In this document: piece by piece, positions 1 to 42,052 of the stretch
Layout of the letters: each line of letters begins with the position of its first letter
Position numbering within the stretch: position 1 is the stretch's first letter
Assembly: GCA_016792935.1 (NCBI GenBank)
Contig: JAEUJS010000152.1
Coordinates: 1 to 42,052 of the forward strand
Source of the DNA: Archangium sp.
GTDB lineage: Bacteria; Myxococcota; Myxococcia; Myxococcales; Myxococcaceae
Direction of reading: 5' to 3'
Length of the DNA: 42,052 nt
The notes under the pieces: generated by a model
Seen by the model: only the letters and a program-made list of their open reading frames with translations
Database searches by the model: none
What the model was told of the DNA's origin: nothing
Position numbers and translations under genes: made by a program

Positions 1-3000
1 CCAGGTCCACGGTCGTCTCCGCGACCTGATGCGGCAGCACCATCACCGGCACCGAGGGCGTGAACGGCGAGGCGTTGACGGCGATCGGCATCGGCGGCGC
101 CGCGACTCCGAGGAACTCGAGCTGACCGCTGCTCGTGCCGAAGTTGCCGTCGGTGATCTGACCGAGCGTGAGGCGGAACTCGGCGCCCGCGGTCGACGAG
201 CCGTTCAAGTTGGCGAAGACCAGGTCAGTGGCCGTCGCCGTCTCGACGCGGCGGTTGCCCGTGGCAGCGCCGAAGACGAGCGCCGCGTTCGGCGGCACGT
301 TGATGACGGTGAGAACGGTCGATGAACGCTGCAGGCCGATCGACGCCAGCGCAGGCAAGCGCAAGCTGACGAAGAAGGTCTGCTGGCGGTACATGCCCGG
401 CGACACTTCGATCGACACCGTCCACTGCGTGCCTTCGTTGAAGGCCGCCGCCGGGAAGGTCGCCGAGCCATCCATCGCGGTGACGACCGGCGTTCCACTC
501 GGAGTTCCACCGAGCGGAATCTGGTTCAAGTACACGTTGCGGCCCTGACCGCAGTCGCTGGTGACCGCGATGGCCACCGTCGCGTTGGGCGGGTTCATCG
601 TTCCCGTCACGCCCGCTCCAGCGCGGTTGAGCCAGTTGCCGTTGACGTTGGTGCGCACCGGGCCGCCCGCAGCGAACGAGACGCCGCACATACCCGCCAC
701 GGTCACCGTGATCTGCTGGTTGCCACCCATTGGGACGCACGCGTTGCCTGCGAGGTCTGCATAGGTGATGCGGAGATCCTGCGTGCCGTTCGGCAGGCTC
801 ACGTTTCCGGAAGCGCTGCCGCCGACGATGTTGAGCGTGTTGTTCGAGATGCCGGGCAGGGTCGAGGTGATGGTGGTCGTGGTCGGGTCGCCCGCCGTCG
901 TGCCACCGATGGTCACCTGCGTCGGCACGTCGTTGACCGCCAGCGTCGCGTTGTTGGCCGGCGTGACGAAGATGCACGTCGGAGCAGACAGGTCGACGCG
1001 CGGGTTGCGGGCCATGGCGGGGCTCGCGTTGCCAGAGGCGTCAGTGCACGTCGCGCCGATGGCGTACGTCGAATCGCCGGTGAGCGCGTAGGTCGTCGAA
1101 GCGGTGTTCACAGCAGGCGTCAGCAACCGCGGAGCCTGGCCGGTGAAGGTCACCGAGACGCCACCCATGCCGACATCGCTGCTGGTCGCCACGCTGACGG
1201 GGAAGTTGCCACCCGGAACGGCCGCGATGCCGAACAACGTCTGGCCAGCGGCCGGCGTCTGGATGTTGCAGAGCGGCGCGACGCTGTCGACGCGGAAGGA
1301 CATCGTCGCGTCACCGCTCGCGCTCACGAAGAGGTTCTTGTTGTTCGCCGGGTCGGTGAGCTCGATGAAGAGGCTCAAGTCGACCTCGGTGTACGCGCCC
1401 GTCAGGGTGACGGTGTAGGTCGAGCCGTTGGCGGCGTACGTCGACGGCCGCACCGCGCCGGGCATTCCGCCGACGATGTCGCGCAAGACGACCGCGTTGG
1501 TGGCGGCGAGCATGGTGCCACCGCACATCGGGTCGAGCTGGAATTCGATCTGTGGCTGGTTCGCGCCGAGCTCAGTGATGTTGAGCCGGCCATCCATGTT
1601 CGTGTCCTGCGGGAGACGACGGCTCGAGGCCAGCAAACACGGGCGCGTGGCGTCGGAGAGCACGGGCACCGCGTTCGACGCCGGAGCCGTCGGCAGGCCT
1701 GAGCCCACGACGACGATCTTCAGGTCGTACGTACCCTCGGGGAAAGTGAAGCCACTGACTGGCGACACGACGCCCTGGGCGAGGAGGTAGAAGCCCATTC
1801 CGCACTCGGGCGACGTCGAGCGCTGCATCATCGTGACCGGGTCGATCGCCTGCGTGGTGCACACGTCGACGCGGCCGCCCTGCGGAACGCGCGCGGTGAA
1901 GGTCAACGCACGCTGCACTCCGGGCGTCATGGGCTGCGTGTCTTGCTGCGCGTTGACGGTGGCGAACATCGCTCCGCCGGGAACGACCGGGCTCGTAATC
2001 GACGGCCCATCGAGATCGACGGTGACGGCGCACGACACCTGGCTCACGCCAGCGTCAGCGGGGTTGGTGACCTCGGCGCGGAACTGGAAGTCGCCGCTCG
2101 CCAGAGTCAACGCCGGGAACGTCGCGACTCCCGAGGCGTTGAGCGTCGCCGTGCCTGCCGCGACCTCGGTCCCGATGCCGCCATCAGCCGCGACGTCAGC
2201 GCGGAACAGACGCGCCGGCTGGCCACTACACACCGCGTTGCTCGTCGTCTGGAATCCGTAGGTGCCGTTCACCAGTTGCGCCGGAGTGAGCAACGTCGGG
2301 CACACCATCGGGCGCGAGAACGCCGCGCCGCAGCCGCTGAGCTGAACGATGACGGTGATGGTCGCTGAGCCGACGTTGCCCGCGGAGTCGGTCACCTCGA
2401 CCGTAATGGTGTACGTGCCGTCGAGTCCGAACGAGACGGGAACGGTCGCGGTGCCGCCGCTCAACATGCTCGTTCCGCCGGTGCCGCTCGGGCCCGTGAC
2501 GCGAATCACCACCGAGGAACCATCAGCAGCGCCCGTCGCGCTCACCCCGATGAGCAGCGGCGAGGCAGTCACCACCATCGTCGCGCCACCATCGACGTTC
2601 GCGGGCGAAGTGATGGTCACCACCGGAGGATCGAAGTCGACCGTGAAGCTCGACATCGCCATTCCGGAGTTCCCCGCACCGTCGGTGCACGTCAACGTCG
2701 CGGTGTACATGCCCGAGGTCACGGTGAAGTCCGCCGACACATCTCCGTTCATCGCCGGAGCAATGCCGGCCTGCGTCGGAGGCGTCGCCCCAGGCACGCT
2801 GATGCTGCACGAGGTGCCGACCGGCGCAGTTCCGGTCACTCGCACCTGGAAACCCATCATCGCGGTGTTCGCGTCATCGGCAGGACCGTACGACGGCTGC
2901 GTGGTCAAGGTGACCATCGGCGTCGCGCGCGTCACCTGGATCGAGCCCAGCGCTGCGCCCGTCGGCATGTTGATCGCCGTGCCGTCGCGCACCAGCTCGG

Positions 3001-3628
3001 CGAAGAGGTCGTACCGCATGTTGTCGGAGTCAGGCAGCGTCGCCAGCGTCATCGTGACGGTGCCATTCACGAAGTCTGCGGGACCGCCGACCGTCATGGT
3101 GCCGCGCTTGATGCGCACCTGAACGCCGCTCACGCACGTCGCATCGACCTTCACCTGCAGATTGGTGCCCGACGGAATCTCGGCTGCGTTCAGCACGCCG
3201 AGTGGCGAGCCGGTGTCCTGCGGGAAGCTCACTGCCGTCACCGCGGGCGTTGAGCACGTGTCGCGCACGGTCACCGTCGACGTCGCGGTCTTGCTGCAGG
3301 TGTCCTTCGCGATGGCGACCGACAAGGTCTGCTCACCCGCCGGAGCGCTCACGCCGCTGAACGTCGCGCGGTTGCCCGTCACGGTTCCGGTGAACGACAT
3401 GCCGCCGACCGTCAGCGTCGCCGCGTCGATGTTGAAGGCCGTGCCGTCGGGCGACTTCACGTTGATCGACACATCGAACGGCGCATCGACCGTCATGCCG
3501 CTGGTCGGCGTGTCGAAGATGATCGTCGTGTCCGTGCAGTCCACAGCGGGACCCGGGCAGTTGCAGCCCCCCACCACCATGGCGATGGCGGCCAGCGAAC
3601 CGGCCACCCGCATCATGTTCCCTCGCAT
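1..3628 (-). CDS. Large Ig-like repeat surface lipoprotein (3' end outside window)
   Basis: The frame is open from an ATG at 3628 to the left edge, giving 1209 codons without a stop, so the C-terminus is missing. A GGGAG sequence lies just upstream of this ATG. The N-terminus is a lipoprotein signal peptide with lipobox V-V-G-G-C, so the protein is probably lipid-anchored and exported. The rest is a chain of Thr/Val/Gly-rich beta modules separated by phrases such as TDSAGNVGSATITV and TDPANNKNLF, typical of bacterial Ig-like or cadherin-like repeats in adhesins. About 1570-1606 encodes an EF-hand-like loop (DTNMDGRLNITEL), a likely calcium site. I do not recognise a catalytic domain. It follows the PqqD-like gene on the same strand after 44 bases and may be co-transcribed. 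Its length and repeat nature suggest adhesion or matrix contact, but this is inference. Confidence 0.85.
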   Translation of the reverse strand, partial: MRGNMMRVAGSLAAIAMVVGGCNCPGPAVDCTDTTIIFDTPTSGMTVDAPFDVSINVKSPDGTAFNIDAATLTVGGMSFTGTVTGNRATFSGVSAPAGEQTLSVAIAKDTCSKTATSTVTVRDTCSTPAVTAVSFPQDTGSPLGVLNAAEIPSGTNLQVKVDATCVSGVQVRIKRGTMTVGGPADFVNGTVTMTLATLPDSDNMRYDLFAELVRDGTAINMPTGAALGSIQVTRATPMVTLTTQPSYGPADDANTAMMGFQVRVTGTAPVGTSCSISVPGATPPTQAGIAPAMNGDVSADFTVTSGMYTATLTCTDGAGNSGMAMSSFTVDFDPPVVTITSPANVDGGATMVVTASPLLIGVSATGAADGSSVVIRVTGPSGTGGTSMLSGGTATVPVSFGLDGTYTITVEVTDSAGNVGSATITVIVQLSGCGAAFSRPMVCPTLLTPAQLVNGTYGFQTTSNAVCSGQPARLFRADVAADGGIGTEVAAGTATLNASGVATFPALTLASGDFQFRAEVTNPADAGVSQVSCAVTVDLDGPSITSPVVPGGAMFATVNAQQDTQPMTPGVQRALTFTARVPQGGRVDVCTTQAIDPVTMMQRSTSPECGMGFYLLAQGVVSPVSGFTFPEGTYDLKIVVVGSGLPTAPASNAVPVLSDATRPCLLASSRRLPQDTNMDGRLNITELGANQPQIEFQLDPMCGGTMLAATNAVVLRDIVGGMPGAVRPSTYAANGSTYTVTLTGAYTEVDLSLFIELTDPANNKNLFVSASGDATMSFRVDSVAPLCNIQTPAAGQTLFGIAAVPGGNFPVSVATSSDVGMGGVSVTFTGQAPRLLTPAVNTASTTYALTGDSTYAIGATCTDASGNASPAMARNPRVDLSAPTCIFVTPANNATLAVNDVPTQVTIGGTTAGDPTTTTITSTLPGISNNTLNIVGGSASGNVSLPNGTQDLRITYADLAGNACVPMGGNQQITVTVAGMCGVSFAAGGPVRTNVNGNWLNRAGAGVTGTMNPPNATVAIAVTSDCGQGRNVYLNQIPLGGTPSGTPVVTAMDGSATFPAAAFNEGTQWTVSIEVSPGMYRQQTFFVSLRLPALASIGLQRSSTVLTVINVPPNAALVFGAATGNRRVETATATDLVFANLNGSSTAGAEFRLTLGQITDGNFGTSSGQLEFLGVAAPPMPIAVNASPFTPSVPVMVLPHQVAETTVDL

Positions 3629-3672
3629 GTGCGCTCCCGTCTTTCTTCAGTACCTCGACGCCCGTCGTTGAT

Positions 3673-3996
3673 TCAGAGCGTCAGGACTCGTTTGTCAGCC
3701 AACAACCCAATGAATTCGAGAGTGTCCGACTCGGCCACCTCGCGTGAAACTTCAAACTCGTTCAGCAGTGCCTCGACGATGTCGGCCACAGAGCGTTTTC
3801 CATCGATCAGCTCCACGATGCGCTCGCCCACCTCCGACACCTCGCCATCAGCCAGCTCGAAGCTATGCAATTGATCGTCCGGAGTGGCCGCGACCCACCG
3901 ACCCCCGACCTTCTGCAGCGCAGTCTCCCCGTGCACTCGCGGCACGGCAGACAACGGCACCACCTTCCGTGCCTTCGAAGCGCGCGAATCAACCAT
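3673..3996 (-). CDS. PqqD-family peptide-binding protein, stand-alone
   Basis: The 107-residue protein has the PqqD fold pattern: an N-terminal beta part, then an ELADGEVSEVGERIVELIDG-like segment, a helix beginning RSVADIVEAL and a C-terminal winged helix ending in LADKRVL. PqqD-like domains (RiPP recognition elements) bind leader peptides and present them to radical SAM or other modifying enzymes. No radical SAM enzyme, precursor peptide or pqq gene is visible nearby. The neighbours are heme O synthase upstream and an Ig-like lipoprotein downstream, all on the minus strand. The ATG at 3996 has only a distant GGAG upstream, so the start is moderately sure. The family call is strong; the partner and substrate are unknown. 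Confidence 0.8.
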   Translation of the reverse strand: MVDSRASKARKVVPLSAVPRVHGETALQKVGGRWVAATPDDQLHSFELADGEVSEVGERIVELIDGKRSVADIVEALLNEFEVSREVAESDTLEFIGLLADKRVLTL

Positions 3997-4142
3997 GCTT
4001 TTTGCGACGCTCCGAAGATGGACGACCGGCCCCCACCTGACTGCCCGTGCATGTAGTCGGCGACCATGGGTGTGACAAGCCCCGGGTCAGTTACGCCCAG
4101 TGAGTCACGATCCACCTGTCAGAGAGAAGACGGCGCCCGGCT

Positions 4143-5075
4143 TCAGCTCGCCGCCAGGGCGATGAACAGGAGCGTCAAATACACCAGCGATGCCCGGAAG
4201 ACGCGCTTGCCCCAGAACGGAGCCGCTTCGCTCTTCCACCGCTGCACGGTCGTCACCAGCAGCCAACCGCCGAGCACCAGCGCCGCGATGACGTAGACCG
4301 TGCCCGCAACCTGGAGCCACACGGGCAGCAACGAGACCGGCACGAGCAACACCGTCCACGCGAGCGCTTCCCACTTCGAGGCGTTCTCTCCGCGCTCGAT
4401 GGGCAGACTCGTCAGCCCTGCGGCGAGGTACTCGTTCTTTCGGAATGTCGCGATGGCGATGAAGTGCGGCAACTGCCACACGAAGAGGATCGCGAAGAGC
4501 GACAAGCCCACCGCGTCGACGCTGCCCTTCACGGCCGTCCACCCCATGAGCGGGGGGAGCGCGCCGGGAATCGCTCCGACGTACATCGCCCAGTGCGTGC
4601 GCGACTTCATCGGCGTGTAGATGAACGCGTAGCTGATCAACGCCGTGAGCCCGAGCGCCGCGGTGAGCAGATTCGAGCCCAAGAAGATCATCGGCAGCGA
4701 GATGAGCGTCAGCGCGCTCGCGAAGAGCACCGCCGCACGCGTGCTCACGCGGCGACGGGGCAACGGGCGATCAGCCGTACGCGCCATGAACGCGTCGCTC
4801 TTTCGCTCCAGCACGCAGTTGATGGAATTCGCCGCGCCGACGGTGCCTGCGACGCCGAACAGCGTGAGCACCCACGACTGCCAGGGCAACGAGCCGTGCG
4901 CGAGCCACATCGCTCCGGCGGCCGTGAAGAGCACCTCGGCCGAGAGCCGCGGCTTCATCAGCGCCACGAAGTCGCTGACTCGCCCAGCAGGGTCTGCTGA
5001 TCTGCTCGACGCGCCCTGCGACGACACGCTCGTCTCCGGAACGCTCAGCTCGAGATTGGCGGGGTCGGCCCTCAT
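4143..5075 (-). CDS. ctaB: Protoheme IX farnesyltransferase (heme O synthase)
   Basis: This UbiA-superfamily membrane enzyme transfers a farnesyl group to heme b to make heme O for terminal oxidases. The 310-residue product shows the family motifs: the first prenyl-diphosphate site reads N-C-V-L-E-R-K-S-D followed by MARTADRPLP, then YTPMKSRTHW, GALPPLMGW, and the loop HFIAIATFRKNEYLAAG before LPIERG. About eight or nine hydrophobic segments follow from the 'ALMKPRLSAEVLF' region to the C-terminus. The first Asp of the usual D-x-x-x-D motif is Glu here. I chose the ATG at 5075; a TTG at 5111 would add 12 basic residues. Neither has a clear ribosome site, and the gene starts 63 bases after the TPR gene, so coupling is possible. 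The N-terminal leader contains a small hairpin repeat (4985-4999). No cox structural genes are adjacent. Confidence 0.93.
   Translation of the reverse strand: MRADPANLELSVPETSVSSQGASSRSADPAGRVSDFVALMKPRLSAEVLFTAAGAMWLAHGSLPWQSWVLTLFGVAGTVGAANSINCVLERKSDAFMARTADRPLPRRRVSTRAAVLFASALTLISLPMIFLGSNLLTAALGLTALISYAFIYTPMKSRTHWAMYVGAIPGALPPLMGWTAVKGSVDAVGLSLFAILFVWQLPHFIAIATFRKNEYLAAGLTSLPIERGENASKWEALAWTVLLVPVSLLPVWLQVAGTVYVIAALVLGGWLLVTTVQRWKSEAAPFWGKRVFRASLVYLTLLFIALAAS
4985..4999. repeat. Dispersed hairpin repeat, shortened copy, inside ctaB
   Basis: The sequence is CAGCAG, GGT, CTGCTG: a perfect 6-bp inverted repeat. On the minus strand it reads ATCAGCAGACC then CTGCTGGGCGA, matching both flanks of the copy at 34094-34111 apart from three missing central bases. 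It encodes part of the unconserved N-terminal leader of CtaB (Ala-Asp-Pro-Ala-Gly). It belongs with the copies at 7693, 8349 and 34094. Confidence 0.5.
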
Positions 5076-5138
5076 GCAGCACGCGCGACGTAGCGCGCGC
5101 GCTCGGGCCAAACAAGTGGTCGACGAGAAGCTGCGCTC

Positions 5139-7634
5139 TTACTTGTCGGCAGTCGGAGTGATGCCCGCGCGACCCAACTCTTCCGCGCACGGATCCTTGG
5201 GCATCATCTTCATGAACGCGCCACCGATGAGCTTCGCCTTGTCCTTCTCCTTGGGGTCCTTCAGGAGGAAGCGCGCGTAATGGCAGTACGGCGTGGCGTT
5301 GTCCTTGTCGGCGTTGAGCGACTTCTCGTAGCTCGTGCCGGCGCTGTCCTTCTCGCCCTTGAGCTCGTACGCACCGGCGAGCTCGTCGTATGAGACGGAC
5401 GCCATCGTCGGGTCGGCGAAGTATTCCTCAGCCGCGCGCTTGAGGTGATCGATCGCCTTCGGGAAGTCCTTCTTCTCGTCCTTGTAGATCTTGCCGAGGA
5501 GGAAGCGCGCTTCGGGGTTCTTCACCTTCGGATCGCTGATGGCCTTCTCGAGCGTGTCGCGCGCAGCGTCGAACTTCTTCTGCTTGTACTGCGCCTGACC
5601 GAGCATCGAGAGGAGCTTGGGGCTGTTCGGCACCAGCGTGAGCGCCTTCTTGAGCGCCTCTTCCGCCTGCGCCTCGCCGCCTTCCTTCTTGCTGAGCACC
5701 TTGGACCATTCGCTGTGGTACTGCGCGGCGTGCGGGCTCATGTCGACGGCCTTCTTGATCTCCGCCGCCGCGTCGTCGAGCTTGCCTTCGTAGAAGAGCC
5801 GGCGACCGCGCACCAGGAACTGCTCCGGGTTGCTGCGATCGAGCTGCGTGCCTTCGCTCTCGCCCTCGGTGATGACCTTCTTCACCGCGGCCGCGTCATC
5901 GGGGCTCACCTTGAGCTCGGTGACGGTGCATTCGGTCAGCTGCTTCTGGAAGTTCTTGTCGGTGTACTGCGGGATGTCGCGGGACACGCGGCTCACCATC
6001 AGCGTCTTCACGAACGAGTTGAGCGCGAGCTGGCGAGGAGCTGCGGTGTCGTTCATCTCGGACAACGTCTTCACGTACCTCGCCGCCGTGCAGTAGCCGG
6101 GTCCCGGGTTGTCCTGATCGAGGATCAACAGCGCGGTGCCGAGCAGACCGTCTGGGTGCGAGTTGCGCGTGTACTTGAGCGCCTGGTTGAAGGCCGAGAG
6201 CGCCTGCATGTCGTTGCCGCGGCGACGGTTCAAGTTGCCCAACGCGACGTAGACGCGCGGATCATCCGGAGCGAGGGCCTGCGCGTGATCGAGCGAGTCC
6301 TTCGCGCCTTCGAGATCGCCGCCGTTGGTCTGCAAGACGCCGCGGGTCAGGTAGTAGATGCTGACGTTCTTCTTGTCGGCTTCGGCCGCCGCGATGCGCG
6401 CCTGAATCGCAGCGAGGCCCTCTTCAGGCTTGCCGTTGTAATAGGCGAAGAGCGCTTCAGCGGCGTGCAGGTAGGCCGACGCTTCCTTGTTCGCCAGCCC
6501 GGTCTTGAGGTGCTTCTCGGCGTTCTCACGGTTCGAGTCGTCGTGAATGTGCTCGCCCCAGCGCACCGTGTACGCGTACGCGAGGATCCCGCGCGCGTAG
6601 CGGTTGGTCTCGTCGCTGCCGTCGAGGCCGAGCGCGAACTCCGCGCGCTTGATGGCTTCCTCGTAGCCCTTGAAGTTGTCGGCCTTGAGCAGCTTGGTCG
6701 CGTCGCTGTTGGCGATGTTCGCCTCGCGCACTGCGTTCGCACGCAGCCGGCCCTTCACGAAGTAGCCAGCGGCCGCCATCGGCACGAGGAAAACGAGCAC
6801 GAAGAACGCCGCGCGCGAGCCACTGCTGCCCTTCTTGCCCTTGCGCGAAGAACCGCGAACGTCGCTGATCTCAGAGACACCGGAGATCGAATACTCCGAA
6901 GACTGCGACATCTCCGCCGAGTCTTCCGGCTCGTAGCGACGCTTGTTCTGCTGACCGCGATTGCCTGACTGCGGCGGCGGGCGCGGCGCCGGAGCACCTC
7001 GACCCCGCGGCTGCGCCGGAGCCTGCGAAGGACTCGAGACGATCGGCGGCGCCGCCGTCGGCGTGAGCATCGGCGGCTCGGCCGCACCGCTCCCGTTGGC
7101 CGGAGTCGGAGGAACCTGCGTGCCCTGCACACCCGAGGTCGCGACCGCGCCCGCGTGCGTCGGCGGCGCCACCGGCGGCGGAGGCGGAGGCTCAGGAGCA
7201 GCCGGCTTGGGCACCGGCACTCCGTTCTTGTTCATCGCCTCGATGGTGTCGTTGTCAGCCGGATCAGCGGCGAACGCCTTGAGCAGGTTCTCTTTGCCGA
7301 CGTTCGGTTCGCCGGCCTTGATCTGCAGCGAGCCGATCATCCGCAGCGCGTTCTTGTCAGACGGCGAGACCTGCAACGCGCCCTGCAATTCCTCGATGGC
7401 CTTCTTGTCTTTGCCCTGCTCGGCGTAGACGCGAGCGAGCAGCACGCGGGGATCAGCGATTGAAGGGTGCGCCTTCACGCCCTTCTTGCAGACCACCATC
7501 GCTTCCATGAAGCGACCCATTCCCAGGTACGCCTCGGCAAGGGGCTTGTAGGCCTCCGAGCCTGGATCAGTGGCGAAGGCATGCTCCAGTTTTGCGAGCT
7601 CGGCCGGGCTCAGAGTCTTCGTCGCGGGAGGCAT
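5139..7634 (-). CDS. Membrane-anchored tetratricopeptide-repeat protein
   Basis: The 831-residue protein starts with a soluble TPR block (about residues 25-130, with motifs such as AEAYLGMGRFMEAM and ARVYAEQGKDKKAIEEL). A Pro/Ala-rich linker (140-225), an acidic Ser-rich stretch and one basic-flanked transmembrane helix (about 275-293) follow. A second, larger TPR region (about 310-815) begins after the helix and probably lies in the periplasm. It has no signal peptide, so a single-pass inner-membrane scaffold with TPRs on both sides is the simplest model. The start at 7634 was chosen because the earlier frame (to 7772) reads through a hairpin repeat and looks non-coding. A TTGACG sequence upstream could be a -35 box. 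TPR scaffolds of this layout occur in myxobacterial motility and envelope complexes, but I cannot name this one. Confidence 0.85.
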   Translation of the reverse strand: MPPATKTLSPAELAKLEHAFATDPGSEAYKPLAEAYLGMGRFMEAMVVCKKGVKAHPSIADPRVLLARVYAEQGKDKKAIEELQGALQVSPSDKNALRMIGSLQIKAGEPNVGKENLLKAFAADPADNDTIEAMNKNGVPVPKPAAPEPPPPPPVAPPTHAGAVATSGVQGTQVPPTPANGSGAAEPPMLTPTAAPPIVSSPSQAPAQPRGRGAPAPRPPPQSGNRGQQNKRRYEPEDSAEMSQSSEYSISGVSEISDVRGSSRKGKKGSSGSRAAFFVLVFLVPMAAAGYFVKGRLRANAVREANIANSDATKLLKADNFKGYEEAIKRAEFALGLDGSDETNRYARGILAYAYTVRWGEHIHDDSNRENAEKHLKTGLANKEASAYLHAAEALFAYYNGKPEEGLAAIQARIAAAEADKKNVSIYYLTRGVLQTNGGDLEGAKDSLDHAQALAPDDPRVYVALGNLNRRRGNDMQALSAFNQALKYTRNSHPDGLLGTALLILDQDNPGPGYCTAARYVKTLSEMNDTAAPRQLALNSFVKTLMVSRVSRDIPQYTDKNFQKQLTECTVTELKVSPDDAAAVKKVITEGESEGTQLDRSNPEQFLVRGRRLFYEGKLDDAAAEIKKAVDMSPHAAQYHSEWSKVLSKKEGGEAQAEEALKKALTLVPNSPKLLSMLGQAQYKQKKFDAARDTLEKAISDPKVKNPEARFLLGKIYKDEKKDFPKAIDHLKRAAEEYFADPTMASVSYDELAGAYELKGEKDSAGTSYEKSLNADKDNATPYCHYARFLLKDPKEKDKAKLIGGAFMKMMPKDPCAEELGRAGITPTADK

Positions 7635-7692
7635 CGGAAAGACGAAGTTTTTTGCACCCTCACTGTGCCGCGTCAACAAAGCACGATCAAAA

Positions 7693-7710
7693 CAGCAGGC
7701 GAGCCTGCTG
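7693..7710. repeat. Dispersed hairpin repeat, intergenic copy
   Basis: CAGCAGGC, GA, GCCTGCTG is a perfect 8-bp inverted repeat followed by GGGAACGCGG. On the minus strand it is followed by TTTTGATC, so it could stop transcription entering from the tRNA side, but it lies just upstream of the TPR gene. The same 18 bases occur at 8349-8366. Confidence 0.7.
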
Positions 7711-7754
7711 GGAACGCGGGGAGGCAGCGACTCGAATTGGGCGTGGAGTGATCC

Positions 7755-7784
7755 TTGACAGGCCCACCTCAAAGAACGTAGTCA
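7755..7784 (+). promoter_or_regulatory. Probable sigma-70 promoter of tRNA-Ala
   Basis: A perfect -35 box TTGACA (7755-7760) is separated by 18 bases from TAGTCA (7779-7784), a weak -10 box. Transcription would start about 35 bases before the mature tRNA. The perfect -35 and the position favour this reading; the -10 match is poor. Confidence 0.45.
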
Positions 7785-7827
7785 GCCGCCCGCCCGCTGC
7801 GACGTCGGGGCCCCTGCAGTCGATTTT

Positions 7828-7900
<73 letters not shown>

Positions 7901-7929
7901 CAGCGCGCAGCAGGTAGCGCAGAAAATCA

Positions 7930-7967
7930 GAAGCCCCGCACTCCGATGAGGAGGCGGGGCTTCGGTG
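7930..7967 (+). terminator. Rho-independent terminator after tRNA-Ala
   Basis: A 10-bp perfect stem GAAGCCCCGC / GCGGGGCTTC (7930-7939 and 7954-7963) with a 14-base loop is followed by GGTGTTT. On the minus strand the stem is followed by TGATTTTCT, so it may also end the zinc-ribbon gene converging from the right. Confidence 0.75.
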
Positions 7968-7989
7968 TTTCTGCAGCCTCGAGTGAAAC

Positions 7990-8433
7990 TCAGGCCGGCG
8001 GCGGGCCGTCGATCAGCTGCTGCAAGAGCGCCTTCGATTCATCCTGCGGCTCTTCCTTCACCGCCGGCTCAGCTCGCGTCACCGCTGCCGTCTCGATCGT
8101 CTGCGGAGCGTCGGCCTCGAGCTCGACCTCTTCCTTCTTCTCTTTCTTGGTTCCCGCTCCGCTGCGGCAGGTGCGGCACCAGGGCTGATTGCGGATCGCG
8201 CCGTCGGCCATCTTGCGAAGACCGAACATCGCGAGCGGCTTCATCGCGCGGCACTTGAGGCACATCATGGTGATCAGCACCTCGTTGCCTTCCGCGTCGT
8301 ACACGGCGGACTTGCGACGCTTGCGCGCTTCTTTCGGCGCAGACCGATCAGCAGGCGAGCCTGCTGGGTGACGCGGATCGGCCGGCTTCTTCGCCTCGAC
8401 CGGGGTCATCATGGGCGTGACTTTGTAGAGCAC
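7990..8433 (-). CDS. Small zinc-ribbon-like protein
   Basis: The 147-residue product has a basic N-terminus, one central four-cysteine module (MCLKCRAMKP, then about 25 residues later WCRTCR) and a Glu/Lys-rich acidic tail. Two C-x2-C pairs spaced this way suggest a single zinc ribbon, perhaps for nucleic-acid or protein contact. The GTG start at 8433 is supported by AGGAG eight bases upstream; ATGs at 8412 and 8409 are later alternatives. The N-terminal part carries an in-frame hairpin repeat (8349-8366) that encodes PAGSPAD. I do not recognise a named family. It is followed by a terminator shared with the tRNA. Confidence 0.75.
   Translation of the reverse strand: MLYKVTPMMTPVEAKKPADPRHPAGSPADRSAPKEARKRRKSAVYDAEGNEVLITMMCLKCRAMKPLAMFGLRKMADGAIRNQPWCRTCRSGAGTKKEKKEEVELEADAPQTIETAAVTRAEPAVKEEPQDESKALLQQLIDGPPPA
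8349..8366. repeat. Dispersed hairpin repeat inside the zinc-ribbon gene
   Basis: This is identical over 18 bases to the copy at 7693-7710 (CAGCAGGC, GA, GCCTGCTG). Like the 34094 and 4985 copies it is preceded by AT, and GGG follows the stem. It lies in frame in the low-complexity N-terminal part of the zinc-ribbon protein, so the reading frame tolerates it. Confidence 0.7.
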
Positions 8434-8532
8434 CTGAGTGGTCTCCTGAGCTGCTTGAGGAAAAAGCGCGCGGAGGCCGGTTTTCAGGCCCGCGATGCCG
8501 TTTTCTTAATGATCTATCGCGCGTTTGGAAAG

Positions 8533-8581
8533 GGCCCTGTCACGTATTGTCACGTCACGGCAGTGACGCCCGTTCAGGGCC
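8533..8581 (-). promoter_or_regulatory. Nested inverted repeat between nucleotidase and zinc-ribbon genes
   Basis: The outer arms GGCCCTG (8533-8539) and CAGGGCC (8575-8581) enclose an inner repeat CGTCAC / GTGACG (8553-8558, 8563-8568), and the motif GTCACG appears three times. It may be an imperfect terminator for the 5'-nucleotidase gene or an operator for the zinc-ribbon gene. No clear T-run follows, which weakens the terminator reading. Confidence 0.35.
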
Positions 8582-8595
8582 GCTCCGACCGCAAA

Positions 8596-10431
8596 TCAGG
8601 GCATCTCGTTGCGCGGCGCATTGCCGCACGGCTCTGCCGGATCGACGAAGGTGACGCGGCCGCCCTTCGGCGCCTTGAACGTCTCCTTCTTCGCCTGCCA
8701 GAACGAGATCAGATCGTCGCGCAGGTTGCTGCCCTTGTTCTCGGCGAGATCGACCTGCGACGGATCGATCGTCGCGAGCACCGGCGCCAGACCATCTCCG
8801 CCGCGCGCGAGGAAGTCGGGCAGCGCCACCTTGTACTTCTTGCTGGCGTCGATCTTCTTGCCGCCCGGCAGCGTGAAGCCGCGCAGGCGATCAGGCACCA
8901 CGCAGCGGCTGAGCTTCACCTCGAGCCCGCTCACCTGGAACACGCCCTTCTTGCTGCCGAAGGCGGCCATCAACAGCCGCTCCAGCTGCTCTCCCGTGAG
9001 ATCCAGTGTGGCGACCGCGTTGTCGAACGGAATCACCTCGTAGACCGTGCCGTAGGTCAGCGGGCCTTCCTTGAGATCAGCGCGCAGGCCACCCGGATTC
9101 ATGAGCGCGACGTCGGCCTTCGCCATCAATCGCAACGAGTCGGCGAGGAAATCGCCCAGCTCGCTCTCACCTTCGTACACGCGCCCGAGCACTGCGGGCA
9201 CCGTGAGGCCGAGCGACTTCTGCTGCAATTCGGCGACGGCCTGCTCCGAGGGCTGCATGGCCTGCAGCACTGTGACGTCTTGCCGAATGATCTGCCCGTG
9301 GAACTTGGCCTGCACCGGAGTGACCTGCTCAGCGCGCGGGCGCAGCTTGCGTGGGTCGCAGCTCTTGGTGTCGATGTCCCACGTCTCGCAGATCTCGATG
9401 CCCGAGCTGATGACGGTGCGCGCGGGGATCACCTTCTTCGTCTCGGCGTCGATCGAGAGATCGATCAACCCGAAGAACTTGCCGAGCGCCCAGCTCTCGA
9501 TGACCGGAGTGCCGTTGATCAGATGACCGATCTGCGCGTGCGTGTGACCGGCGACGACGGCGTCGAGCGTGCCCTCGGGCAGACCCTTCATCATCTCGAA
9601 CACCTCGGCCGAATCGAGGTCGCAGCTGGCGGTGTCGTTCTTGTTCGAACAGTCGCTGCACTTGCCGCCGGCGTGCACCACCGCGATCACGAGATCAGCG
9701 CCCTTCTCACGCAGCCGCGTCGCCGAGGCGAGCGCTTCCGACACCAGCGGGCGGAACTTGAGCGTCTGCACGTTGATGGGGAGCGTGACCGTCGGCGTCT
9801 GCGGCGTGGTCAGCCCGAGGATGCCGATCTTCAGGCCGTGCCGGGTGATCATCACCGTGCCGTCGCTCGGCAGCCACGCGGGGCGCGCGCCGTTCGCCAC
9901 TTCGTAGATGTTCGTCGAGAGCAGCGGGAACTTCGCCTGCGTGATGCGCGCCTTGAGCGCCCCGAACGGATCCATCGTCGCCGAGGTCGCCGCCGAGATG
10001 GGACCGACCGGGCCGTAGTCGAACTCGTGGTTGCCGATGGCCGCCGCGTCGTAGCCGAGCTGGTTGAGCGCCTCGATGACCACGCCACCCTCGGTGAGGT
10101 TGGACATCAGCGTTCCCTGGAAGAGATCGCCCGCGTCCACCAGCACCACGCCGTCGGGGTTCTCTGCGCGCAACACGTTCACGTAGGCGGCGAACGTGGC
10201 GACGCCGCCGAAGCGAATCTCGCCGCGCGGGAACTTTTCCTTCTGGCCCATCACCCAGCCGTGGAGATCGTTCGTCCCGACGATGGTGACGCGCAGCGGC
10301 TGCTTGACGTCGGCCGTCGCAGGAGGAGGCGGCGCCTTGAGCACCTTGGTGGGGGTGTCGAGCGGAACGGCAGCGTGCTCGGCCTGACACCCGACGAGGG
10401 TCGCGAAGAGAACGAGAAGAGATCGTTTCAT
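8596..10431 (-). CDS. 5'-nucleotidase / UshA-type metallophosphatase lipoprotein
   Basis: The 611-residue protein carries a lipoprotein signal (lipobox T-L-V-G-C15) and the two-domain layout of 5'-nucleotidases. The N-terminal calcineurin-like domain shows the metal motifs NDLHG (54-58), DAGDLFQG (99-106), GNHEFD (133-138), a VVHAGG loop and VAGHTH. The C-terminal substrate domain contains MNPGGLRADL and an IPFDN segment. Such enzymes hydrolyse extracellular nucleotides or related phosphoesters; the exact substrate cannot be told. An extra cysteine-containing loop (GGKCSDCSNKND) follows the VVHAGG motif and is not usual in UshA. It lies 48 bases after the propeller gene in the same direction and is probably the last gene of that cluster. 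Confidence 0.92.
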   Translation of the reverse strand: MKRSLLVLFATLVGCQAEHAAVPLDTPTKVLKAPPPPATADVKQPLRVTIVGTNDLHGWVMGQKEKFPRGEIRFGGVATFAAYVNVLRAENPDGVVLVDAGDLFQGTLMSNLTEGGVVIEALNQLGYDAAAIGNHEFDYGPVGPISAATSATMDPFGALKARITQAKFPLLSTNIYEVANGARPAWLPSDGTVMITRHGLKIGILGLTTPQTPTVTLPINVQTLKFRPLVSEALASATRLREKGADLVIAVVHAGGKCSDCSNKNDTASCDLDSAEVFEMMKGLPEGTLDAVVAGHTHAQIGHLINGTPVIESWALGKFFGLIDLSIDAETKKVIPARTVISSGIEICETWDIDTKSCDPRKLRPRAEQVTPVQAKFHGQIIRQDVTVLQAMQPSEQAVAELQQKSLGLTVPAVLGRVYEGESELGDFLADSLRLMAKADVALMNPGGLRADLKEGPLTYGTVYEVIPFDNAVATLDLTGEQLERLLMAAFGSKKGVFQVSGLEVKLSRCVVPDRLRGFTLPGGKKIDASKKYKVALPDFLARGGDGLAPVLATIDPSQVDLAENKGSNLRDDLISFWQAKKETFKAPKGGRVTFVDPAEPCGNAPRNEMP

Positions 10432-10479
10432 GAGCTCACGTGGAAGGTTCCGACGAAGGGCGGGCCCCGGAATGATGAA

Positions 10480-11700
10480 TCACGACCAGGAACTGCGAGG
10501 TCGCCGAATCCACCACAGCAGCAGGAAGGCCGGAAGGAAGACGAGCAGCGGATTTCCACATGAGCAACCGGGAGGCGGGTCGACTCCATTCCCCGGGCCG
10601 ACGATGCCGCCGCCGCCACCGCCTCCGTCGCGACGACCGCCATCGCTCTGGCCCGCGTCGGAGGGAAGACCCGCGTCGCTGCCACCATCACTGCCGGGTC
10701 CCGCATCGACGTCGCCGGCGTCGAAACCCGCGTCGCGGTACGCGAGGTCGGGGAGCGGGATGATCTGATCGAACGCCTCGAGCGAGACGAGCTTGTAGTT
10801 CGCGCTCACGCCGTCGTGCACCACCACCATTCCCCTGGGGAAGCCGGGCAGCGGCGCGAGCGTGGTGTCGAGGTGCATGGGCAGCGCGGCGCGCGCCATG
10901 CCGCCGTCGGGCGTGCCGATGGCGGCGGCGCCGATGAAGTCGAGCGAGGTGCCGATGGTGTTGAACTCGTGCACCACGACCGTTTGCCCTTGCGGGTTGG
11001 TGGTGAGCACCCACACGCCGCCGTCTTTGAGCGGGAGCAGCGCGATGCCTCCGATGCCGGGACCAAACGTGCCGGAGTCGATCGAGCCGACGAAGGTCGT
11101 CGTCGCCGCGCCGCCCGTGGGCGCGTCGATCATCACCACGCCCCGCGTCGGCACGGTGAGGAACAGGTTGCCGGTGCGATCGTCGGCGGCGATGCCCCCG
11201 GGCACACCGGGGATCGTCACGGTGTCGATGTCGGTGAACGCCACGCCACCATCTTCGATGTGAATGTCCCACCGCTGCACGGTCGCGGTGCGCGTCACCG
11301 CCAGCATGAAGTCGTCGTCGTCTTTCTGGCGGAGCGCGACGAAGCCTGCGGAGAGGACCGACCTCGAGGGCGGGTTCAGTGGCTCGACCCCGGCGTCACC
11401 GTCGAAGAACGCGAAGAGGCCGTTGTTCGAGGTGGTGACGAAGAGGTACGGGCCGCGCGCATCGGCACCGCGCAGCGCTCCAGTGGGGAGAATCTGCGCG
11501 AGCATTCCGTTGAAGGGCACCCAGCCGTACGCGCCGACCTGCGCCGTGTCGCAGCCGACGACGAGGCCGCCGTTGGTGGTGATGATGGCGACGTCTCCAG
11601 CCTGCGCGCTGGGAATCGACTGCGTCTCCACGGCCCACGGCACGACCTGCGCCGACGCGGCCGAAGCGACGAGGAGGGTGAGAGGAGCGAGTCGGTTCAT
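10480..11700 (-). CDS. Secreted propeller-like protein with MYXO-CTERM sorting tail
   Basis: The ATG at 11700 overlaps the stop of the upstream gene (ATGA), giving 406 residues that begin with a classic signal peptide ending A-S-A-Q. The body is a set of beta repeats with Gly-Gly-Val/Ala turns (IAADDRTGNLF, IALLPLKDGGVWVL), consistent with a beta-propeller; part recalls beta-propeller phytases, but I see no decisive catalytic pattern. An Asp-Ala-Gly/Asp-Gly-Gly linker follows, then PPPGCSCG, a hydrophobic helix and IRRPR. This C-S-C plus membrane helix plus Arg cluster is the MYXO-CTERM signal, known to direct processing and anchoring on the myxobacterial surface. The longer frame upstream to 11778 is not used because it lies within the preceding gene. 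Confidence 0.88.
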   Translation of the reverse strand: MNRLAPLTLLVASAASAQVVPWAVETQSIPSAQAGDVAIITTNGGLVVGCDTAQVGAYGWVPFNGMLAQILPTGALRGADARGPYLFVTTSNNGLFAFFDGDAGVEPLNPPSRSVLSAGFVALRQKDDDDFMLAVTRTATVQRWDIHIEDGGVAFTDIDTVTIPGVPGGIAADDRTGNLFLTVPTRGVVMIDAPTGGAATTTFVGSIDSGTFGPGIGGIALLPLKDGGVWVLTTNPQGQTVVVHEFNTIGTSLDFIGAAAIGTPDGGMARAALPMHLDTTLAPLPGFPRGMVVVHDGVSANYKLVSLEAFDQIIPLPDLAYRDAGFDAGDVDAGPGSDGGSDAGLPSDAGQSDGGRRDGGGGGGGIVGPGNGVDPPPGCSCGNPLLVFLPAFLLLWWIRRPRSSWS

Positions 11701-12542
11701 CCGGGACCGGGGCACGTGAGGTTGGTGCACATCGTACCGCTCGCGCAGGTGCGCGTGTCGCAGTCGATGTCCAGACAATCGGCGGCACCGTCTCCGTCAT
11801 CGTCGAGGCCGTTGCCGCAGTCACTCTCGGGAGGGAAGCAGCCGAACGTCAAAGAGCCTCCATCGCTCGAGCCCGCGTCGGTGGCGCCTCCGTCGGTCGT
11901 GCCCGCGTCCGTTCCGCCGTCGGACCCTGCGTCGGTGCGCATGATGACGCCGCACTTCCACGGCGGAGGCATGGGCGTGACGCATTCGAGGCCCAGGCAC
12001 GAGGTGTCGAGACAATCGGTGACGCCGTCGTTGTCGTTGTCGAAGCCGTCGTTGCAGGTCGTCTCTTCGCACGCCGAAGTCAGGCAGGTGGTGCCGGTGC
12101 CGCACACGCGCGCGCATTGACCGCAGTTCTGCTCGTCGGCCGTGAGATCAAAGGTCTCGTCGGTCATGCCGTCGCAATCATCGTCGAGCATGTTGCACAG
12201 CTCCGCCGTGGGCATCATGGTCTGGCCGCACGAGAGGGCGCCGACGGTGCAGGTGCGCGCTCCGGTGGAGCAGCGCCCGAGCAGGCCGGTCATGCACGCC
12301 TCGCCCATTTCAGGGAACGTCTCGTCGATGCGGCCGTCGCAGTTTTGATCGACGCCGTCGCACGTCTCGTCATCGACGCACTCGCCCAACTTGAAGCAGC
12401 GGCCGCCGCCTTCGAACTGCGGGCGGCACTCGTAGCCCTGGCCACAATCGGAACCCGCATCGCAGCTGAAGCGGCCGGCATCGGGGTTCAGGTACTGGCA
12501 GCCGACGAGCGCGAAGCCACAGAGAAAGAGGAGCGCGCGCAT
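11697..12542 (-). CDS. MopE-like cysteine-rich lipoprotein
   Basis: The 281-residue product begins with a lipoprotein signal (lipobox A-L-V-G-C). It then carries several MopE-type metal-binding repeats: CDGVDQNCDGRIDE, CNMLDDDCDGMTDE, CNDGFDNDNDGVTDC and CGNGLDDDGDGAADC. These Asn/Asp-Gly-Asp loops between cysteines are known from MopE-related proteins and are common in myxobacterial surface proteins. An Asp-Ala-Gly/Asp-Gly-Gly linker separates the third and fourth repeats. Both ends overlap neighbours by ATGA (12542 with the PEGA gene, 11697-11700 with the propeller gene), so translation is probably coupled and the proteins may act together. Metal binding is inferred from the repeats; no enzyme domain is visible. 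Confidence 0.88.
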   Translation of the reverse strand: MRALLFLCGFALVGCQYLNPDAGRFSCDAGSDCGQGYECRPQFEGGGRCFKLGECVDDETCDGVDQNCDGRIDETFPEMGEACMTGLLGRCSTGARTCTVGALSCGQTMMPTAELCNMLDDDCDGMTDETFDLTADEQNCGQCARVCGTGTTCLTSACEETTCNDGFDNDNDGVTDCLDTSCLGLECVTPMPPPWKCGVIMRTDAGSDGGTDAGTTDGGATDAGSSDGGSLTFGCFPPESDCGNGLDDDGDGAADCLDIDCDTRTCASGTMCTNLTCPGPG

Positions 12543-13624
12543 CAGAAGGCCCCCGCGACGCTGACGCCACCGCCGGTGCCGGTGCCGTTTCCGGAGACGG
12601 TGACCGTGGGCGTGACGGTGACGGGCGCGGCGCGCGTGCCATCGACGATGCCGGAGATGATGGCGCCGACCAGCGCGGCTCCACCGACGGCGAAGGTGAT
12701 GTTGGCGATGGTGGCGTTGCGGTTCTGCTCGAGGGCCTGCGCGCGCGTGCCCAGAAAGACCATCGTGTCCGGGTTGTACCCGGCGTTCAGCGCGTTGAAC
12801 TGGCCGCGCGAGATGAGACCGAAGATGAAGCCGGCGCCACCGCTGGCGATGGCGGTGCCTCCGAGAATCCACGTCAACGCAGAGAGCGTCACCGTGGTCG
12901 GCTGCTTGTCGTCATCGGGCTTCCTGGTGAGCGCGGGGACGATTTGATCGTCCGGAACCTGGCCGGGGATGAGCAGCAGTTTGAACTCGGCCTTCGTTTC
13001 CTGATTCGCCTCGACGCCGATGAGCCGCGTGATGGGGAGGTACTTCTTGCGCTCGATCTTCACCTCGTACTTGCCGGGCTTGAGGTTGAGCGTCACGGGA
13101 GGCGCCCCGATGAACTCGCCGTTCATGGTGATCTGCGCGTCGCCGAGGTTGGCGGTGATGGACAACGTGCCGCGGGCCTCGCGTTCTCCGCGCAGCAGTG
13201 GAGGCACGGCCTGCTCGACGTCTTTCTGGAAGCGACGCGCGGCGATGAGGATGGATCGATCGACGTCGGCGACGACGGTGAGGCCGGGAATGTCGATGAG
13301 CCACAGCTTCAAGATGTAGTTCTTCTCGTCGCGGCTGAGCTGGCCCATGACCGCGCGCTTGATGCCGAAGCTCTCGAGCTCTTGCGCGACGCAGGCGGGT
13401 TTGCCGCCACACTTCTTGAGCGACTCGTAGCGCTTGGCGTCCATCTTCGAGCGCAGGTCGTCGGGCGAGACGAGATCGACCTTCTGGTTCTTCGCCTCGG
13501 TGAGGATGGCTTTGGTCACCTGCGCGCCGAGACCCATCATCAGATCGGGCGCATCGACATCGACGACCGCGGTCTTCGGCCCCGAAGCCAGCACCAACGC
13601 GGCCACGGAGAGAACGGAGTGCAT
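12542..13624 (-). CDS. PEGA-domain envelope protein with two membrane helices
   Basis: The product (360 residues from the ATG at 13624) starts with a signal peptide. A conserved alpha/beta domain follows, with a Cys pair in KKCGGKPACVAQEL; this looks like the TolB-N/CsgG-like modules often found in myxobacterial PEGA proteins. A PEGA-type beta domain follows (AQITMNGEFIGAPPVTL, then LKPGKYEVKIERKKY). Two hydrophobic Gly/Ala-rich helices sit near the C-terminus, which ends in a Thr/Val/Gly-rich tail. A TTG at 13663 could extend the N-terminus by 13 residues, but it would precede the signal peptide. It is the first gene of the cluster and is divergent from the rluA-like gene, with about 30 bases between starts. 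The role is probably envelope-structural; no enzyme activity is evident. Confidence 0.83.
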   Translation of the reverse strand: MHSVLSVAALVLASGPKTAVVDVDAPDLMMGLGAQVTKAILTEAKNQKVDLVSPDDLRSKMDAKRYESLKKCGGKPACVAQELESFGIKRAVMGQLSRDEKNYILKLWLIDIPGLTVVADVDRSILIAARRFQKDVEQAVPPLLRGEREARGTLSITANLGDAQITMNGEFIGAPPVTLNLKPGKYEVKIERKKYLPITRLIGVEANQETKAEFKLLLIPGQVPDDQIVPALTRKPDDDKQPTTVTLSALTWILGGTAIASGGAGFIFGLISRGQFNALNAGYNPDTMVFLGTRAQALEQNRNATIANITFAVGGAALVGAIISGIVDGTRAAPVTVTPTVTVSGNGTGTGGGVSVAGAF

Positions 13625-13655
13625 CACGGCGGGGCACTGTATTCTTCTGTGCGTC

Positions 13656-14678
13656 TTGAGCAACGACGACGGGATCTCGATTCACCCAGCCGACTCGTCG
13701 GCTGATCTCCTCACCTTCACTGTGGAGCCGAACTACGCGGGCTGGCGGCTCGACAAATATCTCTGCGAGAAGATCAAACGCGCGTCACGCACGCGGGTGC
13801 AGGAGATCATCGAGAACGACGTGATCTACGCCGAGCGAAAGCTCAAACCTTCGACGCCCGTATGGCCGGGGCTGACGTTTCAAGTGCGGCGCCGGGTTCG
13901 CGATGAGCCGACGGTTCCCGATGCAGATCAGATCGAGATCGTGTTTCAAGATGACGACGTGCTGGTGGTGAACAAGCCGGCGGGGCTCCCGATTCATCCC
14001 ACGGCGCGGTACCACCACAACACGCTCGTCGAGCAGCTGAAGAAGCGCTTCGGCGAGGGCTTCAGCCCAACGGCGCCCGCGGCAAAGACCGACTTCCGTG
14101 CGGACCCCGCGCATCGGTTGGATCGCGAGACGTCGGGGCTGCTGGTGTGCGGGAAGACGCTGCAGGCGTGTCAGCGGCTGATGAAGTCGTTCATGGATGG
14201 GTCGGTCGACAAGCAATACGTCGCCATCGTCGAGGGGCAGCCGACGCGTGATGCGTTCGAGGTCGATGCGCCGATCGCAGAAGGCACCGAGGTGATTCGC
14301 ATCGCGGTGCGCATCGACGCGAAAGATGGCCGTGACGCTCGCACTCGTTTCGTGGTCGAGAAGAAGTTCGAGCGCGATGGCGCACGATTCGCCGTGCTGC
14401 GGTGTTTTCCCATCACGGGGAGGCAGCACCAGATTCGCATTCATGCGCAGCACGCCGGCTTTCCGCTCGTGGGAGACAAGATGTACGGGCCGGACCCGGG
14501 CTACTTCGATCGCTTCTCGAAGCATCAGCTCGAAGAAGAGGCGTGGGTGAAGTTGCGGCTGAAGCGGCAGGCGCTGCATGCGGCGGTCATCGAGTTCCCG
14601 CACCCCGTCACGCGCGCGGCGATGAAGTTCGAGTGCCCACTTCCGAAGGACATGAGCGACTTCGTCGCGGGCGCTTGA
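13656..14678 (+). CDS. RluA-family 23S rRNA/tRNA pseudouridine synthase
   Basis: The 340-residue protein has an N-terminal S4 RNA-binding domain (about 22-80) and an RluA catalytic domain. It contains HRLDRETSGLLV (from residue 153), where the Asp is the catalytic residue, plus VVNKPAGLPIHPT, a TGRQHQIRIH motif and the FPLVGDKMYG segment. These enzymes isomerise specific uridines in rRNA or tRNA; which member this is cannot be told. The start is uncertain. TTG at 13656 is chosen as the first in-frame start outside the divergent gene, and a TATTCT box lies ten bases upstream; GTG at 13722 is an alternative. Neither has a Shine-Dalgarno site. Confidence 0.9.
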   Translation: MSNDDGISIHPADSSADLLTFTVEPNYAGWRLDKYLCEKIKRASRTRVQEIIENDVIYAERKLKPSTPVWPGLTFQVRRRVRDEPTVPDADQIEIVFQDDDVLVVNKPAGLPIHPTARYHHNTLVEQLKKRFGEGFSPTAPAAKTDFRADPAHRLDRETSGLLVCGKTLQACQRLMKSFMDGSVDKQYVAIVEGQPTRDAFEVDAPIAEGTEVIRIAVRIDAKDGRDARTRFVVEKKFERDGARFAVLRCFPITGRQHQIRIHAQHAGFPLVGDKMYGPDPGYFDRFSKHQLEEEAWVKLRLKRQALHAAVIEFPHPVTRAAMKFECPLPKDMSDFVAGA

Positions 14679-14680
14679 TG

Positions 14681-14705
14681 TCTCCAGTGGAGACTTCGCT
14701 ATGCT
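14681..14705 (+). promoter_or_regulatory. Possible promoter/operator before the 14712 gene
   Basis: A perfect palindrome TCTCCA-G-TGGAGA (14681-14693) is followed by TATGCT (14700-14705), a plausible -10 box only six bases before the ATG. TTGATG, overlapping the upstream stop, sits 19 bases before it. If real, the transcript would be leaderless and the palindrome would lie in the spacer. Confidence 0.25.
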
Positions 14706-14711
14706 CAGCGC

Positions 14712-15146
14712 ATGGCTTCGTGGCGCGGGAGACTCTTCAAGTTGGCGCTGCGCGGGGCGGCGTGGTCGTCGCGGAATTCGTGGGCGAGCGTGGTGTCGAC
14801 TCCGTTGCTTTCGGCGATCGGAAACGTTCTCGCTCGGAGTCGCGGAGTGCAGACGCAACACCAGCCGCAGGCGCTCGCTGAGACCTGGCAGCGCGCGTTT
14901 CCTTCGAAGCGCGAGGTGCCGATCATCGGCGTGACGGAGCGTGAGGCGTTCGCGGAGATTCACACCGTGTGTCCACTGCGTGGCTCAGGCGACCTCGCAG
15001 CGTGTCATCGGATGATGGCGTACGACCGTGCGTTCGTTGCGCGCGCGGGAGGGAAGTTCGTGGTGCTCGAGTCGCAGGCGACGCCGGGCGTGACGCGGTG
15101 CCGGGTTTCGATCGCTCCTACGTTGAGCGCTCGCTTCAGAAGGTGA
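14712..15146 (+). CDS. Unknown small protein with conserved-looking Cys/His cluster
   Basis: The 144-residue product is not one I recognise. Its N-terminal third is basic and helical. The C-terminal half holds a compact motif (HTVCPLRGSGDLAACHRMM, YDRAFVARAGG, VVLESQATPG, TRCRVSIAP) with three cysteines and a histidine arranged like a metal or Fe-S site, though this is a guess. It has no signal peptide or clear membrane helix. It follows the pseudouridine synthase by 33 bases and its end overlaps the end of the converging caspase gene by 11 bases. Confidence 0.65.
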   Translation: MASWRGRLFKLALRGAAWSSRNSWASVVSTPLLSAIGNVLARSRGVQTQHQPQALAETWQRAFPSKREVPIIGVTEREAFAEIHTVCPLRGSGDLAACHRMMAYDRAFVARAGGKFVVLESQATPGVTRCRVSIAPTLSARFRR

Positions 15147-16770
15147 CTTGAGCGCCGATCGAGATCGACGGGTACGCGAACCACGAGAACTGTGAGCTCG
15201 CTTCCGTCTCTCCGTACTGCAGACCCGTGAACGTCAGGTCGCCGCTCGCGACGATCGAGAACGACGGCACGATGCGGAACTTCAGATTCGCGCGCGGAGC
15301 CACGGTGAAGATCGCCGTCGCCGCGCGCGAGCCGTAGAGCTGCGCCAGCACACCAGGGCCGAGCTCGAGTCCCACTCCGAACTCGAAGCGCCACAGCTGC
15401 AGTCCAACGCGATAGCCGACGCGCACCTGCCCGCCCGCTTCGTTCGCTGCTTCGCTTCCGTTCAGCAACGCAGGCTCGAAGCTCATCTCGCCGAGCGCGA
15501 GCAGGTGCAGCGAGCCGAGCAACCGTCCACCCGCGAAGGACGCGAACGTGGTGGTCAGCGGCTCGAAGTCGACGCGCAGCTGCCACTTCGGGTCGCGCGC
15601 GTTCATTTGAAGAATGCGCCCCGCTCCACCGACGCTCACACCGAGGTTGATGCCGGTCTTGAGCGTCGCCGGCTGCTCGACCTGCTGCACCACGAGCGGT
15701 CCGCCCTTCGCTGCGACCAGCACCGACGAAGAGACCGGCTGCAGCGCAGACATCGCGACGACGTGACGCTGTCCATCCGTCAACGTCACGCGACCGCCGT
15801 AGCTCTGCCCACCCTTGAACAGCCGCAGACCGTACTGGCCCGGCGCGAGCGCGACTTCCTTCGCTCCGCCGACGACCTCGACGACGACTTGATCGCGCGC
15901 CAGGTCCGTCACCATCGCGCGCTCGGCATCGGGCAGCACCAGCATGGACGACGGCTTCAAGAGCGACGAGAGAACGAGCTCACCCTGCCCCGAGAGGCGG
16001 AAGTCGTAGTTCGGGTGCTGCGCTCCGACGGCGAGCATCGCGGTGCTCGAGACCGTGCGGTCGTACGCGTACTTGTACGCCTCCGCCAACGTGACGAGCT
16101 TGTCGCCGCTGGTGTCGGCCGCTCCGCGCAGACCCGAGATGAAGTTGTGGGTGAAGTAGCTGCCCATCACTTCGCTCGACTCGAGCGCCGCTTCGTCAGC
16201 CGCTGAAGAAGTGATGAACGCTTCGCCGGTCGCCTGCAGCGTGTCCGCCAGACGAATGGTGAAGCCCTCGACCGACTTGCCGCCCTTCTCGCGAAGCCCG
16301 GCACCTGAACGGCAGGCATCGACGACGACGAGACGAACATCGGCCGCGGTGCCGGTGAGCAACGCCTTCAAGCGCGGGTACGCGAGCTTCTCTCCGCTGA
16401 GCTCGATGGCCTCTCCGTCGCTGTGACCGGAGAAGTAGAAGAAGACGACGGTGCGCACATCGGGAGAGCGCTTGAAGAACGCGATGCGATCTCTCGCTTC
16501 AGCGATGGCGCGCTCGACCGAGCCGACTTTCTGCCCCTGGAGCAACAGCACGTCGTCGGCTTGAACGTCTCCGAGCTCGACGAGGACGCGGGCCATCTTT
16601 CCGGCGTCGCTCTCCGCGTACCGCAGCGGAGGCATCTCACCGGTGCCCGCGTTGTTGCCGACGACGATGGCGATGCGTCGCGTCTCAGCGCTGACCGTCG
16701 TCGCTGCCAAGACCAGGGGCAGGACCAACGGCAGGAGCAGCCGGGACAGACGCGTCGCCTGCGAGATCAC
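15136..16770 (-). CDS. Secreted caspase-fold protease (peptidase C14) with probable outer-membrane barrel
   Basis: The GTG start at 16770 overlaps the anti-sigma stop (GTGA). The 544-residue product has a signal peptide (to about residue 28) and a caspase-like p20 domain starting RRIAIVVGNN. The catalytic dyad is visible as FYFSGHSDGE (His116) and VVVDACRSGAG (Cys153). A beta-rich middle domain resembling a PEGA-like carbohydrate or sensor module runs to about 365. The last 170 residues alternate hydrophobic and polar residues, with aromatic girdles, and end in AQVTF. That C-terminal Phe is typical of outer-membrane beta-barrels. The protease would then be displayed at the outer membrane or periplasm, unlike cytosolic metacaspases. 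It is the third gene of a coupled ECF sigma/anti-sigma operon and is probably controlled with them. Confidence 0.9.
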   Translation of the reverse strand: MISQATRLSRLLLPLVLPLVLAATTVSAETRRIAIVVGNNAGTGEMPPLRYAESDAGKMARVLVELGDVQADDVLLLQGQKVGSVERAIAEARDRIAFFKRSPDVRTVVFFYFSGHSDGEAIELSGEKLAYPRLKALLTGTAADVRLVVVDACRSGAGLREKGGKSVEGFTIRLADTLQATGEAFITSSAADEAALESSEVMGSYFTHNFISGLRGAADTSGDKLVTLAEAYKYAYDRTVSSTAMLAVGAQHPNYDFRLSGQGELVLSSLLKPSSMLVLPDAERAMVTDLARDQVVVEVVGGAKEVALAPGQYGLRLFKGGQSYGGRVTLTDGQRHVVAMSALQPVSSSVLVAAKGGPLVVQQVEQPATLKTGINLGVSVGGAGRILQMNARDPKWQLRVDFEPLTTTFASFAGGRLLGSLHLLALGEMSFEPALLNGSEAANEAGGQVRVGYRVGLQLWRFEFGVGLELGPGVLAQLYGSRAATAIFTVAPRANLKFRIVPSFSIVASGDLTFTGLQYGETEASSQFSWFAYPSISIGAQVTF

Positions 16771-17546
16771 GGTGTAGCCTTGCGAAACTCACGGAAAACG
16801 AAGCTCACCCCCGGCAGCTTCGGATTCTTGGCATCGAGTTTGAGCGCGGCTTCCACCTGCGCGGCAGTGATGGGCGCGTCCGAGAAGACCGCAACGATCT
16901 TCTCCGCTCCCAACGTGTCATCGAGCTCGACCGCGCCCGGCAATTCGACCTTGGCCTTGCCCTCGACCGGGTGGCTCTGCGCCGCTCCGAACGGGTGATA
17001 GACCGAGAACACGCCCGCACCATCGGTGGAGGCGACCATCAAGTACTTCGCTCCCGCGGGGCTCACCACGAAGCGAATGCGATCGCTCGGGTGCAGCACG
17101 GTGTCGTCCTTCACGGCGAACGCGGCACCAGCGCCGCGCATGGCGAACACTTCGAAGGACGGCGACGCAAAGCCCTTCATGCCGACGTACGAATCGTCTT
17201 CGGTCTGCGTCCCGGGCCCCGTGGTCAACACCACGGCAGCCGCGGCGCCTGCGACGGCGAGCGTGGGAATCAACAACTTCAACTTGAAGCGATCGAAAAA
17301 GCTCCCGCGGCTCGCGGCCACGCGGGCCTCGACCTTCGGGAGCGTGCGCGCGAACACGAACTGTTCGAAGCGCGCCTTGTCGTCGTTCAGCTCACGCCAG
17401 CGGGTGCGGCAGCTCTCACACGAGTCGATGTGGTGCTTGGCTTCGTTCGCTTCAGGAGCGGACAACGCAGACAGCAACAACAGGTCGATGGTCTCGGAAG
17501 AGAGGTGGGCTCCGCGGGGATGAGCGGTGGCCGTTGAAGAGTTCAT
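16767..17546 (-). CDS. Zinc-finger (HC2-type) anti-sigma factor
   Basis: The 259-residue protein has the anti-sigma zinc motif HHIDSCESC (His39-x3-Cys43-x2-Cys46), a single transmembrane helix (about 90-109) and a C-terminal periplasmic domain. That domain contains VKDDTVLHPSDRIRFVVSP and KYLMVASTDGAGVFSVYHP, which look like a DUF4384-type sensor module often found with caspase-like or FecR-like proteins. Its ATG overlaps the stop of the sigma factor gene, and its stop overlaps the start of the caspase gene. It is expected to hold the sigma factor at the membrane until an envelope signal arrives. The signal is unknown. Confidence 0.9.
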   Translation of the reverse strand: MNSSTATAHPRGAHLSSETIDLLLLSALSAPEANEAKHHIDSCESCRTRWRELNDDKARFEQFVFARTLPKVEARVAASRGSFFDRFKLKLLIPTLAVAGAAAAVVLTTGPGTQTEDDSYVGMKGFASPSFEVFAMRGAGAAFAVKDDTVLHPSDRIRFVVSPAGAKYLMVASTDGAGVFSVYHPFGAAQSHPVEGKAKVELPGAVELDDTLGAEKIVAVFSDAPITAAQVEAALKLDAKNPKLPGVSFVFREFRKATP

Positions 17547-18055
17547 GCGACACCTTCCCGCTCGACGAACTTGCGCGAGCGCTCCAGGAATTCCTGAAGG
17601 CGGTTGATGACGGTGCGGCGCGAGATGCCAAGCGTGTTGGCGATCTGCTCCTGCTCGAGTCCGTCCATGTAATAGAGCACCGCGACTTCCTGCAGCTTCT
17701 CAGGAGCGCGCTTGATGAGGCGCATCGCCGTGTCGCGATCGAGCATGTCGGGCTCGGGCGTCGTTCCATCACCCTCGGGCAGCTCTTCCGGAGCGGTGGG
17801 CTCGGCCTGACGCGAACGATCGCGAATCTGGTTGAGGCAGTAGTTGGTGCTGATCCGGTAGATCCACGCCAACGCCGTCGCGTCGTCCGGGGCACTCTCG
17901 ATGTGTCGAAGCACGCGCACAAAAACCTCCTGCGTGGCGTCTTCCGCGAGGGCGTCATCCTTCAACAGCCGACGACAACGCGAATAGATCGCCGTACCGA
18001 ACTTCCGGTACAGGGTTGAAACCCGTTCGCCGGTCTGAACCCCAGGGTCGACCAC
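17543..18055 (-). CDS. ECF-type RNA polymerase sigma factor
   Basis: The product is 170 residues if started at GTG 18055, which has AAAGG nine bases upstream. A GTG at 18232 would add 59 unconserved residues and is less likely. Region 2 is visible as [20 protein letters not shown] and [20 protein letters not shown] short acidic linker follows, then region 4 ([20 protein letters not shown] and [13 protein letters not shown]). It is the first gene of a three-gene coupled operon with an HC2 anti-sigma factor and a secreted caspase-like protease, so it probably directs their transcription. Confidence 0.93.
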
Positions 18056-18355
18056 CGTGTGCAGCCTTTCTGTGTGCTGGGCGCGCGACTTCTTCGCGAC
18101 TGGCTCCCTACACGACCCTACAGCTGGGGGAAACCACCCTCGGTGACTGGTCGAGGGCTGTTTCGCAGCAACATCGGAAGAGTTCGTGTGGGGAGTCAAA
18201 GGCACAGGAGGTGTCTGACAAAGTCGAGCCACCGCATGTGCAAACTACCGGAAAGCCATGTTGTTCCGAGTGGTTACAAGACCGAAATTCCCGGCAATTC
18301 CGGCTCGCCATGCGGCCGTGGTGGGAAAAGCAATTCCCCACTAAGTCGCGCGGCC
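18056..18355. other. Intergenic region between ECF operon and purF
   Basis: These 300 bases separate divergent genes and show no convincing protein. On the minus strand GGAAC (18267-18263), followed about 15 bases later by GGTAGTT, resembles an ECF-type -35 element. Near purF an imperfect inverted repeat, GTGGGAA (18321-18327) and TTCCCCAC (18334-18341), ends 14 bases before the start codon. Neither is strong enough to call. Confidence 0.4.
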
Positions 18356-19732
18356 ATGTGCGGCGTCTTCGGCATCTTCGGTCATGAAGAAGCGAGTCAC
18401 CTGACGTACCTCGGGCTCCACGCGCTGCAGCATCGCGGGCAGGAGAGTGCGGGGATCGTCGCCAGCGACGGCGCGAATTTGAAGTCGTACCGCGCGATGG
18501 GTCTGGTGGCCGACATCTTCAACGAGCCGGTGCTCGCGGGCCTGCCGGGAAAAGCGGCGATCGGCCACGTGCGCTACTCGACGGCCGGCGGCTCACACGT
18601 GAAGAACGCGCAGCCGTACCAGGTGAGCTTCGCGGGCGGTCAGCTGGCCATCGCGCACAACGGCAACTTCGTCGACGCCGATGAAGCGCGCGCGCACCTC
18701 GAGCAGGCGGGCGCCATCTTCCAGAGCGACTCCGACACCGAGAACGTCATCCACTACATCGCGCGTTCGCGAGCGGCGACGTTCGAGGCGCGGGTGGTCG
18801 ATGCGCTCAAGCAGCTCGACGGCGCGTTCTCGATGGTCTTCCTGACCGAGAAGAAGTTGGTGGCGGTGCGCGACGCCATCGGCTTCCGCCCGCTGGTGCT
18901 CGGTCGCGTGAAGGAGGCCTACGTCATCGCCAGCGAGACCACCGCGCTCGATCTCATCGAGGCGGAGCTGCTCCGCGAGATCGAGCCCGGAGAGATGGTG
19001 GTCATCGACGAGAACGGGCTCAAGTCGAGCTTCCCGTTCGAGAAGCGCCCGGTGAGCCGCTGCGTGTTCGAATACGTCTACTTCGCGCGGCCCGACAGCA
19101 AGCTCTTCGGCGAGCAGGTGTTCTCGGTGCGCAAGCGCCTGGGCGCGGAGCTCGCGAAGGAACAGCCGATCGACGCCGACGTGGTCATCGCAGTGCCCGA
19201 CTCCGGAGTCGCAGCGGCGATGGGCTATGCGCAGGCGTCCGGCATCCCCTACGACGTGGGGCTCATTCGCTCGCACTACGTGGGGCGCACCTTCATCGAG
19301 CCGCAGCAGTCGATTCGGCACTTCGGCGTGAAGCTGAAGCTCGCTCCGGTGCGCGCGTCGCTCGAGGGGAAGCGCGTCATCGTCATCGACGACTCCATCG
19401 TGCGCGGCACGACGTCGCGGAAGATCGTGAAGATGATTCAGGGCGCCGGGGCGAAAGAAGTGCACCTGCGCATCTCTTCTCCGCCGACCGCGTGGCCGTG
19501 CTTCTACGGAATCGACACGCCTTCTCGCAAAGAGCTCATCGCGTCGTCGCATTCCACCGACGAGATCGCGCGCTACGTCACCGCCGACTCGCTGGCGTAC
19601 CTCTCGATCGACGGGCTCGCGCGCGCGGCGGGAGACGACAGCGGGAAGTCGTTCTGCATGGCGTGCTTCAGCGGCAAGTACCCGACGGGTCTGCCGGCGC
19701 CAGCGCAGGTCCCAGCGTCTGCGCAGAGCTGA
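18356..19732 (+). CDS. purF: Amidophosphoribosyltransferase
   Basis: This enzyme makes 5-phosphoribosylamine from PRPP and glutamine, the first step of purine synthesis. The 458-residue protein begins Met-Cys-Gly-Val, so the catalytic cysteine of the class II glutaminase domain is exposed by Met removal with no propeptide. The phosphoribosyltransferase domain contains the PRPP loop [13 protein letters not shown] (341-353). Four cysteines at 236 ([10 protein letters not shown]), 382 (PCFYGID), 434 and 437 (FCMACFSG) match the Fe-S cluster ligands of the Bacillus-type enzyme, so this is the iron-sulfur form. The open frame extends upstream to 18059, but the Cys2 requirement fixes the start. There is no obvious ribosome site. 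It is not next to other pur genes. Confidence 0.96.
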
Positions 19733-19753
19733 AACCGTGTCAGACTGTCGGCA

Positions 19754-22576
19754 GTGCGCGCACTCTGGTTGAGCGGAGTCGTCCTCGTCATCGCAACGTC
19801 TTGCGCCCCGCAGGAGCGTCACGACCCGCCTCGAGTGGCCTCGCGCTCGGAGGCGCTGATTCCCCAACCCGAGATCGGAACGTCGCTCGGCGCGCTCGGG
19901 CGTGCGCCGAAGTCACAGGCGTGGGCGCGGGTGACGGCGACTGCGACGCGAGCGTTCGCGGTGTGGGTCGATGGGCGCGATCTCGGCACGCGGGAGCGCG
20001 CGGTCTACGCAGCCCGCATCGAGCCAGACGGTGGCGTGCTCGACCCGGTGGGCTTTCGCGTCGCGCAGTACGACTGGGTGCACGAGGTGGCGATCGCGAA
20101 CGACGGCACGCGGGTGCTGGTGGTGTTCTCGGCAGAGCTCGGAGGTATTTCCCGCATCTACGCCGTGCGCCTCGACGCGGTGACGGGGGCCTTCGTCGAC
20201 ACCAACGGGCCGGTCACGCTCGCCACCAACCCCGACGACGATCGCGATCCCGAGGTGGTGTTCGACGGCCAGAACTTCGTCGTGGCGTGGGTGACGCACT
20301 CGCAGCCCGCACGCGCGCAGGTGCGCCGCGTCGATCCCGCAACGGGCACCGCGCTCCCGGGGACCCTCTCGCTGGGCACGCTCGACCTCAACCGCGTCAG
20401 CATCGGAACCATCGGCGGCGGAAACTCGGTGGTGGTGTTCGATCAAGTCGACGTCGACGGTGGCTCCTCGACCGAGCTCGTCTCGGTGCAGGACGGCGGC
20501 GCGAGCCCCTTCCCGTCGATTCCAGGCCCCAGGGCGCGCGGGGGTCGCATCGGCCCGGCGAGCGCCACCACCTACTTCGTCACCTGGCTCGACAATTCCC
20601 AGGGCTACCCGGAGATCCTCGGAGCGCGCGTCTCGTCGATGGGCTTCATCGACACCACGCCGCTGCCCATCGCGACCGGGAACGACGGCGGCGTGATCGA
20701 GCGTGAGTTCGCAGACCCGGTGCTCACCTCGGGCCCCAGCGTGGTGGTGCCGTACCTCGAGCTGACCACGACCTCGGGAGGCTCGGAGACCTTCGTTCGC
20801 CGCGTCGACCCCATGACTGGAGCCGTGCAGCCGCAGCTCACGCTCTCAGCGACACGCACCGAGCTCGGCGCCCCGTTCATCGCTCCGCTCGGCGGCGCGT
20901 TCGTAGGCGTCTACGGACGCACCTTCTCTCCCAACAGCCGAGCCAACGATGACGTCTTCTACACGATGGGCCCTGCGCCCGGCCCGCTCCTGAGCCGCTC
21001 GTACCAGGCGCAGAACAACGCGACCGGGGTCGCGGTGGGCGGCAACGACTTGTTGGCGTGGACCTCGTATTTCCCGACCGACACTGACATCGCGTTCACG
21101 TCGTGGAGCCCTGACGCGGGGCTGATGACCGCCGAAGACACGTTCGTGAGCGTGACGTCGGATCAGGACTTCGTCGATCTCTCGCGCGCCGATGGCCGCG
21201 TGCTGGCCAGCTTTCAGCGCGCCGGGCCTTCCAGCATCGAAGGTGGCCGCATCGACCCGCAGGGAGTCGGTGTCGACAATGCGCCCTTCACGGTGTGCAG
21301 CCTCCCGGGCAGCCGTCTGGTCGCGAAGTCGGCGTTCGACGGCACGCAGTGGTGGACCGGTTGGCTCGATGACCGTGCCGCGCGCGCGGCGTACGTCTCG
21401 CGCGTGACGTTGGGCGGCTCGGCGCTCGATGGCTCGGGCCGCGCGTTGCCCTTCACCGACCCGCGCTCGCTGGCGGCGGCGAGCGGGCCCGGCCAGGTGC
21501 TCTTCGCGAGCCACAGCGGAACTGGCGTGCTCCAGCTGGCGCGCGCCTTCTCCGACGGAGGGATGGACAGCGACCGCATCGAACGGACGGCGACCTTCTT
21601 CGCCCGGCCCGCGGTCGACTTCGACGGTGTGAACTACGTGGTGGCGGTGGAGAGCGACCTGCCGGACGGTGGCGAGGCGTTGCTCGCGGCGCGCTTCGAC
21701 TCGTCGCTCAACCAGCTCGATCTCCCCGCGATTCGGGTGCGTGAGGTGCCCGACGTGGACGGCATCGCGATCAGCTTCGATGGCGTGCACCACATCGTGG
21801 TGTGGAGCGAGGGGGGCGGCGCCATCGAGCGCATGTACGGCGTGCGGCTCACCGTCGACGGGCAGATCGTCGATGCGATGCCGTTCGACATCGCGCCAGC
21901 AGGCCGCTTCACCGCGCCCCACGTCAGCGGCGCGGGAGCAGGCCGCAGCTTCGTGAACTTCTCGCGCTTCGATTCTCCAGCGACGGAGACCTGGCGCGCG
22001 CGCGCGGTGATTCTCGAACAGGGCGGCGGCGGACAAAGCTGCATGAGCGACACCGACTGCGGCCCCAACTTCACCTGCGTCGATGGCGTGTGCTGCAACT
22101 CGGCGTGCGGTGGCGGCGTGGCGACCGACTGCGTGGCATGCAGCATCGCCAACGGCGGAATCACCGACGGGACGTGCACGCTCGTGCGGAGCGGAATGAA
22201 CTGCCGCTCCTCGGTCGGTGAGTGCGACGTCGGCGAGGCGTGCGACGGCGTCAGAGCCGCGTGCCCGGCTGATCAGACCCGCGCGGGCCTGACGTGCAGC
22301 ATCGGCGTGTGCGTCGGTACGATGTGCGAGGTCGACGACGGCGGGCTCGTCTTCCCCGATGCGGGCGTTCCTGATGGTGGTGCTGCGGATGCCGGAATCG
22401 AACCGGATGGCGGAAGTGTTGATGCGGGCGGTGGCCTTCCGCCTGAACGCCGACTCGGTGTGGGGTGCGCGTGCGCCGAAATTCCGGGACCGGAGCTGGC
22501 GCTGTTCGCGGTCGCATTTCGTGCGATTTTGAATCGACGTTTCCGGCGAAGACGCGCAACCGCTCGCGATCGCTGA
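19754..22576 (+). CDS. Large secreted repeat protein with Cys-rich and MYXO-CTERM-like tail
   Basis: The GTG start at 19754 gives 940 residues with a signal sequence ending near ATSC (a weak lipobox). Most of the protein (about 45-755) is a run of beta repeats with phrases such as DPEVVFDGQNFVVAWV and AVDFDGVNYVVAVES, each about 50-60 residues, as in secreted beta-propellers. A cysteine-rich region (about 762-870) contains DTDCGPNFTCVDGVCC and ACDGVRAAC, the disintegrin-like pattern common in myxobacterial surface proteins. A DAG/DGG linker follows. The C-terminus has GVGCACAE, a hydrophobic stretch and NRRFRRRR, which fits a MYXO-CTERM signal, though its helix is short. It follows purF by 21 bases but is unlikely to be functionally linked to it. 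Confidence 0.87.
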   Translation: MRALWLSGVVLVIATSCAPQERHDPPRVASRSEALIPQPEIGTSLGALGRAPKSQAWARVTATATRAFAVWVDGRDLGTRERAVYAARIEPDGGVLDPVGFRVAQYDWVHEVAIANDGTRVLVVFSAELGGISRIYAVRLDAVTGAFVDTNGPVTLATNPDDDRDPEVVFDGQNFVVAWVTHSQPARAQVRRVDPATGTALPGTLSLGTLDLNRVSIGTIGGGNSVVVFDQVDVDGGSSTELVSVQDGGASPFPSIPGPRARGGRIGPASATTYFVTWLDNSQGYPEILGARVSSMGFIDTTPLPIATGNDGGVIEREFADPVLTSGPSVVVPYLELTTTSGGSETFVRRVDPMTGAVQPQLTLSATRTELGAPFIAPLGGAFVGVYGRTFSPNSRANDDVFYTMGPAPGPLLSRSYQAQNNATGVAVGGNDLLAWTSYFPTDTDIAFTSWSPDAGLMTAEDTFVSVTSDQDFVDLSRADGRVLASFQRAGPSSIEGGRIDPQGVGVDNAPFTVCSLPGSRLVAKSAFDGTQWWTGWLDDRAARAAYVSRVTLGGSALDGSGRALPFTDPRSLAAASGPGQVLFASHSGTGVLQLARAFSDGGMDSDRIERTATFFARPAVDFDGVNYVVAVESDLPDGGEALLAARFDSSLNQLDLPAIRVREVPDVDGIAISFDGVHHIVVWSEGGGAIERMYGVRLTVDGQIVDAMPFDIAPAGRFTAPHVSGAGAGRSFVNFSRFDSPATETWRARAVILEQGGGGQSCMSDTDCGPNFTCVDGVCCNSACGGGVATDCVACSIANGGITDGTCTLVRSGMNCRSSVGECDVGEACDGVRAACPADQTRAGLTCSIGVCVGTMCEVDDGGLVFPDAGVPDGGAADAGIEPDGGSVDAGGGLPPERRLGVGCACAEIPGPELALFAVAFRAILNRRFRRRRATARDR

Positions 22577-22665
22577 GAGATCTGCCGACCCTCGGGAATT
22601 TCACACTTTGGCCGCTGCGTGGGTCTTGAGCGCACACCACGCATCACAACCAAAGAGGACTCACC

Positions 22666-24363
22666 ATGGGCGGCTTGCTTCTCATCATCGGACTGGCGGT
22701 TCTGGGCTACGGCCTGGCGCAGCACTTCAAGGGCAAGCGCATCCTCGCGGCGCCTTTCAAGAAGACGGGCGACATCGCGAAGAACCCGGTCTCGGAAGAC
22801 CCGAAGGGCGCGATGAGCACCGAGGGCAAGGTCCTCGCTCCGCAGCAGCAGCTGCTCTCGCCGTGCACCAAGCAGCCTTGCCTCGCCTACGAGGTGAAGG
22901 TCGAGCGCATGTACGAGAAGACCGAAACGACCCAGGACGGCACCAAGACCGTGAAGGGCACCGAGACGCTCGAGACCGTGAAGGGCGGCTCGGTGTTCGG
23001 CCTCGATGACGGCTCTGGCGCGATCATGATCGACGTCACCAAGGGCGCCGACTTCGACAACATGAAGGAAGGCTACAAGAAGGACATCAACGGCCACTCC
23101 GGCAGCTCGCACATTCAGTTCGGCGAGTTCCGCTTCGACGTTCCGGCGATCAGCAGCAGCAGCGGCTGGACCATCGGCTTCAAGGCGACCGAGAAGTTCG
23201 TTCCGGTCGAGGGCAACCTGTTCGTCCTCGGCAAGCTCGACGGCGGCAAGCTGACCAAGCCGGGTTGGCGCTCGATGTTGACCTCGGCGAAGGGCCGCGA
23301 AGGTCTGCTCGGGTCGATCGCGAAGAAGAAGAAGTTCTCGTTCATCGGTGGCGGCGTGGCGGCGGTGCTCGCGATTCCGCTGATGATCTTCGCCCCTGAG
23401 GCGGACCCCAACGCGGTGTCGGCGTACTGCGAGAGCACGTTGACCGATGCCCGTCAGCGCTGCAGCGACAACGTGAGCGACGTCGACGGCGAGAAGTTCA
23501 CGTGGACGGTGACGAAGCCCGGTGAATACGAGCTGTCGGTCATCGCGCCGCAGAAGAAGATCAGCCTGATTCCCCAGCTCGTCCTCAAGGACAGCAAGGG
23601 CGAGGAGCTCGTCAACGAGACCGGCCCGATGGGCGGCACGGTGTCGAAGACGGTGAAGGTCGAGGCGGGCACGTACGAGCTCGCGGTGCTCCCGGCCGAC
23701 AACTACATGGTCAAGGGCGGCTACTCGTTCGACATGGAAATCAAGTCGCTCGCCGTCGACGCGGTTCCCGCGGTCGCTGCGAAGGATGGCGCGGAGCAGC
23801 AGGACGGCGTGGCGTACAGCGACGAGAAGCTCACCGAGCGCGTCGCGTCGCTCAACGAGATGTGCCCCGACACGTTCTGCGAGGGTCAGTTCGACTACCA
23901 GTTCAAGAAGCTCGCCTGCGCCGATGCGACCCACTGCGTGCTGTCGTTCACCGCGAAGGACCAGGACAACAAGAAGAAGAAGCCGATGGACGTCGAGCTC
24001 GAGATCGCTGGCTTCAAGGCGCTCGAGCAGGACCTGGAGCAGGACTACCAGTACGAGGGTTCGTTCGACGAGGCCGTCAGCAACGCCCTGATGAAGTGGG
24101 AAGAGCACCCGGTCGCGAAGAAGGTCACGACGCCGGCCGCTCCCTCGAAGGCGAAGTCGATCGCTGCCCCGACCAAGGCGGACAAGAAGGAGAAGGCGAA
24201 GGCCGTGGCTCCCGCGCCGAAGCCGGTGAAGAAGACCGAAGTCGCGCCGAAGGCTGAGATCATCGCGGCGGCTCCGAAGCCGGTGGAGAAGAAGACGGTG
24301 GCGGCGGCTCCGGTTGCGGCGACGCCTTCGAGCAACCGCACCAGCAAGAACCTCGAGGACTGA
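22666..24363 (+). CDS. GIDE-like membrane protein with C-terminal extension (paralogue 1)
   Basis: The ATG at 22666 has AGAGGA eight bases upstream. The 565-residue protein has an N-terminal helix (3-18), a soluble domain with LLSPCTKQPCLAYEVKVER and later VEGNLFVLGKL that resembles the GIDE domain of MULAN-type proteins, and a second helix (224-243). A beta domain (about 265-360) recalls the bacterial pre-peptidase C-terminal (PPC) fold (TWTVTKPGEYELSV, then YELAVLPADNYMVKGGYSF). Unlike its paralogue at 32783 it adds a domain with MCPDTFCEGQ and ADATHCVLSF, and a Lys/Ala/Pro-rich tail. The family's role in bacteria is unclear; membrane-bound sensing or scaffolding is only a guess. A strong terminator follows. 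Confidence 0.85.
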   Translation: MGGLLLIIGLAVLGYGLAQHFKGKRILAAPFKKTGDIAKNPVSEDPKGAMSTEGKVLAPQQQLLSPCTKQPCLAYEVKVERMYEKTETTQDGTKTVKGTETLETVKGGSVFGLDDGSGAIMIDVTKGADFDNMKEGYKKDINGHSGSSHIQFGEFRFDVPAISSSSGWTIGFKATEKFVPVEGNLFVLGKLDGGKLTKPGWRSMLTSAKGREGLLGSIAKKKKFSFIGGGVAAVLAIPLMIFAPEADPNAVSAYCESTLTDARQRCSDNVSDVDGEKFTWTVTKPGEYELSVIAPQKKISLIPQLVLKDSKGEELVNETGPMGGTVSKTVKVEAGTYELAVLPADNYMVKGGYSFDMEIKSLAVDAVPAVAAKDGAEQQDGVAYSDEKLTERVASLNEMCPDTFCEGQFDYQFKKLACADATHCVLSFTAKDQDNKKKKPMDVELEIAGFKALEQDLEQDYQYEGSFDEAVSNALMKWEEHPVAKKVTTPAAPSKAKSIAAPTKADKKEKAKAVAPAPKPVKKTEVAPKAEIIAAAPKPVEKKTVAAAPVAATPSSNRTSKNLED

Positions 24364-24387
24364 TTCCGTCTGGTTTTGCTGGGCACG

Positions 24388-24426
24388 GCCCCTCTGCGCA
24401 CCACGCGCGGAGGGGCTTTGTGTTTT
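24388..24426 (+). terminator. Rho-independent terminator after the first GIDE gene
   Basis: A 12-bp stem, GCCCCTCTGCGC with GCGCGGAGGGGC (one G-U pair) and a five-base loop, is followed by TTTGTGTTTT. Confidence 0.88.
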
Positions 24427-24464
24427 GGGTGAATCGTTCTGCGTCAGTGTTCGTTTGGAGCGCG

Positions 24465-25100
24465 ATGCGGCTCGCGTCGATCCTCGCACTGGTTTCGCTC
24501 TCGGCCGTCGCGCAGGAAGTCCGCGTGACCGACGGAACGCCGCTCGTGGAGCCGCCGCCCCGCTTCGGCATCGTGGCGAACATGGGCGTGGAGACGGTGT
24601 TTCCCGTCGAAGGCGGCGAGTCGCTGCAGATCGGCTTGAGGACGGGCGTCGGGATGCGGTTCGGGCTCCAGGCAGCGGAAGGCCAAGGGATGGCGACGTT
24701 GCCGGCCGTCGCGTTGATGGGTGGCTTCGTCGGTCAGTCGAGTCCCATCGGCTTCGTGCCCGGAGCGTTCGTCGAGGCGCGCGTCGAGCTGGCGGTGGTC
24801 TCTCCGCTCAAGAAGTACCTGCTGCAGCCAGCGGCGGTCGTGTACGCGATGGGTGGGATGACGTGGCGTGAGCGCACCGTCGTTCCGCACTTCGGGCTCG
24901 GTGTCGGGTGGGGCGTGTTGTTCTTCCCCGACGTCGATACGCGGCGCGCGTTGAGTGGGTGGAAGTTCAACAACGAGGCAGCGGCGTTCGTGGCGTTGAT
25001 CGCTGCGCTCGTGGCCGCAGGACGGTTGGAAGTTCGGTACGCGCCGGCGACTGGGATGATTCCTGCGACGAGCACGGCGATGATCGGCTTTGGAATCTAG
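24465..25100 (+). CDS. Probable outer-membrane beta-barrel protein
   Basis: The ATG at 24465 has GGAG six bases upstream; the frame could start earlier at 24420 but only within the terminator. The 211-residue product has a signal peptide (ending A-V-A-Q) followed by alternating hydrophobic/polar strands with Gly-rich turns (LQIGLRTGVGMRFGL, HFGLGVGWGVLFF) and ends in MIGFGI. This suggests a small barrel of eight or so strands. No specific family is recognised. It is followed by the non-coding element at 25178. Confidence 0.75.
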   Translation: MRLASILALVSLSAVAQEVRVTDGTPLVEPPPRFGIVANMGVETVFPVEGGESLQIGLRTGVGMRFGLQAAEGQGMATLPAVALMGGFVGQSSPIGFVPGAFVEARVELAVVSPLKKYLLQPAAVVYAMGGMTWRERTVVPHFGLGVGWGVLFFPDVDTRRALSGWKFNNEAAAFVALIAALVAAGRLEVRYAPATGMIPATSTAMIGFGI

Positions 25101-25113
25101 ACCAGTGTATGAA

Positions 25114-25160
25114 TTTGGCTGTTACGTTACTCTGAGAATCACGACGCATCAGCAGCCAAA
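25114..25160. repeat. Inverted repeat upstream of intergenic element A
   Basis: TTTGGCTG (25114-25121) and CAGCCAAA (25153-25160) form a perfect 8-bp stem around a 31-base loop, directly after the barrel gene. It may be a weak terminator without a T-run or the first part of the structured region that continues at 25178. Confidence 0.4.
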
Positions 25161-25177
25161 GGGTCGAAGTGGGTGTG

Positions 25178-25397
25178 GATTTGGGCCGTGCCGAACGGCG
25201 CACGAGCCTCTCGACTACGAGCGAATTTCACTCAGTTGACCAGTGAGTGGATCTGGTCGTCCTGACGACCAAATTCAGACAATGGTCGAGCTTGCGTCGA
25301 AGATTGAGCGAATTGAGCGCCAAATCGGTCGAGGTCGAGGGGCTCGACCGCCGTTTGGCAGAGCGACTGAGACCCAAACCCCACTTCGACCCTCAGG
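25178..25397 (+). repeat. Intergenic element A (dispersed repeat or structured RNA)
   Basis: This region matches 31411-31627 along its length. Over the first hundred bases I count about 17 differences and one single-base gap, including 18 identical bases (TCAGTTGACCAGTGAGTG) and 12 more (CCTGACGACCAA). Inside it TGGTCGTC-CT-GACGACCA (25254-25271) is a perfect inverted repeat and TCACT/AGTGA flank the conserved block. A GTG at 25243 opens a 65-codon frame similar to one in element B, but single-base gaps on both sides of the shared part argue against a protein. It sits between two convergent genes. Confidence 0.65.
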
Positions 25398-25405
25398 CTG
25401 TTGGT

Positions 25406-25430
25406 GCCTCGTGTCGACGAGGCGTTTGTT
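25406..25430 (+). terminator. Possible terminator at the end of element A
   Basis: GCCTCGT-GTCG-ACGAGGC (25406-25423) is a perfect 7-bp stem with a tetraloop followed by GTTTGTT. It would end a plus-strand transcript through element A. The T-run is weak. The remaining bases to 25485 show nothing further. Confidence 0.4.
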
Positions 25431-25485
25431 CGCGCGCTGATGTTTGGTCGCGACTCGACTCGACGCAGCACTGGCGTTCCTTCGT

Positions 25486-27975
25486 TCAGCGGACGCAGCT
25501 GATGTTCGCGCTCGTGCTCGCGGGGCTGAGGATCGCGTTGCTGTCGAAGTTGCACGTCGCGAAGTTGAGCCGCACGCGACCGACACCACCACCGCCACCA
25601 CCACCTGCGGGGTTCGTGCAGTTGTTCCCGACCGTGCCGTTCCCTGCTCCGCCGGAGCTCGCTGCGCCGTCACCACCGTTGCCGCCGCAACCGCCGCCTG
25701 TGATGCACACCGCGCGCACGCTGCTGACTTGCCCGTTCTGTCCCGTCGCACCGTTGACCGAACTTCCGCTCGCTTCTCCTCCTGCGCCACCATTGGCTGC
25801 GAGCACGGCGATGGCGTTCATGGTGAGCGTGGTGCCCTCGAGGAGAATCGCGCCGCCCGAGCCGCCGCCACCGCCGCCGACGCGGTCGCCGTTGTCGCCA
25901 CCTTCGCCGCCCTGCCCGTTGGCCTGCACGCTGCCTCCGGTGTTGAAGGTCATCGCGCCGCCCGCGGAGATCTGCACCGCGCCGCCAGGGCGTCCGCCGG
26001 CACCGCCATTCGAACCAGAGCGACCGCCATTTCCTCCGCGGCAACCACCGCGCAGGGGCGTCAGCGTGACGTTGGTGTTCATCACCACGCCCGCATCACC
26101 ACGCGCCCCGCCGTTTTCTCCGTCAGCACCGCGGCCTCCGTTCGAGCCGAACGCGCCACCGCCACCACCGCCCGCGGTCTCAGGTGAACCGCTCGCCGCA
26201 CCATCACCACCGCGCTCCGCCGGCAGGCAGCCCAGGTTGGCGCCAGCGCCCGCATTCGTCGCGTCCGTTGACACACTCACGGTGGAGTTGAGCGTGACAG
26301 CCCCGCGCACCGCGACGATGAGCGGGCGCGCACCGACGGCGCGGAACGTCGTGTTGACGGTGAGCGCGTCGGCGAAGATCAGCACTGCTCCATTGGCGAG
26401 AATGCGTGTCGCCGGCGGCTGCGGGCCCGTCATGCACGTCGTCCAATCGGTGCCGCCATCGCCCGTCTGGGTGTTCATGGTGGTCGGACAGTTGATGGTC
26501 ACCATGCCCATCGTCGCGGGGAGATCAGGCTCGGTGAAGTTGCTCGGCACGTACGTGAAGATCGTCTGCGCCGCACAACCACCGTCGGGCACGCACGCGC
26601 CGCCGGTGCACGCGCCGGTGCGCACGGAGTACTGACACGTCCCGCCGACGTCGCAGCCGTTGTTCATGAAGCACTCACCCGGCGGCGTGCACATCGTTCG
26701 CACGCCAGCGACGCAGCCACCATCGCCGTTGCACGAATCACCGACGGTGCAGTTGTCGTTGTCGGTGCACCCGAGCGTGCCCATCGGGAGCGGCGTGTAG
26801 CTGCACGGTCCACCATCGGTCTCGACACACGTGCCCGTCGGCATGAAGCAACCGCCTGCTGGAGGCGCGTTGCACATCTTCGGCACCGCTCCGCAGCCAC
26901 CGTCGGCAGCGCAGGAGTTCACCGTGCAGAACAAGCCGTCTTCGCACGAGTTGCTCATGCTCACCGGGTACACGCAGCCACCTGCGTCGACCGAACACGT
27001 GCCGTTGCTCGAGAAGCACGCGCTGGGAGCCATGTTGCAGGTCAGCACCGCGCCCGCTCCGCAGAAGTTGCCGCTGCACTGGTCGTTGCCGGTGCAGGGG
27101 TCCCCATCGCTGCACATCGTGCCGTTGGGACAATCGATGTTGTCTGCGCAGTCGGTGAAACTGTCGCCGTCGTTGTCGACACCGTCTGCGCAGAGGCCGA
27201 CTTCGGTGGGCGCCTGACACATCATGTTCATGCACGTACCGCTCGTCCCGCACGTCGCTCCGGCGCAATCCACGTCAGCGCAATCGGTCGTGCCGTCGAA
27301 GTCGTTGTCGAGCGTGTCGTTGCAGTTCACTTCCTTGCAGGCGTTCATCACGCAGCGATTTCCCGCGCCGACGCGGCACTGCATCTGGTCGCACGCCATG
27401 TCGGCGCAATCGATGGCGCTGTTGCAGTTGTCGTCGAGCTGATTGCCGCACTGCTCGGCTGCGTTGGGCCGAATCGCCGCATTGTCGTCATCGCAGTCGA
27501 CGTCGGAGGTGAAGCCGTCACCGTCCATGTCGACGCCACCATCTCCGCCACCGCCGCCCGTGCCGCCGCCAGTGCCGCCGCCGCCGCCCGTGCCGCCGTC
27601 GTTCTGATTCTGCGTGGAGACGATCTTCAGCGTGAGCTTCGCTTCGGGCGTCGGCGTGCCGAACTGGGTGGGGAGCGCCTCACTCTCTTCCTGCGGCGCG
27701 GTGCGCGTGGTGCAGGTCTCGTCGGAGAAGCCGAGCGCCTGCACCTCGACGGCGTTCGCTTCTCCGCGCTGCGCGATGCCGAAGACGAGGCGTGATTTTC
27801 CGGCGACGGGCACCGGCATCGACTCGCGATCGGTCGAGCCGCGCGCGATGAGCTTCACGCACGTGCTCTTGACGCCCGGTTCGAACTCGACCACGACTCT
27901 CAAGCTGCCCGTCGAAGAGTTGGGCGAGCAGCTGATCAACGCAACTCCGGTGGCAACCACGAGCAGTCGTCGCAT
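25486..27975 (-). CDS. Gly-rich, cysteine-rich MopE-type surface lipoprotein
   Basis: The 829-residue protein starts at ATG 27975 with lipobox L-I-S-C16. A beta domain (about 20-110) leads to a poly-Gly/Thr spacer and a MopE-type repeat (VDMDGDGFTSDVDCDDD, then CGNQLDDNCNSAIDC). Further repeats such as CNDTLDNDFDGTTDC and CADGVDNDGDSFTDC follow, and then a disintegrin-like cysteine-rich array (about 270-470). The last 300 residues are dominated by Gly-Gly-x triplets (AFGSNGGRGADGENGG, GGNGGRSGSNGGAGG) between short hydrophobic strands, a pattern compatible with polyglycine-II or beta-helix packing. It lacks the Arg-rich MYXO-CTERM tail and ends ANISCVR. The open frame extends upstream to 28512 only as antisense to the next gene. 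Surface adhesion or matrix role is inference. Confidence 0.87.
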   Translation of the reverse strand: MRRLLVVATGVALISCSPNSSTGSLRVVVEFEPGVKSTCVKLIARGSTDRESMPVPVAGKSRLVFGIAQRGEANAVEVQALGFSDETCTTRTAPQEESEALPTQFGTPTPEAKLTLKIVSTQNQNDGGTGGGGGTGGGTGGGGGDGGVDMDGDGFTSDVDCDDDNAAIRPNAAEQCGNQLDDNCNSAIDCADMACDQMQCRVGAGNRCVMNACKEVNCNDTLDNDFDGTTDCADVDCAGATCGTSGTCMNMMCQAPTEVGLCADGVDNDGDSFTDCADNIDCPNGTMCSDGDPCTGNDQCSGNFCGAGAVLTCNMAPSACFSSNGTCSVDAGGCVYPVSMSNSCEDGLFCTVNSCAADGGCGAVPKMCNAPPAGGCFMPTGTCVETDGGPCSYTPLPMGTLGCTDNDNCTVGDSCNGDGGCVAGVRTMCTPPGECFMNNGCDVGGTCQYSVRTGACTGGACVPDGGCAAQTIFTYVPSNFTEPDLPATMGMVTINCPTTMNTQTGDGGTDWTTCMTGPQPPATRILANGAVLIFADALTVNTTFRAVGARPLIVAVRGAVTLNSTVSVSTDATNAGAGANLGCLPAERGGDGAASGSPETAGGGGGGAFGSNGGRGADGENGGARGDAGVVMNTNVTLTPLRGGCRGGNGGRSGSNGGAGGRPGGAVQISAGGAMTFNTGGSVQANGQGGEGGDNGDRVGGGGGGSGGAILLEGTTLTMNAIAVLAANGGAGGEASGSSVNGATGQNGQVSSVRAVCITGGGCGGNGGDGAASSGGAGNGTVGNNCTNPAGGGGGGGVGRVRLNFATCNFDSNAILSPASTSANISCVR

Positions 27976-28009
27976 CGGCCGGCAGCCTATTCGGAAACGA
28001 GGAGAACGC

Positions 28010-29074
28010 ATGCGGACCAGAGTGCTGATCAGCGCGTGCCTGATCGCTGCGTGTTCTCCACCAATGCCGATGCTCGACGGCGGCACCGAAGTCGATGCAG
28101 GTCGTGACGCCTCGGTCGCGTTCGACGCGGGGTCCACGGATGCGGGGACCGACGCAGGTGTTGACGCGGGTGTCGATGCGGGACGACCGGACGCGGGCAT
28201 CGACGCTGGCTTCGACGCAGGCCCTCCGCAAGACGCGGGCTTCTTCACGCAGCTCGACGCAGGTCCGGGCGACTTCAGCGCGGTGTGGACCAACGGCAGC
28301 GGCGCGTGGATCGTCGGCCTGGATGGACTGATTCTCCACCGTCGCCCGGGCAGCGCAGCCTGGACGCGCGTGGACGCGGGCACGAACGATCTCCTGCTGA
28401 CGCTCACGGTCGATGGACTGGGCCGCGTACACGCAGGAGGCCGCACCAGCTCGGATCTCGGCGTGACGTTGATGAGCGCCGACGGCGGAGAGCACTTCGT
28501 CGAGCAACGCAACGGTCTCCCCTTCGCCGTGAACTCGCTCGCGTCGGCTGGAGATCTCGTCTTCGCGGCAGCCGATGTGGTGCTCTTCCTCGACGGCGGC
28601 GCGTGGGATCGCTCGATGCCCCAGCCTTCGAGTCCGTTTCCCGGCTCGCTGACCGCGCGCGGCGCTGAGGTCTGGGCGACCGGTTTCGCGGTGGTGCATC
28701 ACTTCATCGACGGCGGCTGGCGCGAGGAGATGTCAGGCGGAGAGCTCGGCATGGATGTCTGCACCTCGATCGCCGAACGCACGCTCGTCTCGGAGCACGG
28801 CTTCGTGGCGATGGCCAGCGTGACGGGTCCGTGGAGTCCGTGGCCCGTCTTCATCGGCAACGAGCCGGTCGGTTGTGACTACGCGCCTGATGGCACGTTG
28901 TGGATTGCGGGCAATCGGTTTCCGGGCACGAGCATCGAAGGCATCGTGTTGCGATCGCGCGGCGGAGTGACGACCGAGTGGATCCTCCCTCCATTGCGCG
29001 CGATCTCTGTGAGCAACGATGAGGTGTTGATCATCGGATCGGATGCGTACGTTGGGCGCTTGATTCAGCCCTGA
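28010..29074 (+). CDS. Lipoprotein with Asp-Ala-Gly linker and propeller-like domain
   Basis: The ATG at 28010 has GAGGAG six bases upstream. The 354-residue product has lipobox L-I-A-A-C15 and then about 50 residues of Asp-Ala-Gly repeats (DAGTDAGVDAGVDAG and similar), a flexible acidic spacer. The rest is repeated beta units with Trp/Gly signatures (AVWTNGSGAWIVGLDGLILH, DGTLWIAGNRF), similar to photosystem-stability-factor (Ycf48/BNR-like) propellers. No enzymatic motif is evident. It is divergent from the Gly-rich lipoprotein with only 34 bases between start codons, so the two probably share a regulatory region. Confidence 0.85.
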   Translation: MRTRVLISACLIAACSPPMPMLDGGTEVDAGRDASVAFDAGSTDAGTDAGVDAGVDAGRPDAGIDAGFDAGPPQDAGFFTQLDAGPGDFSAVWTNGSGAWIVGLDGLILHRRPGSAAWTRVDAGTNDLLLTLTVDGLGRVHAGGRTSSDLGVTLMSADGGEHFVEQRNGLPFAVNSLASAGDLVFAAADVVLFLDGGAWDRSMPQPSSPFPGSLTARGAEVWATGFAVVHHFIDGGWREEMSGGELGMDVCTSIAERTLVSEHGFVAMASVTGPWSPWPVFIGNEPVGCDYAPDGTLWIAGNRFPGTSIEGIVLRSRGGVTTEWILPPLRAISVSNDEVLIIGSDAYVGRLIQP

Positions 29075-29095
29075 CGCCGCTATGGTCCCGGCTCC

Positions 29096-31345
29096 GTGGC
29101 GCTTCCGAAAATCGACGAGCTGATCAAGCAGTGGAAGAAGTCCCATTCCGATGCGTTGCGCGCGCTGATTCTCGCGCTCGACGAAGCGAAGCCGCTGGCC
29201 GAGCTGCAGGGCCTCGAGACGCTCAAGATCGCGCAGGTGGTCGAGCGCCTCGAGCCGTTTGCGAAGGCTGGGCGCGCGAATGATCCACGGCTCACGCACG
29301 CGCTCGAGCCGATTCTCGCGAACGTCACGTGGAGTTCGGATGGCAGCAAGCCGGCGTGGCGCGCCATCTTCGCCGCGGTGACGGCGTCGGGCGACGCGCG
29401 CTTTCGCGAGCTCAACCCCCAGTTCAAGGTGCGCCCGCTGATGCAGGAATGGCTGCTCAGCGCGTGGAAGAAGACCATCGCCGAGCTGCCCGAGAAGACG
29501 CTCCCGCGCGACGACGACGCGAAGTGGAAGGCGGCGCTCGACGCGTTGCCGAAGAAGAAGGCGGCGCCGGGCGCGAAGGACGAAGCCGCGCTGCTCGCCG
29601 ACGTGTTCGCGCGACCGGACGATGATGGTCCGCGGCTCGTCTACGCCGACTTTCTGCAAGAGCGCGGTGACCCGCGCGGAGAGTTCATCACCCTGCAGTG
29701 CGGTGCTCGCGACGAGAAGCGGGAGAAGGCGTTGCTCAAGCAGCACGAGAAGAAATGGTTGGGCGCGCTGGCCCCGGTGTTGTCGAAGGGCGTGGAATTT
29801 CGTCGCGGCTTCCCGAGCAAAGGCCGCGTGAACTTCAGGGCGCAGACCGACGCCGAGAAATACGGAGTGCTCCCGGAATGGGCGACGTTCGAAGAGCTGG
29901 AATGGATCAACGCGGCCGCTTCGAGCGATCAACGAAGATGGACGCGCTTCATCGGGCCGAACTTCCGCAACTTGAAGGTCGCGCGTAGCCCGCACTTCAC
30001 CACGATGCTCGACGCGAAGACGCCGTGGGCCGTCGAATACCTCGCCGTCATCGTCAGTGAGCCCGACGACTTGAAGCGGTTCGCTTCCGTGGCGAAGACG
30101 CTGTTCCCGAAGCTGAGGACGCTCCGGATCTTGTGGGGCCTGAACCCGGGGTGGCTGACCGGCGTCCCCTCGCTCGGAAACGTCACGCGTCTCGAGCTCG
30201 GCGGGAGCTCGGACGTCGGGCCGATGCTCGGCCCCGTGTCGGCGACCGACGTGAAGGAGTTGTGGTTCGAGGACGTGCTGCGTTTCTCGCGTGACGCGAG
30301 CGGCAAGTTTTCGGTGCTCGACTTCCACATCGACGAAGAGCGCACCGACCAGCGGTACTTTCTCGGTCACGCGCTGCGTTTGCCGCACGGCTACATCACC
30401 TCGTTCACGTTCGGTGGCGCGCGCAAACCAGACAACCCGAAGGTCGAGGAGACGCTGCGCGAGCGGGTGCGTGCGAAGGATGGAGCCGACCCCTTCGCGC
30501 CGAAGAAGGTGGGAGAGCTGCCCGAGATCAAGGGCTGGCCACCCATGACGTGGCTCGACGGAACGCACCTGTTGATCTCGATGCAGGGCGTGGCGTTGGT
30601 GGTGGACGCGCCGAAACAACGCGTGGTGCGCGAGTTCCCGATCGATCGCCTGCTGGCGGTGCGTCGCTACGAACAGGGCAAGTCGTTCCTCGGCCTGCAG
30701 AACAACGCCATTGTCTGTGTCGACGCGGACACGGGCACGACGAAGTTCGAAGTCACGACGCCGTGGCACAGCAGCTACCGGCTCAACGTGTCGGCCGATG
30801 GAAAGCGTGCGTCGAGCGCGAAGGGCGTGCTGATCGATCTCGAGGCGAAACAGCTGGTGCCTCCTCCGCGCGGAGCGAGAGAGGCGAGCTACCGCGCGCT
30901 CGACGACTCGTTCTGGTTGCAGTGGGTGCCCGCGAAGGAACAGGGCAAGCCGCAGCCGTACATCTTGCGTCGACCCGGTGTGCGCGAGTCCGTCGACCTC
31001 GAGCGCGGTCAAGGCTTCGAAGGTCCGCTCGAGGCGGGCGGTGGGCTCATCGCGCGCACGAGCGAAGAGCTGCTGCGGTGGGATCGCACGACGGGCGCCG
31101 TCACGCACTCGGTGAAGATGAAGAACGAGCTGCGGCCTCCAGTGCATCTGCACGCGACGGAAGACGGCTCGCGGCTGGCCGTCGCGGAGACCCCGAAACG
31201 CGCGCTGGTGCTCGATGCGACCGACTTGAAGGTGCTCGCCGCGTTCGACGTGGACACGAACCTCGGCGGGTTGGCGCTGTCTCCGGATGGGAAGAAGTTG
31301 GCGGCGATCGTCGGAGCAGCATTGCGCGTGTTCACCATTGTCTGA
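29096..31345 (+). CDS. TIGR02996-domain protein with propeller C-terminus
   Basis: The 749-residue protein starts at GTG 29096; a TATGGT box 16 bases upstream is a possible -10 element. A helical N-terminal region (1-150) is followed by the TIGR02996 signature DEAALLADVFARPDDDGPRLVYADFLQERGDPRGEF (split here as residues 162-197), known mainly from planctomycetes and myxobacteria. A leucine-rich-repeat-like section follows (LRTLRILWGL, VTRLELGGSS, VKELWFEDVL). From about 470 the sequence looks like a WD40/quinoprotein propeller (LALSPDGKKLAAIVGAALRV near the end). There is no signal peptide, so it is probably cytosolic. Function is unknown; such combinations act as protein-interaction scaffolds. 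Confidence 0.85.
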   Translation: MALPKIDELIKQWKKSHSDALRALILALDEAKPLAELQGLETLKIAQVVERLEPFAKAGRANDPRLTHALEPILANVTWSSDGSKPAWRAIFAAVTASGDARFRELNPQFKVRPLMQEWLLSAWKKTIAELPEKTLPRDDDAKWKAALDALPKKKAAPGAKDEAALLADVFARPDDDGPRLVYADFLQERGDPRGEFITLQCGARDEKREKALLKQHEKKWLGALAPVLSKGVEFRRGFPSKGRVNFRAQTDAEKYGVLPEWATFEELEWINAAASSDQRRWTRFIGPNFRNLKVARSPHFTTMLDAKTPWAVEYLAVIVSEPDDLKRFASVAKTLFPKLRTLRILWGLNPGWLTGVPSLGNVTRLELGGSSDVGPMLGPVSATDVKELWFEDVLRFSRDASGKFSVLDFHIDEERTDQRYFLGHALRLPHGYITSFTFGGARKPDNPKVEETLRERVRAKDGADPFAPKKVGELPEIKGWPPMTWLDGTHLLISMQGVALVVDAPKQRVVREFPIDRLLAVRRYEQGKSFLGLQNNAIVCVDADTGTTKFEVTTPWHSSYRLNVSADGKRASSAKGVLIDLEAKQLVPPPRGAREASYRALDDSFWLQWVPAKEQGKPQPYILRRPGVRESVDLERGQGFEGPLEAGGGLIARTSEELLRWDRTTGAVTHSVKMKNELRPPVHLHATEDGSRLAVAETPKRALVLDATDLKVLAAFDVDTNLGGLALSPDGKKLAAIVGAALRVFTIV

Positions 31346-31410
31346 AATTGGTCGTTTCGTCCGTCGGTGCAACTGCAACCGCAGCTTGCTTTGGGGTGGT
31401 GGTGTGGTCA

Positions 31411-31627
31411 GATTTGGGTCGTGCCAAAAGGCAACGAGCCCCTGAACCACGAGCGAATCTTGTTCAGTTGACCAGTGAGTGAATCTGGCTGCCCTGACGA
31501 CCAATTTCACTCAGTGGTTGACCCTGCATCGAAGACCGCTTTCATTGCGCGCCCTTTTCGCTCGAGGACAGGGGCTCGCGCGCTTTTCGGCACGGTGAAC
31601 GAGACCAGTCGCGCCTTCGACCTCAGC
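31411..31627 (+). repeat. Intergenic element B (dispersed repeat or structured RNA)
   Basis: This is the second copy of the element at 25178-25397, with the same order of conserved blocks (GATTTGGG, CGTGCC, ACGAGCGAAT, TCAGTTGACCAGTGAGTG, CCTGACGACCAA, GGGGCTCG, GAGACC, CTTCGACC). It occupies almost the whole gap between the TIGR02996 gene and menB and stops about 25 bases before the menB start, so it could form the menB leader. A GTG at 31475 opens a frame resembling that of element A, but the frames fall out of register at both ends. The rest of the 31346-31652 gap shows nothing else. Confidence 0.65.
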
Positions 31628-31652
31628 GCAGTGTCGGCGCACGAAAGACTGT

Positions 31653-32594
31653 ATGAGCGCGGACATGGCTGCTGCGAAGAAGACGAAGAAAACGACTAAA
31701 AGCTGCTCGGCGCTCTTCGATCCGAAGCGATGGCGCGAAGTCCCGGGCTTCGACTTCACCGACATCACGTTCCACCGCGCGGTCGATCAAGGCACGGTGC
31801 GCATCGCGTTCAACCGACCCGAAGTGCGCAACGCGTTCCGCCCGCGCACCGTCGACGAGTTGTTCCGCGCGCTCGAAGCCACGCGCTTCATGACCGACGT
31901 CGGCGTGGTGCTGCTCACTGGAAATGGGCCGTCACCGAAAGACGGCGGCTGGGCGTTCTGCAGCGGCGGCGATCAACGCATTCGCGGCAAAGACGGCTAC
32001 CAGTACGGCAAGGAAGACAAACACCTCGATCCCGCGGGGCTGGGTCGCCTGCACATTCTCGAGGTGCAGCGGCAGATTCGGTTTCTCCCCAAGGCCGTCA
32101 TCGCGGTGGTGCCGGGCTGGGCCGTCGGCGGCGGGCACTCACTGCACGTCGTCTGCGACCTGACCATCGCGTCGAAGGAGCACGCCCTCTTCAAGCAGAC
32201 CGACGCCGACGTCGCGTCGTTCGATTCGGGCTACGGCTCCGCGTTGCTCGCGCGGCAAGTCGGCCAGAAGAAGGCCCGTGAGATTTTCTTCGTCGGCGCG
32301 AATCATTCCGCCGACGCCGCGGCCGCGATGGGCATGGTGAACGCCGTCGTGCCGCACGCGAAACTCGAGAGCTTCGCGCTCGATTGGGCCGCGGAGATCA
32401 ACACCAAGTCGCCGACCGCGATCAAAATGCTCAAGTACGGCATGAACCTTCCGGACGACGGAATGGTCGGTCAGCAGCTCTTCGCCGGAGAGGCCACGCG
32501 CCTCGCCTACGGCACTGACGAAGCGACCGAAGGACGTGGCGCTTTCGTTGAAAAACGTCGCCGAAATTTCTCGAAGTTTCCGTGGTCGTACTGA
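31653..32594 (+). CDS. menB: 1,4-dihydroxy-2-naphthoyl-CoA synthase (menaquinone synthesis)
   Basis: MenB cyclises o-succinylbenzoyl-CoA in menaquinone synthesis. The 313-residue crotonase-fold protein shows family motifs: GGWAFCSGGDQRIRG, VPGWAVGGGHSLHVVCDLTI and the MenB-specific TDADVASFDSGYGSALLARQ followed by KKAREIFFVG. It ends KFPWSY, as MenB proteins usually do. The length is slightly above the usual 270-300 because of a Lys-rich N-terminal extension. ATG at 31653 is used; ATG at 31665 is equally possible and neither has a strong ribosome site. No other men genes are near. It is preceded by intergenic element B and followed by a terminator. Confidence 0.95.
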   Translation: MSADMAAAKKTKKTTKSCSALFDPKRWREVPGFDFTDITFHRAVDQGTVRIAFNRPEVRNAFRPRTVDELFRALEATRFMTDVGVVLLTGNGPSPKDGGWAFCSGGDQRIRGKDGYQYGKEDKHLDPAGLGRLHILEVQRQIRFLPKAVIAVVPGWAVGGGHSLHVVCDLTIASKEHALFKQTDADVASFDSGYGSALLARQVGQKKAREIFFVGANHSADAAAAMGMVNAVVPHAKLESFALDWAAEINTKSPTAIKMLKYGMNLPDDGMVGQQLFAGEATRLAYGTDEATEGRGAFVEKRRRNFSKFPWSY

Positions 32595-32631
32595 CTTCTG
32601 AAGCGATTCCAGCCCTGAAAATCGGCCCCGC

Positions 32632-32664
32632 AAAGCCCTGATTCACGAGGGCTTTTGCTTTTTT
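32632..32664 (+). terminator. Rho-independent terminator after menB
   Basis: AAAGCCCT (32632-32639) pairs with AGGGCTTT (32648-32655) across an eight-base loop, followed by TTGCTTTTTTC. The T-run and 8-bp stem are good. Confidence 0.85.
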
Positions 32665-32782
32665 CAAAGCCCTTTTCACTCTGACGCACCGCGATGGGTA
32701 TTGTCCGCGCCGGGGGAAGGGTTCCCGCTTTTCTCAACACGTTCAACGCCGCCACGCGCGGCACAACACTGGAGTGCACCAG

Positions 32783-34027
32783 ATGGGTGGTTTCCTGCTT
32801 TTCATCGGCCTGGCGGTTCTCGCCTTCGGCCTCTACAACATGATGGCGATCAAGCGCGTGCTTGCGGCGCCGTTCAAGAAGACGGGCGAGCTCGCGAAGA
32901 ACCCGGTGTCGGAAGACCCGAAGGGCGCGATGTCGACTGAGGGCAAGGTGATCCCGCCCGCGACGCAGCTCCTCTCGCCGTGCACCAAGCAGCCGTGCCT
33001 GGCGTACGAAGTGAAGATCGAGCGTCTCTACGAGAAGACCGAGACCACGCAGGACGGCACCAAGACCGTGAAGGGCTCTGAGACGCTCGACACCGTCAAG
33101 GGTGGCGCGGTGTTCGGCCTCGACGACGGCTCGGGCGCGTTCAACATCGACGTCAGCAAGGGCGCCGACTTCGACAACTTCAAGGACGGCTTCAAGAAGG
33201 AAATCAACGGCCACTCCGGCAGCTCGCACATCACGTTTGGTGAGTACACCTACGACGTGCCGGCGATCGGCTCTGACCGCGGCTGGACGATCGGCTTCAA
33301 GGCGACCGAGAAGTACGTGCCGGTCGAGGGCAACCTGTTCGTGCTCGGCAAGCTCGAGGGCAACAGCATCGTGAAGCCGGGTTGGCGCTCGATGATGACC
33401 TCGGCGAAGGGCCGTGAGGGTCTGCTGGGCTCGCTCGAGAAGAAGAAGAAGTTCTCGTTCATCGGTGGCGGCGTCGCCGCGGTCCTCAGCATCCCGCTGA
33501 TGATCTTCGGCCCGAAGGCCGACCCCAACGCGCTCGGTGCGCACTGCCCGTCGGAGATGACGGACGTTCGCCTGCGCTGCAGCAACCAGGTCACGGATGA
33601 CGACATCTACACCTGGACCGTGACGAAGCCGGGCAAGTACGAGCTGACCGTGTACGCGCCGGCGAAGAAGGTTCCGTTCGACCCGGGCCTCATCATCACC
33701 GACTCGTCGGGCGCGGAGATCGCGAACGTCGCCGGTGGCGTGGGCAACAACGCGGTCGCGAACGTCGACGTCAAGGCTGGCACGTACAAGCTGAAGGTGT
33801 GGCCGGCGGACAACTACAAGGTCAAGGGCGGCTACTCGTACGAGTTCGAGATTGCCTCGGTTGGTGGTGACGCGGCCCCCGCGGTTGCCGACCCGCTGAA
33901 CGGCGAAGGCGAGCCGAAGGCTGAGGACGTGGCGGCGGCTCCGGAAGGTGACGCGCCTCCCCCGGCCGACGAGCCTGCTCCTGCGCCGGCTCCCGCGCCT
34001 GCGAAGAAGAAGAAGGGCAAGAAGTAA
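32783..34027 (+). CDS. GIDE-like membrane protein (paralogue 2)
   Basis: The ATG at 32783 has GGAG eight bases upstream; a GTG nine bases earlier (32774) would add three residues. The 414-residue product matches the 22666 gene almost throughout its first 360 residues, including LAAPFKKTGE, AKNPVSEDPKGAMSTEGKV, LLSPCTKQPCLAYEVK, VEGNLFVLGKLEG and the second helix FSFIGGGVAAVLSIPLMIF. The PPC-like beta domain (TWTVTKPGKYELTV, LKVWPADNYKVKGGYSYEF) is shared too. It lacks the extra cysteine domain of paralogue 1 and ends in a Pro/Ala-rich tail with KKKKGKK. High conservation of the GIDE part suggests both do the same core job with different tails. The function is unknown. Confidence 0.85.
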   Translation: MGGFLLFIGLAVLAFGLYNMMAIKRVLAAPFKKTGELAKNPVSEDPKGAMSTEGKVIPPATQLLSPCTKQPCLAYEVKIERLYEKTETTQDGTKTVKGSETLDTVKGGAVFGLDDGSGAFNIDVSKGADFDNFKDGFKKEINGHSGSSHITFGEYTYDVPAIGSDRGWTIGFKATEKYVPVEGNLFVLGKLEGNSIVKPGWRSMMTSAKGREGLLGSLEKKKKFSFIGGGVAAVLSIPLMIFGPKADPNALGAHCPSEMTDVRLRCSNQVTDDDIYTWTVTKPGKYELTVYAPAKKVPFDPGLIITDSSGAEIANVAGGVGNNAVANVDVKAGTYKLKVWPADNYKVKGGYSYEFEIASVGGDAAPAVADPLNGEGEPKAEDVAAAPEGDAPPPADEPAPAPAPAPAKKKKGKK

Positions 34028-34093
34028 GACGCCGTCTTGCTCGGCGCGCCCCAAGTCGCGCCTCAATCTGAATACGGCTGACGCGAGTCACAT

Positions 34094-34111
34094 CAGCAGA
34101 CAAGTCTGCTG
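34094..34111. repeat. Dispersed hairpin repeat, variant copy with compensatory change
   Basis: CAGCAGAC, AA, GTCTGCTG is a perfect 8-bp inverted repeat. Relative to the 7693 and 8349 copies one stem pair has changed from G-C to A-T on both arms, so pairing is kept. AT before and GGGCGA after also match other copies. It lies between the second GIDE gene and its terminator. Confidence 0.7.
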
Positions 34112-34171
34112 GGCGAACGAGCGTTGAGCCAATCCTGCGGCGCCGACGACCGGGCCGGCGCCAGCGGGACG

Positions 34172-34216
34172 AGGGCTCGGACTTCTTCATTGAAGGCCGG
34201 GCCCTTCGTGTTTTTG
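34172..34216 (+). terminator. Rho-independent terminator after the second GIDE gene
   Basis: AGGGCTCGG (34172-34180) pairs with CCGGGCCCT (34197-34205, one G-U) and is followed by TCGTGTTTTTG. It lies immediately before the chosen start of the ceramidase-like gene and supports that later start. Confidence 0.7.
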
Positions 34217-34225
34217 TGCGCTGCG

Positions 34226-35500
34226 GTGAAACGGTTGAAGCGTTGGAAGTGGCCGTTGCTGGTGCTCGTGCTCGCGCTCGGAGCGTGGCGCTGGGCGTCG
34301 ATCGATCGCTGCGGCGAGTGGCCCTTGAAGCCGGCGGCGCTGACGCAGCTCGCGCAGAGCCAGGGCACGCTCAGCGTCGGAGCAGCCGTCGTGCCCTTCG
34401 TGCTCGACTTCCCGATGACGGTGGGCGGCTTCGGGCCGTTGCGCGGCTCGGCGGACAAGGTGCTCACTCCGCTCGGTGCGCGCGCGTTGATCATCGAGAA
34501 CGGCTCGCAGCGGCTGACGCTGGTGGTGCTCGACGTGTTGCTGATTCCTCCGCAGGTGAGAGATCAGATCGCCGCGAATCAGAAGGGTCAGGTGTGGGTC
34601 ATCGCGACGCACACGCACACCGGGCCGTCCGGCTTCGATCCGCGCGCGGCCTCGGAGCTCGCGGCGCTCGGCTCGTTCAACCAGCGAGATCAGAACGCCA
34701 TCATCGAAGCGGGTCGCAAGGCGATCGACGCGGCGAACACGAAGCTCGTCGCGGTGAAGCTCGAGGTCGGAGAGGGCGCCAACGAGCTCGCCGTCGCGCG
34801 CAGCGGGAAGGAAGTCGATCGCCGCATCACGCGCGCGCGCTTCGATTCTCTCGACGGAGCGGTCGCGCAGGTGGTGATCATCTCCGGGCACCCCACGCTC
34901 GAGCCGCGCAAGCCGGAAGGGCTGCACGGTGATTGGCCCGCGGTGCTCGCGCAGCGCCTCGAAGCGAACGGCGGTCCGGTGACGCTGGTGCTCCAGGGCG
35001 CGGCCGGCAACGCGAGCATCAACCGTGACGTGGCGTCGACTCCGGAGCTCGCCGCGGAGAAGTTGGAAGGCGTGGTGCGGAACATCGTGACGGTGGCGCA
35101 GCCCGAGCCCATCGGCGCGGCGTGGAACGAAGTGCGGGTGGCGTTGCCGCGGCCTGATGCTTCGCGCGTCGCTCCGGCGGGTGCGCGGGAGCTGGCTGAG
35201 AATTTTCTGTGCGACGACGCGGAGGACTTCGTGTTGCTGCACGGATTTCGGCTGGGTGAGCTGAGTCTGCTCTTCGTGCCGCTCGAGCCTTCGTTGGCCG
35301 CGGGGCTGGTGCTCGAAGAACAGGCTCGCGTCGGTCGTGTGGTGTCACTTGCCGATGGGTATGCGGGGTATGTCGAGCCGGTCGAGGTCGCTCGCAACGG
35401 TGAAGGAGAGGCGCACCGGCAGTATTTCCCTGCGGACTTGATCACGCAGCTCGCAGACGGTGCTCGGCTCGCGGGTGATGCGATGAAGCGGGCGCAGTAA
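34226..35500 (+). CDS. Neutral-ceramidase-like membrane-anchored hydrolase
   Basis: Starting at GTG 34226, just past the terminator, the product is 424 residues; a TTG at 34124 would run through the hairpin and is rejected. An N-terminal helix (9-21) with basic flank anchors it. The catalytic part resembles neutral/alkaline ceramidases: VGAAVVPFVLDFPMTVGGFG, RALIIENG, LDVLLIPPQVRDQI and the zinc motif THTHTGPSGFDPR (His129 and His131). Later LVLQGAAGNASINRD and ISGHPTLEPR fit the same family. True neutral ceramidases are about 650-700 residues, so this is a short member. Myxobacteria make ceramide-type sphingolipids, so lipid turnover is plausible, but the substrate is inferred. Confidence 0.7.
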   Translation: MKRLKRWKWPLLVLVLALGAWRWASIDRCGEWPLKPAALTQLAQSQGTLSVGAAVVPFVLDFPMTVGGFGPLRGSADKVLTPLGARALIIENGSQRLTLVVLDVLLIPPQVRDQIAANQKGQVWVIATHTHTGPSGFDPRAASELAALGSFNQRDQNAIIEAGRKAIDAANTKLVAVKLEVGEGANELAVARSGKEVDRRITRARFDSLDGAVAQVVIISGHPTLEPRKPEGLHGDWPAVLAQRLEANGGPVTLVLQGAAGNASINRDVASTPELAAEKLEGVVRNIVTVAQPEPIGAAWNEVRVALPRPDASRVAPAGARELAENFLCDDAEDFVLLHGFRLGELSLLFVPLEPSLAAGLVLEEQARVGRVVSLADGYAGYVEPVEVARNGEGEAHRQYFPADLITQLADGARLAGDAMKRAQ

Positions 35501-35554
35501 CTGCGCGACGGCCCCTCTTCGCACTTCCCTTCAACCCACGCGCTTCTCCACAGT

Positions 35555-35851
35555 TCACTCGGCGACGAGCGCAATCTTCGACTTCTTCTTTCGCTTCTTC
35601 CACAGCAGCACGGTCTTCCCGAGTGTCTGCGCGACTTCCGATTCGGTGCCCTTCGCGAGGGACTCGACCGATTCCATGCGCGACTCGCGATCTTCGCCGG
35701 CGATCTTCACCTTGATCAGCTCGTGATCTTCGAGCGCCTGCGCGGCGGCTTTGATCACGCCCTCGGTCACTCCGTCAGCACCGACCTGCACCACCGCGCT
35801 CAAGTGATGCCCGAGCGCCCGCAACTGCCTGCGTTGTTTTCCGGTCAACAT
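35555..35851 (-). CDS. yhbY: YhbY/CRM-domain RNA-binding protein
   Basis: The 98-residue protein begins MLTGKQRRQLRALGHHL and contains VVQVGADGVTEGVI and LEDHELIKVKI, then GKTVLLWKKRKKKS. This is the CRS1-YhbY (CRM) domain with its usual length (about 97 residues); the domain binds RNA and associates with pre-ribosomes. The ATG at 35851 follows the stop of the PATAN-J gene by seven bases, with AGGGAAG as a possible ribosome site ten bases upstream, so the two are probably co-transcribed. A longer frame to 35887 lies inside the upstream gene and is not used. Confidence 0.92.
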   Translation of the reverse strand: MLTGKQRRQLRALGHHLSAVVQVGADGVTEGVIKAAAQALEDHELIKVKIAGEDRESRMESVESLAKGTESEVAQTLGKTVLLWKKRKKKSKIALVAE

Positions 35852-35858
35852 GTTGAAA

Positions 35859-38432
35859 TCACTTCCCTGCGGCGGTGCGCACTTCACGCGCCGCGTCGAT
35901 GTGTTTGGGATCGAGCGCGACGCACTTCTTGAAGTGAGGCAGCGCGGCCTTCGCGTCTCCGTTGGTCTTGATGATGTAGCCCATGAAGTAGTGCGCCGTG
36001 GCGACGTTGGGGTTCTTCTCGATGCACGCCTTGATGTCCTTCGTCGCCTCGTGGGTCACCAGCTTCTTGTCGCTCGCGGCGAGGAAGCGGGAGTACCCGC
36101 GCCACGCGTAGAATTCCGGCTCGTCGGCGTTGCAGGCGATCGCTTCCTCGAAGAGCTTGAACCCGTCGGCGTACTTGCGTGCCTGGATGTACACGCGGCC
36201 CTTCTGGAACAGCTCCTCGCCCTTGAGCAGCTTCTCGACGTCGACCTTCGAGCCCGTGCCGCCCGCGTCGAGCTCGGCGATGTAGTCGGCGCGCAGCACC
36301 TGGTCCGACAGCGTGCGGTTGGCTTCACCGATGAGCGCGAAGAGATCGGCCTTCACCTTCGCCAGCTCCGGCGGCGCACCGGGCGGAATCGTGTCGGGGT
36401 GGTAGCTGCGCGCGGCCTTGAGGTACGCGATCTTCACCTGGTTGGCGTCGGACTCGCGCTTCAGGTTGAGCACCGCGAAGTAGTCGGCCTTCTTCATCGT
36501 CTCGTACAGCTGCTGCAGCTGCTTGATGTCGTCGGCGCTCGTCGCCGGCGGAGCAGCAGTCACCTTCGGCGCGGCGGGCTTCGCGGGCTCGGCGGGCTTC
36601 ATCACCGGCGGCGGTGGACGCTGCGGCGCGGAAGAAGCAGACGGCGCATCACCGGTGCGCGCCGCGTTGCTCGGGTACGCCACGCCAGCCGGCTTCGGGA
36701 CGCTCACCGGATTTCCTGGCGCAGCGCCGGCAGGTTTCGCAGGCGCAGCACCAGCGGGAGGCGCCATCACCGGAGGCGGCGGACGTTGCGGCGCTGCCGC
36801 GGGTTGTGCAGGTCGAGCGACCGCTGCCGGCGGAGGTCCGGGCACCGCTCCTCGTGGCGGAGCAGCGGCCGCGCGCGCTTGAGCGGCCTGCGACAACCCC
36901 GCGAACGACACGAGCTCGAGCGGCAGCAACATCCACGCGACGCGCATCAGCACGTCGGCTTCCTGCGGAAAATCACGCGCCAGCTGTGAGAGCGATCGCG
37001 CGCCGTCGAAGTGGTTGTACGCGCGGGTTTCCTGCGGCGTGAGGCGCACGTCGGACACGGGAATGCGCCCCGACGCCTTCATCACCGGCAGCTCGAGCGC
37101 GCCCATCTGCCGACGGCGAATGTCGGGCGCCGACACCTTGCGCAGGGCGTCGAGGTAGATGGACCACTTGTTGCCCAACGGCATCGCGCGCGACGGAGCG
37201 AGGTCTTCGAGATCGAACGCGAACGTGCCCTGCTCCGCCGTGAGCGCGCGCACCAGCAACTGCGTCGCGCGCTGACCCAGATGCTGGAAGACCGCGTTGG
37301 GGTTGAGGAGCCCGAGCCCGAACAAGGCCGGGAGCAGATCTCCACCGAACCGCGCCAGCTGCGACTGCGCCTGGTTGATCTGATCCTGGTTGGCGAGCCG
37401 CTGCGACAGCAGGAAGGTGTCGAGCGAGTCCTCGGGGTGCGTGGAGTCGAGGAATTCCGGGTTGCCCTTGCGGAAGTGCACCTGCACCTCGCGGTCGGGC
37501 AGCGTGAGCGTCAGCAGCCCGGTGAGCTCCTTCGCGGCGGCGATGTAATAAAGATGTGTCGGTGCCGGCGCGCCGATGGTGCCGGTCGGCGGCATCCCCA
37601 GCTCTTCCATCGACTGCAGATTCTGTGGAGCCGACGTGCGCACCGCTGACGGTTGGCTCGCGCGCGCAGCTGGAGGCGGACCGGGAACTGGCCCCGAAGG
37701 GCGTGCGGCGACGGGTGCTGCGGGCGCCGGGGAGTTCATGATCTCAGCGACTGACGGCGATGAACGCGGCACCGCAGCGGGAGGCGGAGGAGCCGCAGGC
37801 CTGCCTGTCGCGTTGTTCATGAAGTCCATCACCGAGGGCGACGACTTCACCGGCGGCTGCGCGATGCCGCTGCCCGACGAGACCATGACCGGAGGACCCG
37901 GCATCGCACCGCCGGGACCTGCTCCGCCGGGGCCCACTCCCATGGGACGCGCGACGTGCGCGGGACGATTGCCTGCAGGCCGCGCGACGGCTCCGGGGCC
38001 TGCCACGGGGCCACCCGGAGCAGCGCCCGGTCCTGCACGCACGCCCGGTCCGGCGGCGGGCCCACGCGCGCCCGGAGGTGGCCCGGGGGCGATTCCGGAA
38101 GGCCCACTTGCGGGCGGAGGTGCCGCACCCGACGGGCCACTCGCGGGAGCGGTGCCGACGGTCGGCAAACCCGCGGGAGCGACGACCTTGCTCCATTCTG
38201 CGTCGAGCTGATCTCCGGGGACGATCTGCTCGCCCCACGTCTCCCTCGGGAAAATCATTCGCAGCCCGGGCACGCGACCGGGGAAGACGTAGTTCTCGCC
38301 GTTGGTCGAGACCTGCAGCCGGCCGCCGATGATGCCGTTGTCGATGAGCAGCTCGACGCTGGGCGGACTCAACGGGCCGTACACCTGGCCCTTGTCGTTG
38401 CGCACCCAGACCTGCAGCTGCTGCTCGCTCAT
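35859..38432 (-). CDS. GYF-like, PATAN, J-domain and TPR protein
   Basis: The 857-residue cytosolic protein has five parts. Residues 1-70 form a small GYF/FHA-like beta domain (WVRNDKGQVYGPLS, FPGRVPGLRM). Pro/Gly/Ala-rich disorder follows (85-280), with repeated SSPSVMDFMNN / SSPSVAEIMNS motifs. A PATAN (DUF4388) domain spans about 290-500 (LYYIAAAKELTGLLTLTL, VHFRKGNPEFLDST). Another Pro-rich linker leads to a J-domain with HPD at 678-680 (ADYFAVLNLKRESDANQV), and TPRs occupy the C-terminus. PATAN-J-TPR proteins in myxobacteria are linked to signalling and polarity or motility, but I cannot assign this one. The two SSPSV repeats look like short binding motifs. It starts only 17 bases from the divergent 38450 gene. 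Confidence 0.9.
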   Translation of the reverse strand: MSEQQLQVWVRNDKGQVYGPLSPPSVELLIDNGIIGGRLQVSTNGENYVFPGRVPGLRMIFPRETWGEQIVPGDQLDAEWSKVVAPAGLPTVGTAPASGPSGAAPPPASGPSGIAPGPPPGARGPAAGPGVRAGPGAAPGGPVAGPGAVARPAGNRPAHVARPMGVGPGGAGPGGAMPGPPVMVSSGSGIAQPPVKSSPSVMDFMNNATGRPAAPPPPAAVPRSSPSVAEIMNSPAPAAPVAARPSGPVPGPPPAARASQPSAVRTSAPQNLQSMEELGMPPTGTIGAPAPTHLYYIAAAKELTGLLTLTLPDREVQVHFRKGNPEFLDSTHPEDSLDTFLLSQRLANQDQINQAQSQLARFGGDLLPALFGLGLLNPNAVFQHLGQRATQLLVRALTAEQGTFAFDLEDLAPSRAMPLGNKWSIYLDALRKVSAPDIRRRQMGALELPVMKASGRIPVSDVRLTPQETRAYNHFDGARSLSQLARDFPQEADVLMRVAWMLLPLELVSFAGLSQAAQARAAAAPPRGAVPGPPPAAVARPAQPAAAPQRPPPPVMAPPAGAAPAKPAGAAPGNPVSVPKPAGVAYPSNAARTGDAPSASSAPQRPPPPVMKPAEPAKPAAPKVTAAPPATSADDIKQLQQLYETMKKADYFAVLNLKRESDANQVKIAYLKAARSYHPDTIPPGAPPELAKVKADLFALIGEANRTLSDQVLRADYIAELDAGGTGSKVDVEKLLKGEELFQKGRVYIQARKYADGFKLFEEAIACNADEPEFYAWRGYSRFLAASDKKLVTHEATKDIKACIEKNPNVATAHYFMGYIIKTNGDAKAALPHFKKCVALDPKHIDAAREVRTAAGK

Positions 38433-38449
38433 TTCGGAAGGCGAAACTA

Positions 38450-39289
38450 ATGCACAATGCCCCCATGCGGACTTTCTTCGTCGCTGGGTGCGCCCTCCTC
38501 TCGGTGGGGTGTGCGTCCCTGTCCAACATGCAGATGGCCGACACGTTGGGGCGCGGCAACTTTCAGGTAGGCGTCGAGACGGGAACGTGGTCGGCGGCGA
38601 GCGCCACGGTGCCGATCAGCGTCTCGAACGGAAACCCCTCGTTCCTTCCGCACGTCGACGTCGCGGCGCGCTTCGGCGTCTCTGACGGGGTCGACCTCGG
38701 GCTGCGCGCGGGCCTCTCGTTCCTCGAGCTGCAGGGGAAATTTCTGTTCACCAGGCCAGGAGATCCGCACCTCGCGGTCTCGCTCGCTCCGACGGCTGGC
38801 GGGCTGTTGTTGCCCGGCTCGGGGAGCGCTCCGGTGCAGGGCCTGTTGAACATCGCGGTGCCGGTGTTGATCGGCATCAAGACCAGCGGCGGCAGTGAGT
38901 TCGTCATCGGCCCCCGCTTGCAGAACCTGATTCTGATGTCGGGCACCAGCACCGTGTACGGCCTCGGCGCGGGAGTGAGCCTCGGCTTCGCGATTCGCTT
39001 CACCGACAACTTCGGGCTGATGCCGGAAGCGAGCATCGTGGTGCCGTTGGTCGGAGCGTCCGCGTTCTCCTCGCAGACCAACACCACGAGCCTCACTGGC
39101 GATGGCTTGTTTCTCTTTCAGTTCAAGCTCGGCGTGCTGGTGGGCCGCTTCCGCTCGCTGCAGCCGCCGAACAACGACTTGAAGCAGGCGCCTCCGCCGA
39201 CGATTCCGCCTCCCGGCCAGGTGCCCATCAGCAATCAGCCGCTGCCGCCCGAGGGAAACGAGCCCCCTCCCCCAACCCCTCCGCAGTGA
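38450..39289 (+). CDS. Predicted outer-membrane/barrel-type lipoprotein
   Basis: ATG at 38450 has AAGG eight bases upstream; ATG at 38465 is an alternative. The 279-residue product carries a signal peptide with lipobox L-S-V-G-C. Alternating beta strands with Gly and aromatic residues follow (FGVSDGVDLGLRAGLSFLE, GLGAGVSLGFAIRF), consistent with an outer-membrane barrel. A Pro-rich tail (EGNEPPPPTPPQ) ends the protein. No named family is recognised. It sits 15 bases before the Pcp fusion and is probably co-transcribed with it. Confidence 0.78.
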   Translation: MHNAPMRTFFVAGCALLSVGCASLSNMQMADTLGRGNFQVGVETGTWSAASATVPISVSNGNPSFLPHVDVAARFGVSDGVDLGLRAGLSFLELQGKFLFTRPGDPHLAVSLAPTAGGLLLPGSGSAPVQGLLNIAVPVLIGIKTSGGSEFVIGPRLQNLILMSGTSTVYGLGAGVSLGFAIRFTDNFGLMPEASIVVPLVGASAFSSQTNTTSLTGDGLFLFQFKLGVLVGRFRSLQPPNNDLKQAPPPTIPPPGQVPISNQPLPPEGNEPPPPTPPQ

Positions 39290-39304
39290 GTTAAGGACTG
39301 ATTC

Positions 39305-40522
39305 ATGACGGTCAAAGCCATTCGTGCAGCGCTCACGCAGGCGAAGCGAGACGGAAAAGTCACCGAGGCCGAGGTCGACAAGATCGTCCTCAAGGCGCGC
39401 AGCGGCTGGGGCATGGACGCGGCCGAGAAGGCCGAGCTGGTGAAGCTCGCCGACAGTTTCGGTGACGACGGCGCGAAGCAGCGGCTCCTGAAGCACCTCT
39501 CGTCGATGGGCCAGACCAACGCGTGGGTGAACATCGAGGCCGGCGGGCTCGCTTCGGTGAACGGGCGGTACGCGAACTACACGGTCGGCGTCGCGGGGCT
39601 CTCGGCGAAGGTCGGGCTGTTCGACAACTGCTTCTCGCTCAAGGGCACGGCGAAGGCCGATGGTCAGATGAAGGTGGCCATCGAGGGCAAGAACATCCAG
39701 GTCGCGGTGAAGAAGGGCGAGACCGCGGCGCAGATCCTCGAGAAGGTGAAGGCGCAGCTGCCCTCGCAGGTGAAGGGCGTCGCGCTGTCCGGAGACGTGC
39801 AGCCCTTCGACATGGCGTCGTACAAGGGCCAGGCCGCGAAGAAGGAAGACCAGGCCGCGCACCTGATGCTCTTCAAGCCCGAATCGCTGGGGCTCAAGCC
39901 GGGTGAAGTGCCGATGAAGGTCGTGGTGACGGGGTACGGCGCGTTCATGGGCATCACCGACAACCCCTCGGCGAACATGGCGCAGAAGCTCGCGGAGGCC
40001 GGCGTGAAGGGCGGCATCGTCGAGTACCGCCGCCTCGACGTGACGACCGACGCGGTGGACCAGTTCGTCGCCGAGATGCGGAACAACCCGCCCGACGTCA
40101 TCCTCTCGATGGGCGTCAGCCACTACAAAGCGCAGGTCGAGGAGCGGCCGGAGAATCACCTCGGCGCGAACCGCGACGGAAATGATCAGCAGATGACCGA
40201 GCGTGAAGTGCGCGCCGGTGGTCCAAGGGAACTGAAGACGGACCTGCCGGTCGACGCCATCAACACGTCGCTCGAGGGCTACGGCGACAAGCGCGTGGTC
40301 GGCACCAGCGTGAACGATGCAGGGTACGAGCCCGACCGCTCGGCGTATCTGTGCAACTACCTCGGCTACAACCTCGCCACCGAGTTCGGAGCGACCGCGA
40401 AGACCACCGCCGGCTTCATTCACATCACGCCCGACACGCCGGTCGATCAGATGCACTCGGTGTTGGAAGCCATCTCGGCGCGGCAGCTGGAAGAACGGCG
40501 GGCTCCCGCGCCTCGCAGCTGA
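39305..40522 (+). CDS. Pyroglutamyl peptidase I-like protein with unusual N-terminal domain
   Basis: AAGGA lies eight bases before ATG 39305. The C-terminal half (about 204-380) is a pyroglutamyl-peptidase (C15) domain: MKVVVTGYGAF at the start, then Glu280 in VEERPENHLG, Cys350 in SAYLCNYLGYN and His373 in AGFIHITP, the expected catalytic triad. Such enzymes remove N-terminal pyroglutamate from peptides. Residues 1-200 are unlike normal C15 enzymes (about 215 residues in total): a helical, EF-hand-like start (AKRDGKVTEAEVDKI) and a beta-rich section. There is no signal peptide. The extra domain may target or regulate the enzyme. It follows an envelope-protein gene closely, probably in one operon. 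Confidence 0.85.
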   Translation: MTVKAIRAALTQAKRDGKVTEAEVDKIVLKARSGWGMDAAEKAELVKLADSFGDDGAKQRLLKHLSSMGQTNAWVNIEAGGLASVNGRYANYTVGVAGLSAKVGLFDNCFSLKGTAKADGQMKVAIEGKNIQVAVKKGETAAQILEKVKAQLPSQVKGVALSGDVQPFDMASYKGQAAKKEDQAAHLMLFKPESLGLKPGEVPMKVVVTGYGAFMGITDNPSANMAQKLAEAGVKGGIVEYRRLDVTTDAVDQFVAEMRNNPPDVILSMGVSHYKAQVEERPENHLGANRDGNDQQMTEREVRAGGPRELKTDLPVDAINTSLEGYGDKRVVGTSVNDAGYEPDRSAYLCNYLGYNLATEFGATAKTTAGFIHITPDTPVDQMHSVLEAISARQLEERRAPAPRS

Positions 40523-40559
40523 AGCTCGAGGCACCGCTCGTTCGTAGAAGCCACGAATC

Positions 40560-41078
40560 ATGAAAACCGCGGCAGCACCGGCCAGTGCCTGGGAAGTGCG
40601 CATGCGCTGGGGCGATCGTTCGCTCGAGGCCGAGGTCGTCGATGGGCGCGGCCGCAAGACGCTCTCGCTGGGTGAACGCGAAGAAGACGACTTCGTCATC
40701 GGCAATGGCGCGCGGCTGCACTTCACGTGGACGGAAAATGGGCTCGAGGTGCGCTTCTCCACCGGAATCGCGGGCACGGGTTCGATCAAGGGCGCGGAGC
40801 CCGTGTCGCTCGGCCAGCTCGTGGAGCGCGGCGTGGTGAAGGAAAGCAGTGACGGCTACTTCGTGACGCTCGCCGCGAGTGACTCGTTGGCGCTGGAGAT
40901 CGGCGGACAACACATCGAGGTGCGGCAGACGCGCGGTCGCGTGGCGCGGCTGCGCATCGATGCGCTGGCGACGGTGGCGTTGATCGCCGGGCTGGCGTTG
41001 CTCGGCGCGTGGCTGGTGTCGACGTTGGCGGGCATGACGCCGCTCAATCTGATTCCCAAAGAGATGAAGAAGAAGTGA
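40560..41078 (+). CDS. Small membrane protein with FHA-like N-terminal domain
   Basis: The 172-residue product has a beta-rich N-terminal domain (WEVRMRWGDRSLEAEVV, then LGEREEDDFVIG and LALEIGGQHIEVRQ) and one C-terminal transmembrane helix (LATVALIAGLALLGAWLVS) followed by a Lys-rich end. The N-terminal domain recalls the FHA-like cytoplasmic module preceding a membrane helix in some myxobacterial motility and envelope proteins, but this is only a resemblance. It is 37 bases downstream of the Pcp fusion and its end overlaps the next gene by GTGA. Confidence 0.75.
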   Translation: MKTAAAPASAWEVRMRWGDRSLEAEVVDGRGRKTLSLGEREEDDFVIGNGARLHFTWTENGLEVRFSTGIAGTGSIKGAEPVSLGQLVERGVVKESSDGYFVTLAASDSLALEIGGQHIEVRQTRGRVARLRIDALATVALIAGLALLGAWLVSTLAGMTPLNLIPKEMKKK

Positions 41079-42001
41079 GACGGCTCGCGTTGGTGTTGGT
41101 GCTCTCGTCGTGTGCGCTGACGAAGAAGGCACCATCTCTTTCTTCGGAACCGACGGCGCAGGACCTCGCGTGTCAGCAGGCGCTCACTGACGGGAGCGCG
41201 CGCTTTGACGAGGCGTCGTTGACGGCGTGCACGCACGACTTCGACTGCCGTGAGGTGTCTCCGCTCATCGCGGGCAAGTGTGGCGCGTTCGTGAACGGCG
41301 ACGCGTTTGGAGCGCGGCGCACCGAGTTCGCGCGCGGGAGCGTGTGTGACGGCGTGGTGTTGGTGGTGCCGCGTTGCACTCGGCTTCGCCCGGTGTGCGT
41401 CGCAGGTCGGTGCGGTGGAGAGCCCGTCGCGCAGATCGTCGAGGAGTGCGAGGAACGCAACGCGGCGCTGAATCGCGCGCGCACCGCGGCGAACGTGTGC
41501 GTGGAAGACACGGACTGCGCGGTGATGAGTCAGAAGGCCGCGACCAGCAAGAAGTTCTTCGACTCCGCGGCGAAGGAGCGCGAGCAACTGGCGCGCGCGT
41601 GTGGAGCGATGCCGCCGCAGCTGTTCGTCGCGCTCGATGAGCCCACGACGGCGTTCTGCGTCGCCGGGGTCTGTCAGACCGATCGACAGTTCACGACGAC
41701 CGTGCGAGCGAAGCGCGGCTACGAGTACGAGGACACGTGGGCCGAGAGCAAACGCGGGTGCGTCTTCGAAGCGTTGGAAGATTCCGTCTCGGAATCGCTC
41801 GGCATGCGCGACCTCGAGCTGAGCTTCAAGGTGACGCTGAGCGAGGCGGGCGAGATGAACGAGTTCGAGTTCGTGCAGCAGATTCCGCCGTCGATTGCGT
41901 ACGCGTTCGCGGCGCGCCTGCATGCGTGTGAAGGGCCGCGCGTCACGCGCCGGGGGAAGCCGGTGAGCGTGCGGTGGACCATCACCATGATTCGGAACTG
42001 A
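41075..42001 (+). CDS. Cysteine-rich lipoprotein
   Basis: GTG at 41075 overlaps the preceding stop (GTGA), so translation is probably coupled. The 308-residue product has lipobox V-L-S-S-C within its first 15 residues. It carries paired cysteine motifs: TACTHDFDCREV, GKCGAF, SVCDGV, RCTRLRPVCVAGRCGGEP, NVCVEDTDCAVM and AFCVAGVCQ. The C-terminal part (LSFKVTLSEAGEMNEFEF, then VRWTITM) forms beta strands resembling a TonB/AgmX-type or energy-transduction C-terminal fold. Family unknown. A longer frame starting at 41009 overlaps the previous gene and is not used. Confidence 0.8.
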   Translation: MRRLALVLVLSSCALTKKAPSLSSEPTAQDLACQQALTDGSARFDEASLTACTHDFDCREVSPLIAGKCGAFVNGDAFGARRTEFARGSVCDGVVLVVPRCTRLRPVCVAGRCGGEPVAQIVEECEERNAALNRARTAANVCVEDTDCAVMSQKAATSKKFFDSAAKEREQLARACGAMPPQLFVALDEPTTAFCVAGVCQTDRQFTTTVRAKRGYEYEDTWAESKRGCVFEALEDSVSESLGMRDLELSFKVTLSEAGEMNEFEFVQQIPPSIAYAFAARLHACEGPRVTRRGKPVSVRWTITMIRN

Positions 42002-42007
42002 GAAGAG

Positions 42008-42052
42008 CTACTTCGCTTCGGCGCGTTCGATCGCCTCGCGGAGCTTCGATTT
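42008..42052 (-). CDS. C-terminal end of a minus-strand gene (partial)
   Basis: On the minus strand the last 45 bases read KSKLREAIERAEAK and TAG (stop at 42008-42010). This Lys/Glu helical tail has no other plausible explanation, and it ends seven bases after the converging lipoprotein gene. The body of the gene lies outside the window, so no function can be given. Confidence 0.5.
   Translation of the reverse strand, partial: KSKLREAIERAEAK

Follow-up and report, generated by a model that had tools for sequence, protein, structure and literature searches.

What does an exported caspase homologue do when it is encoded in one operon with an ECF sigma factor and an anti-sigma factor? The question is raised by a 42,052-nucleotide stretch of Archangium sp. 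(contig JAEUJS010000152.1 of assembly GCA_016792935.1; hereafter the window), in which three minus-strand genes follow one another, namely an ECF sigma factor of 170 aa with a GTG start (17543..18055), an anti-sigma factor of 259 aa (16767..17546) and an exported caspase-fold protein of 544 aa, likewise starting with GTG (15136..16770); all coordinates given below are also on the minus strand. The initial annotation, made from the sequence alone, had described these genes as overlapping at ATGA and GTGA, and both junctions are indeed 4-base overlaps at that place. The sigma factor identity proposed there held as well, with Sigma70_r2 at 56.3 bits and Sigma70_r4_2 at 26.5 bits, both above the Pfam cut-off, in a protein made up of regions 2 and 4 only; its GTG start at 18055 is supported by near relatives, which have ATG or GTG at this position. 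Among 34 loci with the three genes co-oriented, the sigma and anti-sigma genes overlap in 31, the anti-sigma and caspase genes in 27, and both pairs in 25, and the three-gene arrangement is not due to chance. Comparison of the regions upstream of the sigma orthologues revealed a conserved stretch resembling a ribosome-binding site before the start, and no shared ECF-type -35/-10 pair was found in them; therefore, we make no claim of operon autoregulation.

The anti-sigma factor comprises a zinc motif, H39-x3-C43-x2-C46 (17409..17432), a transmembrane segment at about residues 91-109 (17220..17276), recognized as a hydrophobic stretch and from the transmembrane windows of the family, a flexible stalk, and a DUF4384-like beta domain at residues 153-224 (16875..17090). 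The zinc residues are invariant in all 28 aligned orthologues, and this motif, in a gene beside an ECF sigma factor, identifies the protein as a zinc-binding anti-sigma factor (ZAS). Both Pfam profiles are sub-threshold on the window protein itself (zf-HC2, 19.8 bits vs a cut-off of 22.2; DUF4384, PF14326, 17.8 vs 27), and it is the orthologues that support the annotated combination of domains, with zf-HC2 matching 13 and DUF4384 matching 22 of the 28 at E<=0.01; DUF4384 also exceeds its cut-off in 5/10 proteins among the genome matches listed. A search with the predicted structure of the DUF4384-like domain found no structural match at E<=0.001.

The third protein begins with a signal peptide (residues 1-28; 16687..16770), presumably cleaved after the nearly invariant A28, between ...TTVSA and ETRR. 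Its caspase domain (PF00656, E 2.3e-13, 50.8 bits vs a cut-off of 21.4) carries the catalytic dyad at exactly the annotated residues, His116 (16423..16425) and Cys153 (16312..16314); the dyad and Asp151, two residues ahead of the cysteine and bearing on a putative Lys/Arg specificity, are kept in 104/104 loci, and no pseudo-caspase locus was found among these. An EF-hand-like loop, D219-x-S221-x-D223...E230 (16081..16116), whose pattern recurs in 101/104 loci, may bind Ca2+, and a beta-rich domain (residues 254-346; 15733..16011) lies between the caspase part and the following linker in the secondary structure of the model. With a caspase (p20) domain, a His-Cys dyad and a predicted caspase fold, the protein can be placed in Peptidase C14 as a putative orthocaspase. 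In the AlphaFold2 model, which is a moderate one (overall pTM 0.41; residues 155-193 and 245-272 below pLDDT 50), the N-terminal part matched caspases 6, 7 and 8 and MALT1 in Foldseek (E 2.7e-5 to 7e-4); a sequence search for solved relatives returned nothing useful (best E 0.97). Two narrower assignments were considered and rejected: the profile for EACC1-associated caspases (NF047832) gave 61.1 bits where the curated cut-off is 140, and, regarding the Csx29/Csx30/CASP-sigma group, the best domain was PF00656, with CHAT reaching 12.8 bits where 24 are needed.

The C-terminal third (residues 375-544; 15139..15648) is predicted to form an 8-strand outer-membrane barrel, as the initial annotation had suspected. 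Eight long strands span residues 375-543, with block pLDDT values mostly of 82-97 and two lower blocks of 77 and 74, and Foldseek matched them to NspA, OmpA, Ail, OmpX and OmpW (E 7.6e-6 to 6.7e-4). The signal peptide, the even number of long strands and the aromatic C-terminus (...GAQVTF) agree with a barrel of this type. Regarding the orientation, a caspase displayed on the cell surface had been envisaged. The barrel-type anchor is consistent with this suggestion as far as the outer membrane is concerned; outward display is unlikely, since an 8-strand barrel preceded by an N-terminal domain implies, by analogy with OmpA-type topology, that the catalytic part should face the periplasm. A caspase in this predicted position can meet the periplasmic domain of the anti-sigma factor.

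The operon is a member of an extensive family of paralogues, spread over Myxococcaceae and their relatives. In loci chosen by their caspase, sigma and anti-sigma genes are adjacent to it in 86/104, and 14/104 are orphan caspases; there are 9 caspase matches in the genome to which the window belongs. The anti-sigma profile, run against 40 genomes, found no match in 5 of them, and these are the genomes in which a caspase match is lacking (3) or weak (2; E 1e-9 and 6e-13). Before counting, we removed L038-L043 and L045 (same contigs as G-handle loci), L148 (same as L050), L178-L207 (repeats) and L247 (overlap); L053-L117, from distant taxa, were excluded from the operon counts, and L248-L257 were left out. 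A further 60 caspase places with flanks were taken from near the top of the match list, with some entries skipped, and represent a subset of the matches. The dyad count refers to 104 loci; the alignment has 106 rows, fragments included. The arrangement itself is not new, since sigma-metacaspase operons were in print in 2012: they were reported for 4/5 metacaspases of the laboratory strain Myxococcus xanthus DK 1622 and, with sigma-70 factors, in Anaeromyxobacter, Haliangium, Sorangium, Ralstonia and Fibrobacter, and it was already known that a minority of caspase homologues are exported (PMC3501461). The module is thus less unusual than first annotated. Control by envelope stress and a function in killing, both suggested in the initial annotation, gained no support from the present analysis. 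Compared by description, the myxobacterial operons of that report, which likewise join a caspase homologue and a sigma factor, are very probably of the same family as the window's. The anti-sigma partner, the barrel anchor and the conserved K/R-G sites described below are features of the window operon that are not named in the relevant parts of that report, and the terms "anti-sigma", "zinc finger" and "cleavage site" have 0 occurrences in its main text.

What is new here is the presence, in proteins diverged to about 30% identity, of three almost invariant K/R-G dipeptides in predicted flexible linkers. The first (KG1, K162-G163; 16282..16287), a candidate autoprocessing site after the catalytic cysteine, is found in 106/106 operon caspases; the second (KG2, K355-G356; 15703..15708), a candidate release site between the catalytic part and the barrel, is K/R-G in 100/101 readable operon caspases (75 K, 25 R); and the third (KG3, K124-G125; 17172..17177), a candidate site-1 cleavage position in the juxtamembrane linker of the anti-sigma factor, is K/R-G in 108/109 readable caspase-adjacent anti-sigmas (105 KG, 3 RG). 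Median pairwise identities are 0.31 for the caspase and 0.26 for the anti-sigma factor; despite this divergence, the KG3 columns are the two most conserved of the anti-sigma alignment (0.97 and 0.99, vs 0.78-0.79 for the zinc cysteines). Across both proteins 5 columns are at least 90% basic, three of them being KG1, KG2 and KG3, and none other precedes a conserved glycine. KG3 lies 6-29 residues from the end of the transmembrane segment (median 13), and a K/R-G dipeptide within 35 aa after this segment occurs in 106/106 operon anti-sigmas (50.6 expected from shuffles) and in 4/18 zf-HC2 controls (4.8 expected). The dipeptides are absent from the initial annotation; we regard them as the main point.

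Prokaryotic caspase homologues cleave after Arg/Lys (PMC6426788; PMC3501461), and a caspase with this specificity would cut at the three sites. That protease and anti-sigma factor share a conserved two-residue site in flexible linkers suggests self-release followed by cleavage of the anti-sigma factor and activation of genes. We therefore propose, with the balance of probability evenly poised, that the operon may encode a proteolytic relay linking the outer membrane with transcription. Once exported, the caspase would stay fixed to the outer membrane through its barrel, with the catalytic part in the periplasm; a trigger, perhaps acting at the barrel or perhaps Ca2+ at the EF-hand-like loop, would lead it to cut itself after K162, in the linker behind the catalytic cysteine, and again behind K355, in the linker that leads to the barrel, freeing the active protease. 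The freed enzyme would next cleave the anti-sigma factor behind K124, some dozen residues beyond the inner membrane, and take off the DUF4384-like domain, and a site-2 (M50) protease together with cytoplasmic proteases would finish the anti-sigma factor and free the ECF sigma factor. The proposal rests on gene order and its conservation, motifs, predicted folds, near-invariant sites at which K and R interchange, and the presence of M50 proteases (in 4/4 genomes searched, the window's included), from which we infer the localisation, all cleavages and their order, the signal and the regulon. Both caspase sites, with either K or R, are also kept in a divergent group (L230, L231, L237, L240 and L241), two members of which, L231 and L237, have hydrophobic helix-like stretches in place of the barrel; there, too, KG2 divides the catalytic part from a membrane anchor.

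The dipeptides might instead be structural, capping the DUF4384-like fold, forming a turn in a caspase loop and a turn before the barrel, and coincide by chance. KG3 is only about 5 residues ahead of the first predicted strand, and a Gly-x-Arg-Pro-Leu motif occurs nearby in distant caspases, some of which have a KG a few residues further on, where K is not conserved (27/75 matches). However, this explanation needs three independent structural reasons for one dipeptide, K and R replace one another (25% R at KG2), and linker length and neighbouring residues vary freely. The sites, moreover, are in or beside low-confidence linkers: KG1 and KG2 sit in model segments of pLDDT<50 (349-369 for KG2), a low value that at KG1 may reflect a shallow alignment, and KG3 directly follows such a segment of the anti-sigma model. 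We consider a purely structural origin improbable.

The relay reading can also be confronted with partners found apart. KG1 is present in 12/14 and KG2 in 11/14 orphan caspases with no sigma or anti-sigma gene adjacent; Fisher tests against operon caspases (KG2 p=0.005, KG1 p=0.11) are not strong, because the loci are related. Among 18 anti-sigmas classed as not adjacent to a caspase, 8 form an unpaired DUF4384-type set with no caspase in the flanking sequence; outside it are L226, L232, L239 and L246, whose sequence ends at contig ends, L234, L238, L242, L244 and L245, zf-HC2 proteins in which a DUF4384-like part was not seen, and L217, whose sigma gene has a caspase gene about 1.2 kb upstream. 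KG is retained in 7 of the 8 (L208, L209, L212, L213, L215, L224 and L225, all but L222), of which L213 has a flank of 1.45 kb only, L212 shares its contig with a caspase match about 5.4 kb distant, and two matrixin-type protease genes, in place of a caspase, come after L209. Adjacency thus failed as a clean control for KG3, which may be a structural or general feature, in line with the structural explanation above, or be cut in trans. Both this retention and the existence of orphan caspases would also suit a caspase that is an output of the pathway, with other envelope proteins as its targets or a part in cell death, while the switch for sigma and anti-sigma is a different protease (DegS-like or trypsin-like) or a ligand bound by the DUF4384-like domain. 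It is common for autoregulated ECF operons to include the genes of their effectors. A link to autolysis in M. xanthus was speculated upon in 2012 (PMC3501461). The output explanation alone, however, leaves the same invariant K/R-G in two caspase linkers unexplained, and we judge it rather unlikely.

Cutting in trans could also take the form of a cascade, in which one recognition site is common to all paralogous caspases of a cell, and several anti-sigmas and pro-caspases are cut by an upstream or orphan caspase. The 9 caspase matches of the window's genome and the identity of the sites across paralogues would fit, as would the orphan caspases L031 and L123, found in genomes that also have the unpaired KG anti-sigmas L208 and L209. 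On the other hand, nearest-neighbour comparison gives no more than a loose pairing of L031 with L208 and none of L123 with L209, and the tight one-to-one gene linkage and correlated divergence favour cognate pairs, so that such a cascade seems highly improbable. Over 95 operons the pairwise identities of caspase and anti-sigma factor are correlated (r=0.90; 200 permutations gave at most 0.063), as is to be expected anyway of linked genes.

Several known systems resemble parts of the proposed relay. In type III-E CRISPR systems the caspase-like (CHAT) protease Csx29 cleaves Csx30 and relieves the inhibition of a neighbouring ECF-type sigma factor, CASP-sigma, which provides a precedent; nevertheless, Csx29 is a cytoplasmic TPR-CHAT protease triggered by crRNA and target RNA, and Csx30, cut at residues 427-429, is not a zinc-finger membrane anti-sigma factor (PMC10028731). 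In the E. coli DegS/RseP-RseA-sigma E pathway a periplasmic-side cut of a membrane anti-sigma factor also frees an ECF sigma factor (PMC10028731), but the site-1 protease is an inner-membrane serine protease, whereas here it would be a self-freeing caspase at the outer membrane. EACC2-caspase systems, for which autopeptidase activation has been proposed, are alike in having an ECF sigma factor as a neighbour and a C-terminal part that varies next to the caspase domain; they differ in their EACC2 domain and DUF1822 TPR protein, and a zinc-finger anti-sigma factor with DUF4384 is not described in the relevant parts of that report (PMC8195603). Finally, DUF4384 ranks with the more frequent accessory domains of cyanobacterial orthocaspases (23 listed), where it is fused to the caspase (PMC8283722), whereas in the window it is carried by the anti-sigma factor, in trans.

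More tentatively, and at somewhat less than even confidence, we suggest that one K/R-G code might be used three times, for caspase maturation, anchor detachment and the anti-sigma cut, with a freed protease carrying the effect of an outer-membrane event across the periplasm; the paralogues would then be parallel or cross-talking channels, and these bacterial caspases would serve signalling and not death. If the proposed relay is true, an entire family of caspases in myxobacteria would be signalling proteases of the periplasm, with a predicted substrate and cleavage sites predicted to the residue, and the site-1 protease of an ECF pathway would be a caspase.

On the minus strand, from 18055 to 15136, three genes with a four-base overlap at each junction encode an ECF sigma factor (170 aa; 17543-18055), an anti-sigma factor (259 aa; 16767-17546) and an exported caspase-fold protein (544 aa; 15136-16770), in agreement with the overlapping triple proposed in the initial annotation. 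The window corresponds to contig C321 of an assembly of 8.83 Mb in 740 contigs, 81% complete, whose nearest named relatives are Archangium and further Myxococcaceae MAGs. A purF-like gene is the divergent neighbour of the operon, and within the gap between it and the sigma gene (18056-18355) two stretches located 5' of the sigma start are common to near relatives, one GAACAGGTAGG...GTGTAGGAG-like and the other AGAAAGG-TGCACAC. Elsewhere, this 42 kb bacterial window encodes two proteins matching the GIDE (E3-ubiquitin-ligase-like) domain (22666-24363, plus strand, E 5.5e-9; 32774-34027, plus strand, E 1.8e-9), a PEGA-domain protein (12542-13663, minus strand, E 5.1e-12), a neutral/alkaline ceramidase-like protein (34124-35500, plus strand, E 9.9e-11) and a tRNA-Ala(CGC) gene (7828-7901, plus strand).

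The operon is a member of a family and not an isolated curiosity. Caspase matches were found nine times in the window's own genome and at least once in 54 of 60 related genomes, with a maximum of 14 per genome. Sigma and anti-sigma genes adjoined the caspase in 86 of 104 distinct loci selected on caspase similarity, the rest having only the anti-sigma (3), neither (14) or not being judgeable (1); both were present at 106 of the 126 caspase matches examined, a set that includes loci fetched for their anti-sigma. The usual order is sigma-anti-caspase on a single strand, with both junctions overlapping in 25 of 34 co-oriented triples; in four divergent loci (L005, L144, L146 and L240) the caspase lies on the opposite strand. 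Caspase and anti-sigma identity matrices show a correlation of 0.90, as expected for genes inherited together. A 2012 paper, which speculates on autolysis, reported the sigma-metacaspase arrangement for M. xanthus and further genera (PMC3501461). Searches of the freely available literature turned up no account of the anti-sigma partner, of the barrel or of the K/R-G sites; this is no proof of novelty.

In order, the caspase protein comprises a signal peptide, the caspase domain that carries His116 and Cys153, an EF-hand-like loop (in 101 of 104 caspase loci), a beta-rich domain, and a disordered linker leading to a predicted 8-strand barrel. Foldseek matched its front part to caspases, the catalytic part being modelled with only moderate confidence, and its back part to small outer-membrane barrels. 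In OmpA-type barrels, an even strand number places both ends in the periplasm; the catalytic part is therefore expected, according to the model, to face the anti-sigma and not the cell exterior. Of the display at the outer membrane originally suggested, the barrel anchor is upheld by prediction, and an outward orientation is unlikely. The anti-sigma was recognized as a zinc-finger protein with a DUF4384-like domain, displaying a zinc motif, a long helix ending as a membrane segment, a stalk of very low predicted confidence (pLDDT <50) and a beta domain of Ig-like type that resembles DUF4384. The DUF4384 profile matched ten places in ten genomes of the window's group, all positioned in caspase operons except the individual loci L209 and L222. 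Among the accessory domains of cyanobacterial orthocaspases DUF4384 is a common one (PMC8283722), which suggests cooperation between the domain and the caspase.

The most conserved column pair of the anti-sigma alignment, Lys124-Gly125, lies outside both the zinc finger and the beta domain, in the juxtamembrane linker; of the 109 caspase-adjacent anti-sigmas that could be read there, 108 have [KR]G. After the membrane segment, [KR]G occurs in 106/106 caspase-operon anti-sigmas versus 50.6 expected from shuffles, and in 4/18 zf-HC2 control anti-sigmas versus 4.8 expected from shuffled sequence. Two equivalent pairs are found in the caspase: Lys162-Gly163 (106 of 106 operon caspases), nine residues past the catalytic Cys, where caspases carry their processing loop, and Lys355-Gly356, within the linker that leads into the barrel ([KR]G in 100 of 101; 75 K, 25 R). 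At every other strongly basic column of both proteins the conserved following Gly is absent, and the pattern is kept in a divergent group in which several of the sites carry Arg. In the divergent sigma/anti/caspase loci L231 and L237, with Arg-Gly in place of Lys-Gly, the caspase C-terminus consists of hydrophobic helix-like stretches rather than a barrel, and the linker site still separates the catalytic part from the anchor.

Arg and Lys are the residues after which prokaryotic caspase homologues cleave (PMC6426788; PMC3501461), and one protease cutting all three linkers would be the simplest single reason for their common basic-Gly pair. Counting against a caspase relay, K-G is retained in 7 of 8 DUF4384-type anti-sigmas without a caspase in the fetched flank, the sites are mostly retained in orphan caspases, and at L209 (G036:C47, 3486-7262) two matrixin (M10) protease genes, and no caspase, come after a sigma gene and a KG-type DUF4384 anti-sigma. 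These observations fit cutting of the K-G site in trans, but also a dipeptide whose role is structural or more general.

As for the caspase relay itself, because three linkers, spread over two adjacent proteins, carry one and the same basic-Gly pair, we propose that the caspase would mature by its own cutting, be released from its outer-membrane anchor and cut the anti-sigma at a distance of about 13 residues from the membrane. The remaining stub would have a size on which M50 proteases, which are present, could act next. The Csx29/Csx30/CASP-sigma system (PMC10028731) constitutes a proven parallel, but a cytoplasmic one, to such a pathway.

Follow-up and report, generated by a model that had tools for sequence, protein, structure and literature searches.

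The window analyzed here is a 42,052-nucleotide contig of Archangium sp. that carries two homologous intergenic stretches, element A (25100..25413, + strand) and element B (31333..31637, + strand). A sequence-only reading had recognized this homology, which we confirmed (74% identity over query positions 9 to 227 of 231, E = 1.9e-28; 77% without gaps over 120 bases; the shared 18-base block is TCAGTTGACCAGTGAGTG). That reading took the element to be about 220 bp long, and its coordinates (25178-25397 and 31411-31627) proved too short. The left end of A is sharp at 25100, where the alignments of many genome copies begin; the consensus matches A at 25100-25402, with the outer inverted arm extending to 25413, and matches B at 31334-31637 (E = 3.9e-61). 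Other genome copies place the right ends near 25402-25413 in A and near 31626-31637 in B. The first base of A doubles as the third base of the TAG that closes the upstream gene (24420-25100). At B, the TGA stop (31343..31345, + strand) of the upstream gene (29096-31345) lies within the left motif of the element. As the sequence-only reading had proposed, B forms the upstream region of menB (31653..32594, + strand; 1,4-dihydroxy-2-naphthoyl-CoA synthase; NF006186, E = 3e-166; TIGR01929, E = 1e-116), a neighbor that lies outside the element, with its ATG 15 to 16 nt beyond the end of B. In other genomes, menB has its best matches in Archangium, Myxococcus, and Corallococcus, which marks the host as a myxobacterium. 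Two paralogs with a GIDE domain (PF12483; 22666-24363 and 32774-34027; 86% identical over 300 nt of DNA) flank A and B. An origin of A and B in one segmental duplication was rejected because the paralogs are offset by 10117 nt and the elements by 6232 nt.

The anatomy of the element, about 305 bp long, is constant in an alignment of 35 copies. It opens with a 23-bp left motif, GACCAGTGTCTGAATTTGGCCGT (also written as GACSANTGNSTGAANTTGGYYGT), followed by a variable linker of 25 to 30 nt, a left arm with the family modules GGTCGAAGTGG, GTGCCGAACGGC, GAGCCCCTC, and CGAGCGAA, a central palindrome of ∼50 bp in which two further motif copies stand face to face, and a right arm that complements the left one. 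Copies begin with GACCAGTG and end with CCACTTCGACCCCAANGCAGTT, then GTCAGCGC in some. The left arm begins about 40 to 50 nt inside the left end, and the extreme ends are not inverted copies of each other. In A, the left motif GACCAGTGTATGAATTTGGCTGT occupies 25100..25122 (+ strand). The left inverted arm (25140..25235, + strand), with modules GGTCGAAGTGG, GTGCCGAACGGC, GAGCCTCTC, and CGAGCGAA, was delimited by inverted-repeat search, copy alignment, and fold, and the right inverted arm (25322..25413, + strand), with modules GAGGGGCTCG, GCCGTTTGGCA, CCACTTCGACC, and GGCTGTT, by inverted-repeat search and copy alignment. A motif scan located the central copies at 25238..25260 (direct, + strand) and 25265..25287 (inverted, − strand), which together make up the central palindrome. 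The outer arms, 25140-25173 and 25380-25413, are 85% complementary; the two inverted repeats noted earlier in A are thus present but understated, as nearly all of A is a single long imperfect hairpin. In B, the left motif CACCATTGTCTGAAATTGGTCGT starts at 31333 (+ strand), and the same scan found the central copies at 31470..31492 (direct, + strand) and 31497..31519 (inverted, − strand). Reduced forms also occur in the genome: contig C387 has a motif with a short hairpin, and on contig C638 a motif stands alone between convergent genes. A variant on contig C724 (locus L189, ∼479-545) has the arm module GTGCCGAAAGGC and another center, with no left motif seen.

The genome from which the window comes (8.83 Mb in 740 contigs, 81% complete) contains at least about 40 diverged copies on dozens of contigs, 68 to 86% identical to A, counted among the matches listed (the best 40 candidates of each search). 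A consensus query gave ∼30 matches over most of the copy length, with partial copies on further contigs. The 23-base motif occurs 129 times, compared with 14 occurrences of a reversed-pattern control, which corresponds to about three per element. Given these ∼40 copies and the motif excess, the likeness of A and B is not due to chance. Copies are mostly 70 to 80% identical, so either the burst was not recent or recent copies, which would drop out in assembly if identical, were lost; the age of the surviving copies, whose movement is therefore inferred, weighs against the mobile reading.

BLAST found no copy in five congeners, and the element is absent from the congener orthologs of the 3′ ends of flanking genes. 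At one locus, the sole one of its kind, both neighbors are orthologous: a ferredoxin gene and a gene for a 493-amino-acid protein enclose the element here, while the spacer reads TGA-3 nt-CTA in genome G005 and measures 36 nt in genome G003, revealing an empty site. No copy was present at 80 menB loci of other genomes (1.34 Mb), and plasmids and phages gave no match. Genome G018, from another genus of the same family, contains several related elements that have their arm module (GTGCCGAACGACGCTCGAGCCCCTCGA.../...GAGGGGCTCGAGGTCGTTCGGCA) in common with the copies described here and enclose another central palindrome (ACTGTGTA...TACACAGT), showing that the arms are more widely shared than the center. 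A 61-nt arm query against 195 Myxococcota genomes (best 4 candidates each) returned many weak G+C-rich matches; among the loci inspected, only those of G018 had a convincing paired hairpin.

Copies of the element are positioned tightly at gene ends. With gene boundaries from a codon-usage gene caller made for this analysis, 24 of 35 copies have a codirectional upstream gene, which in 22 of the 24 ends between −13 and +7 nt from the element. Among 34 classified sites, 16 are convergent, 16 same direction, and 2 divergent. Convergent copies often span from stop to stop with margins of 0 to 3 nt; this is partly explained by the short spacers that congeners, too, often have between convergent genes (2 to 9 nt in 5 of 16). 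That explanation does not cover the same-direction sites, where 15 of 16 copies start ≤7 nt from the upstream stop (3.1 expected under uniform placement, P ∼5e-6) despite up to 504 nt free on the other side. At sites with clear homologs (EF-G, ferredoxin, PilZ, and NUDIX), the protein ends are native, and the genes were therefore not simply cut short by the element; at B, however, the stop falls inside the left motif. The flanks (n = 28) show no strong consensus, with C or T at position −1 in 23 and G at position −2 in 14.

We consider it likely that A and B belong to a dispersed, noncoding, nonautonomous palindromic DNA repeat that multiplied in this lineage, most probably by transposition that an enzyme drives in trans. 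The sequence-only reading had offered a nonautonomous mobile repeat as one of two options, and the ∼40 dispersed copies, their absence from congeners, and the empty orthologous site support it; its claim that DNA rather than protein is conserved also held. The element would move as DNA, with transposition driven in trans, and the 23-bp motif, placed once at the left end and twice facing in the center, would be a putative protein-binding site used in movement, a role proposed because the sequence of the motif is kept and its pairing is not. Insertion may be directed to gene ends or tolerated only there. Transcription from a neighboring gene must leave the element as a long hairpin on the 3′ end of that mRNA, with possible side effects on mRNA decay or termination. 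More tentatively, and with doubt prevailing, these repeats may define a myxobacterial nested-palindromic class that keeps its outer arms from genus to genus but exchanges the inner palindrome, and that inserts specifically at stop codons without target duplication. We know of no small bacterial repeat for which such insertion has been described. With the element, myxobacteria gain a family of large palindromic repeats, of which our literature search found no description in this group. Its tight placement makes the family well suited to asking how small repeats come to insert where they do no harm and whether they turn into gene-end signals.

The other option of the sequence-only reading was a structured RNA family, either a cis-regulatory 3′ untranslated region element or a small RNA, with stems kept by compensatory change. 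It can draw on the very stable fold of A, a single long hairpin (DNA, −86 kcal/mol; z = −9.3), on several conserved stem modules, and on the gene-end position; the fold of B is weaker (RNA z = −3.4). However, palindromic DNA repeats fold stably even when RNA is not under selection, and when each arm was paired with its own partner or with the partner from another copy (swapped-arm permutation), the own partner brought no gain (z = −0.29, P = 0.39). The variable lower stem, which looks compensatory by eye in A, gave no signal either (z = 0.17). In the central palindrome, a half pairs less well with its own partner than with one from another copy (z = +5.2, or +4.7 when cut by alignment columns); common ancestry of copies can inflate these values, yet their sign is opposite to that expected of a selected structure. 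Of the 30 consensus pairs that RNAalifold predicted, only 2 show change on both sides, and the element has no match in Rfam 15 in gathering or E-value mode, the only gathering-level match in the window being a tRNA gene at 7828-7900. Since own-partner pairing brings no gain, it is the sequence and not the pairing that is conserved, as would be expected for protein-binding sites in a DNA element, and we regard a structured RNA as highly improbable. The comparison also illustrates that a repeat with a strong predicted fold is not necessarily an RNA. The central halves differ systematically within a copy, with GGCTG opposite GACGACC (e.g., at 25238-25287) and, in many copies, GGTCG opposite GACAGCC or GACGGCC, which accounts for their pairing worse than halves from different copies; possible readings are that a perfect palindrome is avoided or that there are two distinct end types. 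A different function, that of a bidirectional gene-end signal (a terminator, an mRNA 3′ protector, or an RNase III site) selected at stops after the repeat had become useful to the host, is compatible with a mobile origin and suits the excess of convergent over divergent sites, the tight stop adjacency on either strand, and the G018 elements, which by eye adjoin stops likewise. Against it, we saw no intrinsic-terminator T-run beside the arms, covariation is lacking, and congeners have no element at the sites examined, so the element is not essential; an insertion preference could equally produce the placement. We rate such a signal as possible but on the unlikely side.

No mobilizer of the element was found. 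Target site duplications, which the sequence-only reading had named as the mark of a miniature inverted-repeat transposable element (MITE), were not found (longest shared flank word, 3.82 versus 3.87 in permutations; P = 0.69), nor was flanking dyad symmetry (z = 0.43), and among the matches listed from this 81%-complete genome, no pair of arms or motifs encloses a transposase. REP/REPIN-type palindromes moved by a RAYT (Y1 tyrosine) transposase resemble the element in being palindromic and intergenic, with inverted motif pairs of ∼23 bp and without target duplication, but the assembled genome has no match to Y1_Tnp (PF01797), for which the same search was positive in five control genomes, and we think such an origin very unlikely. 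The GTAG- and CGTC-tagged palindromes of REP, BIME, and REPIN (PMC3733652) are likewise extragenic and form paired inverted motifs; the element is far longer than a REP of 20 to 40 bp and lacks the GTAG tag, and the CGTC within its central palindrome is not a terminal tag. A MITE of an ISAzo13-family insertion sequence (IS) was considered since contig C110 holds the genome's only full ISAzo13 transposase (PF07592, E = 8e-128), and a solo motif, GACCATTGTCTGAAATTGGTCGTC, lies directly at the left side of this IS. However, the ends of relatives read AGGGGCTGTCGCAAAATAA and alike, from which it follows that the IS on C110 begins at AGGGGAGTCATCGCC, after the motif, and its right side has only 13 of 26 matching bases; we rejected it as the parent and hold descent from this family to be highly improbable. 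The transposase itself (locus L190, C110:15800-17747, open reading frame 217-1791; NF033519, E = 3e-157) carries at its C terminus, in two stretches, an IS66 TnpA-type accessory domain (NF047593, E = 3e-15), a fusion that looks unusual. Finally, a chance local duplication remnant, the outcome suggested by two copies that share an orientation and lie 6 kb from each other, is vanishingly improbable with ∼40 copies on dozens of contigs.

The reading that we prefer, a palindromic DNA repeat moved in trans, invites comparison with known small repeats. Like bacterial MITEs (Correia/NEMIS, RUP, and ERIC/IRU), the element is noncoding and nonautonomous, has inverted repeats, and is present in many intergenic copies, and its dispersal and its filled and empty sites (∼40 copies, one empty orthologous site) are those of a MITE. 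Unlike them, it is G+C rich and lacks target site duplications and TA ends, and no autonomous IS with matching ends was found; as two defining features were sought and not found, we do not claim strict membership. The Caulobacter intergenic repeats (CIR), compared by description only, are also intergenic and palindromic, with separate stem-loops, and are only partly MITE-like; the three-motif arrangement is not mentioned for CIR in the passages of PMC2229807 consulted. According to these passages, YPAL/RU-2, the palindromic sequences of Yersinia (168 bp), are, like the element, short dispersed palindromic intergenic repeats with internal inverted repeats, without TA ends, not A+T rich, and with no mobilizer assigned (PMC2229807). 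The likeness, drawn from description, is one of behavior only, as the element is longer (305 bp) and the hosts are unrelated; YPAL has target duplications of 3 to 26 bp and dyad targets, neither of which was detected here, whereas the element has its motif three times and a center that differs between genera. We conclude that A and B represent a new, lineage-restricted family of miniature palindromic repeats, similar in behavior to YPAL/RU-2, whose noteworthy trait is strict placement behind stop codons.
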